NCBI RefSeq assembly: GCF_014206975.1
Contig: NZ_JACHOU010000001.1
Span: 682,001-746,000, forward strand
Direction of reading: 5' to 3'
Length of the DNA: 64,000 nt
Source of the DNA: Aminobacter aganoensis
GTDB taxonomy: Bacteria > Pseudomonadota > Alphaproteobacteria > Rhizobiales > Rhizobiaceae
The notes under the pieces are model-generated. The model was not told where the DNA came from. It saw nothing but the letters and a program-made list of their open reading frames with translations, and searched no databases. Shown piece by piece: positions 1 through 64,000 of the stretch. Both the position numbers and the translations under genes were made by a program. Position 1 is the first letter of the stretch, and each line of letters opens with the position of its first letter.

Positions 1-584
1 TGCCACTTCAGGATCGAGCGCCCCGATGCCTCGAGCACCTCCAGCGCGCGCACGATACGCTGGCCGTCGCTGGCCTTGAGCCGCATCGCCACCTCGCTGT
101 CGACCCGCATCAGCAGCCGGTGCAGCCTGGGTGCGCCTTCCTCGTTCAGCCGCCAGCGCCAGCGGTCGCGGATTTCGGTCGGAATTTCGGGCATCTCCGA
201 GATGCCTTCTGCCAGCGCCCGGAAATAGAGTCCGGTCCCGCCGACGAAGATCGGCGGCCTGTCGTCGAACAGGCCGCTGTCCGCCAGAACCGCCACGTCG
301 CGCAGCCATGTCCCCGTGGAATAGGCCGTCGCCGGCGACACGTGGCCGTAGAGGAAATGCCGCGCGCGGCGGAGATCATCGGTGCCCGGCCGGGCCGTCA
401 GCACGCTGAGCACGTCATAGACCTGCATCGAATCGGCATTGACGATCACGCCGCCGTCGCGCTCGGCAAGCTTAAGCGCCAGCGCCGACTTGCCGCTGGC
501 CGTCGGCCCGGCTATCAGGGTCGCGTTCTTGATGCGCCCCTCGCTTGTTCCGGAATTTTCGATGCCGCTCGTCGCCACGCTCAT
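1..584 (-). CDS. miaA: tRNA dimethylallyltransferase MiaA (partial)
   Basis: Transfers a dimethylallyl group to A37 of tRNAs reading UNN codons. About 194 N-terminal residues are visible; the C-terminus lies beyond the left edge. The P-loop GPTASGKS sits near residues 26-33, followed by the NADSMQVY and FVGGTGLY family motifs and QRIVRALEV near the edge. The ATG at 582-584 is the first plausible start and lies inside the 5' end of the oppositely oriented serB, so the two genes overlap head-to-head by 23 bases. Family assignment is firm; the exact start is inferred. Confidence 0.95.
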
Positions 585-1446
585 GTCCCATCCCGACCGC
601 GCTCTGCTGCTGCCGTCCCTTGCCGATAAGGCCTGCCGCGCCCTCGGTGCAAGCGCCATTGTGTGGCTCGACGCCAACATCGCCTGCGACATGGCCTTGC
701 CATCGGGGCTTTCGGTCGACGACGCGAACGCAGCGCTGGCTGCCTCCCTTGCCGGCGAAACCATCGACTTCGTCGTCCAGGACAACGCGACGCGTAGGAA
801 AAAGATCCTCATTGCCGACATGGATTCGACCATGATCGACCAGGAATGCATCGACGAACTGGCCGACGAGATCGGCGTCAAGGATCGTGTCGCCGACATC
901 ACCGCACGCTCGATGAATGGCGAAATCGCCTTCGAGCCGGCACTGCGCGAGCGCGTGGCCCTGCTTGCCGGCCTCGACGCCTCCGTCATCGACCGCATTA
1001 TCGACACCCGTCTGACCCTCGCCTCGGGTGGCCAGGCGCTGGTCGCAACCATGAAGGCGCACGGCGCCTACTCAGCGCTGGTCTCCGGCGGCTTCGACGT
1101 GTTCACCTCGCGCATCGCGGCCAAGCTTGGCTTCGACGAAAACCGCGCCAACCACCTGATCGAAGCCGACGGCCGCCTCGCCGGCAAGGTTTCCGAGCCG
1201 ATCCTCGGCCGCGCCGCCAAGGCCGATGCGCTGAACGAGATTTCCCGGCGCCTCGGCCTCACCGTGGACGATGCCATCGCCGTCGGCGACGGCGCCAACG
1301 ACCTCGACATGATCCGCCTGGCCGGCAGCGGCGTTGCTCTCCACGCCAAGCCCTCCGTGGCCGCTGAAGCCAGGATCCGCATCGACCACGCGGATCTCAC
1401 CGCCCTGCTCTATCTCCAGGGCTACAGCCGCAGCGACTTCGCCTGA
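562..1446 (+). CDS. serB: phosphoserine phosphatase SerB
   Basis: Dephosphorylates O-phospho-L-serine in the last step of serine synthesis (HAD superfamily). Counting from the ATG at 562 gives 294 residues, normal for alphaproteobacterial SerB. HAD motif I is DMDSTMID with nucleophile Asp86 and acid/base Asp88; motif II is LVSGGFDVF and motif III/IV includes [11 protein letters not shown] longer upstream open frame exists, but it runs through miaA and adds no conserved residues, so this start was chosen. The stop codon overlaps the start of the next gene by one base (TGATG), suggesting coupled translation. Confidence 0.95.
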
Positions 1447-2018
1447 TGGAACCGCTCCGCACCCACCGCCTGATCCTGCGCAACTGGGAGGAGCGCGACC
1501 GCGTACTTTTCCATCGCATCAACGCCGACGACACGGTGATGGAGTTCTTCCCGATGCGCCGCAACCGTGCCGACAGCGACGCGCTGCTCGACAGGCTGGC
1601 GAGCGGCGTCGATCGAGATGGCTTCGGTTTCGCCGCCGCCGAGATTGCTGGGACCGGTGAATGCATCGGCTTCGTCGGCATCACTCGTACCGATCTGGAG
1701 CCCTTCATCCCACAGGGAACGATGGAGATCGGCTGGCGGCTTGCCCCCGAATTCTGGGGCAAGGGTTATGTCACCGAAGCGTCCGAGGCCTGGCTCGCTC
1801 ACGCCTTCGACGTGATTGGCGAAGACGAGGTCGTTTCCTTTGCCGTCTGGAACAACCATCGTTCGACCGCCGTCATGCAGCGGCTCGGCATGCAGCACGA
1901 CCCGTCTGGCGATTTCGACCACCCGCGCGTGCCCGAGACACATCCCGAATTGAAGCGGCACCTGCTCTACAGATTACCGCGCAGCCTGTGGCAGGAACGA
2001 AAAAAGGCGGCCAGATAA
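1446..2018 (+). CDS. GNAT family N-acetyltransferase (RimJ/RimL type)
   Basis: A 190-residue acetyltransferase of the RimJ/RimL-like GNAT group. It opens with the typical TxRLILRNW segment, has an EIGWRLAPEFWGKGYVTEA acetyl-CoA-binding block (the usual RxxGxG loop appears as FWGKGY), and ends with the N..S..VMQRLGM motif. The substrate cannot be read from sequence; ribosomal protein or small-molecule acetylation are both possible. It is translationally coupled to serB, and its stop codon lies in the loop of a strong hairpin. Confidence 0.85.
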   Translation: MEPLRTHRLILRNWEERDRVLFHRINADDTVMEFFPMRRNRADSDALLDRLASGVDRDGFGFAAAEIAGTGECIGFVGITRTDLEPFIPQGTMEIGWRLAPEFWGKGYVTEASEAWLAHAFDVIGEDEVVSFAVWNNHRSTAVMQRLGMQHDPSGDFDHPRVPETHPELKRHLLYRLPRSLWQERKKAAR

Positions 2019-2028
2019 CCGCCTTTTT
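2001..2028. terminator. bidirectional rho-independent terminator
   Basis: Arms AAAAAGGCGG (2001-2010) and CCGCCTTTTT (2019-2028) are perfectly complementary around an 8-nt loop that contains the acetyltransferase stop codon. The T run on one side and the A run on the other let it serve both the rightward serB unit and the leftward htrA gene that ends at 2063. Confidence 0.85.
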
Positions 2029-2062
2029 CTTTTGTTTCAGTGAGTTGTCGCCGTTTCCGGAC

Positions 2063-3571
2063 TCAGTCCATGCGGATCGTCACGAACCGCAGCTCGCCGG
2101 TCTTGGAGGCGAGCATCAGCAGTGCGTTCTTGCGGCCCTGTTCCTTCAGCGCGGTGATGCGGTCCATCACCTCCTTGGGCGTCGACACCGATTCCTGGGC
2201 GATCTCGGTGATCACCTCGCCGGCGACGATGCCGCGCTCCGCGGCAGCCGAATCCTTGGCGACCGCCGTCACCACCACGCCCGACACGTCGGCCGCGATG
2301 CCGAATTTGGCGCGCGTATCGTCGTTGAGCTCGCCGATGGTCATGCCGAGCATGCTTGCGGTTGCGACTTCGGCGCCCTTGTCGGCGCCCTCGTCCGGCT
2401 TGGCCGCTTCGCCTTCGGCCAGCTTCTCGCCATCCTCCAGCCTTCCGAGCGTGACCTTTACCGTCTGCTCGACGCCTTTGCGCACGATCACCACATCGAC
2501 CGCCTTGCCCACCGGGCTCTCGGCGACGACGCGCGGCAGGTCGCGCATCTCGACGACATCCTTGCCGTCGAACTTGATGACCACGTCGCCCGGCTGGATG
2601 ACGCCGTTGTCGACAGGTCCGCCCTTGATGATGCCGGCCACCAGGGCGCCCTTGGCGGTCGTCATGCCGAGGCTTTCGGCGATATCGTCGGTCACCGGCT
2701 GGATGCGCACGCCAAGCCAGCCGCGGCGCGTCTCGCCGAACTCGGTCAGTTGCTGCACCACGCCCGTCGCGATTTCGGCCGGGATCGAGAAGCCGATACC
2801 GATCGAGCCGCCCGACGGCGAAATGATCGCCGTATTGATGCCGATCACCTCGCCCTCCATGTTGAACAGCGGTCCGCCAGAATTGCCACGGTTGATCGCA
2901 GCGTCGGTCTGGATGAAATCGTCATAGGGGCCGGAATTGATGTCGCGGTTGCGCGCCGAGATGATGCCGACCGTCACCGTGCCGCCGAGGCCGAACGGGT
3001 TGCCGATGGCCATTACCCAGTCGCCGATCCGCATCTTGTTGGAATCGCCGAACTTCACCGCCGTCAGCTTCTTGGCCTTCGGGTCGATCTTGAGCACGGC
3101 AATGTCGGTCTTGGTGTCGGTTCCGACCAATTCGGCCTTCAGCTTCGAACCGTCCGAGAAATTCACCTCGATCTCATCGGCGTCGGCAATGACGTGGTTG
3201 TTGGTCACCACGATGCCTTGTTCGGCATCGACGACAAAACCGGAGCCGAGCGACTGCACCTTCTGCGAGCCGCCATTGTTCTGGCCTTCGCGGTCCTTGA
3301 AGAAGTCGTCGAAGAAGTCCTGGAACGGCGAGCCCTCGGGCAATTGCGGCATCGGGACAGCATTCTCGCCCTCCCCGCCCTTCACCGTCTGAGAGGTCGA
3401 GATGTTGACCACCGCGCCCAGCAGGCCCTCGGCGAGATTGGCGACCGATTCCGGCCCTTGCGCGAATGCAGGTGTCACGAAGGACGGGGCGGCGGTCGCA
3501 CCGATCATCAGCGCCGTCGTGGCGGCCAGAGAGGCCTTTCGCATGGCGCGCAAAAGGGGCGTGGAAATCAT
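2063..3571 (-). CDS. DegP/HtrA-family periplasmic serine protease (Do type)
   Basis: Periplasmic protease/chaperone for misfolded envelope proteins, 502 residues. An N-terminal signal peptide ends near AFA-Q38. The trypsin-like domain shows the triad His126 (TNNHVI), Asp156 (KTDIAVLK) and Ser231 (GNSGGPL). Two PDZ domains follow (about 280-370 and 405-495), separated by an acidic/Ala-rich linker. It is the last gene of the folA-hflK-hflC-DUF2065 block, fitting a shared role in envelope quality control with HflKC. DegQ/MucD-like naming is equally possible. Confidence 0.93.
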   Translation of the reverse strand: MISTPLLRAMRKASLAATTALMIGATAAPSFVTPAFAQGPESVANLAEGLLGAVVNISTSQTVKGGEGENAVPMPQLPEGSPFQDFFDDFFKDREGQNNGGSQKVQSLGSGFVVDAEQGIVVTNNHVIADADEIEVNFSDGSKLKAELVGTDTKTDIAVLKIDPKAKKLTAVKFGDSNKMRIGDWVMAIGNPFGLGGTVTVGIISARNRDINSGPYDDFIQTDAAINRGNSGGPLFNMEGEVIGINTAIISPSGGSIGIGFSIPAEIATGVVQQLTEFGETRRGWLGVRIQPVTDDIAESLGMTTAKGALVAGIIKGGPVDNGVIQPGDVVIKFDGKDVVEMRDLPRVVAESPVGKAVDVVIVRKGVEQTVKVTLGRLEDGEKLAEGEAAKPDEGADKGAEVATASMLGMTIGELNDDTRAKFGIAADVSGVVVTAVAKDSAAAERGIVAGEVITEIAQESVSTPKEVMDRITALKEQGRKNALLMLASKTGELRFVTIRMD

Positions 3572-3694
3572 CGATGAAGCCTCCCGGGCTGTCTTGGCTT
3601 TCAGCGCGCCGGGCCGTCCGGACGCGAAGCGCCATGATCAAAATAAATAAGGCCTGTTTGCGGCTATTGCCATCGGCGCGGAATAAATCATCCG

Positions 3695-3880
3695 TTATCC
3701 CCGGATGAGCCAGACAATGCCGACGCCGATGGCGATTGCGGCAAGGCCGACTGTCCTGAGGACGGCGTCGGGCATGTCGGTCACCTGCGCCGCCATCTTC
3801 CTGGCGGCGGCAGGAAAGCCACCATAGACCAGGCCCTCCAATACGAGGACCAGGCCTATGGCGACGATAAAGTCCCGCAC
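3695..3880 (-). CDS. DUF2065 family small membrane protein
   Basis: A 61-residue protein starting at a GTG (3878-3880), five bases after the hflC stop. Two hydrophobic segments (about residues 3-20 and 40-58, the last reading AIAIGVGIVWLI) predict two membrane helices. DUF2065 proteins commonly sit directly after hflC, and that position is the main support here. Function is not established; a role as a small HflKC-associated factor is only inference. Confidence 0.85.
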   Translation of the reverse strand: MRDFIVAIGLVLVLEGLVYGGFPAAARKMAAQVTDMPDAVLRTVGLAAIAIGVGIVWLIRG

Positions 3881-3884
3881 CTGC

Positions 3885-4820
3885 TTAGTTGCTGGTGCTG
3901 GGGGCTGCAGCGCCGGCGGCGGGAGCCGGCGTTGCGTTGTTGCTGCTGTCAGGGCTGCGGAAGTAGCGGAAGAATTCCGATTCCGGCGACAGCACCATGG
4001 TCGTGCCGTCTGCATTCAGCGCGGTTCCATAGGCGCTCATCGAGCGGTAGAAATCGAAGAACTCCGGATCGCGGTTGAACGCATTGGCAAACACCGCGGA
4101 GCGTTGGGCTTCGCCCTCACCGCGCAGGATTTCCGATTCCTTCTGCGCCTCGGCGACGATCTCGACCACTTCGCGGTCGGCACGGGCGCGAATACGCTGT
4201 GCCGCTTCGCGGCCGCGCGCCCTCAGCCTTTCGGCCTCGGCCAGACGCTCGGCCTTCATGCGGTCGAAGGTCTGCTGCGACACCTCCTGGGTAAGGTCGG
4301 TGCGGCGAATGCGGACGTCCTGGATTTCGAGACCCAGCGACGTCGCGTCCGGCTGCAGCTGGTCGCGAACCTCGCGCATCATTGCCGCGCGCTCTTCCGA
4401 AAGTGCCGCTTCGAAGCCACGCACGCCGTAGACACGGCGCAGGGCCGCATCGAAGCGGGTGCGCAGGCGCTGTTCGGCCAGTTCCACGCTACCCGAAACC
4501 GTCGAGCGGAACCGGCGGGCGTCGTTGATGCGATAGGCGATGAAGGCATCGACGTCGTAGAACTTGCCGCCCGAAACCTGGACGCGGATGTCGTCGAGGT
4601 CGAGACGCAGCACGCGGTCCTCGATGACCTGCACATTGTCGGCCTCGAACATCGAGAACGGCGCCTTGAAGTAGATCCCCGGCTCGGTCTTGACGTCGAC
4701 GATCTCGCCGAAACGCAGCACGATGGCTTGCTGGCGCTCGTTGACCACGAAGATCGACGACCAGATCAGGAACAGGATGATCGCGGCGAAAACGCCGATG
4801 ATGGGAAGACGATTGGACAT
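3885..4820 (-). CDS. hflC: HflC protease modulator
   Basis: Partner of HflK in the SPFH-domain complex that surrounds and restrains FtsH at the inner membrane. The 311-residue protein has one N-terminal membrane anchor (about residues 7-25, GVFAAIILFLIW), a prohibitin/SPFH domain beginning at VVNERQQAIVLRFGE, and a charged coiled-coil stretch around residues 200-245. It ends in an Ala/Pro-rich tail. Its ATG overlaps the hflK stop by one base, as expected for a stoichiometric pair. Confidence 0.95.
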   Translation of the reverse strand: MSNRLPIIGVFAAIILFLIWSSIFVVNERQQAIVLRFGEIVDVKTEPGIYFKAPFSMFEADNVQVIEDRVLRLDLDDIRVQVSGGKFYDVDAFIAYRINDARRFRSTVSGSVELAEQRLRTRFDAALRRVYGVRGFEAALSEERAAMMREVRDQLQPDATSLGLEIQDVRIRRTDLTQEVSQQTFDRMKAERLAEAERLRARGREAAQRIRARADREVVEIVAEAQKESEILRGEGEAQRSAVFANAFNRDPEFFDFYRSMSAYGTALNADGTTMVLSPESEFFRYFRSPDSSNNATPAPAAGAAAPSTSN

Positions 4821-5920
4821 TAGTTGCCTCCCGCCGCCGGAGCGCGCTTCTGCAGTTCGGGCAATGGCAGATAGGGCACCACGCCCTGTCCGTTGCCCTG
4901 CTCGACGATCACCTTGCCGGAGCCCTGGAGCACCTTTTCCATCGTTTCGAGATAGAGGCGCTTGCGGGTCACGTCGGGCGCCTTGGCATATTCGTCATAG
5001 ACCGAGATGAAGCGCTGGGCCTCACCTTCGGCTTCCTGCACGACACGGTTCTTGTAGGCGGCGGCGTCTTCGCGGACTTGCGCCGCCTCGCCTCGCGCCT
5101 GGCCGAGCTTCTGGTTCGAATACTGGTTGGATTCCTCGACGAAGCGGTCTTCGTCCTGTTCGGCACGCTGCACCTCGTCGAATGCATCGGCCACTTCGCG
5201 CGGCGGCGCAGCATCCTCGATCGAGATCGCGTTGACGGCGAGGCCCGCGCCATACTGGTCGAGCGTCGCCTGGATGATGTCGCGAACGCCGGCGGCAATG
5301 CCCTGGCGGTCGTCGCGGAAGATGTCCTGAGCCGGACGGCGCCCGACCACTTCGCGCATCGCGCTTTCGGCAATCTGGCGAACCATCACGTCTGGTTCGG
5401 AAACCTTGAACAGATAGGCTTGCGGGTCGGAGACCTGGTAGGCAACGGAGAACTTCACGTCGACGATGTTCTGGTCCCCCGAAAGCATCAGGCCGGACGA
5501 GGTGCTGCCGCGTACTTCGCCGATATTGACCAGCTTTTCAGCCGTGTTGACCTTCTCGACGGTTTCGATCGGCCACCAATGGAAATGCAGGCCCGGCTGC
5601 GACAGTTCCTGCTTCGGCTTGCCGAAGCGCAGTTCGACGGCCAATTCGTCAGGCTGGACGGTGTAGATCGACTGGAATGCCCACAGCGCCAGCAAGCCCG
5701 CGCCAATCAGGCCGAACACCATGGCGCTCGAACCGCCGCCGCCCGGAAGCGCACGCTTCAGCCGGTCCTGCCCCTTGCGGATGATGTCTTCGAGATCGGG
5801 AGGCGAGCCCTGCGGTCCACCTGGCCGCGGTCCCTGCCCCCAGGGGCCACCGCCGCCGCCGCCACCGCTGCCGCCGCCCCATGGGCCGCCGCCGCCTCCA
5901 TTTTGATTGTTCCAGGGCAT
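4820..5920 (-). CDS. hflK: HflK protease modulator
   Basis: FtsH-protease regulator paired with HflC. The 366-residue protein starts with a very Gly-rich cytosolic segment (residues 1-62), then a membrane helix (about 66-84) and an SPFH domain starting YTVQPDELAVELRFG. A Glu/Gln/Arg-rich coiled coil covers about 225-310. A good ribosome site (AAAGGA, six bases before ATG) supports the start. The Gly-rich N-terminus is typical of HflK. Confidence 0.95.
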   Translation of the reverse strand: MPWNNQNGGGGGPWGGGSGGGGGGGPWGQGPRPGGPQGSPPDLEDIIRKGQDRLKRALPGGGGSSAMVFGLIGAGLLALWAFQSIYTVQPDELAVELRFGKPKQELSQPGLHFHWWPIETVEKVNTAEKLVNIGEVRGSTSSGLMLSGDQNIVDVKFSVAYQVSDPQAYLFKVSEPDVMVRQIAESAMREVVGRRPAQDIFRDDRQGIAAGVRDIIQATLDQYGAGLAVNAISIEDAAPPREVADAFDEVQRAEQDEDRFVEESNQYSNQKLGQARGEAAQVREDAAAYKNRVVQEAEGEAQRFISVYDEYAKAPDVTRKRLYLETMEKVLQGSGKVIVEQGNGQGVVPYLPLPELQKRAPAAGGN

Positions 5921-6069
5921 GAAAGTCCTTTCGACTACGTATTATTGGCGGCCGCGCCTGAAACGGCCGGATATTTCCTACCACCATCTATAGGCATGCG
6001 ATCAAGCGCTTTCAACGCAATGGGCCGTAAGCGCTTCTGATTTCACTACATATGTATGAAACCACGACC

Positions 6070-6588
6070 TCAATGCACCTCGTGGCGCTTCTCGTAAACT
6101 GTATAGCGTGTCGCATGGCTGTCTTTTTCGCCGGCGGGCAATTCCTCCGAACGGACAACCGTCCAGACCGCCGGGTCGATCGTCGGGAAGCGTGTGTCGC
6201 CGTCGGGGCTGGCCAGCACATGCGTGACATGCAGCCGGTCGGCCAGCGGAAGCGCCTGGCGATAGATCTCGCCGCCACCGATCACGCAGATTTCGGTGAC
6301 GCCCGGCTTCAGGCGTCCCTTCGCGGTGGCCAGTGTGATCGCGTCTTCGACCGATTGTACCGTCTCGGCGCCCTCGACCCGGTAGGCCGGATCGCGGCTG
6401 ACGACGATGTTGAGCCGGCCCGGCAAAGGCTTGCCGATGCTCTCATAGGTTTTTCGCCCCATGATGATCGGTTTGCCCATCGTGTCGGCCTTGAAGCGCT
6501 TGAGATCGCTCGACAGCTTCCACGGCAGGCCGTTGTCGCGCCCGATCACCCCGTTTTCGGCAATCGCCACATAGATCGCTACGTCCAT
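6070..6588 (-). CDS. folA: dihydrofolate reductase
   Basis: Reduces dihydrofolate to tetrahydrofolate with NADPH, completing the cycle driven by thymidylate synthase. The 172-residue form begins MDVAIYVAIAENGVIG; catalytic Asp28 lies in LSSDLKRFK, with NADPH-site motifs MGRKTYESIG and VIGGGEIY. A longer upstream frame adds only non-conserved Arg-rich sequence, so the ATG at 6586-6588 is preferred. thyA, often adjacent in related genomes, is 6.6 kb away across the sensor-kinase block. Confidence 0.95.
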   Translation of the reverse strand: MDVAIYVAIAENGVIGRDNGLPWKLSSDLKRFKADTMGKPIIMGRKTYESIGKPLPGRLNIVVSRDPAYRVEGAETVQSVEDAITLATAKGRLKPGVTEICVIGGGEIYRQALPLADRLHVTHVLASPDGDTRFPTIDPAVWTVVRSEELPAGEKDSHATRYTVYEKRHEVH

Positions 6589-6810
6589 CAGCCGCCGCTC
6601 CCTTTGCCCGCGGCCTTGGCCTTGGCACGTTCGAACCCTCGTCAGGGCAATTTCGCTGCTCCCGCCACAATATGGACGGTCGCTTGCCATGACAGGCAAA
6701 CTGTATGTTGCCCCCCGGCCATAGTCCAGATTCAGCCAAGGTTGTCCGCACCTTGAGACTGCGGCAATTGTGCAGGCCCGGGCCGTCGGCTTGCACAGAT
6801 ACGGTTGATG

Positions 6811-7521
6811 CTAGGAGTACAGGTAACCCACGCCGCGTATCGTCTTGATCACTTCCGGCTTGGAGGGATCGTTCTCGATCTTCTTTCGCAACCGGGAGAT
6901 CCGGATGTCGATGCTGCGGTCGAAGGGATCCCAGCCGCGATCGTGGGCGAGTTCCAGCAACTGGTCGCGATTGAGCGTCTTTCCGCGATTGTCGGCGAAG
7001 ACTTTCAGCAGCCGGAACTCCATCGGCGTGATGGCGATGTCGGCGCCCTCGGGATCGGACATCTTGTGGGTTTCCAGATCGAGCCGGCAATTGCCGAACC
7101 TGACGACATGCGGGCCCAGATGGTCGCCCAGGCCAATCGCCTGCTCGTGCCCCGATGTGCGCCGCAGCACGGCCTTGACGCGCGCAAGCAGTTCCCTGAG
7201 GTCGACGGGCTTGGCGATGTAGTCATCCGCGCCGACCTCCAGGCCGACCACCCGGTCGATGATCTCAGCCGAGCCGGTCAGCATGATGATGGCGACCTTC
7301 GAATGCTCGCGCATGTAGCGGGCCAATGACAGGCCGTCTTCGCCCGGCATCCGGATGTCGAGGATGACGACGTCGATGGGCTGGGTGTCGACGAGCTCGC
7401 GCAGCGCCGGCCCGGCGTCGGCGGTCGTCACGGCGTAGCCATTGCGTTCCAGATACTCCGCGACCGTGTCGCGTAAATCCGGCTCGTCGTCGCAGACAAC
7501 GATGTGCGGGTTAGCGGTCAA
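6811..7521 (-). CDS. OmpR-family response regulator
   Basis: Transcription factor of a two-component system, 236 residues from a TTG start (7519-7521) preceded by GAGGA; a GTG at 7588-7590 would extend it into the kinase gene but lacks a ribosome site. The receiver domain has acidic pocket Asp11/Asp12, phospho-acceptor Asp55 (VVILDIRMPG), Thr82 and Lys104. The C-terminal winged helix includes TPMEFRLLKVFADN and ends IKTIRGVGYLYS, classic for OmpR/PhoB. It lies just downstream of a hybrid histidine kinase and probably receives its phosphate. Predicted to bind the repeated two-box motif in this block (inference). Confidence 0.93.
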   Translation of the reverse strand: MTANPHIVVCDDEPDLRDTVAEYLERNGYAVTTADAGPALRELVDTQPIDVVILDIRMPGEDGLSLARYMREHSKVAIIMLTGSAEIIDRVVGLEVGADDYIAKPVDLRELLARVKAVLRRTSGHEQAIGLGDHLGPHVVRFGNCRLDLETHKMSDPEGADIAITPMEFRLLKVFADNRGKTLNRDQLLELAHDRGWDPFDRSIDIRISRLRKKIENDPSKPEVIKTIRGVGYLYS

Positions 7522-7579
7522 CGATTCCTCATCTCTGCTAAAAATAGCCTTCTTCGCAAGGGCAGGCAAACGCTGGCTT

Positions 7580-10537
7580 TCAGGCGTCACGGTTGACCAG
7601 CCGGGAGACGAAGGTCCGGAGTTCGAACGGCTTGACGGGCTTTTCCAGGTAGGGCCGTTTCGTCGCGCGCAAGAACACCTGAGCGTCCGGACTGATCGTG
7701 TCTCCGGTCAGGAAAGCCAGTCTGTCAGCCTCCGCCGGATGGAAGTCGGAGACATGATTGTAGAACCTGCGGCCATCCATGTCGGGCATCTTCAGATCGC
7801 TAAGAATAACATCGAATGTCCGCGATTTCAGCTGTTTCAACGCCTCCTTGCCGGATCCGGCAACGATGACGGTGAACCCATCCTGGGTCAGGATCTCGGC
7901 AATCAGTTCGCGGACGTCCTTTTCATCGTCCACCACCAGGCAGACGCGTCCCGTCGATTTCGGCAGTTCGATGGCCTCGGCCTCGGACCGCTCGGCAAGC
8001 CGGTCGGACGCGGGCAGCGAGACCACGAAGGTCGACCCACCACCCTCCGCCGTCTCCACCTGGATGGTGCCCTGGTGGGATTGGATGATGCGATGGCAGA
8101 AAGACAGTCCGATCCCGGTACCGGCCCCGACCTCCTTGGTGGTGAAGAACGGTTCGAAGATGCGCGGCAGGATCTCGCTCGGGATCCCGGGACCGGTGTC
8201 CGCCACCTTGACGAGAATGTTGCCGCTCTCCGGCTGCAGTTCGGTCGACACCATGATCTGCCTTTGCCCCTCCCAGCCATGCACCGCATGCTCGGCATTG
8301 ACCAAGAGGTTGATCAGCACCTGGGTCAGTTGGTCGGGGTCGGCCCAAATCGCCGGCAGGTCCGGCGCGCGCCGGACCGAAAGCGATATGTCGGACGACT
8401 TGATCGAATAGCCCACGACCTCGACCGCTGCCGTAACGATGTCGTCGATGACGACGTTCGAGGTTCTGGTCGGCTGCTGCCTCGCCATCGCCAGGAACGT
8501 CCTGACGATGCGCGCGCAGCGCTCCGCGGCCCTGCTGATCTTGTCGGCCCGTTCGACCGTCTTGGGATCGGACGCCGTCTCCTTCAGAGTAAGGGACATG
8601 CCGAGGACCACCGACAGCGGGTTGTTCAATTCGTGCGCCACGCCGGCCAGCAAGCCGCCGAGCGCGGAAAGCTTCTCGTTCTGGTGCAGGGTCTCGCGCT
8701 GGCGCTCCAGCTGTTGCTGCATCTCGATACGGTCGGAAAGGTCATAGGTGTGGGAAACAATGACCTTGTCGCCGTGAAAATCGATCAGCCTGGCCGAGAG
8801 CGAGCACCAGCACGCGTCTCCGTTCTTGCGCTTGAGCTGCGTTTCGAAGTCATCGACCTCTCCCATCAGCAGCAGCCGTTCGACGAACTGCTTGCGATGC
8901 GCAGGATGGAGGTAGCTGTCGAAGGCGTTGTCGACGTCGCCGAGCAACTCATCCGAGGCCGGGCTCCGGTAAAGCAGCTTTCCATCGTCAGCGCGGGTCA
9001 TCTGGATGCTGGCCGGGCAGGCCTCCAGCACCCTGCGAACCAGTTCATCGGCCTCCTTCGCAGCCAGTTCTGCGCGCTTGCGTTCCGTGATGTCGACGCG
9101 CGTGACCACGAAGCCGCCCTCGCGGGTCGGACAGTTCGAAACGAAGAACCAGCCACCATCGGTATGCTGGAACTCCTGCTGCCGAAACTCGCGCCGATCC
9201 TTGGCCCGCTCGACCAGCCAATCGTCGATCCTGTCCTGTGAAACCGGAAACTGGTTGCGCTGTGCGGTGACGCGCAGGAAGTCGAACCAGTTGACACCGG
9301 GAACCAGCACATCCGCGCTGAGGGCGTGCATCTTCCGGTACTGGCTGTTGGCCAGGACAAGGCGGTCGTCCTTGTCATAGAGCGCAAAACCTTCGGCAAG
9401 GGATTCGATGGCATCGATCAGGCGCTCGCTCGCCTGTCGGGTCTGGGTCTGGGCTTCGATGATGTCGGTGATATTGGACGCGTTGGAAACGATCACCGGC
9501 CGCCCCTGGAAATCGATCAGCCGCGCCGAGATCGAGCCCCAGAAGACATTGTCGTTGCTATCGTACTGCCGCACCCGAAAATCATCGATGCAGCCCTTGT
9601 CGAGAAGGACGCCGACCAGCGTCTTGCGATCGTCGGGATTGACGTAGTAGCCGCCGATCTGGCCGCGGTCGCCGTAAAGTTCCCTGCTGGCAGGGTTGCG
9701 GTAGAGCGTTTCGCCCTCGATCGTCGACATCCGCGTCGGCACCGGGCAGGCGTCGAGCACCTTTTGCATAAGTGCTGTGGCTTCATGCTTGATGGCTTCC
9801 GCCTTCTTGCGCTCTGTGATGTCGAGAACGCCGATGACCAGCGACGGCCGGCCGCGATAGTGGCTGCGGCGGCAATTCGTCGAACACCAGACGCTGGAGC
9901 CATTCGGCCGCCTGAGCTCGATTTCGTGATCGCGCAGGATGTCGTCATGGCCGACGCGTTCCGTGATCTTCTCGAAATCGTCGGGGTCGGCGAAATGATC
10001 GATGATGAACTGCGGCTCGTTCGGCCGCCACTTGCGCCCCAGCAGGCGCGAACCGTCGAGGCTCTCGTAGACGATCTGCTTGCTTTCCTCGTCGACGACC
10101 CAGACCGGAAGCGGATGGCTGTCGGTGATGCAGCGAAAGATTTCGGCACTGTCGAGATGTGCGATCTGGATACGCTTCATCTCGGTGATGTCGGTGCTGA
10201 TGAGAGCGACGCCGCCATTGGGCCTGGGATGGCTGGTCAGCAGCCGCCAGCCGCCATCGACCGTCTGCGCTTCGAACGGGGGCACGTTGTCCTGGCGCCA
10301 GCGCGTCGCGACGTGGCGCGCAAATTCGTCCGTCGGCTCGACCTCGATGCCGTCGAAGCTCTTCAGATTCCGGAGAACCTTGCCGACGACGCCACCGACA
10401 TCGGCCGGCCCGTCCTCTCCAGCAATGCTGGCGCCGCTGTCGCCGTAGATTGCGGCATTGGCGTCCTCGAGCACGTCGTGGATATCGAACAGCGCGTAGC
10501 CTGTTCGCGCATCCGCAACTCGGCATTCAGCTTGCAT
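7580..10537 (-). CDS. soluble hybrid histidine kinase with multiple PAS domains
   Basis: A 985-residue sensor kinase without obvious membrane segments or signal peptide, hence probably cytosolic. Successive PAS or PAS-like units occupy about 10-120, 133-245, 258-362, 372-490 and 500-603; several end in the DITE(R/M)K linker. The HisKA domain carries His635 ([11 protein letters not shown]), followed by an HATPase with N-box Asn747, G1 box DTGPG (780-784) and G2 box GTGIGLS. A C-terminal receiver (866-983) has Asp870/871, phospho-acceptor Asp914, Thr944 and Lys966, so it is hybrid. GAGGAG seven bases before ATG supports the start. The signal is unknown; PAS cofactors cannot be assigned from sequence. 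Confidence 0.93.
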
Positions 10538-10610
10538 AGGTCGTCTCCTCGACGGAAGCCCGGCATCGTCTTCACGGCGGCGTGATCGCCGATCGCTGAA
10601 TAGTCGCGCT

Positions 10611-10650
10611 TTGTTTCGACTTGAGGTCGAACCAAACCGATTTGTTTCAG
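10611..10650 (-). promoter_or_regulatory. two-box motif upstream of the hybrid kinase gene
   Basis: Read leftward, box A is CTGAAACAAATCGG (10650-10637) and a second box TCGAAACAAA begins at 10619, 31 bases on. Box A starts 113 bases before the kinase ATG, the same distance as the copy before the DUF1127 gene. Similarity to the three rightward copies is visible; its role as an activator or promoter site is inference. Confidence 0.55.
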
Positions 10651-10674
10651 TCTTTCCGGCATCCGGGCCGCCTG

Positions 10675-10714
10675 GGTGAACAAACGAAACTTTTTTCCCG
10701 CGACGCCGAGAACG
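10675..10714 (+). promoter_or_regulatory. two-box motif upstream of the small exported protein gene
   Basis: GTGAACAAACGAAAC (10676-10690) matches box A of the other copies with one base missing, and CCGAGAACG at 10706 occupies the box B position. CTGAAACACG at 10717 is a further partial copy. The distance to the ATG at 10873 is longer (about 197 bases) than for the other three. It faces the kinase-gene copy in the same 335-bp divergent intergenic region (10538-10872). Confidence 0.5.
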
Positions 10715-10872
10715 AACTGAAACACGCGCGCGCTACGCTCAATTGCATCGACTTCGCTGGAAACGGTCTGCGCAGCGGACCCGACAGCCTACCAAAAAAC
10801 CGGCAGGCTGTTGATGCCGTTGGCCGCAGGGCTCGAACGAGGTCAATCGACCATCCCAAGAGGAGAATTGAG

Positions 10873-11208
10873 ATGAGACGGACCCTGATGGCGTTGTCCG
10901 CCATTGTTTCGGCATGCGGCGCGGCAGATGCCACCGACCTCGCATCGATCATGCAGTTTCCAAGCTTCCAGGGCATCGCATCGTATCAGCCCCACCAAGC
11001 GCCACGCTCGAAAGGCACCGAACCGAAGTCCGCGGCAACGGCGTCGCTCGGAGCCCCGTTCGTGCCAGGGCGATTGCGCTACATGTTCAAGGGCGCGCCG
11101 ATGCGCTCCACCATTCATGGCGCGCCCGGTCTTTCTCCCGAGATGATGGCACCCCGCGGCGCCAATCGGCTCGTTCCGTGCCCGGCCATGCACCCGCCTG
11201 GCGATTGA
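10873..11208 (+). CDS. small exported hypothetical protein (possible lipoprotein)
   Basis: A 111-residue protein that I cannot assign to a family. The N-terminus has two Arg, a hydrophobic core and VSAC ending at Cys15, which resembles a lipobox; an ordinary signal-peptidase cut after ADA is the alternative. The mature part is rich in Pro, Met and basic residues and contains three GAP-starting segments (GAPFVPG, GAPMRST, GAPGLSP). A strong ribosome site (AGGAGA) precedes the ATG. It is divergent from the hybrid kinase gene and shares its promoter motif, so it is a likely target of the two-component system. Confidence 0.6.
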   Translation: MRRTLMALSAIVSACGAADATDLASIMQFPSFQGIASYQPHQAPRSKGTEPKSAATASLGAPFVPGRLRYMFKGAPMRSTIHGAPGLSPEMMAPRGANRLVPCPAMHPPGD

Positions 11209-11242
11209 GCGGCAAGCCACGGCGCCTCTGGCAATGGCCAGA

Positions 11243-11282
11243 TTGAAACAAACGAAACACTTCCATCGCCTCCCTGAAAACG
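11243..11282 (+). promoter_or_regulatory. two-box motif upstream of the DUF1127 gene
   Basis: Box A TTGAAACAAACGAAACACTT starts at 11243 and box B CTGAAAACG at 11274, 31 bases later. The ATG of the DUF1127 gene is 113 bases from box A. GAAACA occurs twice in box A with a nine-base period, suggesting a direct repeat for a dimeric regulator. Further CTGAAA-type repeats follow at 11285. The downstream leader also resembles that of the DUF1344 gene (GTCGCCG...TGGCGTC). Confidence 0.6.
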
Positions 11283-11355
11283 AGCTGAAATGAAAATGAA
11301 CTATTCCTGAAGTGTCGCCGGTCCCTGGCGTCGCCAATTGACGGAGTCCTCCCAA

Positions 11356-11592
11356 ATGTCTGCCCTTGCCATTCGGTCCCCCGCTGTTGCTTTCGTCCTC
11401 TCCCAGGGGGCAAGAATTCGCCTCGTCATCGAGGCATATCTCGCCCGCCGGGCCCATCACCGCGCCGTTCGCAACCTGTCCGAGCTGGACGACTACCTGC
11501 TCAAGGACATTGGTGTCGCGCGCTGCGAGATCGACTCGCTTGCCTACGGTTCGTCGGAACGGAAGCGTGGCCATGAACACGACATGGGCTGA
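11356..11592 (+). CDS. DUF1127 (YjiS-like) domain protein
   Basis: A 78-residue protein with a C-terminal DUF1127 core, recognisable from R.VRNLSELDDYLLKDIGVAR followed by a basic tail. DUF1127 proteins are short, Arg-rich and common in alphaproteobacteria, and several have been linked to RNA-related regulation or stress, but no role can be assigned here. The ATG has GGAG about ten bases upstream; a TTG at 11338 is less likely. It overlaps the following hydrolase-like gene by 20 bases, indicating an operon. Confidence 0.8.
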   Translation: MSALAIRSPAVAFVLSQGARIRLVIEAYLARRAHHRAVRNLSELDDYLLKDIGVARCEIDSLAYGSSERKRGHEHDMG

Positions 11593-12421
11593 GTTGAGCA
11601 GGTCGACCTTCACCGAGGTCGAGTTTCGGCTGCCCGTACTTGCGTTGCATGGCGCAGCCAGCAGCAGCACGCAATGGCATGGCCTGTCGGACTATCTCCG
11701 GGGCAGCTACCATGTCGTTGCGCCCGATCTGTCCGCCTTTGCCAGTTCCGATTCCGCAAAAAGCGCGATCGAGGCGATGGTCGACGAGCCCGTGCATCTC
11801 GTCGGCCATCTGCACGGCGCTGCGCTCGCGCTCGAGATCGCCCTGGAGCGGCCCGAGCTGGTGCGCAGCCTGACGCTGATCGAACCGACGGCTTTTCACC
11901 TGCTGCGGGACGGCGCCCCGTCCGACCGGGCACTGTTCGCCGAGCTTGTCGGGCTGGCCAACAGGATGAAAATTGCCGTCGAGGCGCATGACCCGGCAGG
12001 CGGCATGAGCGCCTATGTCGACTTCTGGTACGGCCGCGGCGCCTGGCAGCGAACCAGCCCGGGCCTGCGGCAGATGCTCGCCTCCCATCTGCCCCGGACT
12101 GCCGCGGGTCTGGCCGCTTCCCTTGTCGCCTCCTGGCCGGCCGACGGCTGTGCCCGGATCCGATGCCCGACGCTCGTGGCGATGGCGCTGGAAAGCCCGG
12201 CGGTCAGCCTGCGCGTAACCGAGATCGTCGCCGAAACGATCCCCGGCGCGCGCCTTGCCATGATTGCGGATGCCGGACACATGGCTCCGCTGACCGATCC
12301 GCACATCGTCGACCCCATGATCGGCGCGCATCTGAAGGCGGTGGACCGCCCAAGGCGCAAGCGCCGGCCATGGCACAAAGCCAGCCCGCGCAGCCCCGCG
12401 ACCTGCCTGCCGGCGATCTGA
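11573..12421 (+). CDS. alpha/beta-hydrolase fold protein lacking the nucleophile serine
   Basis: A 282-residue alpha/beta-hydrolase homologue: oxyanion-side LHGAASSSTQW (25-35), strand/PDL segment VVAPDLSAF, elbow VHLVGHLHGAA, and C-terminal DAGHMAPL with His236. In the elbow the usual G-x-S-x-G serine is replaced by Leu80 (codon CTG), so canonical hydrolysis is not expected. It could be a binding or signalling protein, as known for some dead members of the fold. The C-terminus is a basic RPRRKRRP tail. It overlaps the DUF1127 gene by 20 bases and should be co-expressed with it. Confidence 0.75.
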   Translation: MNTTWAELSRSTFTEVEFRLPVLALHGAASSSTQWHGLSDYLRGSYHVVAPDLSAFASSDSAKSAIEAMVDEPVHLVGHLHGAALALEIALERPELVRSLTLIEPTAFHLLRDGAPSDRALFAELVGLANRMKIAVEAHDPAGGMSAYVDFWYGRGAWQRTSPGLRQMLASHLPRTAAGLAASLVASWPADGCARIRCPTLVAMALESPAVSLRVTEIVAETIPGARLAMIADAGHMAPLTDPHIVDPMIGAHLKAVDRPRRKRRPWHKASPRSPATCLPAI

Positions 12422-12444
12422 CTTTTCCCGCCTTCGACACGTTC

Positions 12445-12483
12445 AATCTCCACCTGTTGCCTGCACGGCGACAGGTGGAGATT
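12445..12483 (+). terminator. long perfect hairpin after the hydrolase-like gene
   Basis: Arms AATCTCCACCTGT (12445-12457) and ACAGGTGGAGATT (12471-12483) pair perfectly, and GCC/GGC extend the stem across a T-G wobble to a five-base loop. It lies 24 bases after the stop codon. No clear T run follows, so it may be a terminator, an mRNA-stabilising hairpin or a regulator site. The rest of the 391-base gap (12422-12812) holds the two-box motif and leader of the next gene. Confidence 0.55.
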
Positions 12484-12701
12484 TGCGTTTCGGCACCGCC
12501 AGCCTGCCCCAAGGAGCAACCGGCTTGATCGCCTGTCGCCCCTACCCGTCGAAGCCGGCGCCGCTGCCGAAGATTCCCTGCTGTTTCCCTGTCGCTCGCC
12601 CTGCCTGCTGCTCCAGCCGCCACCAGGCGACATCTTTCGCGGCCATGCCAGGCAGCCGCTGTGGCGGTCGATCCCTCCATATTTCCGCACCCGACGCAGA
12701 T

Positions 12702-12741
12702 CTGAAACAAACGAAACACTTCTCCCCGGCGACAGAAAACG
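12702..12741 (+). promoter_or_regulatory. two-box motif upstream of the DUF1344 gene
   Basis: Box A CTGAAACAAACGAAACACTT starts at 12702 and box B CAGAAAACG at 12733, 31 bases later. The ATG at 12813 is 111 bases from box A. Nineteen of the 20 box A bases match the copy before the DUF1127 gene. Confidence 0.6.
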
Positions 12742-12812
12742 CCCCGCAACAGGAGACCGCTAGAAATGGGACGTCGCCGACATTGGCGTCACTCCCAAGA
12801 AAGGAATACTCG

Positions 12813-13049
12813 ATGAAGACTCTGGTTCTCGCCGCCGCCTCACTCGCCATGATGTCCGGCGTCGCACTCGCCTCCTCGCAGAACGGCATGATCGCCAAGT
12901 TCAATTCGTCCGCTCGCGTCATCACTCTCGAGAGCGGCAAGAGCTTCACCATCCCGCGTGACGTTGCCCTTCCGCCCGTCCAGGTCGGCGAGCAGGTCTC
13001 GATCCAGCTCAACGACGAAGGCGACAAGGTTACCACCGTCCTGCGTTAA
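12813..13049 (+). CDS. exported DUF1344 family protein
   Basis: A 78-residue protein with a signal peptide (MKTLVLAAASLAMMSGVALA) and a compact mature domain resembling DUF1344: GMIAKFNSSARVITLESGKSF, then a Pro-rich segment, VGEQVSIQLN and a C-terminal KVTTVL strand. The pattern suggests a small beta-rich periplasmic domain. AAAGGA precedes the ATG by eight bases. It carries the same promoter motif as the kinase and DUF1127 genes. Function is unknown for the family. Confidence 0.8.
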   Translation: MKTLVLAAASLAMMSGVALASSQNGMIAKFNSSARVITLESGKSFTIPRDVALPPVQVGEQVSIQLNDEGDKVTTVLR

Positions 13050-13090
13050 TTCGAATCTCGACTGCCGCAGCGGCCGGACCAGCCGCCACA

Positions 13091-13123
13091 AAAGCCATGG
13101 ACGCTGACGCGCTCCATGGCTTT
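13091..13123 (+). terminator. terminator after the DUF1344 gene
   Basis: Arms AAAGCCATGGA (13091-13101) and TCCATGGCTTT (13113-13123) are perfectly complementary around an 11-base loop and are followed by CTTGTTC. It also lies 51 bases from the 3' end of the convergent thyA gene and could act in both directions. Confidence 0.75.
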
Positions 13124-13173
13124 CTTGTTCAGGCCGACAATGTCGCCGCGCACATGTCCGGTTTGGGCTGCCG

Positions 13174-14070
13174 TCAGACGGCCACGTCCGCAAGGATCGG
13201 TGGATAAGGATCGTAACCGCTCACCTCGAAGTCTTCGATCCTGTAGCCGTCGATGCTGTCCGGCTTCCGGAGCAACTTCAGGGTTGGGAACGGCCTCGGC
13301 TCCCTCGTCATCTGTTCGCGGGCCTGGTCGAGGTGGTTGAGGTAGAGGTGGATATCACCGCCCATCCAGACGAGGTCGCCGAGTTGCAGCCCCACCTGCT
13401 GCGCAACCATCGCCTGCAATGCCGCTCCACCGATGCAATTGAACGGCGCGCCGAGCAGCAGGTCGCAGGACCTCTGGAAGATCAGCATGTTCAGCCGCCC
13501 GGCGCTGGTGACATGGAACTGATACACCATGTGGCAGGGCGGCAGCGCCATCTGCCCGATCTCGGGCACGTTCCATCCATGGAAGAGCATCCGCCGGCTC
13601 GAGGGGTTCGTCTTCAGCGTCTCGATGACACTGGCGATCTGGTCGTGCTCGACCCCGTTGGCGTCCTGCCAGCGGCGCCACTGCTTGCCGTAGACCGGGC
13701 CGAGCTCACCCCATTTGAGCGCAAACGCCTGGTCTTCGACGATCCGCTGTTCGAAATCCTGCTGGGAAATGCTCTCGCCCGTCTCCTTCCGGTACTTGGC
13801 CAGCGGCCAGTCCGTCCAGATGCGTACCTTCTCCTGCAGCAGTGGCCGGATGTTGGTTTCGCCAGTCAGGAACCAGAGCATCTCCTTCACCGCCAGCTTC
13901 CAGTAGACCTTCTTGGTCGTGAGGATCGGCACAGTGCCATCGGACAGGTCGAAGCGCAGCATCGCGCCGAATGTCGACAAGGTGCCAACGCCCGTGCGGT
14001 CGATCCGCTTGTCCCCCTTTTCGAGGATGTGGGACATCAGGTCGAGATACTGGAATTCCGGATGGCGCAA
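13174..14070 (-). CDS. thyA: thymidylate synthase ThyA
   Basis: Methylates dUMP to dTMP with methylenetetrahydrofolate, producing dihydrofolate for FolA. At 298 residues it is longer than the 264-residue E. coli enzyme, with an insertion around residues 90-120 as in some longer ThyA forms. Catalytic Cys179 lies in MALPPCHMVYQF; the phosphate-binding RSCDLLLGAPFN segment and dUMP-contacting HLYLNHLDQ are present. The C-terminus ends ILADVAV. AAAGGAG lies about 13 bases before the ATG. Confidence 0.96.
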   Translation of the reverse strand: MRHPEFQYLDLMSHILEKGDKRIDRTGVGTLSTFGAMLRFDLSDGTVPILTTKKVYWKLAVKEMLWFLTGETNIRPLLQEKVRIWTDWPLAKYRKETGESISQQDFEQRIVEDQAFALKWGELGPVYGKQWRRWQDANGVEHDQIASVIETLKTNPSSRRMLFHGWNVPEIGQMALPPCHMVYQFHVTSAGRLNMLIFQRSCDLLLGAPFNCIGGAALQAMVAQQVGLQLGDLVWMGGDIHLYLNHLDQAREQMTREPRPFPTLKLLRKPDSIDGYRIEDFEVSGYDPYPPILADVAV

Positions 14071-14382
14071 GTTCGCTCCTTTGGACGGAGTTAGGCCCGC
14101 GTACTCGGGCAGGAAGCGGCTACGGCATTCCTTGGAAAGCCTCTAGCCATGTGGACGGAACTACTGGCTGCCGTCCGCTGCGCCCATGTCGGCAAAGTCG
14201 AGATCAAGGCGCAATCGGTCGGGCTCGATTCGGGAGTTCCCGATCATAGCGGAGCTGCCGGGCCTGAGGCAACGCGAGGCTGCGGCACCGCGCTGCTGCG
14301 CAGGCAAGTTGCCCACACGTCAAAACAACCAACGCCGGGCGGCAAAGCCCGGCGCTGGACGATCGACTTGAAGCAATGCGGC
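14071..14382. other. intergenic region between thyA and the DUF2853 gene
   Basis: This 312-base stretch holds the thyA leader at the left and, at the right, the terminator of the leftward DUF2853 gene. I see no convincing coding frame or RNA in between. Confidence 0.5.
14333..14354 (-). terminator. terminator of the DUF2853 gene
   Basis: CGCCGGGC (14333-14340) and GCCCGGCG (14347-14354) form a GC-rich stem with a six-base loop. Read leftward it is followed by TTGGTTGTTTTG, a T-rich tail, 29 bases after the stop codon. Confidence 0.75.
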
Positions 14383-14694
14383 TTAGAGCGCGCCGAGCTT
14401 TCCCAGTTCCTTGGCCACCAGATAGTAGAAGGTGACACGGTTCTTGGTGTTGTCGGCCGACATCGCCTTGCAGACCTTCTCGAGCGCGCCGTCGGCCTTC
14501 TTGGCATCCTCGACGCCCAGCTTCTTGGCGATCCAGCCTGCCTTCACGCGGTCCAGTTCCTTGGGATCGGTGCACGAGACCAGCGAGGAATCGCGGTTCC
14601 GAAGCGCGATGCCCAGGTGCTTGACGATCTTGCTCACCACCTCTTCCTTGGCGCCGGCATCGTATTTCTTCACGTCTGCAAGATAGTCGCTCAT
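14383..14694 (-). CDS. DUF2853 family protein
   Basis: A 103-residue soluble, Lys/Ala-rich helical protein resembling DUF2853: it begins MSDYLADVKKYDAGA, contains a central VSCTDPKELDRVKAGWIAKK and ends YYLVAKELGKLGAL. Family function is unknown. It is a single-gene unit with its own terminator and a 200-base upstream region that abuts the tmRNA promoter. GGGGAATTCAC before the ATG provides a ribosome site. Confidence 0.85.
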   Translation of the reverse strand: MSDYLADVKKYDAGAKEEVVSKIVKHLGIALRNRDSSLVSCTDPKELDRVKAGWIAKKLGVEDAKKADGALEKVCKAMSADNTKNRVTFYYLVAKELGKLGAL

Positions 14695-14876
14695 GTGAAT
14701 TCCCCTCGTCGACGAATTGGACTCATCTCGTGGGGACGGCCGGCCTTGACCGGTTCACGCAACGCAGGCTCCCCCAGCGCCGGGAGCTTCGGTTCGCGCA
14801 ACGCGCGAGTCAACCCTGCGCCTTCGCGTGGTCTGATAAAACTGTTGCATATGGCTGCCTTGACTGGCCGTTCGAC

Positions 14877-14906
14877 CTTTTCTTTTGCGCCGAGCCTCCC
14901 TATATT
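14877..14906 (+). promoter_or_regulatory. probable promoter of the tmRNA gene
   Basis: A -10 hexamer CTATAT/TATATT at 14900-14906 lies 17 bases after CTTTTC (14877-14882), a partial match to the alphaproteobacterial -35 CTTGAC. Predicted transcription start is near 14912, just before the tmRNA acceptor piece. Confidence 0.5.
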
Positions 14907-14924
14907 CGACGCGTCAGCTTGACT

Positions 14925-15245
14925 GACTATGGCGATAAACTGCCGATGAAATAAGCCATTCGGACCCGGGGGCGGTACCCGGCGCCTCCACCAAAATCCG
15001 CCGCGCAATGAGCGACGGTTTTTGCTGGGGGCGAAATAGGATCGACGAGGGTGTAAAGATCGGACTTTTGCTCGGCATTGTACCACCGTTATCGGGCTAA
15101 ACTTGTAGTTGCAAACGACAACTATGCGGAAGCACGTCTCGCTGCTTAATGCGGCGCGATAGCTTCAAATCAAGTCCTAGCGGTTCGCACTGCTAGGCGG
15201 GGTTCGGAGGTACCTGGCAACAGAAACCTCCACTTCCCTCCCCCC
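14925..15245 (+). ncRNA. ssrA: transfer-messenger RNA, circularly permuted two-piece form
   Basis: Rescues stalled ribosomes and tags nascent proteins. The 3' acceptor half comes first and ends GGCGCCTCCACCA at 14993; a spacer follows; the coding half begins GGGGGCGAAATAGGATCGAC near 15027. GGGGGCG can pair with CGCCTCC of the acceptor to form the tRNA-like stem. The tag frame is at 15111-15149 and decodes as ANDNYAEARLAA plus stop TAA. Downstream stems such as CCTAGC/GCTAGG fit pseudoknots. The order acceptor-then-coding is the known alphaproteobacterial arrangement. Both outer ends are approximate. Confidence 0.92.
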
Positions 15246-15362
15246 ATCTGCTTTCCCCAAGATATCAATTGCCGGCCTGCGTTGGCTTGCCGTTGCGTGG
15301 TTGATCCCGCAACGCCAGCCATCCTGTGCATGGCCGGTCCCCTTTTGCCTGGAGACCTTTCG

Positions 15363-15914
15363 ATGACCCTGTATACCGATCGCTTTTTCGTGCTCACCGG
15401 CGGCCCCGGCTCGGGCAAGACCACGCTCGTCTCGGCACTGGCCGAAGCCGGCCATGCCACGTCGGTCGAGGCGGGCCGCGGTGTCATCAAGGATCAGGCC
15501 GCGATCGGTGGAACCGGCCTGCCCTGGCACGGTCGCGCACTCTTTGCCGAACTCATGCTGTCATGGGAAATGCGCTCGCACGCGATTGCCGGCGAGGCAT
15601 CCGGGCCGGTCTGGTTCGACCGCGGCGTGCCCGACGTCATTGGCTATGCCAGGCTCGTCGCGCTGCCTGTTCCGGCACATTTCGAGCGCGCCGCACGGGA
15701 GTTCCGCTACAATCGCCAGGTCTTCATCCTGCCGCACTGGCCCGAAATCTTCACCCAGGACAGCGAGCGCAGGCAGGACGAGGATGAGGCCCGGCGCACC
15801 CACGCAGCGATGATCGAAAGCTATGCGGCGTGCGGCTACGATCTCGTCGAAGTGCCGAGGGCACCGGTCGCGGAACGGCTCGCCTTCGTCCTGGAACGCT
15901 CGCGCCAGCCCTGA
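15363..15914 (+). CDS. AAA family ATPase (AAA_28-like)
   Basis: A 183-residue P-loop protein with Walker A GGPGSGKTT at residues 13-21, a conserved VEAGRGVIKDQ segment, a Walker B-like VWFDRGVPDVIGYARL, and a C-terminal YDLVEVPRAPVAERLAF typical of small AAA_28 kinases/ATPases. The fold resembles nucleotide or nicotinamide-ribose kinases, but the substrate is unknown. The ATG at 15363 follows GGAGACC. Its short upstream gap abuts the tmRNA 3' end. Confidence 0.8.
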   Translation: MTLYTDRFFVLTGGPGSGKTTLVSALAEAGHATSVEAGRGVIKDQAAIGGTGLPWHGRALFAELMLSWEMRSHAIAGEASGPVWFDRGVPDVIGYARLVALPVPAHFERAAREFRYNRQVFILPHWPEIFTQDSERRQDEDEARRTHAAMIESYAACGYDLVEVPRAPVAERLAFVLERSRQP

Positions 15915-15921
15915 ACCTGGC

Positions 15922-17064
15922 TCATGCAGCACTTGGCAGTTGCAACCCTTCCGCGAACGTCCGGTTGCGGCCGGCGCGCTTGGCGGCATAGAGGATCTTG
16001 TCGGCGCGGCCGATCACGTCCCACAGCCCCTCGCCGGGATGGGCCTTGGCGATGCCGAAGCTGCAGGTCACCGCGAAATCCTGGGGCAACCCGGAAAAAT
16101 GGGCGATTGCGATCTCGCGGCGCAATTTCTCGGTCAGGCTGTATGCCTGGTCCAGGGAACAATTCAGCACCATGATGAACTCTTCGCCTCCCGTCCGCGC
16201 GGCTACGTCGCCGGCCCGCAGCCTTTTCCTCATGATCCCGGCGAAGGTCGCCAGCACGAGGTCGCCGGCGGCATGGCCGAACCGGTCATTGATGTCCTTG
16301 AAACGATCGATGTCGCAGGCAACGACGCCGAGCGGCTTGCCCCGACTGGCCGACAGCAGGCGTGCTTCCCGTCCCTGCAGGCCGCGGCGATTCAGCAATC
16401 CCGTCAGCGGATCGGTGTCGCGTTCGCTCTTCAGCGCCAACACGATGTCGGCGCAGGCGACCACCAGCAGACCGAGACCTAGCGCTGCGCCAATCAGGGA
16501 CATGCTGAACTGCGCCCAGATCCAGAACTTGGATTCGAAGAATGCGTCGACATCGTCGGTCGGAACCGAATTGCCGTCGAGCAGGACGCGCGCGAAAAAG
16601 GTCAGCCCCAGTCCAAGAAACAGCCAGACCATGGCGCGGTCAACGACATTGCCGCGCATCAGGTCCCTCAGTTTCCACGCTCCGCTCAGGATGATGCTGC
16701 CCATGCCGATGTTGAGGGCGTAGACGCGGACCTGGAGATTGTTGTCGACGAAATAGAAATAGCACAGCAGGCCAACGATTGCCGCGAACCAGGCCGCATG
16801 CAGGGCCGCCGGCATCGACCTGCTTGAGCGCGCCAGCGCGCCTTCGACCAACAGCAGCGGCCCCGCGGCATAAAGCATGGCCGAGACGATGGTGTTGTAG
16901 CCGATATCGGGAGGCCAAAGGGCGAACTGCACGATAGTGGCGCTTCCGACTGCCGCAAAGGCAAGCGAGAAGAACAGCAGATGCCGCCGGCGTCGCTCAA
17001 GCAGCCACACGCAAAAGAACGTTGCCGCAAACAGCAGCAGCAAGGCGGAGGGGATAAGCTTCAA
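15922..17064 (-). CDS. membrane-bound GGDEF diguanylate cyclase
   Basis: Predicted to make cyclic di-GMP from two GTP. The 380-residue protein has about six hydrophobic segments in residues 1-210, then a GGDEF domain (about 215-370) with DPLTGLLNRRG, the DIDRFKDIND metal/GTP segment and active-site GGEEF at 292-296. The inhibitory-site motif RxxD is present as RAGD (283-286), five residues before GGEEF, so product feedback is likely. No EAL domain is present. It converges with the upstream ATPase gene, seven bases apart. Confidence 0.9.
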   Translation of the reverse strand: MKLIPSALLLLFAATFFCVWLLERRRRHLLFFSLAFAAVGSATIVQFALWPPDIGYNTIVSAMLYAAGPLLLVEGALARSSRSMPAALHAAWFAAIVGLLCYFYFVDNNLQVRVYALNIGMGSIILSGAWKLRDLMRGNVVDRAMVWLFLGLGLTFFARVLLDGNSVPTDDVDAFFESKFWIWAQFSMSLIGAALGLGLLVVACADIVLALKSERDTDPLTGLLNRRGLQGREARLLSASRGKPLGVVACDIDRFKDINDRFGHAAGDLVLATFAGIMRKRLRAGDVAARTGGEEFIMVLNCSLDQAYSLTEKLRREIAIAHFSGLPQDFAVTCSFGIAKAHPGEGLWDVIGRADKILYAAKRAGRNRTFAEGLQLPSAA

Positions 17065-17222
17065 GATTTTCGATGGCCTCGGCGTCGTCGCTCTACTTCC
17101 GGTGGTCTTGGCAATGACTTACCGACCCATAGGTAAATAAGACGATATCAAGGCTGCATGAAGGTAGGCGCGACATTTCGGCTCGATCCCGACAGTCATC
17201 GCACGACCATCGGCACTGACGA

Positions 17223-17257
17223 TTGCGGGGCCGGACGACCATCGTCCGGCCCCGCAA
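17223..17257 (-). terminator. hairpin after the MFS transporter gene
   Basis: Arms TTGCGGGGCCGGACGA (17223-17238) and TCGTCCGGCCCCGCAA (17242-17257) form a perfect 16-bp stem with a three-base loop, four bases from the transporter stop codon. It lacks a T run, so termination efficiency is uncertain. Confidence 0.65.
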
Positions 17258-17260
17258 AGT

Positions 17261-18469
17261 TCATTCGGCCGGCGCCTCCATCGCCACGTCGCGATGACGG
17301 CCGAGCGTCACCTGGGCAAGCGCGAAGGCGATGACCGCCGACGTCGTGATGCCCACCACCATTGGCAGCGGCGTGCCATCGAAGAACAGGCCGGCTACCG
17401 CCATTGCGACCGCGCCGGTGGCAAAATGCAACGTTCCCATCAGTGCCGACGCCGTTCCGGCAATCTCGCCATGCTCTTCCATCGCCAGCACCGAAGTCGT
17501 CGGGATGACCAAGCCGAGGAAGCCGTAACCGATGAACAGAAGAACAGCCAGCACATCGAGCCGGTCAACGCCCGAGGCGAATACGGCGAGCAGCACCACC
17601 ATCATCGTGGCATAGCCGACCACCGCGACCCGCACCACGCGCCGCAGCCCGAATCGTTCGGTCAGGTATCCCGTCAGCTGCGACATGCCGATGAAAGCCA
17701 CGGCATTGATCGAGAAGAACACGCTGTAGACCGACGGCGACAGGCCGTAATGGTCGATCAGGATGAACGACGAATTGGCGAGATAGACGAAGAAGCTGGC
17801 GATGCCGAAGCCGCCAATAAACGTCAGGCCGAGGAAATTGCGGTCGCCGAGCAGGAAGCGATAGCCGCTCAGCGCGCTGCGTACCGAGCTTTCGGCCCGA
17901 TGCGCGGCCGGGCGCGTTTCCTTGAGCGAGGTCGACAGCAGGACGATCGCCAGTACCGCCGCACCGGTCACGACCCAGAACACGGCGCGCCAGCCGAAAC
18001 CTTCGATCACCAGCGAACCGGTCAGCGGCGCCAGGATAGGCGAGACGGAAAAGACCAGCATCAGCAGCGACATCAGCCGTGCCGCCTCGGTGCCGGTGTG
18101 CAGGTCGCGCACGATGGCACGCGGCACCACCATGCCGGCCGAGGCACCTAGGCCCTGGACGACGCGGAAGGCGATCAGCCATTCGATGTTGGGCGCCAGT
18201 GCTGCCCCCACGCCGCCGATGGCAAACAGCACCAGCCCGATATAGAGCGGCGCCTTGCGGCCTATCATGTCGGAGATCGGCCCGACGACGATCTGGGCCA
18301 GCCCCATCGCCAGGAAGAAAACGAGCAGGCTCATCTGCACGGCGGCAGTGCTGGCATTGAGATCGGCGCCGATCGTCGGCAGCGCCGGAAGATACATGTC
18401 GATTGCAAACGGGCCGATGGCCGACAAAAGGCCGAGGACGACCGCTACGCGGAGGAATTGGGGTGTCAT
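17261..18469 (-). CDS. Bcr/CflA-type MFS multidrug transporter
   Basis: A 402-residue inner-membrane exporter of the Bcr/CflA subfamily. It begins MTPQFLRVAVVLGLLSAIGPFAIDMYLPALP, a signature of the family (the ATG at 18467-18469 was chosen because this matches usual N-termini). The loop 2-3 motif appears as GPISDMIGRKAPLYIGL, and about twelve hydrophobic segments follow. It is divergent from a TetR gene, with a palindromic operator candidate between them, so expression is probably drug- or ligand-induced. Substrate unknown. Confidence 0.9.
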   Translation of the reverse strand: MTPQFLRVAVVLGLLSAIGPFAIDMYLPALPTIGADLNASTAAVQMSLLVFFLAMGLAQIVVGPISDMIGRKAPLYIGLVLFAIGGVGAALAPNIEWLIAFRVVQGLGASAGMVVPRAIVRDLHTGTEAARLMSLLMLVFSVSPILAPLTGSLVIEGFGWRAVFWVVTGAAVLAIVLLSTSLKETRPAAHRAESSVRSALSGYRFLLGDRNFLGLTFIGGFGIASFFVYLANSSFILIDHYGLSPSVYSVFFSINAVAFIGMSQLTGYLTERFGLRRVVRVAVVGYATMMVVLLAVFASGVDRLDVLAVLLFIGYGFLGLVIPTTSVLAMEEHGEIAGTASALMGTLHFATGAVAMAVAGLFFDGTPLPMVVGITTSAVIAFALAQVTLGRHRDVAMEAPAE

Positions 18470-18591
18470 GGGCGTGATTCTTTCGGATCTGGTTTCCGCC
18501 GCGACAAGGCGGCGACGTGTAATCCAAGGACGTTCCGCAATCCGTGTTTCCGACTCCTCCCGAACCGGCCGCATCGAATTGAGTACATATT

Positions 18592-18611
18592 TTTAGACAG
18601 ACTTGTCCAAA
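18592..18611. promoter_or_regulatory. candidate TetR operator in the divergent tetR/MFS promoter
   Basis: TTTAGACA (18592-18599) and TGTCCAAA (18604-18611) form an eight-base inverted repeat with one mismatch and a four-base spacer. The right arm overlaps a -35 TTGTCC (18604-18609) of the tetR promoter, whose -10 TATATA is at 18626-18631 (16-base spacer). Position between divergent genes fits autorepression and control of the exporter. Confidence 0.55.
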
Positions 18612-18639
18612 TCGTCAATCACCTGTATATAAAAACTCC

Positions 18640-19302
18640 ATGACACCTGCCATCGCTCCTGACATTGCGGTCGTCCCCCGCAGCCACACCGCCAAGCGCC
18701 TCTCGATCATCGATGCTGCGGCATGCGTCTTTTGCCGCGAAGGCTTTGCCGGCGCTAACATCGACCTCATCGCAGCCGAGGCCGGCGTCTCGCGCCAGAC
18801 CGTTTACAATCATCACGGCGATAAGGAGAATTTGCTGGTTGCAGTAGTCCGAGAAATCACCGAACGGATCAATGCAGGCGTTTTCGACACGCTCGCCACC
18901 TTCCCCGACAAGCCGGTCGATCTCGAGGCCGACCTCGTGGCTTTCGCGGTGCGGCTCAACCAGAATTGCATCTGCAACCGCGACGGCAAGTTCCTGCGCA
19001 AGCTCCTGCATACGGAGGGCGAGCGTTATCCCGCGCTTTTCGCCGGCTGGCGCGAGGATGGTCCGGCAAAGACCTGGGCTGCCCTTGCCGCGCGCTTTGC
19101 CCGCCTGGCGCATGCCGGATGGCTTGAAATCGACGACCCCGACGTCGCCGCCCGCCAGTTCCTGGCCCTCGTCAACGCCGATCTGCAGATGGCGATGATC
19201 TTCGGCGACACCGTCTCGGAGGAGCAATTGAGGACCGCCGCGACCAACGCGGTGCGCTGCTTTCTCCGCGCTTACGGCAAGCCTCGCCCGGCTGCAATCT
19301 GA
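18640..19302 (+). CDS. TetR/AcrR family transcriptional regulator
   Basis: A 220-residue repressor candidate. The N-terminal helix-turn-helix (about residues 18-65) has IIDAAACVFCREGFAGANIDLIAAEAGVSRQTVYNHHGDKENLL, a good TetR pattern summarised here by its key parts GF.G, AGVS..TVYNHH and KE.L. The C-terminal ligand domain ends LRTAATNAVRCFLRAYG. Divergent from the MFS exporter. The predicted transcription start lies only a few bases before the ATG, so the mRNA may be nearly leaderless. Confidence 0.9.
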   Translation: MTPAIAPDIAVVPRSHTAKRLSIIDAAACVFCREGFAGANIDLIAAEAGVSRQTVYNHHGDKENLLVAVVREITERINAGVFDTLATFPDKPVDLEADLVAFAVRLNQNCICNRDGKFLRKLLHTEGERYPALFAGWREDGPAKTWAALAARFARLAHAGWLEIDDPDVAARQFLALVNADLQMAMIFGDTVSEEQLRTAATNAVRCFLRAYGKPRPAAI

Positions 19303-19392
19303 TCATCTTCAATACCGCGCTATATCCGGTTTACGCCGGGCTCAAGCTTGATTACAGGTAAGGGGACGATTCAATCGGACCCGCATCGACAT

Positions 19393-19929
19393 ATGGCCGA
19401 AGACCAGATCCGCTACGATATTCTCGCCCAGGAGGCACTGCGCGGCGTTATGCGCAAGGTCCTGGCGGAAGTCGCGCGAACGGGCCTGCCGGGCAACCAC
19501 CATTTCTTCATCACCTTCATGACCGGCGCGCCCGGCGTGCGCATCTCCAGCCGCCTGCACGAGCGCTACCCCGAACAGATGACCATCGTCATCCAGTTCC
19601 AGTACTGGGACCTGAAGGTCACCGATACCGGCTTCGAGGTCGGCCTGTCGTTCTCCGACGTGCCGGAAAAGCTCGAGATCCCCTTCTCCGCCGTGCGCGG
19701 CTTCTATGACCCCTCGGTCAATTTCGAACTCGAGTTCGAGGTCAAGGCCGAGCCAGCAGCCGCGGCAGAGGAAACACCGGCCAAGCCGGAACCGATCGCC
19801 GTCGTCAAGCCGGCCGAGCGCAAGGCTGCACCGAAGAAAAAGGCCAGCGCAGAGGCTGAAACGCCGGAAGAACCGGCTCATGGCAAGGGCGCCGACGTCG
19901 TATCGCTCGACGCTTTCCGCAAGAAGTAA
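19393..19929 (+). CDS. sspB: SspB-family ClpXP adaptor (alpha type)
   Basis: Delivers ssrA-tagged proteins to ClpXP. The 178-residue form starts MAEDQIRYDILAQEALRGV, matching alphaproteobacterial SspB; core motifs are GLPGNHHFFITF, GVRISSRL and the QFQYWDLKV strand, with SFSDVPEKLEIPF. A long Ala/Pro/Lys/Glu-rich flexible linker leads to a C-terminal ADVVSLDAFRKK, the expected ClpX-binding tail. A longer frame from 19348 has an unconserved N-terminus. The tmRNA gene making its substrate tag is 4 kb upstream. Confidence 0.93.
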   Translation: MAEDQIRYDILAQEALRGVMRKVLAEVARTGLPGNHHFFITFMTGAPGVRISSRLHERYPEQMTIVIQFQYWDLKVTDTGFEVGLSFSDVPEKLEIPFSAVRGFYDPSVNFELEFEVKAEPAAAAEETPAKPEPIAVVKPAERKAAPKKKASAEAETPEEPAHGKGADVVSLDAFRKK

Positions 19930-19947
19930 CCCCGGACGGGGCCGTCC

Positions 19948-20145
19948 ATGGCCGACATCGTCAATCTTCGCCAGTTCAGGAAGCACAAGGCGCGTGCCGA
20001 GCGCGAGGCGCTTGCCGACCAGAACCGCGCTTTGCACGGCCGCAGCAAGGCTGAAAAGACGCGCGACCGGCTGACCGCCGACCGCGCCGAGAAATTCGTC
20101 GACGGCCATCGCCGCGACAGCGACCCGGAAAAACCCGGCCAGTGA
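19948..20145 (+). CDS. DUF4169 family protein
   Basis: A 65-residue, highly charged protein beginning MADIVNLRQFRKHKARAE, the DUF4169 signature, with a Lys/Arg/Asp-rich remainder and no membrane segment. It follows sspB by 18 bases and overlaps the next gene by four bases (GTGA), so the three genes probably form an operon. Function unknown. Confidence 0.85.
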   Translation: MADIVNLRQFRKHKARAEREALADQNRALHGRSKAEKTRDRLTADRAEKFVDGHRRDSDPEKPGQ

Positions 20146-20378
20146 GCCTCGTCGAAAAACGCTCGGTGACGATCCGCGGTCACCGCACCAGCTATTCGCT
20201 GGAAAAACCTTTCTATGACGACCTCGTCGCCATCTCGGCCATGCGCGGCATCACCCTTGCCGGCCTTGTTGCCGAAGTCGACGCCCAGCGCCCGCGCGAG
20301 GCAAACCTGTCCTCCGCACTCAGGCTCTTCGTCCTGGAACAGGCAAAGCTTGGCGCGACCGAACGGCCCGGCAGCTAG
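20142..20378 (+). CDS. ribbon-helix-helix domain protein
   Basis: A 78-residue protein starting at a GTG (20142-20144) that overlaps the stop of the DUF4169 gene. VEKRSVTIRGHRTSYSLEK forms the likely beta-ribbon, followed by two helices (FYDDLVAISAMRG and LAGLVAEVDAQ), the RHH_4 pattern found in rhizobial proteins often placed after DUF4169. It may be a DNA-binding regulator; the target is unknown. Confidence 0.8.
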   Translation: MSLVEKRSVTIRGHRTSYSLEKPFYDDLVAISAMRGITLAGLVAEVDAQRPREANLSSALRLFVLEQAKLGATERPGS

Positions 20379-20448
20379 CCACCAGGCTGCAGGGGTACCA
20401 TCCTTGCGAGACACATTTTTCGTAACACGTTTATTCTTGCCCCCGCCA

Positions 20449-20469
20449 ATTAAAAGTAATACTTTTAAT
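20449..20469 (+). promoter_or_regulatory. perfect palindrome overlapping the brnT start
   Basis: ATTAAAAGTA (20449-20458) and TACTTTTAAT (20460-20469) are perfect inverted arms around a single A. The right arm includes the first two bases of the BrnT ATG. BrnT/BrnA operons are typically autorepressed through BrnA, so this is the probable operator; it is strikingly AT-rich for the region. Confidence 0.65.
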
Positions 20470-20731
20470 GAAGATCGTCTGGGACGAACCGAAACGGCTG
20501 GCCAATCTCGAAAAGCATGGCTTCGACTTTGCCGACGTCGTGTTTTTCCATTGGCATTCTGCAGTCATCCAGCCCGCTCGACCAGACAACGCTAGCCGTC
20601 GCCGCATGAAGGCAGTCGGATATTTCGACGATCGGATCGCTGTGGTGATCTTCGTCACGCTGGGCACGGAAGCGATGTCCGTCATCAGCTTCAGGCCGGC
20701 AAGCGCTCAGGAAAGGAAGGTTCTGTCATGA
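20468..20731 (+). CDS. brnT: BrnT family toxin
   Basis: Predicted ribonuclease toxin of the type II BrnT/BrnA system, 87 residues. The N-terminus KIVWDEPKRLANLEKHGFDFADV matches BrnT, summarised by WDE.K...N..KHG..F, and the C-terminal SFRPASAQERK matches the family RxAxxxER end. The middle (RRRMKAVGYFDD) keeps the R..(A/I)G core. It overlaps the antitoxin start by four bases, toxin first, as usual for this family. Activity is inferred from family knowledge. Confidence 0.85.
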   Translation: MKIVWDEPKRLANLEKHGFDFADVVFFHWHSAVIQPARPDNASRRRMKAVGYFDDRIAVVIFVTLGTEAMSVISFRPASAQERKVLS

Positions 20732-21042
20732 CCGGCAAAGCACTGAAAAAGGCGTTCGAACCCGGACACGGCTATACCAAGGAAGATTGGGACGCCGTGG
20801 ACAGCCCGGAACTGACTACAGAAGAGCTAGCCCAATTTCGCCCGGCTCGGGAAGTCTTGCCGCCAGAATTCTTCGAAGGCATCGAGAAAGCACGCCGCAC
20901 CCGCGGTCGTCCTTCGGTCGAAGCGCCCAAGCAGGTCGTCTCGATCCGGCTCGATCCCGATGTGATCGCCAAGTTCAAGGCCACCGGCAAAGGCTGGCAA
21001 AGCCGTATCAACGACGTCCTGAAAAAGGCCAAGGTCGGCTGA
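20728..21042 (+). CDS. brnA: BrnA family antitoxin
   Basis: Antitoxin and probable autorepressor, 104 residues. The N-terminal half is acidic and Pro-containing (toxin-binding region), and the C-terminal part KQVVSIRLDPDVIAKFKATGKGWQ is a ribbon-helix-helix followed by RINDVLKKA, the BrnA DNA-binding motif. Its ATG overlaps the brnT stop by four bases (ATGA), ensuring coupled synthesis. Confidence 0.85.
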   Translation: MTGKALKKAFEPGHGYTKEDWDAVDSPELTTEELAQFRPAREVLPPEFFEGIEKARRTRGRPSVEAPKQVVSIRLDPDVIAKFKATGKGWQSRINDVLKKAKVG

Positions 21043-21078
21043 GCCGAGACGAAGGCAGCGGCGCGAGCCGGTTCTCGT

Positions 21079-24000
21079 CTACTGGCTCTGCAGCGACTTG
21101 AAGAAATCGTCCAGGCTGAGCGGCTCGAGTTTTTTCACGGGAGTGTCCGTGGGAGCCGCCGCTGGCTCTTCGGGGGTCGTCTCGCCAGGCACGCCCATCG
21201 GCCGCACCCCAGGCAGCGGCGCGCGCTCGATGTCGGCGGCCGGCTTCGGCCTTTCTGCCTCCGCCTCCTGCCTTGCCTTCTGCTCGGCCTCCAGATGCGC
21301 CTTTTCCTCGGCATCCCGGCGCGCCTTCCCTGCATCCTCGAGCGCCTTTTGCCGGGCGGCTTCGGCCTGTGCATCGGCAGCAGCCTTCGCGGCGCGGGCT
21401 TCCTCCTCCGCCTTGAGCCGCGCTTCCTCGGCTCTCGCCTTGGCTTCTTCCTCGGCGCGGATGCGGGCTTCCTCGGCCAGCCGCGCCTCTTCGGCGATCC
21501 GTTCGCGCTCGGCCTGAAGCCCGGCGAAATAACGCACCTCGCGCCGCAGCCGCTGCTTTTCCAACAACACCGCCTGCATCGCCTCGACGCGGGCCTGCTC
21601 CTTTTCCAGCGCGCGCTGAGTCAGGAACTGGGCCATCGGTTCGCTGTCGAACAGCAACACGGTAGCCTCCGGCGGGCCTTCTATGCGGAAGCCAAGCACC
21701 GGCTCCGAACCCACCAACGCCTCCTTGCCCGGCGCGTAGGTGATGTTGCCATCCGCGGCAACGACCCCGTCGTTGAGATCGGCACGTAGCTCCGCCGTCA
21801 AGGTGGCTGACGGATTCTTCAGCGTCAGCGGTGGTGCCCGCAGGATGCCGCCGGCAATGGTGAAAGCGACCTCGGCCTTTGTCGCAGCGAAGCTGCCGTC
21901 GCCGGCGATCTCGGGGGCGAACTCGGCAACCCGCGCCCCGTTGATGTCACGGCCCAGCGCATCGGCCTTGACGATCAGCGGAGCGAACGCATCCGGGTTC
22001 AAGCCTGGCACTGTCAGCCCGTCGACGTCGGCGGTGCCGGAGCCCGACAAGGACGCGACCAATCCCTCGACCGACTTGCCGCTGCCGGAGAAGGTCGCCG
22101 AAAAATCGCCCTTGCCGCCCAGCGAACCCGCACCGGGAACCTGGGCAATGTCGGCGGAGCCGAGTTTCAGCTGGCTGGTCAGCAGGGCGGTGCCGTCATT
22201 GTTCTTGAGTTCGACCAGCCCTTCAAGCGCGCCGCCGAACAGCTTCGCCCTGAGATTTGCGAGCCTGAGCGACTGGCCGTCGAGCTTCAGCGCCAGCACC
22301 GCATCATTGGCAGTCGCCAGCGGTTCGGCGGCAAGCGTACCCGCAATGATTTCAAGATCGGCGGTGAACGGCGCCACCGGCTTCTGCTCGAACGGCACTG
22401 CCGGCCAGGCGCCGTCGCCGCTCTCCAGCGCCCTGGCGCCCAGCATCATCTCGGCAAAGGGCGCGAGGTCGAGTTCGTCGAGCGTCAGCGAACCGCCGAG
22501 ATGCGGCACGCCCCCGACCAGTTCCGCCCTGAGGTTGCCGACCATGGCCCCTTCGTTCACGGTTCCGTCCAGCCTGTCGAGCAGCAACGGCCCGCCGGCA
22601 TAACTTGCGTCCGCGGCAAGATCGACCGCCTTGCCCGTGCCCATGCCCGGCAAGGCCACCCCTGCCGTCATCAGCCACGGCTCGATGTCGGCGGCGCGCA
22701 ACGTCGCCCTGCCCTTCAGGCTCGCGCCCTCGTCGCGCAGCGCAACCGTTCCGGCAAAACCCGCGGCCGCGTCGTCGCCCTTCAGGCTTGCAGTGACCTC
22801 GAGGCCGCTCTGGGCCGCGCCCTTTGCTGCCACGTCCATTTCACCCGCTCCGATCACCCCAAGCGGCAGCGCCGGCAGGCCGGCAAGCGCCATCAGGCTG
22901 GTCGCGTCCTCGTTGCGGGCAGAAAAATTGAGCGTGACTTGCGATGCTTGCATCGAGCCGTCAAAGGCAGGCGCGGAAAGGGTCGCCACCAGATCGGAAC
23001 CGCCGGCCTTGCCCTGCGCGCTCAGGGCGACGCCGGTCGAACCGTTGCCGTTTTCCACAGCACTTGCCACGAAATCGATCCGGGCATCGGCAAGCAGCCC
23101 CGGATAGGCCGCGGCGCGCTCGGCAAGCTCCGCAAGCAGCCTGTTGTCGGGCGACTGCGCGGCAGCGAGCGCAACCAGCGGTGCGAGATCGACCGCCACC
23201 ACCGAAGCATCGAGGTTGCCGGTCGGCGTGGCGGGAAAATCCCTGATCCGGCCGGTAGCGCTCAGCGATGCGCCGGCCAGCCCGCCTAGCGACAGCTTGT
23301 CGATCTCCAGCACGCCCTCGCGCAGGCGCAGCGCGGTGTCCAGGCTGTCGGCGCTCAGGCCGCCAAAACTTACCGGTCCGGCCTTCACCGCCAGATCGAG
23401 ATCGCTGTCGGCAAAGCGATTGGCCCCCTGGTCGGTCACGAACAGCGAAGCGAAGGCGCGCAGGCCTTCGAGGTCGAGTTCGCCACCATCGAGCTTCATC
23501 ATCACCGAGGCCCGTGCGTCGCCCGGCTGCAGGCTGTCCAGTTCGCCAGTGAACTTGGCCTTGCCCAGGATCAGTTCGATGTCATCCAGTTTCTGCTGTT
23601 CGCGCGTCAGCGCCACCTTGGCCTTGAACCCGGCGGCAGGCAGCCGGCGCACCGCCTCGTCGACATCCTTCGCCACCCAGGCGGCAAAACCCGAGGGCTG
23701 TCCGACCGCCAGCAGCAACTGGCCATCGAAGCCCAGGCTATCTTCGGTTTTCAGGAAGCCGTCGGCCTCGAGCCGGGTGCGGCCGGGCAGCGTCGCTGCC
23801 ACCGAATTCAGCTTCCAGCCTCCCTCGCCCGGCTCTGCGGACAGCTTGACGTCGCGGACCGTCGTGTCTCCGGCGACGATCGCCGGCAGGTCGACGTCGA
23901 CGGTGCCCGGTATCGTCGGACGCGGCAGGTCGACCAGCACATTCTCCAGCGCCGTCAGGCGCTGTGTGATCGAAAACCCAGCACCTGTCGCTTCTCCGCC

Positions 24001-24984
24001 CACCGCCTCGTCGAAGCGCACCTGCGCACCGTTGGCGGCAATGGAGAAATGCGGCGAGGATCCAAGGTCGATCTCGGCCGTGCCGTCGGCGGTATAGGGA
24101 TTGTCGAGCGGCCCGCTTTCGAAGCGGAACTCCTCAACCCCGAGCTTGGCGTGGTCGAGCGCGAACTTGCCCTTCAGCCTGAACCCTGGACCCTCCGCCT
24201 TGCTTTGCGCCTTGGGCTTGTCGCCCTTGGCGGCCGGCGGCTCGGCTTGGGCCTCGATGACGCTGAAATTGCCGGCATAGAGCCCGCGTCCCTTGTCCAT
24301 GCTGGCATTGCCGTCGCTTTCCAGCACGAAACCCCGGCGTTCGGGCGTCGCCCGCAACCTGAGCCGCATCTGGCCGCTCGGGTCAACCGAACCGGTCGAG
24401 GCCGACAGCTGCGTCTTCATGCCATTGACGCGCAGCGAGCCGTCCATCCGCCACGGGCCGGCCAGCGACTTGGCCGAAACCTCGGTGTTGATTTCCGACA
24501 GAAGCTGGTCGCGCCCGCTCGTCGCATGCCGCACCCTCACCTGCCCTTCGGTGACGGTCAGCTTCTCGATGGAGATCTGCCTGGCATCGAAAGGCGCCGA
24601 TGGCCGCATCGCCCAGTCGACGGCGCCATCGGCAGCGACATCGATCGTTGCCTTGGGCCGCACGAGCCGCATGTCGTAGATCAGGAACTCACCGCGCAGC
24701 AGCGGCGCCAGTTCGGCATCCATCGAGAACGTCTCGACGGTCATCGCGTCTTCGCCGTCGGCCCCGCCCCCGACTGTCACATCGGAAAACGTCACCGAGG
24801 GAAACGGCAGGATTCGCGCGCGCACGTCGCCCTGCACGGCCACCTTGCGGCCGAGGATGGTGCCCGCCTCGCGCTCGAAGTCGGCCTTGTAGCCGGACCA
24901 GTCGATAAAATACGGTCCCACCAGAGCCGCGAGCAGCGCCAGTACGAACAGTCCACCGAATATTACGAACAGGCGAGCGAGCAT
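21079..24984 (-). CDS. AsmA family protein
   Basis: A 1301-residue envelope protein with one N-terminal membrane anchor (residues 3-25, LFVIFGGLFVLALLAAL), then YFIDWSGYKADFEREAG, an AsmA start. The long middle is repetitive beta-rich AsmA/TamB-like sequence, and AsmA_2-like segments appear near the C-terminal third (DLDGLTVPGLNPDAF type). About 150 residues near the end are an Ala/Glu/Arg/Lys-rich coiled coil, followed by a Pro-rich tail ending in LDDFFKSLQSQ. Such proteins are implicated in lipid transport or outer-membrane assembly; the exact cargo is unknown. Confidence 0.88.
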   Translation of the reverse strand: MLARLFVIFGGLFVLALLAALVGPYFIDWSGYKADFEREAGTILGRKVAVQGDVRARILPFPSVTFSDVTVGGGADGEDAMTVETFSMDAELAPLLRGEFLIYDMRLVRPKATIDVAADGAVDWAMRPSAPFDARQISIEKLTVTEGQVRVRHATSGRDQLLSEINTEVSAKSLAGPWRMDGSLRVNGMKTQLSASTGSVDPSGQMRLRLRATPERRGFVLESDGNASMDKGRGLYAGNFSVIEAQAEPPAAKGDKPKAQSKAEGPGFRLKGKFALDHAKLGVEEFRFESGPLDNPYTADGTAEIDLGSSPHFSIAANGAQVRFDEAVGGEATGAGFSITQRLTALENVLVDLPRPTIPGTVDVDLPAIVAGDTTVRDVKLSAEPGEGGWKLNSVAATLPGRTRLEADGFLKTEDSLGFDGQLLLAVGQPSGFAAWVAKDVDEAVRRLPAAGFKAKVALTREQQKLDDIELILGKAKFTGELDSLQPGDARASVMMKLDGGELDLEGLRAFASLFVTDQGANRFADSDLDLAVKAGPVSFGGLSADSLDTALRLREGVLEIDKLSLGGLAGASLSATGRIRDFPATPTGNLDASVVAVDLAPLVALAAAQSPDNRLLAELAERAAAYPGLLADARIDFVASAVENGNGSTGVALSAQGKAGGSDLVATLSAPAFDGSMQASQVTLNFSARNEDATSLMALAGLPALPLGVIGAGEMDVAAKGAAQSGLEVTASLKGDDAAAGFAGTVALRDEGASLKGRATLRAADIEPWLMTAGVALPGMGTGKAVDLAADASYAGGPLLLDRLDGTVNEGAMVGNLRAELVGGVPHLGGSLTLDELDLAPFAEMMLGARALESGDGAWPAVPFEQKPVAPFTADLEIIAGTLAAEPLATANDAVLALKLDGQSLRLANLRAKLFGGALEGLVELKNNDGTALLTSQLKLGSADIAQVPGAGSLGGKGDFSATFSGSGKSVEGLVASLSGSGTADVDGLTVPGLNPDAFAPLIVKADALGRDINGARVAEFAPEIAGDGSFAATKAEVAFTIAGGILRAPPLTLKNPSATLTAELRADLNDGVVAADGNITYAPGKEALVGSEPVLGFRIEGPPEATVLLFDSEPMAQFLTQRALEKEQARVEAMQAVLLEKQRLRREVRYFAGLQAERERIAEEARLAEEARIRAEEEAKARAEEARLKAEEEARAAKAAADAQAEAARQKALEDAGKARRDAEEKAHLEAEQKARQEAEAERPKPAADIERAPLPGVRPMGVPGETTPEEPAAAPTDTPVKKLEPLSLDDFFKSLQSQ

Positions 24985-25060
24985 TGCCTCGGGGCAAATC
25001 TTTTCAGGCGTCCCAGGCGTCTAGCGCAGGAGCATGGTCATTTGGTGACATGTTGGGCTG

Positions 25061-25090
25061 TACGCCGCGGCGCGTCAACGCCGCGGCGTA
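25061..25090. repeat. perfect 12-bp GC-rich inverted repeat
   Basis: TACGCCGCGGCG (25061-25072) and CGCCGCGGCGTA (25079-25090) pair perfectly around CGTCAA. It lies after the leftward GNAT gene and before the leftward asmA-like gene. There is no T run; it may still stop transcription or stabilise a 3' end. Confidence 0.55.
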
Positions 25091-25120
25091 GCCTGTCCCG
25101 CAAAAAGCGACGGCTGGACC

Positions 25121-25576
25121 CTACGCCGGTCGGCGCATGCGAACCACTTGCAGCGGCCGCTCCTCCTCGTCCTGGTCATGGCGCTGCGTTTCGGCGAAGC
25201 CCAGGCGGCGATAGAATACCAGCGCAGGCCCGTTGTCGGCATAGACCTCGACGTCGAGCGCTCCCTTCAGCCTGGCGGCGTGCAGGACCAATGCCTTGCC
25301 GAGACCACGGCCATGGCACGCCGGATCGATGAACAGGCCGCCGATGAAGTCGTTGTCGAGCAGGCCGATGAAGCCCACCGTCCGGCCATCGAGCTCGATC
25401 ACCCAATTTTCGGCTTGCGGCAGATAATCCTCCCGAACGTTGGCCTGCTGATCGAGCAGTCTTGCCTCGCCCAGGAATGGATGGCCGACACGCGATGCCT
25501 CGAGCCAGATATCTGCCAGGCGGTCGCGGTCGGTTGCGGAATAGGCGCGGATCGTCGCGCCGTGAGCGTGTGTCAT
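25121..25576 (-). CDS. GNAT family N-acetyltransferase
   Basis: A 151-residue acetyltransferase. The N-terminal IRAYSATDRDRLADIWLEA, the strand WVIELDGRTVGFIGL and the acetyl-CoA loop GLFIDPACHGRGLGKAL (RGLGK) are clear, followed by LDVEVYADNGPALVFYRRLGF. These features match YjaB-like small GNAT proteins. The ATG at 25574-25576 is preferred because AAGGA lies eight bases upstream. Substrate unknown. Confidence 0.88.
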   Translation of the reverse strand: MTHAHGATIRAYSATDRDRLADIWLEASRVGHPFLGEARLLDQQANVREDYLPQAENWVIELDGRTVGFIGLLDNDFIGGLFIDPACHGRGLGKALVLHAARLKGALDVEVYADNGPALVFYRRLGFAETQRHDQDEEERPLQVVRMRRPA

Positions 25577-25742
25577 GGATTTGTCCTTGGATATGCATTT
25601 CAGAGAAGGCGCAAGCACCCGTTGGCCTTTCAGCCACCATCGGCTCGGGGCCGACGCTTCAGCGATGGAAGTCTCTGCGCATAAGTTTCCTGGTTGGACT
25701 GGGCCGCACTAGCAAGCCGGCGCGGTCGGGTCAACGCCCGTC

Positions 25743-27155
25743 CTATCCTGCCGGCAGGATCTTGCCGGGATTCATGATGTTGTTCGGATCGAGCGCCTGC
25801 TTGATGGCCCGCATCACCGCCACGCCATGGCCGTGCTCGCGCTCCATCAGTCCCATCTTGCCCTGGCCGATGCCGTGTTCGCCGGTCGAGGTGCCGTCCA
25901 TGGATATCGCCCGCTCGGCCAGCCGCTTCACGAATTCCTCGGCCCGGCCGATGTCTGCCGGATCGTTCGGGTCCATCAGCACCAGCGTGTGGAAATTGCC
26001 GTCGCCGACATGACCGACGATCGGGGCGATCAGGCCCAGCCGCTCGATGTCGGCTTCGGTCTCGGCGATGCATTCGGCCAGCCGCGAAATCGGCACGCAG
26101 GCGTCGGTCGACAGCGCGCGCGCACCGGGACGCAGGGTTTGCGACGCCCAGTAAGCGTCATGCCGCGCCTTCCACAGCTTGGCCCGCTCCTCGGTCACCG
26201 TGGTCCACAGGAACGGCCCGCCGCCATATTCGGCGGCGATCTCGCCAAAGCTTTCAGCCTGCTCCGCCACGCCGGCATCCGAGTCGTGGAACTCGAGGAA
26301 CAGGCACGGGCTCTCGGGATAGTCGAGCTTGGAGTAGATCTTCATCGCCCGCATCTGCAGCGCGTTGACCAGTTCGATGCGCGCCACCGGGATGCCCATC
26401 TGGATGGTCGTGATCACCGCCTGGCACGCCGCCTCGACGCTCGGAAACGGACAGACGCCGCCCGAAATCGCCTGTGGGATGCCCTGCAGCTTGAGCGTCA
26501 CTTCGGTGATGATGCCGAGCGTTCCCTCCGACCCGACAAGCAGCCGCGTCAGGTCGTAGCCGGCCGAGCTTTTCCTGGCCCGGTGCGAGGTCGTGACCTC
26601 GCTGCCGTCGGCCATGACGGCGCGCAGCGACAGCACGTTCTCGCGCATGGTGCCGTAGCGCACCGCATTGGTACCCGAAGCGCGCGTCGCCGCCATGCCG
26701 CCGAGGCTGGCATTCGCTCCGGGATCGATCGGAAAGAACAGACCGGTGTCGCGCAGGTAGGTGTTCAGTGCCTCGCGCGTCACCCCGGCCTCGACCGTGC
26801 AGTCGAGATCGTCGGTATTGACGGTGACGATCTTGTCCATGCGCGAGGTGTCGACCGAGATGCCGCCGGCCGGTGCGTTGACATGGCCTTCCAGCGACGT
26901 GCCCGTGCCGAAGGCGATGACCGGCACGCGATGCGCCGCGCAAGCCCGTACCACCCCCTGCACGTCCGCCGTGCTTTCGGCGAACACCACGCCATCGGGC
27001 GCCTGGTTGGGCAGGTAGGTGGTGGTGTGGCCATGCTGTTCGCGGATCGCCTGGCTGGTCTGGAAGCGCTCGCCGAATTTCTGCTTGAGGATGCCGAGCG
27101 TCGTGGCGATCCCCGCCTCGTTCCGCGCCATCGCCTTCAGGTCGCTCAGAGCCAT
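25743..27155 (-). CDS. FAD-linked oxidase, D-lactate dehydrogenase type
   Basis: A 470-residue flavoprotein of the GlcD/DLD family that oxidises D-2-hydroxy acids, probably D-lactate or glycolate. The PCMH FAD domain (about 45-225) shows PVIAFGTGTSLEGHV, IDPGANASLGGMAATRASGTNAV (key parts DPG..AS.GG..AT..SG) and VGSEGTLGIITEVTL. The C-terminal domain has metal/substrate motif VGHVGDGNFH and ends STGEHGIGQGK...DPNNIMNPGKI. A GGAGGA site before the ATG supports the start. It is divergent from the thioesterase gene. Confidence 0.92.
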   Translation of the reverse strand: MALSDLKAMARNEAGIATTLGILKQKFGERFQTSQAIREQHGHTTTYLPNQAPDGVVFAESTADVQGVVRACAAHRVPVIAFGTGTSLEGHVNAPAGGISVDTSRMDKIVTVNTDDLDCTVEAGVTREALNTYLRDTGLFFPIDPGANASLGGMAATRASGTNAVRYGTMRENVLSLRAVMADGSEVTTSHRARKSSAGYDLTRLLVGSEGTLGIITEVTLKLQGIPQAISGGVCPFPSVEAACQAVITTIQMGIPVARIELVNALQMRAMKIYSKLDYPESPCLFLEFHDSDAGVAEQAESFGEIAAEYGGGPFLWTTVTEERAKLWKARHDAYWASQTLRPGARALSTDACVPISRLAECIAETEADIERLGLIAPIVGHVGDGNFHTLVLMDPNDPADIGRAEEFVKRLAERAISMDGTSTGEHGIGQGKMGLMEREHGHGVAVMRAIKQALDPNNIMNPGKILPAG

Positions 27156-27265
27156 GTTTTCCTCCGCGATTGGAACAGCCTGGCGCCTTGCCGGCACCTT
27201 ATGCTCGGGTAATCTGCCACCCCGTCCGGTTTGTCCAGCGCAACCAAAGACCAAAGGATCAAGCC

Positions 27266-27745
27266 ATGCCAGCTCCGTTCGTGTCGCGCGTCATGGAGAT
27301 CGAGAAAGACTGGATCGACTATAACGGTCACCTCAACATGGCCTACTACAACGTCCTGTTCGACCGCTGCAGCGACGAGGCGCTCGATCTGCTCGGCATG
27401 GGGGCTGCTTACGTCCGCGACAGGAAGCTCACCATCTACACGGCGGAAGTTCACGTCTGTTATGTCCGGGAACTGCATCTCGAACACCGCGTCACCGCGA
27501 GCTTCCAGTTGCTTGACCATGACGACAAACGCCTGCGCGTCTACCAGGAACTGCGCCACGTCGATGGCTGGCTGGCGGCGACCTCGGAATATCTCGCTTT
27601 GCATGTCGACATGACCGGTCCGAAGGTCGCGCCCTTCCCCGAAGACATCATGGCGAGCCTGCAGGAAATGGGCGCCGCCCATGCCGCACTGCCCATGCCC
27701 GAGCGCGCCGGCCGCTCGATCGGCATCAGGCGCAAGCCGGCATAG
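27266..27745 (+). CDS. hotdog-fold acyl-CoA thioesterase
   Basis: A 159-residue 4HBT-like thioesterase with the family pattern WIDYNGHLNMAYYNVLFD near residues 16-33 (the DxxGHxN catalytic-helix region) and strands such as YVRELHLEHRVTASFQLL. It resembles the thioesterase domains found with carnitine dehydrogenases, which hydrolyse betainyl-type CoA esters, but substrate identity is a guess. AAAGGATC precedes the ATG. It is divergent from the FAD oxidase gene. Confidence 0.82.
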   Translation: MPAPFVSRVMEIEKDWIDYNGHLNMAYYNVLFDRCSDEALDLLGMGAAYVRDRKLTIYTAEVHVCYVRELHLEHRVTASFQLLDHDDKRLRVYQELRHVDGWLAATSEYLALHVDMTGPKVAPFPEDIMASLQEMGAAHAALPMPERAGRSIGIRRKPA

Positions 27746-27890
27746 TGGCTGAAGGGCCACAGGCGGTTAACCTTACCTGTTCATAACCTGCATCACAGCC
27801 TGCGGTTCGTTGATCGGCCGCACCCTCACCCCGACAATCCCACACAGCGAAATTGAGTCGCGGCGGGCACCGGACGGCTTGAGGCAAGGC

Positions 27891-28088
27891 ATGCAACCAG
27901 ACATCGAAGCGACAGCCAACAAGCTCGCCTGCGACCCGCGCATCAGCGACTACGACTTCTGGCGTTCGCTCCGCAACATCAACAACGAAATCTTCGAGAT
28001 CGCCAACAACAACGGGCCGATCCCGATCGAGATGTTGCGCTGGCGCGTCATCCTGCGCCAGGCCCGCTCCAAGCGCGGCGTGGCCTGA
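27891..28088 (+). CDS. conserved small hypothetical protein
   Basis: A 65-residue soluble protein starting MQPDIEATANKLACDP with Asn-rich FEIANNNGPIPIE in the middle and a basic end (RQARSKRGVA). GAGGCAAGGC directly precedes the ATG. I do not recognise a named family. It is followed by a hairpin shared with the convergent dienelactone hydrolase gene. Confidence 0.6.
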   Translation: MQPDIEATANKLACDPRISDYDFWRSLRNINNEIFEIANNNGPIPIEMLRWRVILRQARSKRGVA

Positions 28089-28100
28089 GCTTCGTACGGC

Positions 28101-28127
28101 CAGGCGCGCGAACGGTCGGCGCGCCTG
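28101..28127. terminator. hairpin between convergent genes
   Basis: CAGGCGCGC (28101-28109) and GCGCGCCTG (28119-28127) form a nine-base stem midway between genes ending at 28088 and 28140, consistent with a shared bidirectional terminator; no T run. Confidence 0.55.
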
Positions 28128-28139
28128 CCACCAGACGGA

Positions 28140-29018
28140 TCAGGACAGTTTTTCCCTGAAGAAGGCAATCGTCCGACCCCAGGCCAGGTCCGCTGCCTCC
28201 TTGTTGTAGCGCGCTTCGGAGGTGTCGTTGTTGAAGGCGTGCTGGGCGCCGTCATAGACGTGGACCTGGAAATCCTTGCCGCCTTTTTCCAGCGCCGCCT
28301 TGTAGGCGTCGATACCGGCGTTGATGCGCTCGTCCATGCCGGCATAGTGCAGCAGCAGGGCCGCCTTGATGTTGGCGACTGCCGCCTCGTCCTTGGGCTG
28401 GGCGCCGTAATAGGCGACGCCGGCGCCGAGATCCGGCGAATTGACGGCGAGCAGGTTGACGGTGCCGCCGCCCCAGCAGAAGCCGACCGCGCCGACCTTG
28501 CCGTTGCCGCTCTCATGGCCCTTCAGGAACGCCACCGTCGCGATGCCGTTGGCCACGGTCTGCGCAGCGTCCAGCTGGCCGAACATCTCGCGCGCCTTCT
28601 CCTCGTCCGGCGGCGTGCCGCCGAGCGGCGACAGATAGTCGGGCGCCAGCGCGACGAAGCCTTCGAGCGCGATGCGCCGCGCCACGTCGCGGATATGCGG
28701 GTTGAGGCCCCGGTTTTCGTGGATGACGATGACCGCCGGCAGCTTGCCGGCACGATCGGCCGGCTGGACGAGATAACCCTTCATCTCGCCGGCACCGCCG
28801 GGATAGGCGACATCCTCGGCCTTGAGCCGCGCGTCGTCGTCGGCAACGATGGCCGCCTGCGCTTGGCTGGCCGCGAGCATCGGCGCGATCACAGCCGCCG
28901 CCGCGGCCGATCCGGTCAGCTTGGTCAGCGTCTCCATGAAATTGCGCCGGTCGAGCGTCAGGTGGGTGTATTCGTCATAGGCATCGATCATCGCCTGGGT
29001 GATGGCAGGTCTGGTCAT
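28140..29018 (-). CDS. dienelactone hydrolase family protein with Tat-like signal
   Basis: A 292-residue alpha/beta hydrolase of the dienelactone hydrolase family. The triad is Cys181 (VGFCWGGG), Asp229 (YAGMDERI) and His260 (DGAQHAFNN), with VIVIHENRGLNPHI as the oxyanion/Glu segment. The N-terminus carries DRRNFMETL (23-31) and a weakly hydrophobic Ala-rich stretch to AQA, resembling a Tat signal, so a periplasmic location is likely. The ATG at 29016-29018 gives the usual N-terminus. Natural substrate unknown. Confidence 0.88.
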   Translation of the reverse strand: MTRPAITQAMIDAYDEYTHLTLDRRNFMETLTKLTGSAAAAAVIAPMLAASQAQAAIVADDDARLKAEDVAYPGGAGEMKGYLVQPADRAGKLPAVIVIHENRGLNPHIRDVARRIALEGFVALAPDYLSPLGGTPPDEEKAREMFGQLDAAQTVANGIATVAFLKGHESGNGKVGAVGFCWGGGTVNLLAVNSPDLGAGVAYYGAQPKDEAAVANIKAALLLHYAGMDERINAGIDAYKAALEKGGKDFQVHVYDGAQHAFNNDTSEARYNKEAADLAWGRTIAFFREKLS

Positions 29019-29135
29019 GGCTCGCTCCCTGTCTTCGACATCGGGCGGCGAGTTTAGCGTATGCAAATGTAGTTGGTGTCACTGTTGCGTGAACGGCGCC
29101 CGCGCCATCGGGCGCGAGCGCGCACGGGACGTCGG

Positions 29136-29678
29136 TCAGTCCTCGCCTTCCATGAAGCGGATGCGGTTGCCGAACGGGTCGATCACCTCGCACTCCAGCC
29201 CCCAGTCCTGATGCTGCAGGCCCGGCCGATTGTATTTGTAGTCCTTGGCGATCAGCCCCTTCTGGAAGGCTTCCACGCCTTTCATGTAGCAGACCGCCGT
29301 GGCACCTGGACTGGCGTCGCCCGAATGCTCCGACAGATGCAGCTTCAAACCGCCGCGCGACACCTGGCAGTAGAGCGGCGCGCCGGGATGGAAACGATGC
29401 TCCCAGTCGACCGTGTAGTCGAGGAACCCCTCGTAGAAGCCCCGCGCCTTGTCCTCGTCGAAGATGCGAAAGATCGGCACCGGCTGGGTGAAGGATAATG
29501 AGCCTGCGGAAGGCTCTTCCCCCTTGTCCAGCTTGCTCGACAGGATGTTCCAGTTGTCGACGCCGAACTGCCGGGCGACGATTTCGAGCGCCTCGCTGTG
29601 GCTGACATCGAGGTTCTTGGCGCCAAGCGCCTCGCGCATGGCCTTCGCCATCGCCTTTGCATCACGATAGGTTCGCAT
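29136..29678 (-). CDS. glyoxalase-superfamily (VOC) protein
   Basis: A 180-residue protein with an N-terminal helical part (residues 1-55, AKAMAKAMREALGAK ... LEIVARQFG.DNWN) typical of glyoxalase-superfamily proteins of this layout, then a VOC domain: PVPIFRIFDEDKARGFYEGFL, LHLSEH and a C-terminal DPFGNRIRFME. It resembles bleomycin-resistance-like dioxygenase-fold proteins; no enzymatic role can be assigned. GGAAGATC precedes the ATG. Confidence 0.82.
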   Translation of the reverse strand: MRTYRDAKAMAKAMREALGAKNLDVSHSEALEIVARQFGVDNWNILSSKLDKGEEPSAGSLSFTQPVPIFRIFDEDKARGFYEGFLDYTVDWEHRFHPGAPLYCQVSRGGLKLHLSEHSGDASPGATAVCYMKGVEAFQKGLIAKDYKYNRPGLQHQDWGLECEVIDPFGNRIRFMEGED

Positions 29679-29943
29679 GATCTTCCGATCCCAGGGTTCC
29701 GGTGAGCCTGTCCATCAGTGCCCGCATTGCCGATGCCCTCACCGTCCGTTGGACCGGGTTCAGGAAGCGCTCGGATGTGTTCGCCATACCCCTGCGGGCG
29801 CGGACTGCCGGCCACGTCCAGCCGTGCGGTTACCTAGCCACGCCCCCGGCATCCCGGTCAAGGGTGCCACTTTCCCCGGCTAAACGAGAACAAAACAGAG
29901 ACACTTCTGGCCTTTCCGCCCCGAATCACTACATTCGGGGCAA

Positions 29944-32442
29944 ATGTCAGACTTTCCGGACGACATGCCGTTTTTCGACGAGCCCGGCGGAATGCCGCCC
30001 CGGACCGCTGGTGCCTCTGCGCCGGGCGGCATTGCCGCGCGCGCCATGGCCGCCCGCCAGGCGCCGCATGCGCCGGACTACCTCAAGGGCCTGAACCCCG
30101 AGCAGCGCCAGGCCGTCGAGACCACCGAAGGCCCGGTCCTCGTGCTTGCCGGCGCCGGCACCGGCAAGACGCGCGTGCTCACCACCCGCATCGCCCATAT
30201 CCTCAGCCAGGGCCGCGCCTGGCCCAGCCAGGTTTTGGCCGTCACCTTCACCAACAAGGCGGCGCGCGAGATGAAGCAGCGCATCGGCCATCTCGTCGGC
30301 GAGGCGGTCGAAGGCATGCCCTGGCTCGGCACCTTCCACTCCATCGGCGTCAAGATGCTGCGCCGCCATGCCGAACTGGCCGGCCTGCGCTCCGACTTCA
30401 CCATTTTGGACACCGACGACGTCATCCGCCTGATCAAGCAGCTGATCCAGGCCGAGGGCCTCGACGACAAGCGCTGGCCGGCGCGCCAGTTCGCGATGAT
30501 GATCGACGGCTGGAAGAACAAGGGCCTTGGCCCGGCCGAAATCCCCGAGGGCGATGCCCGCGCCTTCGCCAACGGCAAGGGCCGCGAGCTTTACAGGGCT
30601 TATCAGGACCGGTTGCAGACCTTGAATGCCTGCGACTTCGGCGACCTCTTGTGCCACCCGATCCGCATCTTCCGCGCCTATCCGGACGTGCTCAAAGAAT
30701 ACCACAAGCGCTTCAAATACATCCTGGTCGACGAGTACCAGGACACCAACACCGCGCAATACATGTGGCTGCGGCTCCTGGCGCAGGAAACCGGCGCCCC
30801 CGGCCAGAAGAATGTCTGCTGCGTCGGCGACGACGACCAGTCGATCTATGGCTGGCGCGGCGCCGAGGTCGACAACATCCTGCGCTTCGACAAGGATTTC
30901 CCGGGCGCCGTGGTCATCCGGCTTGAGCGCAACTACCGCTCGACCGCGCACATCCTCGGTGCCGCCGCCCATCTCATCGCCCACAATGAGGGCCGTCTCG
31001 GCAAGACCCTGTTCACCGAGCAGGCCGACCCCGACGACGCCAAGGTCAACGTCCACGCCGCTTGGGATTCCGAGGAGGAGGCCCGCGCCGTCGGCGAGAC
31101 CATCGAGCAGTTGCAGCGCCAGAAGCACAATCTCAACGACATGGCGATCCTCGTTCGCGCCTCGTTCCAGATGCGCGAGTTCGAAGACCGCTTCGTCACG
31201 CTCGGCCTCAACTACCGCGTCATCGGCGGCCCGCGCTTCTACGAACGCCAGGAAATCCGCGACGCCATGGCCTATTTCCGCGTCGTTGCCCAGGGCGCCG
31301 ACGACCTCGCCTTCGAGCGCATCGTCAACGTGCCCAAGCGCGGCCTCGGCGAAGCCGCCATCCGCCAGGTCCACGACACCGCCCGCGCTCTTGGCGTGCC
31401 GATGCTCCAGGCAGCCGCCCAGTTGGCCGAAAGCGACGAGCTCAAGCCCAAGCCGCGCGCCGCGCTGCGCGAAGTCGCGGCCAATTTCGAGCGCTGGCAG
31501 AAAGCGCTCGACAACACGCCCCACACCGAACTCGCCGAGATCATTCTCGAAGAGAGCGGCTACACCGACATGTGGAAGAACGACCGTTCGGCCGAGGCAC
31601 CGGGCCGGCTCGAAAACCTCAAGGAGCTGATCCGCTCGATGGAGGAATACGAATCGCTGCGTTCCTTCCTCGAGCATGTCGCGCTCGTCATGGACGCCGA
31701 GCAGGACGAGCAGCTCGACGCCGTCTCGATCATGACGCTGCATTCGGCCAAGGGCCTCGAATTCGAGACCGTGTTCCTGCCCGGCTGGGAGGAAGGCCTG
31801 TTCCCGCACCAGCGCGCACTCGACGAAGGCGGCCGCTCAGGCCTCGAGGAAGAACGCCGCCTCGCTTATGTCGGCCTGACCCGCGCCAAGAAGAACCTGC
31901 ATCTGTGGTTCGTCTCCAACCGCCGCATCCATGGGCTGTGGCAATCGACGATCCCCTCGCGCTTCCTCGACGAACTGCCCGAGGCCCATGTCGAGGTGGC
32001 GGATGCCGGCAATTCCTATGGCGGCTATGGCGGCGGCCGCCAGAACCCCTACGGCGCCTCGCGTTTCGACGACGTCGGCCAGAAATCCTTCTCCAACACC
32101 TATGCCACGCCGGGCTGGCAGCGGGCGCAGCAGAACCGCACCGAAGCCACCGACCGCAACTGGGGATCGCGCTCCGGCCATTCGGTCGAACGCATCGGCT
32201 ATGGCGAAACCGATTCCGGCTTCGGCGCCGGCCGCGGCTCGGTGAAAGGCCGCACCATCGAGGGCGAGCTGATCGCTAAGTCGGTCGCGACCGAGCCCTC
32301 GCGCTTCAAAGTCGGCGACCGCGTCTTCCACCAGAAGTTCGGCAACGGCAACATCTCGGCCATCGACGGCAACAAGCTCACCATCGACTTCGACAAGGCC
32401 GGCCAGAAGAAGGTGCTGGACGGCTTCGTGAACCCGGTGTGA
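29944..32442 (+). CDS. UvrD/PcrA-type ATP-dependent DNA helicase
   Basis: Superfamily 1A 3'-5' helicase for nucleotide-excision and mismatch repair, 832 residues. Motif Q/I: LNPEQRQAVETTEGP and LAGAGTGKTR (Walker A at 70-76); motif Ia VTFTNKAAREM; motif II LVDEYQDTN; motif III VGDDDQSIYGWRGA; motif IV LERNYRST; motif V/VI TLHSAKGLEFETVF and EERRLAYVGLTRAK. A Gly/Asn-rich linker leads to a Tudor-like end (VGDRVFHQKFGNG...KKVLDGF). Its stop overlaps the ATG of the next, AT-richer gene. Confidence 0.95.
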   Translation: MSDFPDDMPFFDEPGGMPPRTAGASAPGGIAARAMAARQAPHAPDYLKGLNPEQRQAVETTEGPVLVLAGAGTGKTRVLTTRIAHILSQGRAWPSQVLAVTFTNKAAREMKQRIGHLVGEAVEGMPWLGTFHSIGVKMLRRHAELAGLRSDFTILDTDDVIRLIKQLIQAEGLDDKRWPARQFAMMIDGWKNKGLGPAEIPEGDARAFANGKGRELYRAYQDRLQTLNACDFGDLLCHPIRIFRAYPDVLKEYHKRFKYILVDEYQDTNTAQYMWLRLLAQETGAPGQKNVCCVGDDDQSIYGWRGAEVDNILRFDKDFPGAVVIRLERNYRSTAHILGAAAHLIAHNEGRLGKTLFTEQADPDDAKVNVHAAWDSEEEARAVGETIEQLQRQKHNLNDMAILVRASFQMREFEDRFVTLGLNYRVIGGPRFYERQEIRDAMAYFRVVAQGADDLAFERIVNVPKRGLGEAAIRQVHDTARALGVPMLQAAAQLAESDELKPKPRAALREVAANFERWQKALDNTPHTELAEIILEESGYTDMWKNDRSAEAPGRLENLKELIRSMEEYESLRSFLEHVALVMDAEQDEQLDAVSIMTLHSAKGLEFETVFLPGWEEGLFPHQRALDEGGRSGLEEERRLAYVGLTRAKKNLHLWFVSNRRIHGLWQSTIPSRFLDELPEAHVEVADAGNSYGGYGGGRQNPYGASRFDDVGQKSFSNTYATPGWQRAQQNRTEATDRNWGSRSGHSVERIGYGETDSGFGAGRGSVKGRTIEGELIAKSVATEPSRFKVGDRVFHQKFGNGNISAIDGNKLTIDFDKAGQKKVLDGFVNPV

Positions 32443-32921
32443 TGAAAATAACGGATTTTCAACCAGAACCTTGGGTCCGCAATTTCGATGTGCATACTAG
32501 CGATCCTGGTTGGCTCTACGTTCTAAAGAGCGGTAGCCGCCTGAAGATTGGAACGACTACAGATTTCAACTCCCGTTTCAGGACAGCGCGTACGTGGATA
32601 CCCGATATCCAAGTTGTCGGTGTCAAGCCGTTCTGGGAATGTATCCATCTAGAAAGAATTCTCCACATAGCGTTGTCAGATTACTGGATAGGGGGCGAGT
32701 GGTTTAATTTTGACAGAGATGAATTCGAGCAGTATTTCCTGGAAACATTTTGCGAATTTTATGACAAAGACATAAACCGAAACTCTGTTGAGTTTACATA
32801 TTGGATGAACAGTACGGGAATGTCTGAGTTTACGATTGAATATAGCAGACGAGGCGTATCGCTTCCGGAATGGAGGAGACAAGAAAACTATCGGCGGCGA
32901 AATAGCCGCAACGGGGCGTAA
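32442..32921 (+). CDS. GIY-YIG-like (T5orf172/MUG113 type) protein
   Basis: A 159-residue protein whose WLYVLKSGSRLKIGTTTDFNSRF segment (about residues 24-46) resembles the GIY-YIG-like core of T5orf172/MUG113 proteins: Y-V-L then K-I-G-T and an Arg. The Phe/Tyr/Trp/Asn-rich rest has no clear match. Its bases are visibly AT-richer and its codons less GC-biased than the flanking genes, suggesting recent transfer. The ATG shares a base with the uvrD stop (TGATG). Nuclease activity is a possibility, not shown. Confidence 0.6.
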   Translation: MKITDFQPEPWVRNFDVHTSDPGWLYVLKSGSRLKIGTTTDFNSRFRTARTWIPDIQVVGVKPFWECIHLERILHIALSDYWIGGEWFNFDRDEFEQYFLETFCEFYDKDINRNSVEFTYWMNSTGMSEFTIEYSRRGVSLPEWRRQENYRRRNSRNGA

Positions 32922-33056
32922 ACCCCGCATAAAGTGCTTCATCGACGCTTCCGCCCAGGATGCAAGGTCACTGCTCGCGCCGGGTTCGCCGCAAAACTCC
33001 TGAGCATCTTGTCGTTCCAGGTCACCAAACGCTTGGTGAGCGCAGCCACATATCGG

Positions 33057-33085
33057 TTGCCGCCCTCTCGCCACAGGCATAAAAT
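33057..33085 (+). promoter_or_regulatory. promoter of the DUF1059 gene
   Basis: TTGCCG (33057-33062) and TAAAAT (33080-33085) with a 17-base spacer form a good sigma-70-type promoter, 40 bases before the ATG at 33125. Confidence 0.5.
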
Positions 33086-33102
33086 TAGCAAGTGCTAATT
33101 TT
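33081..33102 (+). promoter_or_regulatory. perfect palindrome overlapping the DUF1059 promoter
   Basis: AAAATTAGCA (33081-33090) and TGCTAATTTT (33093-33102) are perfect arms around AG. It covers the -10 element and start-site region, where a dimeric repressor would block transcription. The TTAGCA/TGCTAA half-sites recall CIRCE, but the spacing is different. Confidence 0.6.
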
Positions 33103-33124
33103 TAATCATAGGGAGGCGAAGACG

Positions 33125-33316
33125 ATGCGCCAGTATATCGATTGCCGTGAATTCCCGAGCGAAATGAAGTGCACGGTGGCGATTGCCGCGGACAACGAGG
33201 ACGAACTGGTCAATGCCGCCGTCCAGCACGCCGTCACCGTTCATGGCGAGCACGACACGCCCGATTTCCGTGCCGAAGTCAGGAAAGCCATCCACGTCGG
33301 AACTCCGCCGGCCTGA
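33125..33316 (+). CDS. DUF1059 domain small protein
   Basis: A 63-residue protein beginning MRQYIDCREFPSEMKCTVAI, the DUF1059 pattern (two Cys, then a helical AADNEDELVNAAVQHAVTVHG and D..FRAEVRKAI). GGGAGG lies nine bases before the ATG; an upstream ATG at 33092 sits inside the palindrome and is less likely. Function unknown. It has its own promoter and operator-like palindrome. Confidence 0.8.
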   Translation: MRQYIDCREFPSEMKCTVAIAADNEDELVNAAVQHAVTVHGEHDTPDFRAEVRKAIHVGTPPA

Positions 33317-33368
33317 GCAACGCCAGCTCGCCCGCGTCGGACGCACCCAACTGTCGGCAGAAGCTTTG

Positions 33369-33671
33369 CTATTGCTGGCGAGTCGCCGTGCCGCTGCGCA
33401 TGGCTTTCAGCCGCTCGGCCGCGGAGGCCGCCAGTTCGGCATAGCGGTCTTCCAGCTTTTCGGCGGCAACCAGCACCTCGGGCTCGAAATCATTGGCCTC
33501 GAGCACCTGCCGCAGCCTTTCGACGAATTCGGCCTGCTGCTCGAGCGCGGCAAACAGCTTCTTCACCTGGTCGCGACTGATGTCGGGGTTGGCCAGCGTC
33601 GTGGGCACCTCGCGCGCCATCTCCGCGCCGGTCCTGGCCTGCTCTTTCAGGATGTCCAACCAATCAGTCAC
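33369..33671 (-). CDS. conserved hypothetical helical protein
   Basis: A 100-residue soluble helical protein (from GTG at 33669-33671; an in-frame start at 33725 adds 18 unconserved residues). It contains WLDILKEQARTGAEMARE, ISRDQVKKLFAALEQQAEFVERL and an acidic EDRYAELAASAAERLKAM end, suggesting a coiled-coil helper. I do not recognise the family. It precedes no obvious partner; the next leftward gene is upstream at 33753. Confidence 0.55.
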   Translation of the reverse strand: MTDWLDILKEQARTGAEMAREVPTTLANPDISRDQVKKLFAALEQQAEFVERLRQVLEANDFEPEVLVAAEKLEDRYAELAASAAERLKAMRSGTATRQQ

Positions 33672-33752
33672 GCCACACAACACCCTACCCGCACCGATCT
33701 TGTTCCCCTCGCCGCCCAGCGTCAACCTTCCAGAGGCTGGACGGCGCCGCAG

Positions 33753-34133
33753 TCACGCTTTCGCACCCGCTTTCGCGTCGTGCCGCTTGGCTGCTTCCTC
33801 GCATTTGCGCCTGATTTCCTCGACCTCGGTCTCGGTCAGGTGCTCGATGCCGATGAAATGGTTCTGTGCCCTGCCGACGCGGATGAGCTCGTCGAGCTTC
33901 GCCTGCATCGCCGCGCCATCGCGGTTCTGCGTATTTTGGATCAGGAACACCATCAGGAATGTGATGATCGTCGTGCCGGTGTTGATGACCAGCTGCCAGG
34001 TGTCGGAAAAGCCGAACACCGGACCGGACACCGCCCAAGCCACGATGATGAGGCAGCACATCACGAACGACAGCGGCGTGCCTGAGGCATAGGCAACCTT
34101 GTTGGCGACACGAGTGAACAGGCGTTCGAACAT
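33753..34133 (-). CDS. low-affinity iron permease family protein
   Basis: A 126-residue membrane protein starting MFERLFTRVANKVAYASGTP, matching the low-affinity iron permease family. Two membrane helices (about 23-45 VMCCLIIVAWAVSGPVF and 53-73) are followed by NTQNRDGAAMQAKLDELI and the conserved H.IGIEHLTE, then a charged tail. The ATG at 34131-34133 has AGGAAA eight bases upstream; a TTG at 34151 is an alternative. Iron transport is a family inference and poorly proven in bacteria. Confidence 0.85.
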   Translation of the reverse strand: MFERLFTRVANKVAYASGTPLSFVMCCLIIVAWAVSGPVFGFSDTWQLVINTGTTIITFLMVFLIQNTQNRDGAAMQAKLDELIRVGRAQNHFIGIEHLTETEVEEIRRKCEEAAKRHDAKAGAKA

Positions 34134-34196
34134 CGCGGCTTTTCCTGACAATGCAGGAAAACCGCCGGAATGCCGGCTGGTTCCATCGCGCAGGTG

Positions 34197-34547
34197 CTAC
34201 AGGCCTTCCAGCACGTCCCTCAGCACGACGGCCTGGTTTTGGATCTGGTCGCGGGCCGAATAGACCAACGTCAGCCGCCTGCCGCCGGCCTGCTTGCGCA
34301 TTGCCTCCAGCCGCTCGTGCTGGCCGTCGAGTTCGGCCAGGTATCGCCTGCGGAATTCGCCCCACCGGGCCGGGTCATGGCTGAACCACCGTCGCAGTTC
34401 GGTCGAGGGCGCGATTTCCTTCGCCCACAGCTCCACCGCCGCGGCTTCCTTGCTGATGCCACGCGGCCAGATGCGGTCGACAAGCACCCGGAACCCATCC
34501 TCCGGCGCCGGTGCGTCGTAGACGCGCTTGATACGGAATTCCGGCAT
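34197..34547 (-). CDS. DUF488 family protein
   Basis: A 116-residue DUF488 protein starting MPEFRIKRVYDAPAPEDG with the conserved RVLVDRIWPRGISKE, WAKEIAPSTELRRWF and HDP.RW.EFRRRY blocks and a final LTLVYSARD. The ATG at 34545-34547 has AGGAGG just upstream. Members are widespread and uncharacterised. Confidence 0.88.
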   Translation of the reverse strand: MPEFRIKRVYDAPAPEDGFRVLVDRIWPRGISKEAAAVELWAKEIAPSTELRRWFSHDPARWGEFRRRYLAELDGQHERLEAMRKQAGGRRLTLVYSARDQIQNQAVVLRDVLEGL

Positions 34548-34588
34548 GCCCTCCTCCTGGGATATGGCCAGGCGCAGTTCCGGCCGTC

Positions 34589-35218
34589 CTAGCTCCAGCG
34601 GTCGAGAAACGCCTCGATCGGCAGGCTCTGCATGTCCGGAATGGCCTCGAACAGCCGCTCGGCCGGCCAGTCCCACCACGCCAATGCCTCGATGCGGGCG
34701 GCGATTTCGGCGGGAAAGCGCAGCTTCAACCGCCTCGCCGGCACCCCGGCGACTATCTCGAACGGCGCCACGTCCTTGGTCACCACCGCATTCGCCCCGA
34801 CAACCGCGCCATTGCCGATCGTCAACCCGGGCATGATCACCGCGCCATGACCGATCCACACGTCATGGCCGACCGTCACCGGCTTTGCCCTGCGGCGTTC
34901 GCGGAAATCGCCGTCGACACCGAGATAGCGGAAGTATTCGTTGGGCCGGTAGCTCACCTTGTGGGTGGTCAGCCGCTCCATCGGATGATCGAGCGCATTG
35001 ATGCGGGTATTGGCGGCGATCGAGCAGAATTTTCCGATGGTGGTGTAGATCGCCTCGGCGTGGCGCTCGAAATAGGAATAGTCGCCGACGACGACCTCGC
35101 GCAGCACGACGCGTTCGCCGATGGCGACATGACGGCCCAGCCGGCAGCCTTTCAGCTCTGACGTCGGGTGGATGCGCGGCTCGTCATCCTTGAAGCGAAG
35201 GTCTGCAGGTGTGTCCAT
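34589..35218 (-). CDS. hexapeptide acetyltransferase, phosphonate-locus type
   Basis: A 209-residue left-handed beta-helix transferase. It resembles the phosphonate-metabolism hexapeptide transferase group (HPTSELKGCRLGRHVAIGE, GDYSYFERHAEAIYTTIG, FCSIAANTRINALDHPM, VTVGHDVWIGHGAVIMPG and a final ALAWWDWP). Repeated [LIV]GxxxxIG-type hexapeptides build the helix and His in IGHGA is the likely catalytic residue. No phn genes lie nearby, so an orphan role on another substrate is possible. Confidence 0.82.
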   Translation of the reverse strand: MDTPADLRFKDDEPRIHPTSELKGCRLGRHVAIGERVVLREVVVGDYSYFERHAEAIYTTIGKFCSIAANTRINALDHPMERLTTHKVSYRPNEYFRYLGVDGDFRERRRAKPVTVGHDVWIGHGAVIMPGLTIGNGAVVGANAVVTKDVAPFEIVAGVPARRLKLRFPAEIAARIEALAWWDWPAERLFEAIPDMQSLPIEAFLDRWS

Positions 35219-35254
35219 GACGCGGATTTACGCCCGCGCCACCTTGCCCGCAAG

Positions 35255-35743
35255 CTATTGCGGCTTGCCCTTGGTCCAGGTGACGTTCTGGTTGTACAGC
35301 GGCACGGTCGTCATCGACATCTTCGCCGAGCCGTCCTGCACCTGGCGCGAATGCGCGAGATAGATCAGCGTCTCGTTCTTCTTGTCGTAGATGCGGTTCA
35401 CCACCTGCTCCTTCCAGATCAGGCTGATGCCCTGCTTGAACACCTCCTCGCCCTCTTCGCTGAGATCGATCTCGCCGATGGTGATCGGCCCGGTCTGGCG
35501 GCAGGAGATCGCGCTGTCGGAGGGATTCTCGAACCAGTTGCCCTTCTGCAGCCGGTCAATCACGCCGCGGTCGAAATAGGAAACGTGGCACGTGATGCCC
35601 TCGACCTCGGGATCCTTGATCGCCTCGACGATGATGTCGTTGCCGAGCCAGTCGACGCCGACCTCGCCCACCTGCTGGGCATTGGCGGGGGCCGCAGCCG
35701 CGGGCGCAAGGGCGGTAGCTAGGACAAAAAAGGCAAGCCTCAT
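35255..35743 (-). CDS. creA: CreA family exported protein
   Basis: A 162-residue protein with a signal peptide (MRLAFFVLATALAPAAAAP, cleavage near ANA-Q) and the CreA domain: VGEVGVDWLGNDIIVEAIKDP, two cysteines (ITCHVSYFDRG and ISCRQTGPI) likely forming a disulfide, and a C-terminal LIYLAHSRQVQDGSAK. AGGAGG precedes the ATG. Function is unknown despite wide conservation in Gram-negatives. Confidence 0.9.
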   Translation of the reverse strand: MRLAFFVLATALAPAAAAPANAQQVGEVGVDWLGNDIIVEAIKDPEVEGITCHVSYFDRGVIDRLQKGNWFENPSDSAISCRQTGPITIGEIDLSEEGEEVFKQGISLIWKEQVVNRIYDKKNETLIYLAHSRQVQDGSAKMSMTTVPLYNQNVTWTKGKPQ

Positions 35744-35902
35744 CGAAACCTCCTGGAATGCTGTCCGCCCACACTTGGGTCGGCGGTCCGCGCGTTGCAA
35801 GCCGCATCGTCATGCATCCTGCTCGCGAAAAGGTGTCTTGTGGGCAAATGAGGGCGTCAACATGTCCCTTTTGGCAACGCGCGTAGCGCGCTATGTAGGG
35901 TG

Positions 35903-36064
35903 ATGAAACAGGCTCTGCCCATATCGCTTTCGACGACCGCGTGGATCGCGCTCGGCCTGACGGCGTTTGCGGCTGCCACCGGCCTCGCTTTCGCCTCCTG
36001 GCTCGACAAGGACGCCGGCATCTTCATGTCGCTGGTCGAAGCAGGCATGTCCTGGTGCTTCTGA
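35903..36064 (+). CDS. small single-pass membrane protein upstream of the SCO gene
   Basis: A 53-residue open frame beginning MKQALPISLSTTAWIAL with one strong membrane segment (about residues 12-34, rich in Ala, Leu, Gly) and ending MSWCF. It lies 19 bases before the SCO1 gene on the same strand. Coding status rests on the hydrophobic profile, the fit to the following gene and absence of another frame; I do not know a named family. Confidence 0.5.
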   Translation: MKQALPISLSTTAWIALGLTAFAAATGLAFASWLDKDAGIFMSLVEAGMSWCF

Positions 36065-36083
36065 GGCGGTCACAAATCACACC

Positions 36084-36677
36084 ATGGAATCACAATCGAT
36101 GATGCGCACGATCCTTGCCGGCATTCTGATCCTGATGGCAGCCGGCGTCGGCTGGCTGACTTTCGACTGGTACAGCAGCAGGAACAGCGCTCAGGCCTTC
36201 GGCGCGCCATTCGTGCTGGTCGACCAGAAGGGCGGCGAAATCACCGAAGCCGCCTTCCGCGGCCAGCCAAGCGCCGTGTTCTTCGGCTTCACCCATTGCC
36301 CCGAGGTTTGCCCGACGACGCTGTTCGAACTCGACGGCCTGCTCAAGCAGATGGGCGACGAGGGCAAGAACATCCGCGCTTATTTCGTCTCGGTCGACCC
36401 CGAGCGCGATACGCCCGAGGTGATGAACACCTACGTCACCAACGTCTCCGACCGCATCACCGGCATCACCGGCTCGCCCGACAAGATCGCCGCCATGACA
36501 AAGTCGTTCGGCATCTACTCCAAGAAGGTCGAGACCGAGGGCGGCGACTACACCATGGACCACACCGCATCGGTCCTGCTGCTCGACAGCAAGGGTGATT
36601 TCTTCGGCACCATCGCCTATGAGGAAAAGCCAGAGACTGCGCTCGCCAAGCTCAAGCGCCTGGCGAACGAAGGCTGA
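36084..36677 (+). CDS. SCO1/SenC/PrrC family copper chaperone
   Basis: Thioredoxin-like protein that helps deliver copper to the CuA site of cytochrome c oxidase or acts as a redox chaperone. From the ATG at 36084 it has 197 residues: an N-terminal membrane anchor (about 9-24), then FFGFTHCPEVCPTTL with Cys72 and Cys76, and copper-ligand His160 (YTMDHTASVLLLD). The start could also be at 36099 or 36102. No oxidase genes are visible in the window. Confidence 0.9.
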   Translation: MESQSMMRTILAGILILMAAGVGWLTFDWYSSRNSAQAFGAPFVLVDQKGGEITEAAFRGQPSAVFFGFTHCPEVCPTTLFELDGLLKQMGDEGKNIRAYFVSVDPERDTPEVMNTYVTNVSDRITGITGSPDKIAAMTKSFGIYSKKVETEGGDYTMDHTASVLLLDSKGDFFGTIAYEEKPETALAKLKRLANEG

Positions 36678-36698
36678 CCCTCCTCGACCGGACCCGAC

Positions 36699-37571
36699 AT
36701 GACCCAGACACGGCTCTACCTCACCACCGGCCGCGAAGCTGCGAACCGCATCTTCTCGGCCCTCGAAACCGCCTTCGAGGAAGATGGCTGGCCGATCGCC
36801 GTGATCGAGGTCGATGAGGACCGCGACATCCACGAGGTCTCGCTCTACACCGACGGCGATGTCGAAGACATCGCCCGCCGCATGGCCGAGGTCGTTGCCG
36901 AAGCCGGCCACAAGGGCGCCCTGGACCGCGAGGTCCTTCCCGACATCGACTGGGTGGCGAAGTCGCTCGAAGGCCTGAAGCCGGTCCAGGCCGGCCGCTT
37001 CATCGTCCACGGCAGTCATGACCGCGACGACGTGCGCCCCGGCCAGATCGCCATCGAGATCGAGGCCGGCCTTGCCTTCGGCACCGGCCACCACGGCACC
37101 ACGGCTGGCTGCCTGGAAATGATCGAGAAGGTCGTCGCCGAGGAGCATCCGGCCAACGCGCTCGATCTCGGCACCGGCAGCGCGGTTCTCGCCATCGCCG
37201 TCGCCAAGCTGGCGCCGATCCCGGTGCTCGCCACCGACATCGACCCGGTCGCCACCGACGTCGCTGCCGCCAATGTCCGCCTCAACGGCGCCGGCGACCA
37301 TGTCGAGACCGCGACGGCGGCAGGCTTCGACGATCCGATCTTCGCCGCGCGCGGCCCGTTCGACCTGATCGTCGCCAACATCCTGGCGCAGCCGCTGATG
37401 CAGCTTGCGCCCGACATGGCAGCGCATCTCGCGCCAAACGGCTCGCTGGTCCTTTCGGGCATCCTCGACCGTCAGCACGACGCGGTGGTCGAAGCCTATG
37501 TCGCGGCGAAGTTCCGCCATGTCGAGACCTTCCACAGGGAAGGCTGGGTGACGATCCACCTCAAGAACTGA
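36699..37571 (+). CDS. prmA: ribosomal protein L11 methyltransferase PrmA
   Basis: Trimethylates L11 using S-adenosylmethionine. The 290-residue protein has the N-terminal L11-binding part, the FGTGHHGTT substrate-loop motif, SAM motif [27 protein letters not shown], and post motif [12 protein letters not shown] (NxxxxxL). The order FGTGHH then DLGTGSG-like is diagnostic. It follows the SCO gene by 21 bases and precedes the aminopeptidase gene. Confidence 0.95.
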
Positions 37572-37654
37572 CGGCCGTGGCACAAGCCGGCGGCGTTGCC
37601 AGTGGTGGCGCACGAAGATAGGTTCGCCGGACATCCAGATTCCGGGAAACCACC

Positions 37655-39484
37655 ATGTTCCAGTCCTTCGATTCAGCAGGCGATCCCTCCGTCGGCAAGC
37701 CGCGCACCGCGCTCCTCAGGCAGTGGCTCAGGGTGAACGGCCTCGACGGCTTCATCGTGCCGCGTGCCGACGAGCACCAGGGCGAGTATGTCGCGGCGCG
37801 CTCGAACAGGCTGCGCTGGCTGACCGGCTTCAGCGGTTCGGCCGGCGTGGCGATCGTCCTTGCCGACAGCGCCTATGTCTTTGTCGACGGACGCTACACC
37901 CTGCAGGTGCGCGACGAGGTCGATCTCGGCATCTTTTCGATCGAGAGCCTGATCGAAAACCCGCCGTCCGCCTGGATCAGGGACAGCCTGCCCGCCGGCG
38001 CGCGGCTGGGTTTCGACCCATGGCTGCACACCATCGGCGACGTCAAGGCGCTTTCCGCCTCGGCGGAGAAGGCAGGTGCAACCCTGGTTCCCCTCGCCCG
38101 CAACCCGATCGACGCGATCTGGGAAGATCAGCCCGACGCGCCGCTGGCCCCGGTCGAGATCCATCCCGAGGCTCTGGCGGGCGAGCTCGCCAAGGACAAG
38201 CTCAAGAGGCTGGCTGCGGCGATCGATGCCGAAGGCGCAACCCACGCGATCCTCACTGACCCGTCGTCGCTGGCCTGGGCCTTCAACATCCGCGGCGGCG
38301 ACGTGCCGCACACCCCGCTCGCGCTCGGCTTTGCCATTCTGGCGGCCGACGGCGCGCATGCCGTCTTCATCGACAAGCGCAAGCTCGGCCGCACCGAGGA
38401 GGCCTATCTCACCCAGCTCGCCGACATCAAGGCGCCAGGCAAGCTCGACGACGCAGTCACGGCCCTCGCCAAGGCGGGCGCGAGGATCGCGCTGGATCCC
38501 GTGCTCGCCGCCGACAGGCTGCGTGCCCTGATCGAGGACAATGGCGGCACAGTCGTTGCGTCGCCAGATCCGGCCCGCCTTCCCCGCGCCACCAAGAACG
38601 CCGCCGAGATCGCAGGCTCCCGCGCTGCCCATCGCCGCGACGGTGCGGCGGTGGCCAAGCTGCTCTGCTGGCTCGACCGGCAGGAGCGGGGCAAGCTCGA
38701 CGAGATCGCGGTGGTGACCAGGCTGGAGGAATGCCGCCGGCAGACCGGCGAAGAGACCCAGATGCCGCTGCGCGACGTCTCCTTCGACACCATCTCGGGT
38801 GCCGGACCCAACGGCGCGATCATGCACTACCGCGTCTCGCGCGCCACCAGCCGCGTGCTCGGCGACGGCGAGCTGTTCCTGCTCGATTCGGGCGCGCAAT
38901 ATCAGGACGGCACCACCGACATCACCCGCACCATGCCGGTCGGCCAGCCGACGGAGGAGATGCGCGAGCGTTTCACGCTGGTGCTCAAGGGCATGATCGC
39001 GATCTCGGTCGCCCGGTTCCCGGCCGGCACGCGCGGCGCCGACATCGACGCCATGGCACGCATCGCCTTGTGGAAGCATGGGCTGGACTATGCCCACGGC
39101 ACCGGCCACGGTGTCGGCTCCTACCTTGCCGTGCACGAGGGTCCGCAGCGCATCGCCAAGACGGGCATGGAGAAGCTGCTCGCCGGCATGATCCTCTCCA
39201 ACGAGCCAGGCTACTACAAAGAAGGCCACTACGGCATCCGGCTCGAGAACCTGATCCTGGTGACCCCGACTGCGGCGATTCCGGGCGGCGATATCGCCAT
39301 GCACGGTTTCGAAACGCTGACTCTGGCCCCCTTCGACCAGCGCCTGCTGCGCGCCGATCTCCTGACCCGAGAAGAACTGGATTGGCTCAACGCCTACCAT
39401 GCACGCGTGCTGGCCGAGATCGGACCGATGCTCGACGGCGAAACGCTGGCATGGCTGGAAAAGGCGACGGCACCGATCGTCTGA
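37655..39484 (+). CDS. aminopeptidase P family metallopeptidase
   Basis: Xaa-Pro aminopeptidase of the M24B family, 609 residues, long three-domain form: two creatinase-like N-terminal domains (about 25-160 and 165-305) then the pita-bread catalytic domain. Metal-binding residues are visible in FLLDSGAQYQDGTTDITRTM (two Asp), GTGHGVGSYLAVHEGP (His), LSNEPGYY (Glu) and GIRLENLI (Glu). GGGAAAC precedes the ATG. It is cytosolic and removes N-terminal residues before proline. Confidence 0.93.
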   Translation: MFQSFDSAGDPSVGKPRTALLRQWLRVNGLDGFIVPRADEHQGEYVAARSNRLRWLTGFSGSAGVAIVLADSAYVFVDGRYTLQVRDEVDLGIFSIESLIENPPSAWIRDSLPAGARLGFDPWLHTIGDVKALSASAEKAGATLVPLARNPIDAIWEDQPDAPLAPVEIHPEALAGELAKDKLKRLAAAIDAEGATHAILTDPSSLAWAFNIRGGDVPHTPLALGFAILAADGAHAVFIDKRKLGRTEEAYLTQLADIKAPGKLDDAVTALAKAGARIALDPVLAADRLRALIEDNGGTVVASPDPARLPRATKNAAEIAGSRAAHRRDGAAVAKLLCWLDRQERGKLDEIAVVTRLEECRRQTGEETQMPLRDVSFDTISGAGPNGAIMHYRVSRATSRVLGDGELFLLDSGAQYQDGTTDITRTMPVGQPTEEMRERFTLVLKGMIAISVARFPAGTRGADIDAMARIALWKHGLDYAHGTGHGVGSYLAVHEGPQRIAKTGMEKLLAGMILSNEPGYYKEGHYGIRLENLILVTPTAAIPGGDIAMHGFETLTLAPFDQRLLRADLLTREELDWLNAYHARVLAEIGPMLDGETLAWLEKATAPIV

Positions 39485-39541
39485 GGGGTGCCGCAGACCG
39501 GCCCTGTCAGGGGCCGTTATCTGCAGCGCTGTGGCTCGGCC

Positions 39542-39568
39542 GTGCGTCCTTCGACAAGCTCAGGATGA
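39542..39568 (+). repeat. REP-like element, left copy
   Basis: The 27-base segment includes GTCCTTCGACAAGCTCAGGA. Its inverted copy lies 100 bases to the right with one difference (A/G in the middle). This CTTCGA...CTCAGGATGA sequence resembles a dispersed repeat frequent in rhizobial genomes (memory-based). Confidence 0.65.
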
Positions 39569-39668
39569 AGATCCTTTGCGCTCGTCAATTGTGGCGTTGC
39601 GCGCATTTGAAGATGTAGACTTGCCCTGCTTCGATAGCGCTGACGCAAGGCAACGGCGCCAACACTCC

Positions 39669-39695
39669 TCATCCTGAGCCTGTCGAAGGACGCAC
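39669..39695 (-). repeat. REP-like element, right inverted copy
   Basis: It contains TCATCCTGAGCCTGTCGAAG and is the inverted partner of the copy at 39542-39568, with one mismatch over 27 bases. The pair lies between the convergent aminopeptidase and azlD genes and could fold into a long cruciform or hairpin. Confidence 0.65.
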
Positions 39696-39732
39696 AGCGC
39701 TCCAACAGCGGGACATCGCCGCCCCGACCAAC

Positions 39733-40029
39733 TCAGCCGATGAAGTGCCTGAGTGCGATCAGCACGGCAGCGCCGGCCAGGAACATCGTCATCAGGCCGC
39801 CGCGCAGCCCGACGACGGCCGCCACGGCAAGTGCCGCCAGTTCTGCCGGCCCGGCCGAGAGTGCCGCCGGCGCCACCAGCGTCGTCAGCACGGCCGCCGG
39901 CACGGCATTGAGACCCGCCTCGACGCGCGGATGCAGGCGTTCGAAACGGGACAGCAGGAGATGCCCGCCCACACGCGTCAGATAGGTCGCAACCGCTCCC
40001 GCGATGATGATCCAGAAGGTCGTGCTCAT
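39733..40029 (-). CDS. azlD: AzlD family branched-chain amino acid exporter subunit
   Basis: A 98-residue membrane protein with about four hydrophobic segments, starting MSTTFWIIIAGAVATYLTRVGG and including FERLHPRVEAGLNAVPAAVL and a Gly-rich LRGGLMTMFLAGAAVLIALRH. Paired with AzlC, whose stop it overlaps by four bases (ATGA). Together they form a BrnFE-like exporter of branched-chain amino acids. Confidence 0.9.
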   Translation of the reverse strand: MSTTFWIIIAGAVATYLTRVGGHLLLSRFERLHPRVEAGLNAVPAAVLTTLVAPAALSAGPAELAALAVAAVVGLRGGLMTMFLAGAAVLIALRHFIG

Positions 40030-40736
40030 GTCGAAGCCTCTGCCGGCTCTTCGATGCGGATGGGCATCGCTGCGGCAAACAGCACGCCCGCAAGCGCGCC
40101 AAGCGAAACATGCCAGGGCGAGCCCACGGTCTTGTAGGCCACCATCGAAGCGATTGCGCTGGCGATCACGATGGGCAGCCAGCGCGGCCGATTGCGGAAG
40201 CTCATGACGATGCCGAGGAAATAGATCGGCAGCAGGAAGTCGAGCCCCAGCGCATGGGTGTCGGGGATCAGCCGGCCGAACAGCGCACCGATGCAGCTTT
40301 CCACCACCCAGAACACATAGAGCGTCAGCCCCATGCCCATGTACCAGGCGAAGCTGACCTTGTGGCCTTGCTCGCGAATGCGCTCCGCTTCGGCATATTG
40401 CGGATCGGTCAGGAAGAAATAGGCGATCGCCTGCTGGGCCCAGGGCCAGTGCGCGATGTGAGGGCCGATAGCGGCTGAATAGAGCACGTGGCGGAAGTTG
40501 ACCGCAAAGATTGACAGCACGACAAGCCAAGGCGCGACATGCTGGCCGAACAGTTCGATGCCGACCAGTTGGCTGGCGCCGCCGAAGATGGTGGCGCTCA
40601 TCAGCGTCGCCTCGGCCACCGTGAACCCGTTATCCACGGCCAGTGCTCCAAATAGCACGGCAAAAGGCGCCGATGCGACCACCACCGGCACGCTCATCCG
40701 GGCACCGCGCGAAAACTGCGCCAGCCGATCGCTCAT
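40026..40736 (-). CDS. azlC: AzlC family branched-chain amino acid permease
   Basis: Large subunit of the AzlCD exporter, 236 residues from the ATG at 40734-40736, which has GGGAGG eight bases upstream. Conserved segments are FAVLFGALAVDNGFT, MSATIFGGASQLVGIELFG, VNFRHVLYSAAIGPHI and the hydrophobic C-terminal half. Regulation is probably by a Lrp- or AsnC-type factor as in other species, but none is adjacent. Confidence 0.9.
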   Translation of the reverse strand: MSDRLAQFSRGARMSVPVVVASAPFAVLFGALAVDNGFTVAEATLMSATIFGGASQLVGIELFGQHVAPWLVVLSIFAVNFRHVLYSAAIGPHIAHWPWAQQAIAYFFLTDPQYAEAERIREQGHKVSFAWYMGMGLTLYVFWVVESCIGALFGRLIPDTHALGLDFLLPIYFLGIVMSFRNRPRWLPIVIASAIASMVAYKTVGSPWHVSLGALAGVLFAAAMPIRIEEPAEAST

Positions 40737-40861
40737 TTGTCCAACCTCCCTGAGCATTCTGCAGCCAGACGGAACGTCTGGCGTCGCACAAATGCGACCC
40801 AAGAACAGATAGAGCAGCAGATCTGCACTCGTCGGAATGCCCGCCGCCTTGCGCTTCGGCG

Positions 40862-40883
40862 CGAAAATCGGAACCGATTTTCG
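40862..40883. repeat. palindrome, possibly part of a dispersed rhizobial repeat
   Basis: CGAAAATCGG (40862-40871) and CCGATTTTCG (40874-40883) are perfect arms around AA, followed by GTGCA/TGCAC (40887-40899) and a TTTAGAGCGTCC stretch to about 40925. The group resembles a short intergenic palindromic repeat seen many times in Mesorhizobium-like genomes; recognition is from memory. Confidence 0.5.
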
Positions 40884-41022
40884 GAGTGCACGATGCACAG
40901 ATTCACTTTAGAGCGTCCTTTGTACGTCTATTCGGATGCACCGCGCTCTCGAAAGAGGCCCTGAATAAGTCAGCCGGCTTGCCCTGTCACATCAATTCGC
41001 TTGAGCCAACCATCAGCGGAAC

Positions 41023-41623
41023 TCAGCGCTTTTTGGCGGCCCGCTTCACCGAACAGGGCGTGTAGCCGCCGGCATGGAGCCGGCCCGTGGTCATCTCGAG
41101 CCTGATCGGCAGGTCGCGCATCGCCGACACGTTCAGCTTGCGCGCGGCCGCCAGCGCCACCTCGCCGCAGGCATGCGCGTCCTCGGCCGCATTGTGGTGC
41201 TTGAACGAGAAGTCGATGGCGCGACACCTCGTTCAGCCGGTGCGAGGCAAGATCCTGCCACACCGCCTTTGCCATCTTGAGCGTACAGGCATAGTCGATG
41301 CTGGGACAGCTGACCCCGTACAACTGATAGCTCGCCCTCAGCACGCTCATGTCGAACGACGCATTGTGGGCGACGAGCAGCGTGTCCGAGAGGTCGGCCT
41401 CGAACTCCTCCATCACCTCTGGAAACTCGGCAGCATCCTCGACATGCTCCGGACGGATGCCGTGGACGGCGATGTTGAAGCGCGAGAAACGCATATCTTT
41501 GGGGCGGATCAGCCGCTCCTCGACGCGGATCACCGCGCCGTCCTCGATCCAGGCCAGGCCGACGGAACAGGGGCTGCTGCGCTGCTCGTTGGCAGTTTCG
41601 AAGTCGATGGCAAGTGCACGCAT
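41023..41623 (-). pseudogene. DEDDh 3'-5' exonuclease (RNase T/DnaQ fold), frameshifted
   Basis: The N-terminal part (MRALAIDFETANEQRSSPC, ExoI motif with Asp-Glu) and the ExoII region (SDTLLVAHNASFDMSVL) read in one frame to about 41219. There the frame changes: downstream the expected IDFSFKHHNAAEDA (ExoIII His and Asp) and LEMTTGRLHAGG...KRAAKKR lie one base out. The span is 601 bases, not a multiple of three. In the present frame the protein instead runs on to 40970 with an unrelated basic tail. Either a real disruption or a sequencing error. It follows ligA by eight bases. Confidence 0.8.
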
Positions 41624-41631
41624 GAAGTCGA

Positions 41632-43869
<2,238 letters not shown>

Positions 43870-43917
43870 TCAGCAGGATCGCGATCGCTCCTGACATAGA
43901 CCTGTCAATGATGCGGC

Positions 43918-45594
43918 TCAGGAAGCAGCGGCAACATTTTCGCGCAGCAGCCGCTCTGCGGCGGCGCGAGCCTCTTCGGTGATCGACGCGCCCGAGAGCA
44001 TGCGCGCGATCTCCTCCTGCCGCGCCGTGCGGTCCATCTCATGGATGCCGGTCGCCACCTTGTCGGTGTTGCCCTTCTTGGAGATGAGGAAATGCGTCGC
44101 AGCCCGTGCCGCGACCTGCGGCGCATGCGTCACCGACAGCACCTGAACCCGGCTGGCAAGACGAGCCAGGCGCTGGCCGATGGCATCGGCCACAGCACCG
44201 CCAACGCCAGAGTCGATTTCGTCGAACACCAGGGTCGGTGCCGAGCCGCGATCGGCAAGCGCCACCTTGAGCGCGAGCAGGAAACGCGACAGCTCGCCGC
44301 CCGACGCGACCTTCATCATCGGACCAGGACGCGTGCCCGGATTGGTGCGCACCCAGAACTCGACCTGGTCGATGCCCTCGAGCATGCGGTTGTCGGCTTC
44401 GCTCGATATCTCGACTATGAACTCGGCCCGCTCCAGCTTGAGCGCCGGCAGCTCGGCCATGACCGTCTTGCGTAAGCCTTCGGCTGCCGTCTGGCGCAGT
44501 TCCGACAGGCTGGAAGCGATGCGGTCATAGGCATCGCGCGTCGCCTTCGCCTGCTGCTCCAGCACCTGCAGCCGTCCCTCGCCCGCATCGAGGTCGGCCA
44601 GGTCGGCAACCATCGTGTCGCGCAGCTGCGCCAGATTGTCGACGGCGACATTGTGCTTGCGGGCGGCGGCGCGCAGCGCAAACAGGCGCTCTTCGGCCTT
44701 TTCCAGCCGCTGCGGATCATATTCCGTTGCGCGCAGCGCCGCATCGACGCCGGATTGCGCGGCATCGAGCGAGATCATCGCCTCGTCGAGCGACTTCACC
44801 ACCTCGTCGAGCAGGCCGGGCACCTCGGCCGCCTTGCGCTGCAGCCGGCGCAACAGGCTGGCCAGCTGCGGCAGCGGCGACGACGAGCCGGACAGCACGT
44901 CCTGCGCGTCCTGGATCTCGGAAGCGATCTTTTCGACCCGCATCATGGCGGCGCGCAATTCGGCGAGTTCGCTTTCCTCGCCCGGTTGCGGATCGAGCTT
45001 GGCCAGTTCGGTGACCGACGCGCGAAGATATTCGGCCTCGCGCGCCGCAGCCTCGACGCGGGCGCGATGGCGCGACAGCTCCTGCTCGGCCGTACGCCAG
45101 AGTTTCCAGGCCTCCGCCGTCGCCCTCGCCTCCCCGACATGGCCGCCGAACGAATCGAGCACCTCGCGGTGGGCGCCACCATCGACCAGTGCGCGATCGT
45201 CGTGCTGGCCATGAATCTCGACCAAAGCGCGGCCTATGTCGCGCATCAGGGTCACGCTGGAAGGTTGGTCGTTGACGAAGACACGCGTGCGCCCGTCGGC
45301 GGTCTGCACCCGGCGCAGGATGATGTCGCCGTCGTCGTCGATGGCATTGTCGGCGAGCAGCGTCCGCGCCGGATGGTTGCGCGCAACGTCGAAGACCGCC
45401 GTCACCTGGCCCTGTGTGGCACCGTGGCGGACGAGCGAAGCATCGCCGCGCGCGCCGAGCGCGAGCGACAATGCGTCGAGAAGGATGGATTTGCCGGCAC
45501 CGGTCTCACCCGTCAGCACCGACAGGCCCGGCATGAAATCGATGTCCAGCCGTTCGATCAGGACGATATCGCGGATCGACAGGCGCGAGAGCAT
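43918..45594 (-). CDS. recN: DNA repair protein RecN
   Basis: SMC-like ATPase for double-strand break repair, 558 residues. The Walker A LTGETGAGKSILLDAL contains Lys35; the Walker B region is LVFDEIDSGVGG with a preceding GGELSRFLLALK signature; in between is a long coiled coil (about 160-400) rich in Glu/Leu. It lies 10 bases from bamD and 132 bases from ligA, in the same orientation. Confidence 0.96.
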   Translation of the reverse strand: MLSRLSIRDIVLIERLDIDFMPGLSVLTGETGAGKSILLDALSLALGARGDASLVRHGATQGQVTAVFDVARNHPARTLLADNAIDDDGDIILRRVQTADGRTRVFVNDQPSSVTLMRDIGRALVEIHGQHDDRALVDGGAHREVLDSFGGHVGEARATAEAWKLWRTAEQELSRHRARVEAAAREAEYLRASVTELAKLDPQPGEESELAELRAAMMRVEKIASEIQDAQDVLSGSSSPLPQLASLLRRLQRKAAEVPGLLDEVVKSLDEAMISLDAAQSGVDAALRATEYDPQRLEKAEERLFALRAAARKHNVAVDNLAQLRDTMVADLADLDAGEGRLQVLEQQAKATRDAYDRIASSLSELRQTAAEGLRKTVMAELPALKLERAEFIVEISSEADNRMLEGIDQVEFWVRTNPGTRPGPMMKVASGGELSRFLLALKVALADRGSAPTLVFDEIDSGVGGAVADAIGQRLARLASRVQVLSVTHAPQVAARAATHFLISKKGNTDKVATGIHEMDRTARQEEIARMLSGASITEEARAAAERLLRENVAAAS

Positions 45595-45604
45595 CTATCG
45601 AAGG

Positions 45605-46474
45605 TCAGGCGCCGGAGAACATCTTCCCGGCCTTGGAAATCCATGAGCCGGCATTTTCACGCGGCTCGAGACCGCTGGTCTGCAGCAGCTTGTACGAATC
45701 CTTGTACCACTGGCTGTCAGGATAGTTCTGGCCGAGCACGGCAGCTGCCGTCTGGGCTTCCGAGGTCAGGCCCATCGCGTAGTAGGTCTCGACAAGACGG
45801 GCGAGCGCTTCTTCGATATGTCGGGTGTTCGAGTAGTTTTCGACGACATTGCGGAACCGCTTTGCCGAGGCGATGTATTCGCGGCGCTCGAGATAATAGC
45901 GGCCGATCTGCATTTCCTTGCCGGCGAGTTGGTCGCGGGCGAAGCGGATCTTGGCGTTGGCGTCGTCGACATATTCCGACGCCGGCCAGCGCTGCACGAC
46001 CTCGGTCATCGCCTCGATGGTGCGGCGGGCTTCCTTCTGGTCCTGCGTCACGTCGCGGATCTGGCGGAAATAGCTGAGGCCGATGATGTATTGCGCGTAG
46101 GCCGCGTCATCGGTCGACGGGTAGAGCGCGAGGTAGCGCTTGGCCGAATTGATGGCCTCTTCATAGGAACCCTGGCGATAGCTGGCGAAAGCGCCCATCA
46201 CCATCGACTTGCGTGCCCACTCGGAATACGGGTGCTGGCGGTCGACCGCCTCGAACTTGCGGCTGGCCTCCTTGAGGCGGCCTGCATTGAGGTTGGCGAG
46301 GCCCTGATTGTAGAGCACGTCGGCCGGTTCGGTCTGCTCGACATAGGTTGCCAGATCGACATCGGCTTCGCCCGACATGCAGCCGGACAGCGCAAGCGTC
46401 GGAGCGACGAGCGAAAGCGCCACAACCAGAGGCTTCACGCGCAATTTCGATCGATCGGCTCGTATCAATGACAT
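45605..46474 (-). CDS. bamD: outer-membrane assembly lipoprotein BamD
   Basis: Lipoprotein of the BAM complex, 289 residues from the ATG at 46472-46474. The signal peptide ends in lipobox LSGC (Cys near residue 28-32). The mature part shows tetratricopeptide-like repeats: [52 protein letters not shown] and [14 protein letters not shown] position between lpxC and recN is standard in Hyphomicrobiales. A longer upstream frame is not conserved. Confidence 0.95.
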
Positions 46475-46658
46475 CACAGAGTTTCGCCCCTTTGGCGCTG
46501 TTTCGCTTTTAGGCAATGGCCATAGATCACAACTGGCCGTGCCGGGCAACGCTATCAGCCGGCAATCGCGCAATTTTGTGGCAGGTCAAGATGCATGCCA
46601 TTTCGCCGGGCGAGTGGTGCAGCCACGCCACACCGTCAAACCGGCGATTTGCCTTCCG

Positions 46659-47594
46659 TCAGAGGGTCCAGGGCGCGTGGACTGCGGCACTGACGGCAAT
46701 CAGTTCGGCCGAACGGCCGCGCTCGCGGCGCGACGTCTCGACGACCTCGAAGGCGGACCGGTCCGAAAGCAGGCGGCGCAACGCAGCCGCGTTCAGCCTG
46801 TGGCCGCCGCGATAGGAACGGAAGCAGCCGATGAACCGCGCACCTCCAAGGGCAAGGTCACCCATCGCATCGAGCGTCTTGTGGCGCACGAATTCGTTCG
46901 GAAAACGCAAGCCTTCGATGTTGATGATCTGGTTGTCGTCGCCGATGACGACGGAATTCTCGAGCGACGAACCGAGTGCGTAGCCGGCTGCCCACAGGCG
47001 CTCGACGTCCTTCATGAAGCCGAAGGTGCGGGCACGCGAGATGTCGCGGCGGAAGATGTCGTCGTTGATGTCGGAAGCAAAGGACTGGCGGCCGATCGCC
47101 GGGCTTTCGAAATCGATCTCGACCTCGAATCGCGTGCCGCCATAGGGGCGGAACTCGGCCCACGAGGCGCCGCTTTCGATTCGCACCGGCTTGAGAACGC
47201 GGATGTAGCGGCGCTTGACGCCCTGCACCTCGATGCCCGCTTGGTCGATGGCTTCGACAAACTGCGCAGCACTGCCGTCGAGGATCGGAATTTCGGCGCC
47301 TTCGACTTCGATCACCAGATTGTCGATGCCGAGGCCGAACAGGGCGGCCATCAGATGTTCGATCGTGGCGACATGCTGGCCGGCGGGGTCACCAAGCAAG
47401 GTGCAAAGGTCGGTCGCACCCACTTCTGACACAATTGCGCGGAATTCTCGGTCAGCAACCTGAAACACCACGCCCGTATCCGCGTCTGCCGGCGCGAAAT
47501 GGATGGCTACCGGTTTGCCGCTATGAACGCCAATGCCCGACAGCGTGACACGCGATTTGAGTGTTGTCTGATAGTCCTGCAAGTCGATCCCCAT
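46659..47594 (-). CDS. lpxC: UDP-3-O-acyl-N-acetylglucosamine deacetylase LpxC
   Basis: Zinc enzyme for the committed step of lipid A synthesis, 311 residues. It starts MGIDLQDYQTTLKSRVTLSG and has SGKPVAIHFAPADADTGV, the zinc His in ATIEHLMAALFG, a second zinc site in RHKTLDAMGDLALGG (His and Asp) and the catalytic-side GGHRLNAALRRL. The ATG at 47592-47594 is the best start. The 380-base region to ftsZ separates it from the division cluster. Confidence 0.96.
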   Translation of the reverse strand: MGIDLQDYQTTLKSRVTLSGIGVHSGKPVAIHFAPADADTGVVFQVADREFRAIVSEVGATDLCTLLGDPAGQHVATIEHLMAALFGLGIDNLVIEVEGAEIPILDGSAAQFVEAIDQAGIEVQGVKRRYIRVLKPVRIESGASWAEFRPYGGTRFEVEIDFESPAIGRQSFASDINDDIFRRDISRARTFGFMKDVERLWAAGYALGSSLENSVVIGDDNQIINIEGLRFPNEFVRHKTLDAMGDLALGGARFIGCFRSYRGGHRLNAAALRRLLSDRSAFEVVETSRRERGRSAELIAVSAAVHAPWTL

Positions 47595-47974
47595 ATGCCC
47601 GTCCAATCAGGCCCGTTCCATCGCGTTGCAGCGACGGGCCCTTGTCGGCTCTGATGGACGGGGCCTCATCCCCACTGCACCCGTCCGGCCGACCTTGAGG
47701 CGCCATGCATCCGCCTGAACCGGCGAAAGACGTCCCAACATTCCAACTCTGCATGCATCACGCAAAATCCAGGACAGACGTCCCGTCGGATGCACCAATC
47801 GGCGCGAAGATAGTCTTCCGGATGATAGACTCCAAATCACGGTTTCTTACTCTGTGTAACTGCCGAGACGCTTCGACTCGCCCCGTCAAGTCAATGATTT
47901 GACTGATCTTTTCAGATCAAAAGGCGGGCGTCGAGACGCCCGCCTTTCAAACAGTGTTACTGCTCGTTCACAGT
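47595..47974. other. lpxC-ftsZ intergenic region
   Basis: A 380-base gap with the lpxC leader/promoter on its left and the ftsZ terminator on its right. No coding frame in it looks credible; it is moderately less GC-rich than the neighbouring genes around 47800-47920. A specific lpxC promoter could not be fixed by eye. Confidence 0.5.
47920..47947 (-). terminator. rho-independent terminator of ftsZ
   Basis: AAAGGCGGGCGTC (47920-47932) and GACGCCCGCCTTT (47935-47947) pair perfectly; read leftward the stem is followed by TTGATC. It lies 28 bases after the ftsZ stop codon and marks the end of the ddl-ftsQ-ftsA-ftsZ unit. Confidence 0.85.
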
Positions 47975-49669
47975 TCAGTTGGCTTGCCGGCGAAGGAACG
48001 CCGGAATCTCCAGCTGGTCGTCTTCCTGAGTCCGTGCCTGCGGTGCCAAGCGGCCGTGCTCATCGAGCTGTCCGCGGCGCGGCGCGTAGAGCTGCGATTC
48101 CTGGCCGGTGACGCGGCGCTGCTCCGGCGCGGGCTGGCGCAGCTTCGGCTCGCGCGGCTGCGCGGGCTGCAGGCGTGCCGGCTCTTCCTCGCGGCGGGTC
48201 AGGCCGCTCGTCAGGCGCTTGAGCAGGCCCATCGGACCGCGGTCCTCATGGTCCGCCGGCTGGGCCTTGGCTTCCACCTCGGCCTTCACCATCGGCGGGA
48301 AGTCCTCGACGCGCGGCATGCGGGCCTGGACCGGCGCTGGCTGCATCATTTCGCGCTGCGGTGCCACCTGCGGCTGGGCCACCGGCTGCGGAACCGGCTG
48401 GTGGAACTGCTGCGGCTGCGGCTGGTACTGCTGGACCTGCGGCTGGGCAGGCGGAGCGGCAAACAGCTTGCTCTGCGGACGGAACTCTTCACCCTGCGGT
48501 GCGGCCGGGCGTGGCTGGGCCATGGCTGCGGCGTTGGTCTCGGCGAGGCGGATGGCCTCGGCGACCGGGTCGTTGGTGCGCACTTCCATGCGCGGCTGCT
48601 CGACCGGTGCCGCCTGCACGACGGGACGAGGTGCCTCGACCTGACGCTGGGCCGGCTTCGGTGCCTGGCGGATGGTCAGAGGTGCAGCGGCCATGTCGGC
48701 GGCCGACTTGTCGATGCCGGTGGCAACGACCGACACGCGGATGACGCCTTCCAGGTCCTCGTCGAAGGTGGCGCCCAGGATGATGTTGGCGTCCTGGTCG
48801 ACTTCTTCGCGGATGCGGGTCGCAGCTTCATCGACTTCGAACAGGGTCAGGTCGCGGCCGCCGGTGATCGAGATCAGCAGGCCCTTCGCACCCTTCATCG
48901 AGGTCTCGTCGAGCAGCGGGTTGGCGATCGCAGCTTCCGCGGCGGCCATCGCACGGCCCTCGCCCGAGGCTTCGCCCGTGCCCATCATCGCCTTGCCCAT
49001 CTCGCGCATCACCGAACGGACGTCGGCGAAGTCGAGGTTGATCAGGCCTTCCTTGACCATCAGGTCGGTGATGCAGGCAACGCCCGAATAGAGCACCTGG
49101 TCGGCCATGGCAAAGGCGTCCGCGAAGGTCGTCTTGTCATTGGCCAGGCGGAACAGGTTCTGGTTCGGGATGACGATCAGCGTGTCGACGCACTTCTGCA
49201 GCTCTTCGATGCCGTAGTCCGCCGTCTTCATGCGGCGCTGGCCTTCGAAGTGGAACGGCTTGGTGACGACGCCGACGGTCAGGATGCCTTTTTCGCGCGC
49301 GGCGCGGGCAACGACCGGAGCAGCACCCGTGCCGGTGCCGCCGCCCATGCCTGCGGTGACGAAGCACATGTGGGTGTTCGACAGGTGATCGATGATCTCG
49401 TCGATGCACTCTTCAGCTGCGGCGCGGCCGACTTCCGGCTGCGAACCGGCGCCGAGACCCTCGGTGACATGCGCGCCGAGCTGGATCAGGCGCTCGGCCT
49501 TCGACATGGTCAGCGCCTGGGCGTCGGTGTTGGCCACCACGAACTCGACCCCGCGCAGGCCGGCAGTGATCATGTTGTTCACCGCATTGCCGCCGCCGCC
49601 GCCGACACCGAACACGGTGATGCGGGGCTTGAGCTCGGTGATGTCCGGCTTTTGCAGATTGATCGTCAT
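47975..49669 (-). CDS. ftsZ: cell division protein FtsZ
   Basis: Tubulin-like GTPase forming the Z ring, 564 residues. N-terminal GTP loop [16 protein letters not shown], tubulin signature [16 protein letters not shown]7 loop [13 protein letters not shown]. Residues 320-550 are a long Pro/Gln/Arg-rich linker, and the C-terminal peptide ends [10 protein letters not shown]. The long linker is typical of Hyphomicrobiales FtsZ. AGGACGAGG before the ATG gives a strong ribosome site. Ends the ftsQAZ unit. Confidence 0.98.
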
Positions 49670-49739
49670 AGTCCTCGTCCTTTTTGCCTTTCAAGCCGCT
49701 TCGCCGTGCGGCCGCCAATGGGGCTGTCCCCGTCAATTC

Positions 49740-51050
49740 CTAAAAACTGTCTCTCAACCACTGACTCATGCGATGCAGTTTTCCGCCAGTTCCCGTCGCC
49801 CTGAAACGGGAAATCCCTTGCGCCGATTGGCTCTCGATGCCAGCCATCTGCGGGTAGATGAGAAGCCCGACGGCGGTCGCGAAAGCCGGCCCCTTGGCCG
49901 CCTCCGGCAGACCTGCCACGCCGAGCGGGCGGCCGATGCGCACATTGCGGCCGAGAATGCGGCGCGCTGCCTCGGGCAGCCCGACGAGTTGACTGGCGCC
50001 GCCGGTCAGGACGACGCGCTTGCCGACGGCATTGCCGTAGCCAGACTTGTTGAGCCGGTCGCGCAGCAGTTCGAGCGTCTCGTCGATGCGGGCGCGAATG
50101 ATCCGCGTCATCACAGAGCGCGGAATCTGCAGCGGCACTTCGTTGTCGTCGACGCCGATCGGCTGGATGCTGATCATGTCGCGATCGTCGGTGGTGCCGG
50201 GCAGTGCCGAGCCGTGCATGACCTTGAGACGCTCGGCGTCGTCGAGCCGGGTCGACAGCCCCTTGGCCATGTCCATGGTGACGTGGTTACCGCCGACCGG
50301 AATGGCGTCGGCATGAACGAAGCGGCCTTCCGAGAAGACCGACAGGGTCGTGGTGCCGCCGCCCATGTCGATGCAGGCGGCGCCCATTTCGAGCTCGTCG
50401 TCGACCAGTGCTGCCAGGCCGCTGGCATAGGGCGTCGCCACCAGGTGCTCGACCGACAGGTGCGAACGGTTGATGCAAAGCTCGAGATTGCGCATCGGCG
50501 CCGAATCGCCGGTCAGCACATGCATGTCGACGCCAAGCGTGTCGCCGACCATGCCGCGCGGATCGCGCACGCCACGTTCGGCATCGAGCGAAAACGCCAC
50601 GGGCAGCGAATGGATGACGTCCCGCTCGGCCTTCAGCGCCTGCTTGGCGCCGGCAGCCAGCACGCGCCGGACGTCGGCTTCCTCGACCGCGTGGCCGCCG
50701 AGATTGATCGTGGCGGTAAAAGCCTCGCTCTTGATGCGGCCGGCCGAGAGATTGACGATCAGCGAGTCCGCCGTCAGCCCGGCCATGCGCTCTGCAGCGT
50801 CGACTGCCAGGCGGATGGCGTGCTCGGCGCGATCGAGATCGACGACCACGCCCGACTTCACGCCTTGCGATTTCTGGTGGCCGATGCCGATGACCTGGGC
50901 CTGGTGAGTACGCCCCTTGAGCAACTGGCTACCTTCGGCCGGCTTCAGCTTGGCCACCACGCAGCACACCTTGTTCGAACCGACATCGAGCACCGTGAGG
51001 ATGCCCGAGCGACGCGAAACCGGATCTTTTTGACCGCCAAGCCAGCTCAT
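49740..51050 (-). CDS. ftsA: cell division protein FtsA
   Basis: Actin-like protein that links FtsZ to the membrane, 436 residues. Features are LDVGSNKVCCVVAKL (phosphate 1 region), VVVDLDRAEHAIRLAVDAAERMAG (1C domain), ACIDMGGGTTTLSVFS (phosphate 2) and VLTGGASQLVGLPEAA (adenosine). The C-terminal end carries the amphipathic LHRMSQWLRDSF, the membrane-targeting helix. GGGGAG precedes the ATG, and the start overlaps the ftsQ stop by four bases. Confidence 0.97.
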   Translation of the reverse strand: MSWLGGQKDPVSRRSGILTVLDVGSNKVCCVVAKLKPAEGSQLLKGRTHQAQVIGIGHQKSQGVKSGVVVDLDRAEHAIRLAVDAAERMAGLTADSLIVNLSAGRIKSEAFTATINLGGHAVEEADVRRVLAAGAKQALKAERDVIHSLPVAFSLDAERGVRDPRGMVGDTLGVDMHVLTGDSAPMRNLELCINRSHLSVEHLVATPYASGLAALVDDELEMGAACIDMGGGTTTLSVFSEGRFVHADAIPVGGNHVTMDMAKGLSTRLDDAERLKVMHGSALPGTTDDRDMISIQPIGVDDNEVPLQIPRSVMTRIIRARIDETLELLRDRLNKSGYGNAVGKRVVLTGGASQLVGLPEAARRILGRNVRIGRPLGVAGLPEAAKGPAFATAVGLLIYPQMAGIESQSAQGISRFRATGTGGKLHRMSQWLRDSF

Positions 51051-51988
51051 GTTCTGCTCCCCGCCTTCGCCTTGACGACCTTCGGCTTGGCCTTCAGCGC
51101 GTCGGCACGACGCTCGACCGCTTCCGGCGTGAGCTGCACCACCAACCTGTCACCGAAACGCATGTCGATCGCCGAGATGTCGCGCGTCAGGATCGCGTCG
51201 TCGCGATCGAGTGCAGCAAGATCGGCAAGAGCCGTATCGACCCTGTTTTCCGGCAGCTTGACGGTGATGCCGTTGTCGAGACGCAGGTCCCAGCGCCGCT
51301 CACCGATGCGGATGTAGCCCCGCACGCGCGACGCCAGCTCCGGATAGGCCTGGACCTTGGCGACGAAATCGGACCCGCGCTCGGCGGCACCGAAACCAAT
51401 GACGAGCGGCAGGGAGACCTGGCGCCCGCCCGTGAAGGGAGCAATGACCTTGCCGTCCTTTTCAACGACGCTGAGCTGGCTGCCATGCTGCCAGATGGCA
51501 AACGCATCGCGCTCGTCGACACGCACCTCGATGGTGTCGGGATAGACCTTGCGGACGGCGGCATCGCGAACCCAGGGCAGGCTGACGATGCGCTCGCGCG
51601 CTTCTTCGGGGTTGAAGCCGACCAGCGACGTCCAGCCATCGAGCTCGAGCTTGTCGAGAATGTCGATTTCGGATGTCTCGCGGTTGCCCGAGACCTTGAT
51701 CTGGTCGACGGCAAAACCGCTGCGCGCCGTCACGCCCTGGACCAGCGCCGGGAAATGACCGCCGACATAAGCACCATAGAGCGAGCTCGCGGCCAGGAAC
51801 GCCGCAGTCAGCATCGACGCGGCATAGGGCGGAGGAGTGAACTCCCCACGCCCGAAGCGCGACAGCATGCGAACCGGTTTGCGCAGCAGCCGCGGCAGCA
51901 CGAAATGCTCCGCGGACAGGGACAGCCCGAAGACGCGCGGCGTTGCGCCGTTCACCCTCCCGCTATCTCCTGATCTCAACGCAAACAC
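51047..51988 (-). CDS. ftsQ: cell division protein FtsQ
   Basis: Bitopic divisome protein, 313 residues from a GTG at 51986-51988 with GGAGGA six bases upstream, inside the ddl 3' end. The N-terminus is cytosolic, a membrane helix lies near residues 60-80 ([20 protein letters not shown]), then a POTRA domain ([19 protein letters not shown]) and the FtsQ beta domain. An upstream TTG at 52009 would add seven residues without a ribosome site. Overlaps both neighbours. Confidence 0.94.
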
Positions 51989-52902
51989 GAAGCGTCCTCC
52001 ACCATCCAACTCAACAACTCACCAAACGTATGCCCGGCATGGGCAGCAATCTCAGGCACCAGCGACGTCGGCGTCATGCCGGGTTGCGTGTTGACCTCCA
52101 GCCAGACGACCTCTCCATTTTCGGAATGGCGGTCGTCGTACCGGAAGTCAGACCGGGAGACGCCCCGGCACCCGATCGCTTGGTGAGCCTTGAGCGCCAG
52201 TGTTTGTATTTTTTGGTAAATATTCGGTGAAACTTTCGCGGGGCATTCGTGCTTTGATCCCCCGGCAACATATTTTGAATCATAATCGTAGAAGGCGTGC
52301 CCGGTCGGGATGATCTCGCAGACGCCGAGCGCGACATCGCCCATCACGGCGCAGGTCAGCTCCCGTCCATGGACGTAGCGCTCGACCATCACAGTGTCGC
52401 CGTAGCGCCACTCCGAAGACGAGATCACCTGCGGCGGATGCGACTGATCCTCCTTGACGATGACCACGCCGAAGCTTGAGCCTTCCGACACCGGCTTGAC
52501 CACGTAGGGCGGCTTCATCGGATGCTGGTCGCCGATCGCGAAACGGTCGAGGACCCGGCTTTCGGCAATCGGAATCCCGGCAGCCTTGGCAACCTTCTTC
52601 GACTGCTCCTTGTTCATGGCAAGCGCCGACGCCAGCACGCCGGAATGGGTATAGGGAATGCCGAGATATTCGAGGATGCCCTGGATCGTGCCGTCTTCGC
52701 CAAAGGGACCATGAAGCGCATTGAACGCGACGTCCGGCTTGAGCTCGGCAAGCACCGCGCCGACATCGCGACCGACATCAACCCGGGCGACCCGATACCC
52801 CACCTGCTCGAGCGCATCGGCACAGGCATTTCCGGACGACAGGGACACAGGCCGCTCGGACGAAAACCCGCCCATCAGGACAGCGACATGCTTCGACTTC
52901 AT
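51976..52902 (-). CDS. ddl: D-alanine-D-alanine ligase Ddl
   Basis: Makes the D-Ala-D-Ala dipeptide with ATP, 308 residues from the ATG at 52900-52902. ATP-grasp features include [56 protein letters not shown] and the Mg-binding [20 protein letters not shown]. Its 3' end overlaps ftsQ. DdlB is the usual name when linked to ftsQ. It starts the ddl-ftsQAZ unit. Confidence 0.96.
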
Positions 52903-53228
52903 CCCCGGCAATCCCCTCTCAACTCCGAACACAACGCCTTGTTTCCAAAGACCGAATCGCTGCCGTCCGGAAGTTGACGCTCCGGATGAAAACGCGGGTT
53001 ACGCGTCACGCGACTCAAATCAGGAAACGCTTTAGGTCAGAGAATCAGAGACTTGATTCCGTGGCAAGTGCCGATTGAAATTCATTGCCATTTCGTGACC
53101 TCGGGCGAATCCCGGGAACACCTGGATGACAGTGGTGGAAGGCAAAAATCGGGCAGCAAAAAGCCCTCGCTGCGCCACGCATCGAGGGCTGAAATGATTG
53201 TCCGGACGGCTGCCCGGAACGGAGTTTC
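52903..53228. other. ddl-murB intergenic region
   Basis: A 326-base gap holding the murB terminator (53162-53190) at the right and the likely ddl promoter at the left. No coding frame is convincing; specific promoter hexamers could not be fixed by eye. Confidence 0.5.
53162..53190 (-). terminator. rho-independent terminator of murB
   Basis: AGCCCTCG (53162-53169) and CGAGGGCT (53183-53190) form the stem; read leftward it is followed by TTTTTGC, a clear T run. It lies about 40 bases after murB, so murB ends the mur/ftsW unit and ddl begins a new one. Confidence 0.88.
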
Positions 53229-54194
53229 CTAGAGCATTTGCCCAAGAAACTCCTGCACTTCGCGGCCGGCCTTGAACTGGCCGATGCGCTTGATTTCCCA
53301 GTGCAGGCGGATGCCCGAATTCTCCAGCACCCGGCTGCGCACCGTCTCGCCGAGAAATTCGAGGTCGTAGCCGGTCGCATTGCCCGTGTTGATCATGAAG
53401 TTGCAGTGCATCGGCGACATCTGCGCGCCGCCGATCATCAAGCCACGGCAGCCGGCATTGTCGATTTCCTTCCACGCCGAGCTGCCCTCGGGGTTCTTGA
53501 AGGTCGAGCCGCCGGTCTTCTCACGGATCGGCTGCACCGTCTCGCGATGGTGCTGGACCGCATCCATCGCCGCCTTGATGGCGTCCTTGTCTTCCGCGTA
53601 GCCCTCGAAGGTCGCCGACGTGAAGATCAGGTCGGCAGCCGCCGACGAGTGGCGATAGCTGTAGCCCATGTCGGCGTTGGACAGCACATGCAGCTTGCCC
53701 TGGCGATCGAGCGCACGGACCTCGACGACCCGTTCGCGCGTCTCGACGCCGTTGGCGCCCGCATTCATGCGCAAGGCGCCGCCGATGGCGCCGGGGATGC
53801 CGTGGTAGAAATGGAAGCCGCCGATGCCGCTGTCATGGGCGAGTGCCGCGACGCGCTTGTCGGGCGTCGCCGCCCCTGCCCGGATGCCGGTCGGCGAGAT
53901 CGCCACAGCCTCGCCGAAGCCCTTGGCCGACAGCCGCACGACGAAACCGGGAATGCCGCCCTCGCGCACCAGCAGGTTGGAGCCGATGCCGACGACCATC
54001 ACCGGGACCTCTTCCGGCACCGCCTTCAGGAAGGCCGCGAGGTCGTCTTCGTCGGCCGGCTGGAACAGCGCCTGGGCCAGGCCACCGGCACGAAACCAGG
54101 TGATCTTTTCCATCTCGGCGCTGGGCGTGATGCGCCCGCGAAGTCCGGACAGGCGGTCGCCGAGCTTTTCGATCAGCGCCTCGCCACCCGTCAC
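53229..54194 (-). CDS. murB: UDP-N-acetylenolpyruvoylglucosamine reductase MurB
   Basis: Flavin-dependent reductase of peptidoglycan precursor synthesis, 321 residues from GTG 54192-54194, which overlaps the murC stop by four bases (GTGA). FAD motifs are [13 protein letters not shown] and [26 protein letters not shown] holds the catalytic Ser region and GSTFKNPEG marks type II MurB. Ends [11 protein letters not shown] much longer same-frame reading through murC is not a fusion protein (see rejected items). Confidence 0.95.
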
Positions 54195-55597
54195 GATCCG
54201 CCCCCGGCGAGTTCGCCCGGCAACGCATAGGCCCATTGCGTGATGTTGCCGGCGCCGAGGTAGACGACGAAGTCGCCCGGCTTGGCCAGTTCGCGCACGA
54301 TCGGAGCCACGGCAGCGGCACCTTCGATGAAGCGGGCGTCGCGATGGCCGCCGGCGCGGATGCGCGCGGTCAGCGTCTCGGAACTGATGCCGTCGATGGG
54401 GTCTTCGCCGGCCGCATAGACGGGTGCGACCATCACGGTGTCGGCGTCGTTGAAGCAAGCGGAGAAATCGTCGAACAGGTCGCGCAGGCGGGTGAAGCGA
54501 TGCGGCTGGGCAATGGCGATGACGCGGCCCTTGGTGGCCTCGCGCGCCGCACTCAGCACCGCCTTGATCTCGACCGGATGATGGCCGTAATCGTCGAACA
54601 CCTCGACACCGTTCCACGAACCGGTATGGGTGAAGCGCCGCTTGACGCCACCGAACGAAAGCAGCCCCTGTTTCACCGCCTCGGCGGAAATACCGAGTTC
54701 GGTGGCGACAGCGATGGCGGCAGTCGCGTTGGAGACGTTGTGGCGTCCCGGCATCGGCAGGCGCAGGCCCTCTATGGTGGTCGCCGTCGCCGACTTGCGG
54801 CTGCGGATCACCACGTCGAAGACCGAAACCGCGCCGTCCATGCGGTGGTTGGTGAAGCGCACATCGGCCTGGGCGTTTTCGCCATAGGTGATGACGCGGC
54901 GATCCTCGATGTGGCTGACCAGCGCCTGCACTTCGGGATGGTCGGTGCACATCACGCCGAAGCCGTAGAACGGAACGTTCTCGACGAACTGGCGGAACGC
55001 CTCGCGCACCTTGTCGAAGGTGCCGTAGTGGTCGAGGTGCTCGGGATCGATGTTGGTGACGACGGCGACATCGGCCGGCAGCTTGAGGAACGTGCCGTCG
55101 CTCTCGTCGGCTTCCACCACCATCCACTCGCCCTCGCCCATGCGGGCGTTGGTGCCGTAGGCGTTGATGATGCCGCCATTGATGACTGTCGGATCGAGCC
55201 CGCCGGCGTCGAGCAGCGTCGCCACCATCGAGGTCGTTGTGGTCTTGCCGTGAGTGCCGCCGATGGCCACCGCGTTGCGGAAGCGCATCAGTTCGGCCAG
55301 CATCTCGGCGCGGCGCACGACCGGCAGCAGCCTCTCGCGCGCGGCCATCAGTTCCGGATTGGTTTTCTTGATCGCCGTCGAAACGACGATCACCTCGGCG
55401 TCGCCGAGGTTCTCGGCCCTATGGCCGACGAAGCACTCGATGCCCTTCTCGCGCAGGCGCTGCACGTTTGCGCTCTCCGACTGGTCGGAGCCCTGCACCT
55501 TGTAGCCGAGATTGTGCAGCACTTCGGCAATGCCACTCATGCCGATGCCGCCAATGCCGATGAAATGCACGAGGCCTATCGTCTGCGGCATCTTCAT
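54191..55597 (-). CDS. murC: UDP-N-acetylmuramate-L-alanine ligase MurC
   Basis: Adds L-Ala to UDP-MurNAc, 468 residues. N-terminal Rossmann [21 protein letters not shown] loop [14 protein letters not shown], the DESDGTF and [10 protein letters not shown] Mur-ligase motifs, and [23 protein letters not shown] in the C-terminal domain. GGAAGGGAG before the ATG is a strong ribosome site. Overlaps murB and murG by four bases each. Confidence 0.97.
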
Positions 55598-56721
55598 GGC
55601 CGCACTCCCTTCCTGAACTCCGCAACGGGTATTTTCGACGCAATAGCCTCTGCGAGATCGGCGAGCAACCGTGTGGCGTCCGCTTTGCCGACTGACTTTG
55701 CGGCAGCTGCCATGGCAGCCATGCGCGCCGGGTCGTCCATGGCTCCGCCTATGAGCCCCGCGATCCGCTCGACGGAAAGCGTCGATTGCGGGTGAACTTC
55801 GCCGCCGCCGGCCGCAGCCAGGCGCGCCGCATTCGCGGCCTGGTCGTGGTCGAGGGCATGCGGATATGGCACCAGCAGCGCCGGGCGGCCGATGACCGCG
55901 ATCTCCGAGACGGTCGAAGCCCCCGAGCGCGACATCACCAGATGGGCAGCGGCCATGCGCTGTGCCATGTCGTTGAAGAACGGCGACACATCTGCCGCGA
56001 TGCCGAGCCCGGCATAGGCCGCCTTGACCTTGTCGGCATCCTCGACACGGGCCTGCTGGGTGATGCGCAAGCGCTTGCGCTGCGCTTCGGGCAGCAGCGC
56101 TATGGCGCCAGGCACCGCATCGGAAAAGAACTGCGCGCCCTGGCTGCCGCCGAACACGAGAAGATTGAACGCGTCCGAAGCGCCGGATGCCACGTAAGGC
56201 GTGTTCGACGCTTCGATCACCGCCGGCCGCACCGGATTGCCCGTGACCACGATCTTGGCGCTGTTGCTACCCGAGTTTTCCGGCAGGAAGCCGCCGGCAA
56301 TCGCGTCGACCTTGGCGGCCAGCGCCCTGTTGGCGCGGCCCATCACGGCATTCTGCTCGTGCACCATGGCCGGCACGTTGCGGCGGGTTGCGGCATAGAG
56401 CGGCGGCAGCGTCGGATAGCCGCCGAAGCCGATGACCACGGACGGCTTGATCCTGGCAATCACCTGCGAAGCCTGGCGCACGCCGCGCCAGATGCTCCAG
56501 AACGCGCGCATCAGCGCAACGGGGTTTTTCGAGCCGATCGTCGACGATGATATCGGATGGATGGCGGCGGCCGGAAACTTGCCGGCGAAGCGCTCGGCGC
56601 GGTCGTCGGTGGCGAGATGCACCTGCCAGCCGCGCGCCGTCAGTTCATGCGCCAGCGCCTCGGCTGGAAAGAGATGGCCGCCGGTACCCCCGGCGGCAAG
56701 CATGACAGTTCCCTTGGCCAT
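55594..56721 (-). CDS. murG: UDP-GlcNAc:lipid I transferase MurG
   Basis: Forms lipid II from lipid I and UDP-GlcNAc at the inner face of the membrane, 375 residues. It has the N-terminal [19 protein letters not shown] loop, [27 protein letters not shown], and the donor-binding [13 protein letters not shown] and [26 protein letters not shown]. Overlaps murC by four bases and lies one base from ftsW. Confidence 0.97.
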
Positions 56722-56722
56722 G

Positions 56723-57877
56723 TTATTCCGCCGGCATTGCGTGCCGCGGCATGGCGGAAAATCCGGTCGGCCTGAGCTTCTCGGGCTTCTTGCGGGTCAG
56801 TGCCAGCACCATACCCATCGAGATGGCGATCGCGATCAGCGAAGAGCCGCCATAGGAAATGAACGGCAGCGTCATGCCCTTGGCCGGCATCAGCTGCAGG
56901 TTCACGCTCATGTTGATGATCGACTGGAAACCGAACACCACCACCAGGCCGGCCACAGCGTAGCGGGTGAAGTCATCGTGCTCCTTGAGCGCGGTGCGCA
57001 GGCCGCGCAGCACGATGAAGGCGAAGATCGACATGATGATCAGGAGCAGCACGATGCCAAACTCCTCGCCGGCCACCGAAAAGACGAAGTCGGCATGGCT
57101 GTCGGGAATGACGCGCTTGACCGTACCTTCGCCCGGCCCGACGCCGAACCAGCCGCCATTGATGATCGCATCGCGGCCCATGTCGACCTGGAACGTATCG
57201 CCTTCGCCGGTGAGGAAGCGGTCGATACGGCCCGCGACGTGCGGGAACATCGTGTAGGCGGCAAAGCCGCCGCCGAGGCCGACGGCGCCTAGGGTGATGA
57301 TCCAGAACCACGACATGCCGGCCATGAAGAACATCACGCCCCAGGTGCCGAGCACGAGGATCGTCTGGCCGAAGTCCGGCTGCGCCATCAGGAGCGCCAG
57401 GACCACGCCGAGCAGTATCATCGCAAACAGGTTGCCGGGAATGTCGGGATGGCGCTCGTTCTGGGCGAGCAACCAGGCCGAAATGACGACGAAGGCCGGC
57501 TTGAGGAACTCCGACGGCTGGATCGAGATGCCGGCCAGCGAGAGCCAGCGCCGGGCGCCCTTGACCTCGACGCCGACGAACAGCACCGCAACCATCATCA
57601 CCAGCATGATGCAGAGCATCACCAGTGCCATGCGCCTGATCTGCCTGGTGTCGAGGAACGACACCGCGATCATCACCGCCAGCGCCGGGATCGTGAAGAT
57701 GATCTGGCGTGTGGCGAAGTGGAAGCTGCCCAGGCCGATGCGCTCGGCGACCGCCGGGCTTGCAGCGAATGAAAGCACGATGCCCAGTCCCATCAGCGAC
57801 AGGAATGCCGCGAGGAACCAGCGATCGACCGTCCACCACCACAGGGCGACGGGACTTCTGTCGAGACGGCTGGCCAT
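56723..57877 (-). CDS. ftsW: peptidoglycan glycosyltransferase / divisome protein FtsW
   Basis: SEDS-family membrane glycosyltransferase of the divisome, 384 residues, about ten membrane segments. Family landmarks are [25 protein letters not shown]-like [13 protein letters not shown], and [29 protein letters not shown] in the large periplasmic loop (key parts [14 protein letters not shown]). C-terminal [16 protein letters not shown]. One base overlap with murD (TAATG). Confidence 0.96.
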
Positions 57878-59277
57878 TATCTTGCCCCTCCGATAGCGCT
57901 GACGCCATCAATAGCATTCACAGCTTGCCTGAAGGCTTCGCCGCGAATCTCGAAGTTCTTGAACTGGTCGAAGCTGGCGCAGGCCGGCGACAGCAGCACC
58001 ACCGCCTCGCTGGTGTCGTCCCTGGCCGCGTCTTCGGCGGCATGTTCGACCGCAGCCGCAAGCGTGCCCGAAATCTCGTAGGGAACCGCCTCGCCCAGCG
58101 TGGCCGAGAATGCCGGGGCTGCCTCGCCGATCAGATAGGCGCGCGCGATGCGCGGGAAGAAGCTGCGCAGCGGCTCGATGCCGCCTTCCTTCGGCAGGCC
58201 GCCGGCGATCCAGTAGATGCGCGGGAAGCTTGACAGCGCCGGCGCTGCGGCGTCGGCATTGGTCGCCTTGGAATCGTTGACGAACAGCACATGGCCCTTG
58301 CGTGCGACCTGCTCCATGCGGTGGGCAAGGCCGGGAAAGGATTCGAGGCCCGCCTGGATCTCGCCGAGATCGAGCCCGACCTTGAGACAGGCAACGACGG
58401 CGGCAAGCGCGTTCTGGGCATTGTGCTGGCCGCGCAACGAGCCGATGCCTTCGAGGAAGGCGATGCGGCTGTAGCGGCCGTCGATTGCCTCCATCAGGTT
58501 GCTGCCGTCGGCGAAATAGCCGTCGGTCAGCGGCAGGCGCTTGGAGATGCGCACCACGTTCTTGCCGGCCCGCTCGAGCCGGTCGGCGATCTGGGCGCAA
58601 TAGACGTCGTCGACGCCGATGATGGCGGTTTCGCTGCCCGCCACCAGCCGCTCCTTGATCGAGGCGTAGTGCTGCATGGTGCCATGACGGTCGAGATGGT
58701 CGGGCGTCAGGTTGAGCAGGATGCCCGCCGTCGGGTTGACCGAAGGCGCGAGATCGATCTGGTAAGACGAGCACTCGACGACATAATGCCGCTCCGGCTG
58801 CGGCGGATCGAGCGTCATCACGGCGCGGCCGATATTGCCGCCCATCTGCGTGTCGCGTCCGGCCGACTGCAGGATGTGTGCCGTCAGCGCCGTCGTCGTC
58901 GACTTGCCGTTGGTGCCGGTGATCGCGATGAACGGTGCGGTCGGCGCGGTGGCGATGCGCTCGCGAGCAAACAGCTCGATGTCGCCGATCACCTCCACGC
59001 CGGCGCCGCGCGCCAGTTCCACGGTCCAGTGCGGCTTGGGATGGGTCAGCGGCACGCCTGGCGACAGCACGAAGGACGAGATGCCGGCCCAGTCGGCACC
59101 GCGCAGGTCACCCGTGGCGATGCCTTCGGCGGCGGCCTTGGCGACGCTTTCGGGATTGTCGTCCCAGGCCAGAACCTCCGCCCCGCCTTCCGCCAGCGCG
59201 CGCGCCGTGGCGATCCCCGAGCCGCCGAGGCCGAAGAGCGCTACTCGCTTTCCCTGAAATGAGGTGGCGGGGATCAT
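57877..59277 (-). CDS. murD: UDP-N-acetylmuramoyl-L-alanine-D-glutamate ligase MurD
   Basis: Adds D-Glu, 466 residues. N-terminal Rossmann [20 protein letters not shown] loop [50 protein letters not shown] (key parts SSYQ and N..PDHLDRH), and C-terminal [12 protein letters not shown] and [15 protein letters not shown] at 59275-59277, seven bases after the mraY stop. Overlaps ftsW by one base. Confidence 0.97.
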
Positions 59278-59284
59278 GTTGGCC

Positions 59285-60367
59285 TCAGCGCAGCTTGAGG
59301 GTGGAAAGGCCGATCAGCGCCAGGATGACGGCGATGATCCAGAAGCGGATGACGACCTGGCTTTCGGTCCAGCCGAGTTTTTCGAAATGGTGGTGGATCG
59401 GCGCCATCAGGAACACCCGCTTGCCGGTCATCTTGAAGAAGCCGACCTGGATGATGACCGACAGCGCCTCCATGACGAACAGGCCGCCGACGATCGCCAT
59501 GACGATCTCGTGCTTGGTGGCCACCGCAACCGTGCCGATCAGGCCACCCAGGGCCAGCGAGCCGGTGTCGCCCATGAAGATGGCGGCGGGCGGCGCGTTG
59601 AACCACAGGAAGCCGAGGCCGGCGCCGATGACAGCACCCAGGATGACGGCGAGTTCGCCGGTGCCGGGCACGAAGTGGATCTGCAGGTATTCGGCGAAAA
59701 CCGCGTTGCCCGAGAGGTAGGCGATGACGCCGAACGACGCCGCGGCGATCATGATCGGAACGATTGCCAGGCCGTCGAGCCCGTCGGTCAGGTTCACCGC
59801 ATTGCCGGCGCCGACGATGACGAAGCAGGCGAACGGGATGAAGAACCAGCCGAGATTGAGCAGGAAATCCTTGATGAAGGGGAAGGTCAGCGACGACGAG
59901 AACGGCGACTGGCCGTTGTGCATGATGATCCAGGCAGCGATACCGGCGATCACGAACTCGATGCCGAGGCGCGCCTTGCCGGACAGGCCGAGATGCGACT
60001 GCTTGGTGACCTTGAGATAGTCGTCATAAAAGCCGATGGCGCCGAAGCCGAGCGTTACGAACAGCACCACCCAGACATAGACGGAGGTGATGTTGGCCCA
60101 GAGCAGGGTCGAGCCGATGATGCCGCAGAGGATCATCAGGCCGCCCATCGTCGGCGTTCCGGCCTTCTTGAAGTGCGTCTGCGGGCCGTCGGCGCGGATC
60201 GGCTGGCCCTTGCCTTGCCGCAGGCGCAGCGCGTTGATGATCGCAGGGCCAAAGATGAAGACGATCAGCGCCGAGGTGATCAGCGCGCCGCCGGTACGGA
60301 AGGTGATGTAGCGGAAGACGTTGAAGAACGACACCTTGTCCGCAAAGTCGACAAGCAAAGTTAGCAT
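59285..60367 (-). CDS. mraY: phospho-MurNAc-pentapeptide translocase MraY
   Basis: Transfers phospho-MurNAc-pentapeptide to undecaprenyl phosphate making lipid I, 360 residues with about ten membrane segments. Motifs are [18 protein letters not shown] (catalytic Asp pair), [14 protein letters not shown], and the C-terminal APIHHHFEK. It starts [13 protein letters not shown], a common alphaproteobacterial N-terminus. 24 bases separate it from murF. Confidence 0.98.
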
Positions 60368-60391
60368 GCGTATCCGTCCCCCGAGACCCCG

Positions 60392-61825
60392 TCAGGTCGG
60401 TGTGGTGTTGCCGGCATGCGCCGGGAATGTCTTGATGAGTGCATCGACGAGCCTGGAAAAGCCGATGCCTTTCGACGATTTGATCATGACCGCGTCGCCG
60501 GGCTGAAGTGTCTGCAACAGGACGGACTTCAACTCGTCGACACCGGCGCGGTATTCCGACTTGACCCCCTCGGGCAGCGTATCGGCAAGCGCCTTCATCT
60601 CCGGCCCGGCCATCAGCACCACGTCGGTCCTGGTCGAGCCGATCAGTTCGGCAAGGCCGGCATGCAGTTTGGCCGAATGCGCCCCCAGCTCCAGCATGTC
60701 GCCAAGAACGGCGATGCGCCGCCCTGCCCCGTGGATCGGCGTTGCGTCGAGCAGTTCGATCGCAGCCTTCATCGAAGCCGGATTGGCGTTGTAGCTCTCG
60801 TCGATCAGCGTGATCGGCCCATTGGGCAGGGCCAGCACGTGGCGTTGCCCGCGTCCGCTTTCGGCGGTCATCGATGCCAGTGCGGTGGCAACCGTCGGCA
60901 CGTCGGCACCGCAGAGATGGGCCGCCCCCATGACGGCGAGCGCATTCTGTACTATGTGGCGGCCTGGCGCGCCGATGCGGGCGGGCACGTCGCGGCCACC
61001 GATGCGCGCCACGATCATCGAATGGTCGGCCTCCAGCGTGCATTTCAGCAGCCGGAAATTGGCACGCGCGTTCTCGCCATAGCTCATGACGTTGTCGACG
61101 CCTGTCGCGCGGGCGAATTTTTCGAGAAGCTTGTAGCGGCCGTCGTCGCGGTTGAGCAAAACCGCCCCGCCGGGTTCGACGCCCTCGAAAATCTCCGCCT
61201 TGGCCTTGGCGATCTCGTCGAGGTTGCGGAAGAAGCCGAGATGCGCCGCGGCAATCAGCGTCACGATCGCGATATGCGGCCGAACCATGCGCACCAGCGG
61301 ACTGATTTCGCCCGGATGGTTCATCCCGATCTCGAAGACTGCGTAGTCGCAATCCTCCGGCATGCGCGCCAGCGTCAGCGGCACGCCCCAATGATTGTTG
61401 AAGGATGCCGCCGAAGCATGCACCTTACCGACCGACGACAGTGCATGGCGAAGCGCTTCCTTGGTCGAGGTCTTGCCGACCGAACCGGTGACCGCGATGA
61501 TCCGCGCCCGCGAACGGGCACGCGCCGCAACACCGGCCTTTTCGAGCGCCGCCAGAACGTCGGGCACCACTATCATCGGCGCCGTCAGCCGGCCGAGCGC
61601 CGGCAGTTTGCCTTCAGCGACGACAAGCAGTCCGGCTCCCGCCTTGATGGCGGCGGTGGCGAAGTCGTGGCCATCCATCGCATCGCCCTTGATGGCGAAG
61701 AAGGCTTCGCCCGGCTTCAGGCTGCGGCTGTCGATGGAAATGCCCGATATGCCTTCAGGCATCTGGCCGAACGGACGGCCGCCTGTCGCTTCGACCAGGG
61801 CCTCGGAGGTCCACAGCAGGCTCAT
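60392..61825 (-). CDS. murF: UDP-MurNAc-tripeptide-D-alanyl-D-alanine ligase MurF
   Basis: Adds the D-Ala-D-Ala dipeptide, 477 residues. Features: [17 protein letters not shown] near residues 30-45, ATP loop [39 protein letters not shown], and [18 protein letters not shown]. The stop is 24 bases from the mraY ATG and its start overlaps murE by four bases. Confidence 0.97.
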
Positions 61826-63276
61826 GCCGGGCTCCCGGCGAGCGCGTTGCGCACTTCCTCATGATCGGAGAAATGCAGCGTCTCGGTACCGATCGTCTGG
61901 CCTTCCTCGTGGCCCTTGCCGGCGACGATCAGCGTGTCGCCTGCATGCAGCATGCCCACGGCCTCTTGGATCGCTAGCCTGCGGTCGCCGATCTCGATGG
62001 CGCCGGGCGCGGCAGCCATGATGGCGGCACGGATCGTTTCAGGCACCTCCGAGCGCGGATTGTCGTCGGTGACGATGGTAACGTCCGCCAGCCTCGTGGC
62101 GATCTCGCCCATGATCGGGCGCTTGCCGCGGTCGCGGTCGCCGCCACAGCCGAAAACGACGATGACGCGGCCGGTCGTGAAGGGCCGAACCGCCGCCAGC
62201 ACGTTCTCCAGCGCATCGGGCTTGTGGGCATAGTCGACATAGACGGGCGCGCCGGCAGCGGTGGTGCCGACGAGGTCGAGGCGGCCAGGCGCGCCTTCGA
62301 GATATTCCAGTGCCCCAAGCGCCTTGCCGACGTCGGTGCCGGTGGCGATGGCAAGGCCGGCAGCCACGAGCGAGTTGGCGACCTGGAAATCGCCGGCCAG
62401 CGGCAGGTCGATCTCATGGATCGCGCCGTCGCACTCGATCTCGGCGCGTTGGCGATGGCGCTCGTGCTCCACCCGTTTGAGGCTGAGGAAATCGCCATGG
62501 CGGCCGACTGTGAGCACCTTCAGGCCGGCGGCACGCGCCGCGTCGATGGTCGGCTTCGACCATGGGTCGTCGGCGAAGACAATCGCCGGAGCGCCCTTCG
62601 GCAGCAGGGTGTCGAACAGGCGCAATTTGGCGCGGTGATACTCTTCGACCGTCGGATGATAATCCATATGGTCGCGACCGAGATTGGTGAAACCCGCCGC
62701 AGCCAGCCGCACGCCGTCGAGGCGGCGCTGGTCGAGACCGTGGCTGGACGCCTCCATCGAGGCATGCGTCACGCCCGAGGCGGCCAGTTCGGCGAGCAGC
62801 TTGTGCAATGCGACCGGGTCCGGGGTCGTCAATTGCCCGTATTCGTTGCGGCCAGGCGCCACCACGCCGGTGGTGCCGATGCTGGCGGCGGCATAGCCCG
62901 CATGCTTCCAGATCTGGCGGGTAAAGGCTGCGACCGAGGTCTTGCCGCTGGTGCCGGTGACGGCGACCATCGTTTCGGGCTGGCGGCCATAGAACTTGGC
63001 GGCACTCAGCGCCAATGCCAGGCGCGGATCGTCGACGGAGATCACCGGAATGCCGGCCGAGGCAAGGCCCGCCCCCTTGGCGGCGACAATGGCAACGGCA
63101 CCGCGTTTGGCCGCATCGCCGGCATAGGTGGCACCGTCGGCCTTGCTGCCGGAGACGGCGAAGAACAGCGTTCCTGCCGTCACCTGCCGCGAATCCGACG
63201 AAACCCCGTTCACCTCGACATCTCTGGGCAGAACCCCATCGACGGGCAGGATACCGGCAAGGTCAATCAGTTTCAT
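61822..63276 (-). CDS. murE: UDP-MurNAc-L-Ala-D-Glu:meso-diaminopimelate ligase MurE
   Basis: Adds meso-DAP, 484 residues from the ATG at 63274-63276. Motifs: [51 protein letters not shown], and the C-terminal DNPRSEVP, the DNPR motif that selects meso-DAP over lysine. An upstream frame to 63354 lacks conserved sequence. Overlaps murF by four bases. Confidence 0.97.
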
Positions 63277-63328
63277 CGAGTTCCGTTCGCTACATACAAA
63301 GCGGCGCGCCGCCGGCGCGCCTGCAGAA

Positions 63329-64000
63329 TCAGGGATAAGAAGCCAGAGTTGCACTACCTTCTTGGCCGAATTCTGGCTTCACGCCAAGCAGGGACGCCGA
63401 ACGCCGGATAATGTTTGCCACCATCGGCGCGGCGGTGAAGCCGGCCGTGGCCGAACGGGTCGAGCCTTCGAGCTTCGGTTCGTCGATGATGGTCAGCACC
63501 ACATATTGCGGATCCTCCATCGGGAAGGCGGCGATGAAGGCGTTGAAGTTCTTTTCCTTCGAATAGCGCCCGTTGACGACTTTTTCGGCCGTACCGGTCT
63601 TGCCGCCGACCCGATAGCCGGCAACCGTGCCGCGCTTGCCGGAACCGCCCGGCGCCGTCGCGTTCAGGTTGTACAGGTAGCGCATGTCATTGCTGGTCTG
63701 CTCGTTCACCACCTGCGTCGAGGCTGCGATCGCCTCGTCCAGGGTGCGCGGCAGGAAGGTCGGGGTCATGTAGCGGCCGCCATTCATCAGCGCGACGACG
63801 CCGGCCGCCGTCTGCAGCGGCGTTGTCGAGAAGCCGTGCCCGAATGCCGCGGTGATCGAATGCACCTTCTTCCAGACCTTCGGCTCGGTGGGACGTGCGG
63901 ATTCGGGAAGTTCGGTCTGCAACCGGTCGAGCAGGCCCAGGCGCTTGAGGAACTCGCGATGTCCCTCGATGCCCACGACGTCGGCCTCCTTGGCCGAGCC
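63329..64000 (-). CDS. ftsI: penicillin-binding protein 3 FtsI (C-terminal part, runs off the window)
   Basis: Septum-specific transpeptidase, 223 C-terminal residues visible (codons up to 64000 still open). The region [29 protein letters not shown] and the KTGT motif ([12 protein letters not shown]) of the penicillin-binding domain are clear, followed by [21 protein letters not shown]. The active-site SxxK and SxN lie beyond the edge. Position before murE is standard. Confidence 0.95.

Follow-up and report, generated by a model that had tools for sequence, protein, structure and literature searches.

Three described signalling systems come closest to the locus analysed here. The rhizobial hFixL-FxkR system combines a PAS hybrid kinase and an OmpR-type regulator with a direct-repeat box about 62 bp 5' of the start and a small regulon (PMC7888657, PMC4999443). 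The RsbQ-PAS module has an alpha/beta hydrolase encoded beside a PAS signalling protein, including Gram-negative hybrid kinases, and RsbQ requires its catalytic triad of Ser96, Asp219 and His247 (PMC3183031). Small DUF1127 proteins bind the sensor kinase PhoR in Agrobacterium and E. coli (PMC12501420). With the first of these the locus has in common a hybrid PAS kinase with C-terminal receiver, an OmpR-type regulator, a direct-repeat operator predicted at about 62 bp and a small regulon; with the second it shares an alpha/beta hydrolase gene near a PAS-containing signalling protein; and with the third the link of a DUF1127 protein with two-component signalling, although, unlike in the PhoR case, the DUF1127 gene is itself a predicted target of the system. 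No description of the system itself was found in the literature covered, most of it from outside subscription journals.

The window is a stretch of 64,000 nucleotides from Aminobacter aganoensis (NZ_JACHOU010000001.1, positions 682,001 to 746,000), and the features of the locus are listed in Table 1. The idea that the block is inserted between thyA and a dihydrofolate reductase gene was dropped: of 10 Aminobacter genomes, just 2 gave a thyA match (E<=1e-100).

Table 1. Genes and predicted operators of the locus (positions within the window)
Feature	Position	Strand	Evidence
OmpR/PhoB-type response regulator (receiver and winged helix)	6811..7590	-	Pfam Response_reg 3.6e-30, Trans_reg_C 1.1e-22
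Hybrid histidine kinase (PAS repeats, HisKA, HATPase, C-terminal receiver)	7580..10537	-	Pfam
Degenerate weak operator version 5' of kinase	10600..10652	-	E 0.13 and 0.58, 8.2-kb scan
Predicted operator/promoter of ExpA	10679..10737	+	R1 model E 5.3e-7, whole genome
ExpA (name given here), exported, 111 aa	10873..11208	+	Signal peptide by eye
Predicted operator/promoter of DUF1127 and hydrolase-like genes	11244..11304	+	R1 model E 3.1e-11, whole genome
DUF1127 small protein, 78 aa	11356..11592	+	Pfam 38.6 bits, cut-off 23.3
Alpha/beta-hydrolase-like protein without nucleophile	11573..12421	+	Pfam, alignment of 17, predicted fold
Predicted operator/promoter of DUF1344-like gene	12703..12766	+	R1 model E 3.6e-9, whole genome
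DUF1344-like exported protein, 78 aa	12813..13049	+	Pfam 17.2 bits; signal peptide by eye

All genes named in an earlier sequence-only reading of this DNA were recovered at their positions, and comparison with relatives supports them. The kinase, described there as a soluble five-PAS hybrid kinase, has Pfam matches to PAS_7 (two stretches), PAS_9, PAS, HisKA, HATPase_c and Response_reg; this bears out the hybrid kinase with several PAS matches, while the five repeats are a by-eye reading of five DIT-like ends and the solubility is also judged by eye. No Hpt domain was found in the kinase (Pfam, E<=0.01) and, by eye, no HDGY-like segment, the motif of FixL-type heme PAS domains. In the regulator, Response_reg and Trans_reg_C both score above the Pfam cut-off, which fits the OmpR/PhoB class; its start (GTG at 7590) is uncertain, with alignments beginning at residues 4-15 in Aminobacter and 21-29 in Mesorhizobium, and in Aminobacter sp. 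SS-2016 the annotated copy has 234 residues. ExpA, seen earlier as a protein of no known family, matches nothing in Pfam or NCBIfam at E<=0.01; homologues sharing a similar N-terminus lie under the same operator site. The DUF1127 protein (PF06568) is above the curated cut-off and its gene overlaps that of the hydrolase-like protein by 20 bp, as had been noticed. For the last gene, read as an exported DUF1344 protein, export is judged by eye and the SS-2016 homologue carries a DUF1344 annotation, but the match to DUF1344 (PF07076) is under the curated cut-off of 23.1 bits; seven further copies from Aminobacter share 69-99% identity with the protein.

The five genes do not form a fixed set, which goes partly against the earlier reading by its own co-occurrence check: across 12 kinase loci, DUF1127 is present at ten, the hydrolase at five, ExpA at four and DUF1344 at two, both from Aminobacter. 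Kinase orthologues are present in Aminobacter and Mesorhizobium. That kinase and regulator form a pair is suggested by their adjacency; the kinase loci L013 and L017 are on contigs without the regulator. Regulator and operator are found together in further orders of the Alphaproteobacteria, with redox genes and a Ser-keeping hydrolase: neighbours there include genes for a Ser-type hydrolase, a truncated globin, a PAS-cyclase, OsmC and PALP-glutaredoxin.

The three promoters of the window follow a single 60-bp plan, with GAAAC-type half-sites and a TA resembling a -10 element, and the operator has the form TGAAACAAACGAAAC. Direct repeats are present at the predicted targets in the aligned sites, with half-sites repeated at distances of 9, 22 and 11 bp and a fixed spacing to the -10-like TA. 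A profile of this architecture, R1, was built from 28 sites of other genomes (four have 1 bp less spacing) and used to score 150 first-look candidates out of 930. Across 5.76 Mb it finds four sites at E<=0.1, namely the three window promoters and, on a different contig, the promoter of an EncM-like FAD oxidase. As scoring was confined to 150 first-look candidates per genome, some weak sites may have escaped. With a model blind to this genome, the shared promoter motif noticed earlier is far above chance (E 3e-11, 4e-9 and 5e-7 in the window). The small local regulon proposed for the kinase/regulator is indeed small, as supported by comparison (the matching distribution of kinase and motif, the tie of motif to regulator clade, sites beside the regulator in other orders, and the four sites of this genome), but it is not strictly local, with the FAD oxidase outside the block; judged from an operator conserved in related species, the pair probably activates no more than four groups of genes. 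No site upstream of the kinase reaches E<=0.1 genome-wide, and only the degenerate version is found there; a strong TGAAACAATTGAAAC form precedes several Mesorhizobium and more distant kinases.

Comparison between genomes ties the motif to the regulator clade. Among 10 Aminobacter genomes, kinase and exact motif are present in the same 8, and R1 gives 31 matches at E<1e-4 within the genus (FAD 8, DUF1344 8, ExpA 8, DUF1127 7); only G000, G005 and G007 are wholly independent here, because training sites came from G001, G002, G003, G008, G009 and L015, which has the same hydrolase sequence as G004. In 199 genomes of the family, either of two exact promoter forms occurs in 16 of 27 genomes with a regulator of at least 50% identity and in 8 of 172 without (p 4e-11), and any NN variant in 19 of 27 versus 23 of 172 (p 2e-9); these Fisher p values treat related genomes as independent, ignoring shared ancestry, at most 13 regulator candidates were scored per genome, and the split into two forms and other variants is post hoc, both forms being known earlier from kinase loci. 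Where regulators reach only 45-49% identity, the motif is present in 1 of 25 genomes. The site is at most 10 kb from the regulator in 13 of the 16 genomes with motif and close regulator, and 11 of the 27 close-regulator genomes have neither exact form. Of 20 tested genomes carrying a close regulator, 14 have an R1 match at E<0.001, against none of 10 without one; this is partly by construction, because training sites had been taken from 8 of the 14 (sources included G072, G093, G122, G170, G172, G074 and L012 and L016, apparently G154 and G183). Three close-regulator genomes (G123, G135, G083) have no R1 match at E<=0.1 among 150 first-look candidates each, and in G171, G164 and G088 the matches are weak.

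Outside the family, the regulator of Novosphingobium is surrounded by four sites with one mismatch, against 0 in 200 mononucleotide shuffles; R1 itself recovers only one of the four. Ruegeria, with a regulator 55% identical to that of the window, has no convincing site within 16.7 kb; the best candidate has 2 mismatches and lies some 130 bp 5' of the kinase gene. A class-wide motif search found kinase and/or regulator within 1.5 kb in 4 of 16 motif genomes and none of the queried proteins beside the motif in the other 12, with regulator presence judged only beside the motif. The regulator clade and its operator are probably old in Alphaproteobacteria.

Could another regulator bind the motif, with the kinase/regulator pair merely linked to it? 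The 8 family genomes that carry an exact form without a close regulator would fit this, as would G007 (assembly 81% complete), which has the FAD gene and its site while the kinase was not found. Yet the motif follows the regulator clade through the 199 genomes and not the weaker OmpR relatives, the regulator is bordered by sites in other orders too, amid different neighbours, and in the kinase-less G006 (100% complete) no site scores below E 0.05, all of which makes a different regulator unlikely. Much less probable still is an alternative sigma factor promoter element in place of an operator: the fixed spacing to the -10-like TA would suit one, but half-sites repeated 9, 22 and 11 bp apart resemble OmpR/PhoB-type operators, and the number of four sites in the genome and the tie to an OmpR-type regulator clade speak for the same. 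No sigma-70 match was found at the sites, an absence that says little, as shuffles give 0.3. That the system is rhizobial hFixL-FxkR oxygen sensing in other guise is the least probable of these alternatives and would surprise us. The layouts are alike and FxkR of pRL9 is 43% identical to the window regulator, but the Novosphingobium and Ruegeria regulators are closer (55-57%) than this FxkR, although the latter comes from the same order, and the branch leading to FxkR is very long; orthology was rejected on these grounds, and the kinase is just 26% identical to hFixL. The operator also differs from the K-box GTTACA-N4-GTTACA upstream of fixK, with a 9-bp instead of a 10-bp period, and the four targets do not include fixK. 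Between 0 and 4 of the 16 recognition-helix residues differ from the window's within the regulator clade and 5 in FxkR, so that these differences separate the two poorly.

The hydrolase-like protein belongs to Abhydrolase_1 and has GHLHGA in place of GxSxG, which places it outside the class of active alpha/beta hydrolases with their elbow nucleophile; Pfam and an alignment of 17 relatives (19 first aligned, the identical copies L006 and L015 left out) confirm the earlier view of a hydrolase without nucleophile, the Ser being replaced by Leu in the window and by Gly or Met in other Ser-less copies. The Ser is kept in 6 of the 17. RsbQ differs in its catalytic Ser and in the likely acid, here a Glu after beta-6; the DIT-less RsbP-PAS class differs from the first PAS here, which ends STDITEM; and the hydrolase gene, immediately upstream in the RsbQ module, is divergent here, behind ExpA and DUF1127. 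Membership in the RsbQ module was rejected for Leu at the nucleophile, DIT in the first PAS and the gene position, and no chain named RsbQ is among the 60 matches listed of 64 solved-structure matches to the hydrolase family profile. A gene that simply decays behind DUF1127 without a role would explain the loss of Ser, the additional loss of the Glu after beta-6 in the G008 copy and the 7 of 12 kinase loci where no hydrolase was found; we regard this as rather doubtful. Against it, the frame is open in all 11 Ser-less copies, Glu is kept in 10 of 11 and His in 11 of 11 (the window copy retains both), and dN/dS is 0.19-0.47 in all 55 Ser-less pairs (rough where dS >1 is saturated); the gene is under purifying selection despite the loss of its Ser. 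The fold is predicted to be kept as well (mean pLDDT 81, pTM 0.79; residues 1-15 and 262-282 poor). Because the dead hydrolase has been conserved while related proteins probably work as enzymes, the suggestion that it acts as a ligand sensor is plausible, if not stronger than that.

The account that we prefer, and hold to be likely as a whole, has the cytosolic multi-PAS hybrid kinase sense a small molecule or redox state and phosphorylate the adjacent OmpR-type regulator. The phosphorylated regulator would bind two direct-repeat pairs, TGAAAC/GAAAC near -62 of the presumed start and GAAAA/TGAAAC at the place of the -35 box, and would activate, rather than repress, four units: ExpA, DUF1127-hydrolase, DUF1344-like and the EncM-like FAD oxidase. 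The hydrolase would have lost its nucleophile in Aminobacter and some Mesorhizobium and ceased to act as an enzyme. By analogy, it would most likely serve as a subunit that binds a ligand or a partner and exerts feedback on the PAS kinase, and DUF1127 may have a similar part. A wider reading, which we consider speculative and rather improbable, sees in these PAS-kinase/OmpR regulators an undescribed family over several alphaproteobacterial orders, with its own TGAAAC/GAAAC operator code and an ancestral hydrolase sensing partner that was turned, in Aminobacter and some Mesorhizobium, into a non-catalytic kinase receptor without leaving the regulon. If true, this would be a natural snapshot of an enzyme turning into a receptor within a bacterial two-component system.

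With four promoters and one regulator, the predicted regulon is compact and testable for genes of unknown function, and one signal would tie together a serine-less hydrolase and the DUF1127 and DUF1344-like proteins. The series of hydrolases in the same regulon (Ser; Gly, Leu or Met) offers a route to studying the change from enzyme to signalling subunit, and the operator permits a sequence-only hunt for regulons in other alphaproteobacteria. The fourth target resembles EncM-type FAD oxygenases: the homologue from G172, 82% identical to the G000 gene, has EncM as top match among solved structures (best E 3e-96). The stretch of G000 that the FAD query matches holds one TGA, and a later start gives an open frame of 468 codons.

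Every gene that the sequence-only reading had listed was found in the window (see table), and so was the shared promoter motif that it had described; it stands before all three plus-strand units, the likeness extending beyond one word. The genome (5.76 Mb in 52 contigs) encodes a kinase that shares 95% identity with its counterpart in A. niigataensis DSM 7050. The block in the window is flanked by thyA (13174-14070; detected at E<=1e-100 in just two of the ten Aminobacter genomes) and a dihydrofolate reductase gene. In Aminobacter sp. SS-2016, a block with genes for DUF1344, hydrolase, DUF1127, an ExpA-like protein, kinase and regulator is located on the 519-kb plasmid pANY103a (L214), near cydAB.

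Genes of the kinase block in the window
Feature	Position	Strand	Remarks
OmpR-type regulator	6811-7590, start uncertain	minus	
Hybrid kinase, 985 residues	7580-10537	minus	soluble by eye; five PAS repeats by our own reading
ExpA, exported protein of 111 residues	10873-11208	plus	signal peptide by eye; no known family
DUF1127 protein	11356-11592	plus	overlaps the hydrolase-like gene by 20 bp
Hydrolase-like protein	11573-12421	plus	
Second exported protein, DUF1344-like	12813-13049	plus	

Counted from its first T, the motif has half-sites of the GAAAC type at about 1 and 10, of the GAAAA type at 32 and of the TGAAAC type at 43, followed by TA at 58-59; the DUF1344 promoter has GCAAC at 43 and the ExpA promoter has a shortened first half-site. 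If the TA is part of a -10 box, the first half-site pair would have its centre near -62, with the second at the position of a -35 box, and this layout suggests an activator of the OmpR/PhoB kind. A sigma-70 consensus scan of 10400-13200 gave no match, which carries little weight as shuffled sequences yield only 0.3.

A profile of the motif (R1) was built from 28 sites, none of them from the genome holding the window or its near-twin G005. Over the whole genome, R1 reached E<=0.1 at four sites, of which three are the promoters in the window (E 3e-11, 4e-9 and 5e-7) and the fourth lies on contig C5 (E 1e-14), 5' of an FAD/BBE oxidase gene. A homologue of this oxidase from another genome of the family (G172) has FAD_binding_4 and BBE domains, and its best match among solved structures is EncM. 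Across ten Aminobacter genomes, of which only G000 (the genome holding the window), G005 and G007 contributed nothing to the training set, there were 31 matches at E<1e-4, belonging to the FAD oxidase (8), DUF1344 (8), ExpA (8, the G003 gene being assigned by position alone, as the neighbour of the kinase) and DUF1127 (7), and seven weaker ones (E 0.003 to 0.07). All eight FAD genes found in the genus bear the site. In Mesorhizobium xinjiangense, the FAD gene lies directly 3' of the DUF1127 and hydrolase genes. In three Mesorhizobium genomes (loci L008, L010 and L011, near 5300-6200) the FAD-gene promoter occurs twice, the additional copy standing 5' of an apparently truncated FAD gene.

Kinase and exact motif are both present in the same eight of the ten Aminobacter genomes and both missing from the same two; one of these two, G007 (81% complete), has the FAD gene with a variant site. 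Within the family, 27 of 199 genomes have a close regulator (>=50% identity), and the AAAC or AATT form of the motif occurs in 16 of these 27 versus 8 of the 172 others (p 4e-11, not adjusted for shared ancestry); the two exact forms are absent from the remaining 11. Genomes with only other NN variants (n=18) show no association with the regulator (3/27 versus 15/172, p 0.45); with all NN variants pooled, the counts are 19/27 and 23/172 (p 2e-9). Where the best regulator match is only 45-49% identical, the motif is found in 1 of 25 genomes. In 13 of the 16 close-regulator genomes with the AAAC or AATT form (16 of 26 sites) motif and regulator are at most 10 kb apart. Of 20 selected genomes that have a close regulator, 14 gave an R1 match at E<0.001, and 8 of these 14 had supplied training sites; of 10 selected without one, none did. 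Two more distant kinases (53-56%; L013, L017) are preceded by a strong site in the kinase promoter and, by eye, by a large pump-like gene upstream; no regulator was found on either contig.

Outside the order, the regulator encoded on the Novosphingobium plasmid pLA3 is 57% identical, and four sites with at most one mismatch to TGAAACAATTGAAAC lie within 16.7 kb (0 in 200 mononucleotide shuffles), preceding genes for OsmC, an NAD(P)/FAD oxidoreductase, a PALP-glutaredoxin enzyme and a hypothetical protein; R1 reports only one of the four. Class-wide, the exact AATT form is present in 16 of 385 genomes: in four of these, a regulator (57-58%) and/or kinase (43-48%) is encoded in the surrounding 3 kb, and in the remaining 12 the queried proteins are not encoded within that distance. 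Ruegeria has no convincing site; this, the 11 close-regulator genomes of the family that lack both exact forms and the two kinase contigs devoid of a regulator speak against the regulator as owner of the motif. In distant members of the kinase-regulator group, the pair is accompanied by a hydrolase retaining Ser, a truncated globin, a PAS-cyclase, OsmC, oxidoreductases or RTX-repeat proteins, and the chemistry of these neighbours (flavin, thiol, globin) suggests a signal of the redox, oxygen or organic-molecule type.

Among 17 aligned hydrolase relatives, the window copy included, the nucleophile position is Ser in six, Gly in eight, Leu in two (the window and G005) and Met in one. The His is retained in all 17 and the Glu after beta-6, the presumed catalytic acid, in 16 (the exception is G008). 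For every one of the 55 pairs of Ser-less genes, dN/dS lies at 0.19-0.47 (NG86, partly saturated). The predicted model (mean pLDDT 81) has good confidence for the greater part of the chain, and its strands and helices follow each other in an order that matches the fold. Because of the dN/dS values, the kept residues and the predicted fold, the protein is apparently a pseudoenzyme that has been conserved, not a decaying remnant. In the tree, the Ser-bearing M. xinjiangense copy groups weakly with a Gly copy, compatible with both a single and several losses of Ser.

A kinase-regulator pair with a regulon of four units is, as a whole, the probable explanation of these data; confidence in it is slightly reduced by the failure of R1 to detect more than one of the four Novosphingobium sites and by the weakness of the recognition-helix argument. 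The PAS array of the kinase would perceive a cytosolic cue and pass phosphate to the regulator, which would then activate the four units. The serine-less hydrolase may bind a substrate of its enzymatic ancestor and, by itself or together with DUF1127, tune the kinase. The literature offers precedents: RsbQ acts with PAS proteins, including kinases (PMC3183031), and a DUF1127 protein binds PhoR (PMC12501420). Triad, gene order and the DIT motif exclude membership of the RsbQ-PAS systems. Among described systems hFixL-FxkR comes closest; its K-box lies at -62 of fixK (PMC7888657, PMC4999443), near the position predicted for the first half-site pair here. Lack of orthology (identities of 43% for the regulator and 26% for the kinase) and a different box exclude membership. 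Compact-regulon two-component systems are already known as a kind; our literature search found no description of this operator code, this regulator clade or a pseudoenzyme within the regulon.

A truncated globin gene followed by a cyclase gene recurs beside distant kinases (L133 10214-11632, its cyclase with a PAS domain; L215 4716-6126), an arrangement for which the literature search found no paper. RTX-type repeat proteins are encoded near the motif in three distant genomes (L140 8108-10054; L138 5826-6992 and 9339-10526; L141 7408-9279), as assigned by Pfam for L140 and L138 and by eye for L141; the regulator lies within 3 kb in L140, and in the genome of L138 it shares the contig at a distance of over 20 kb.
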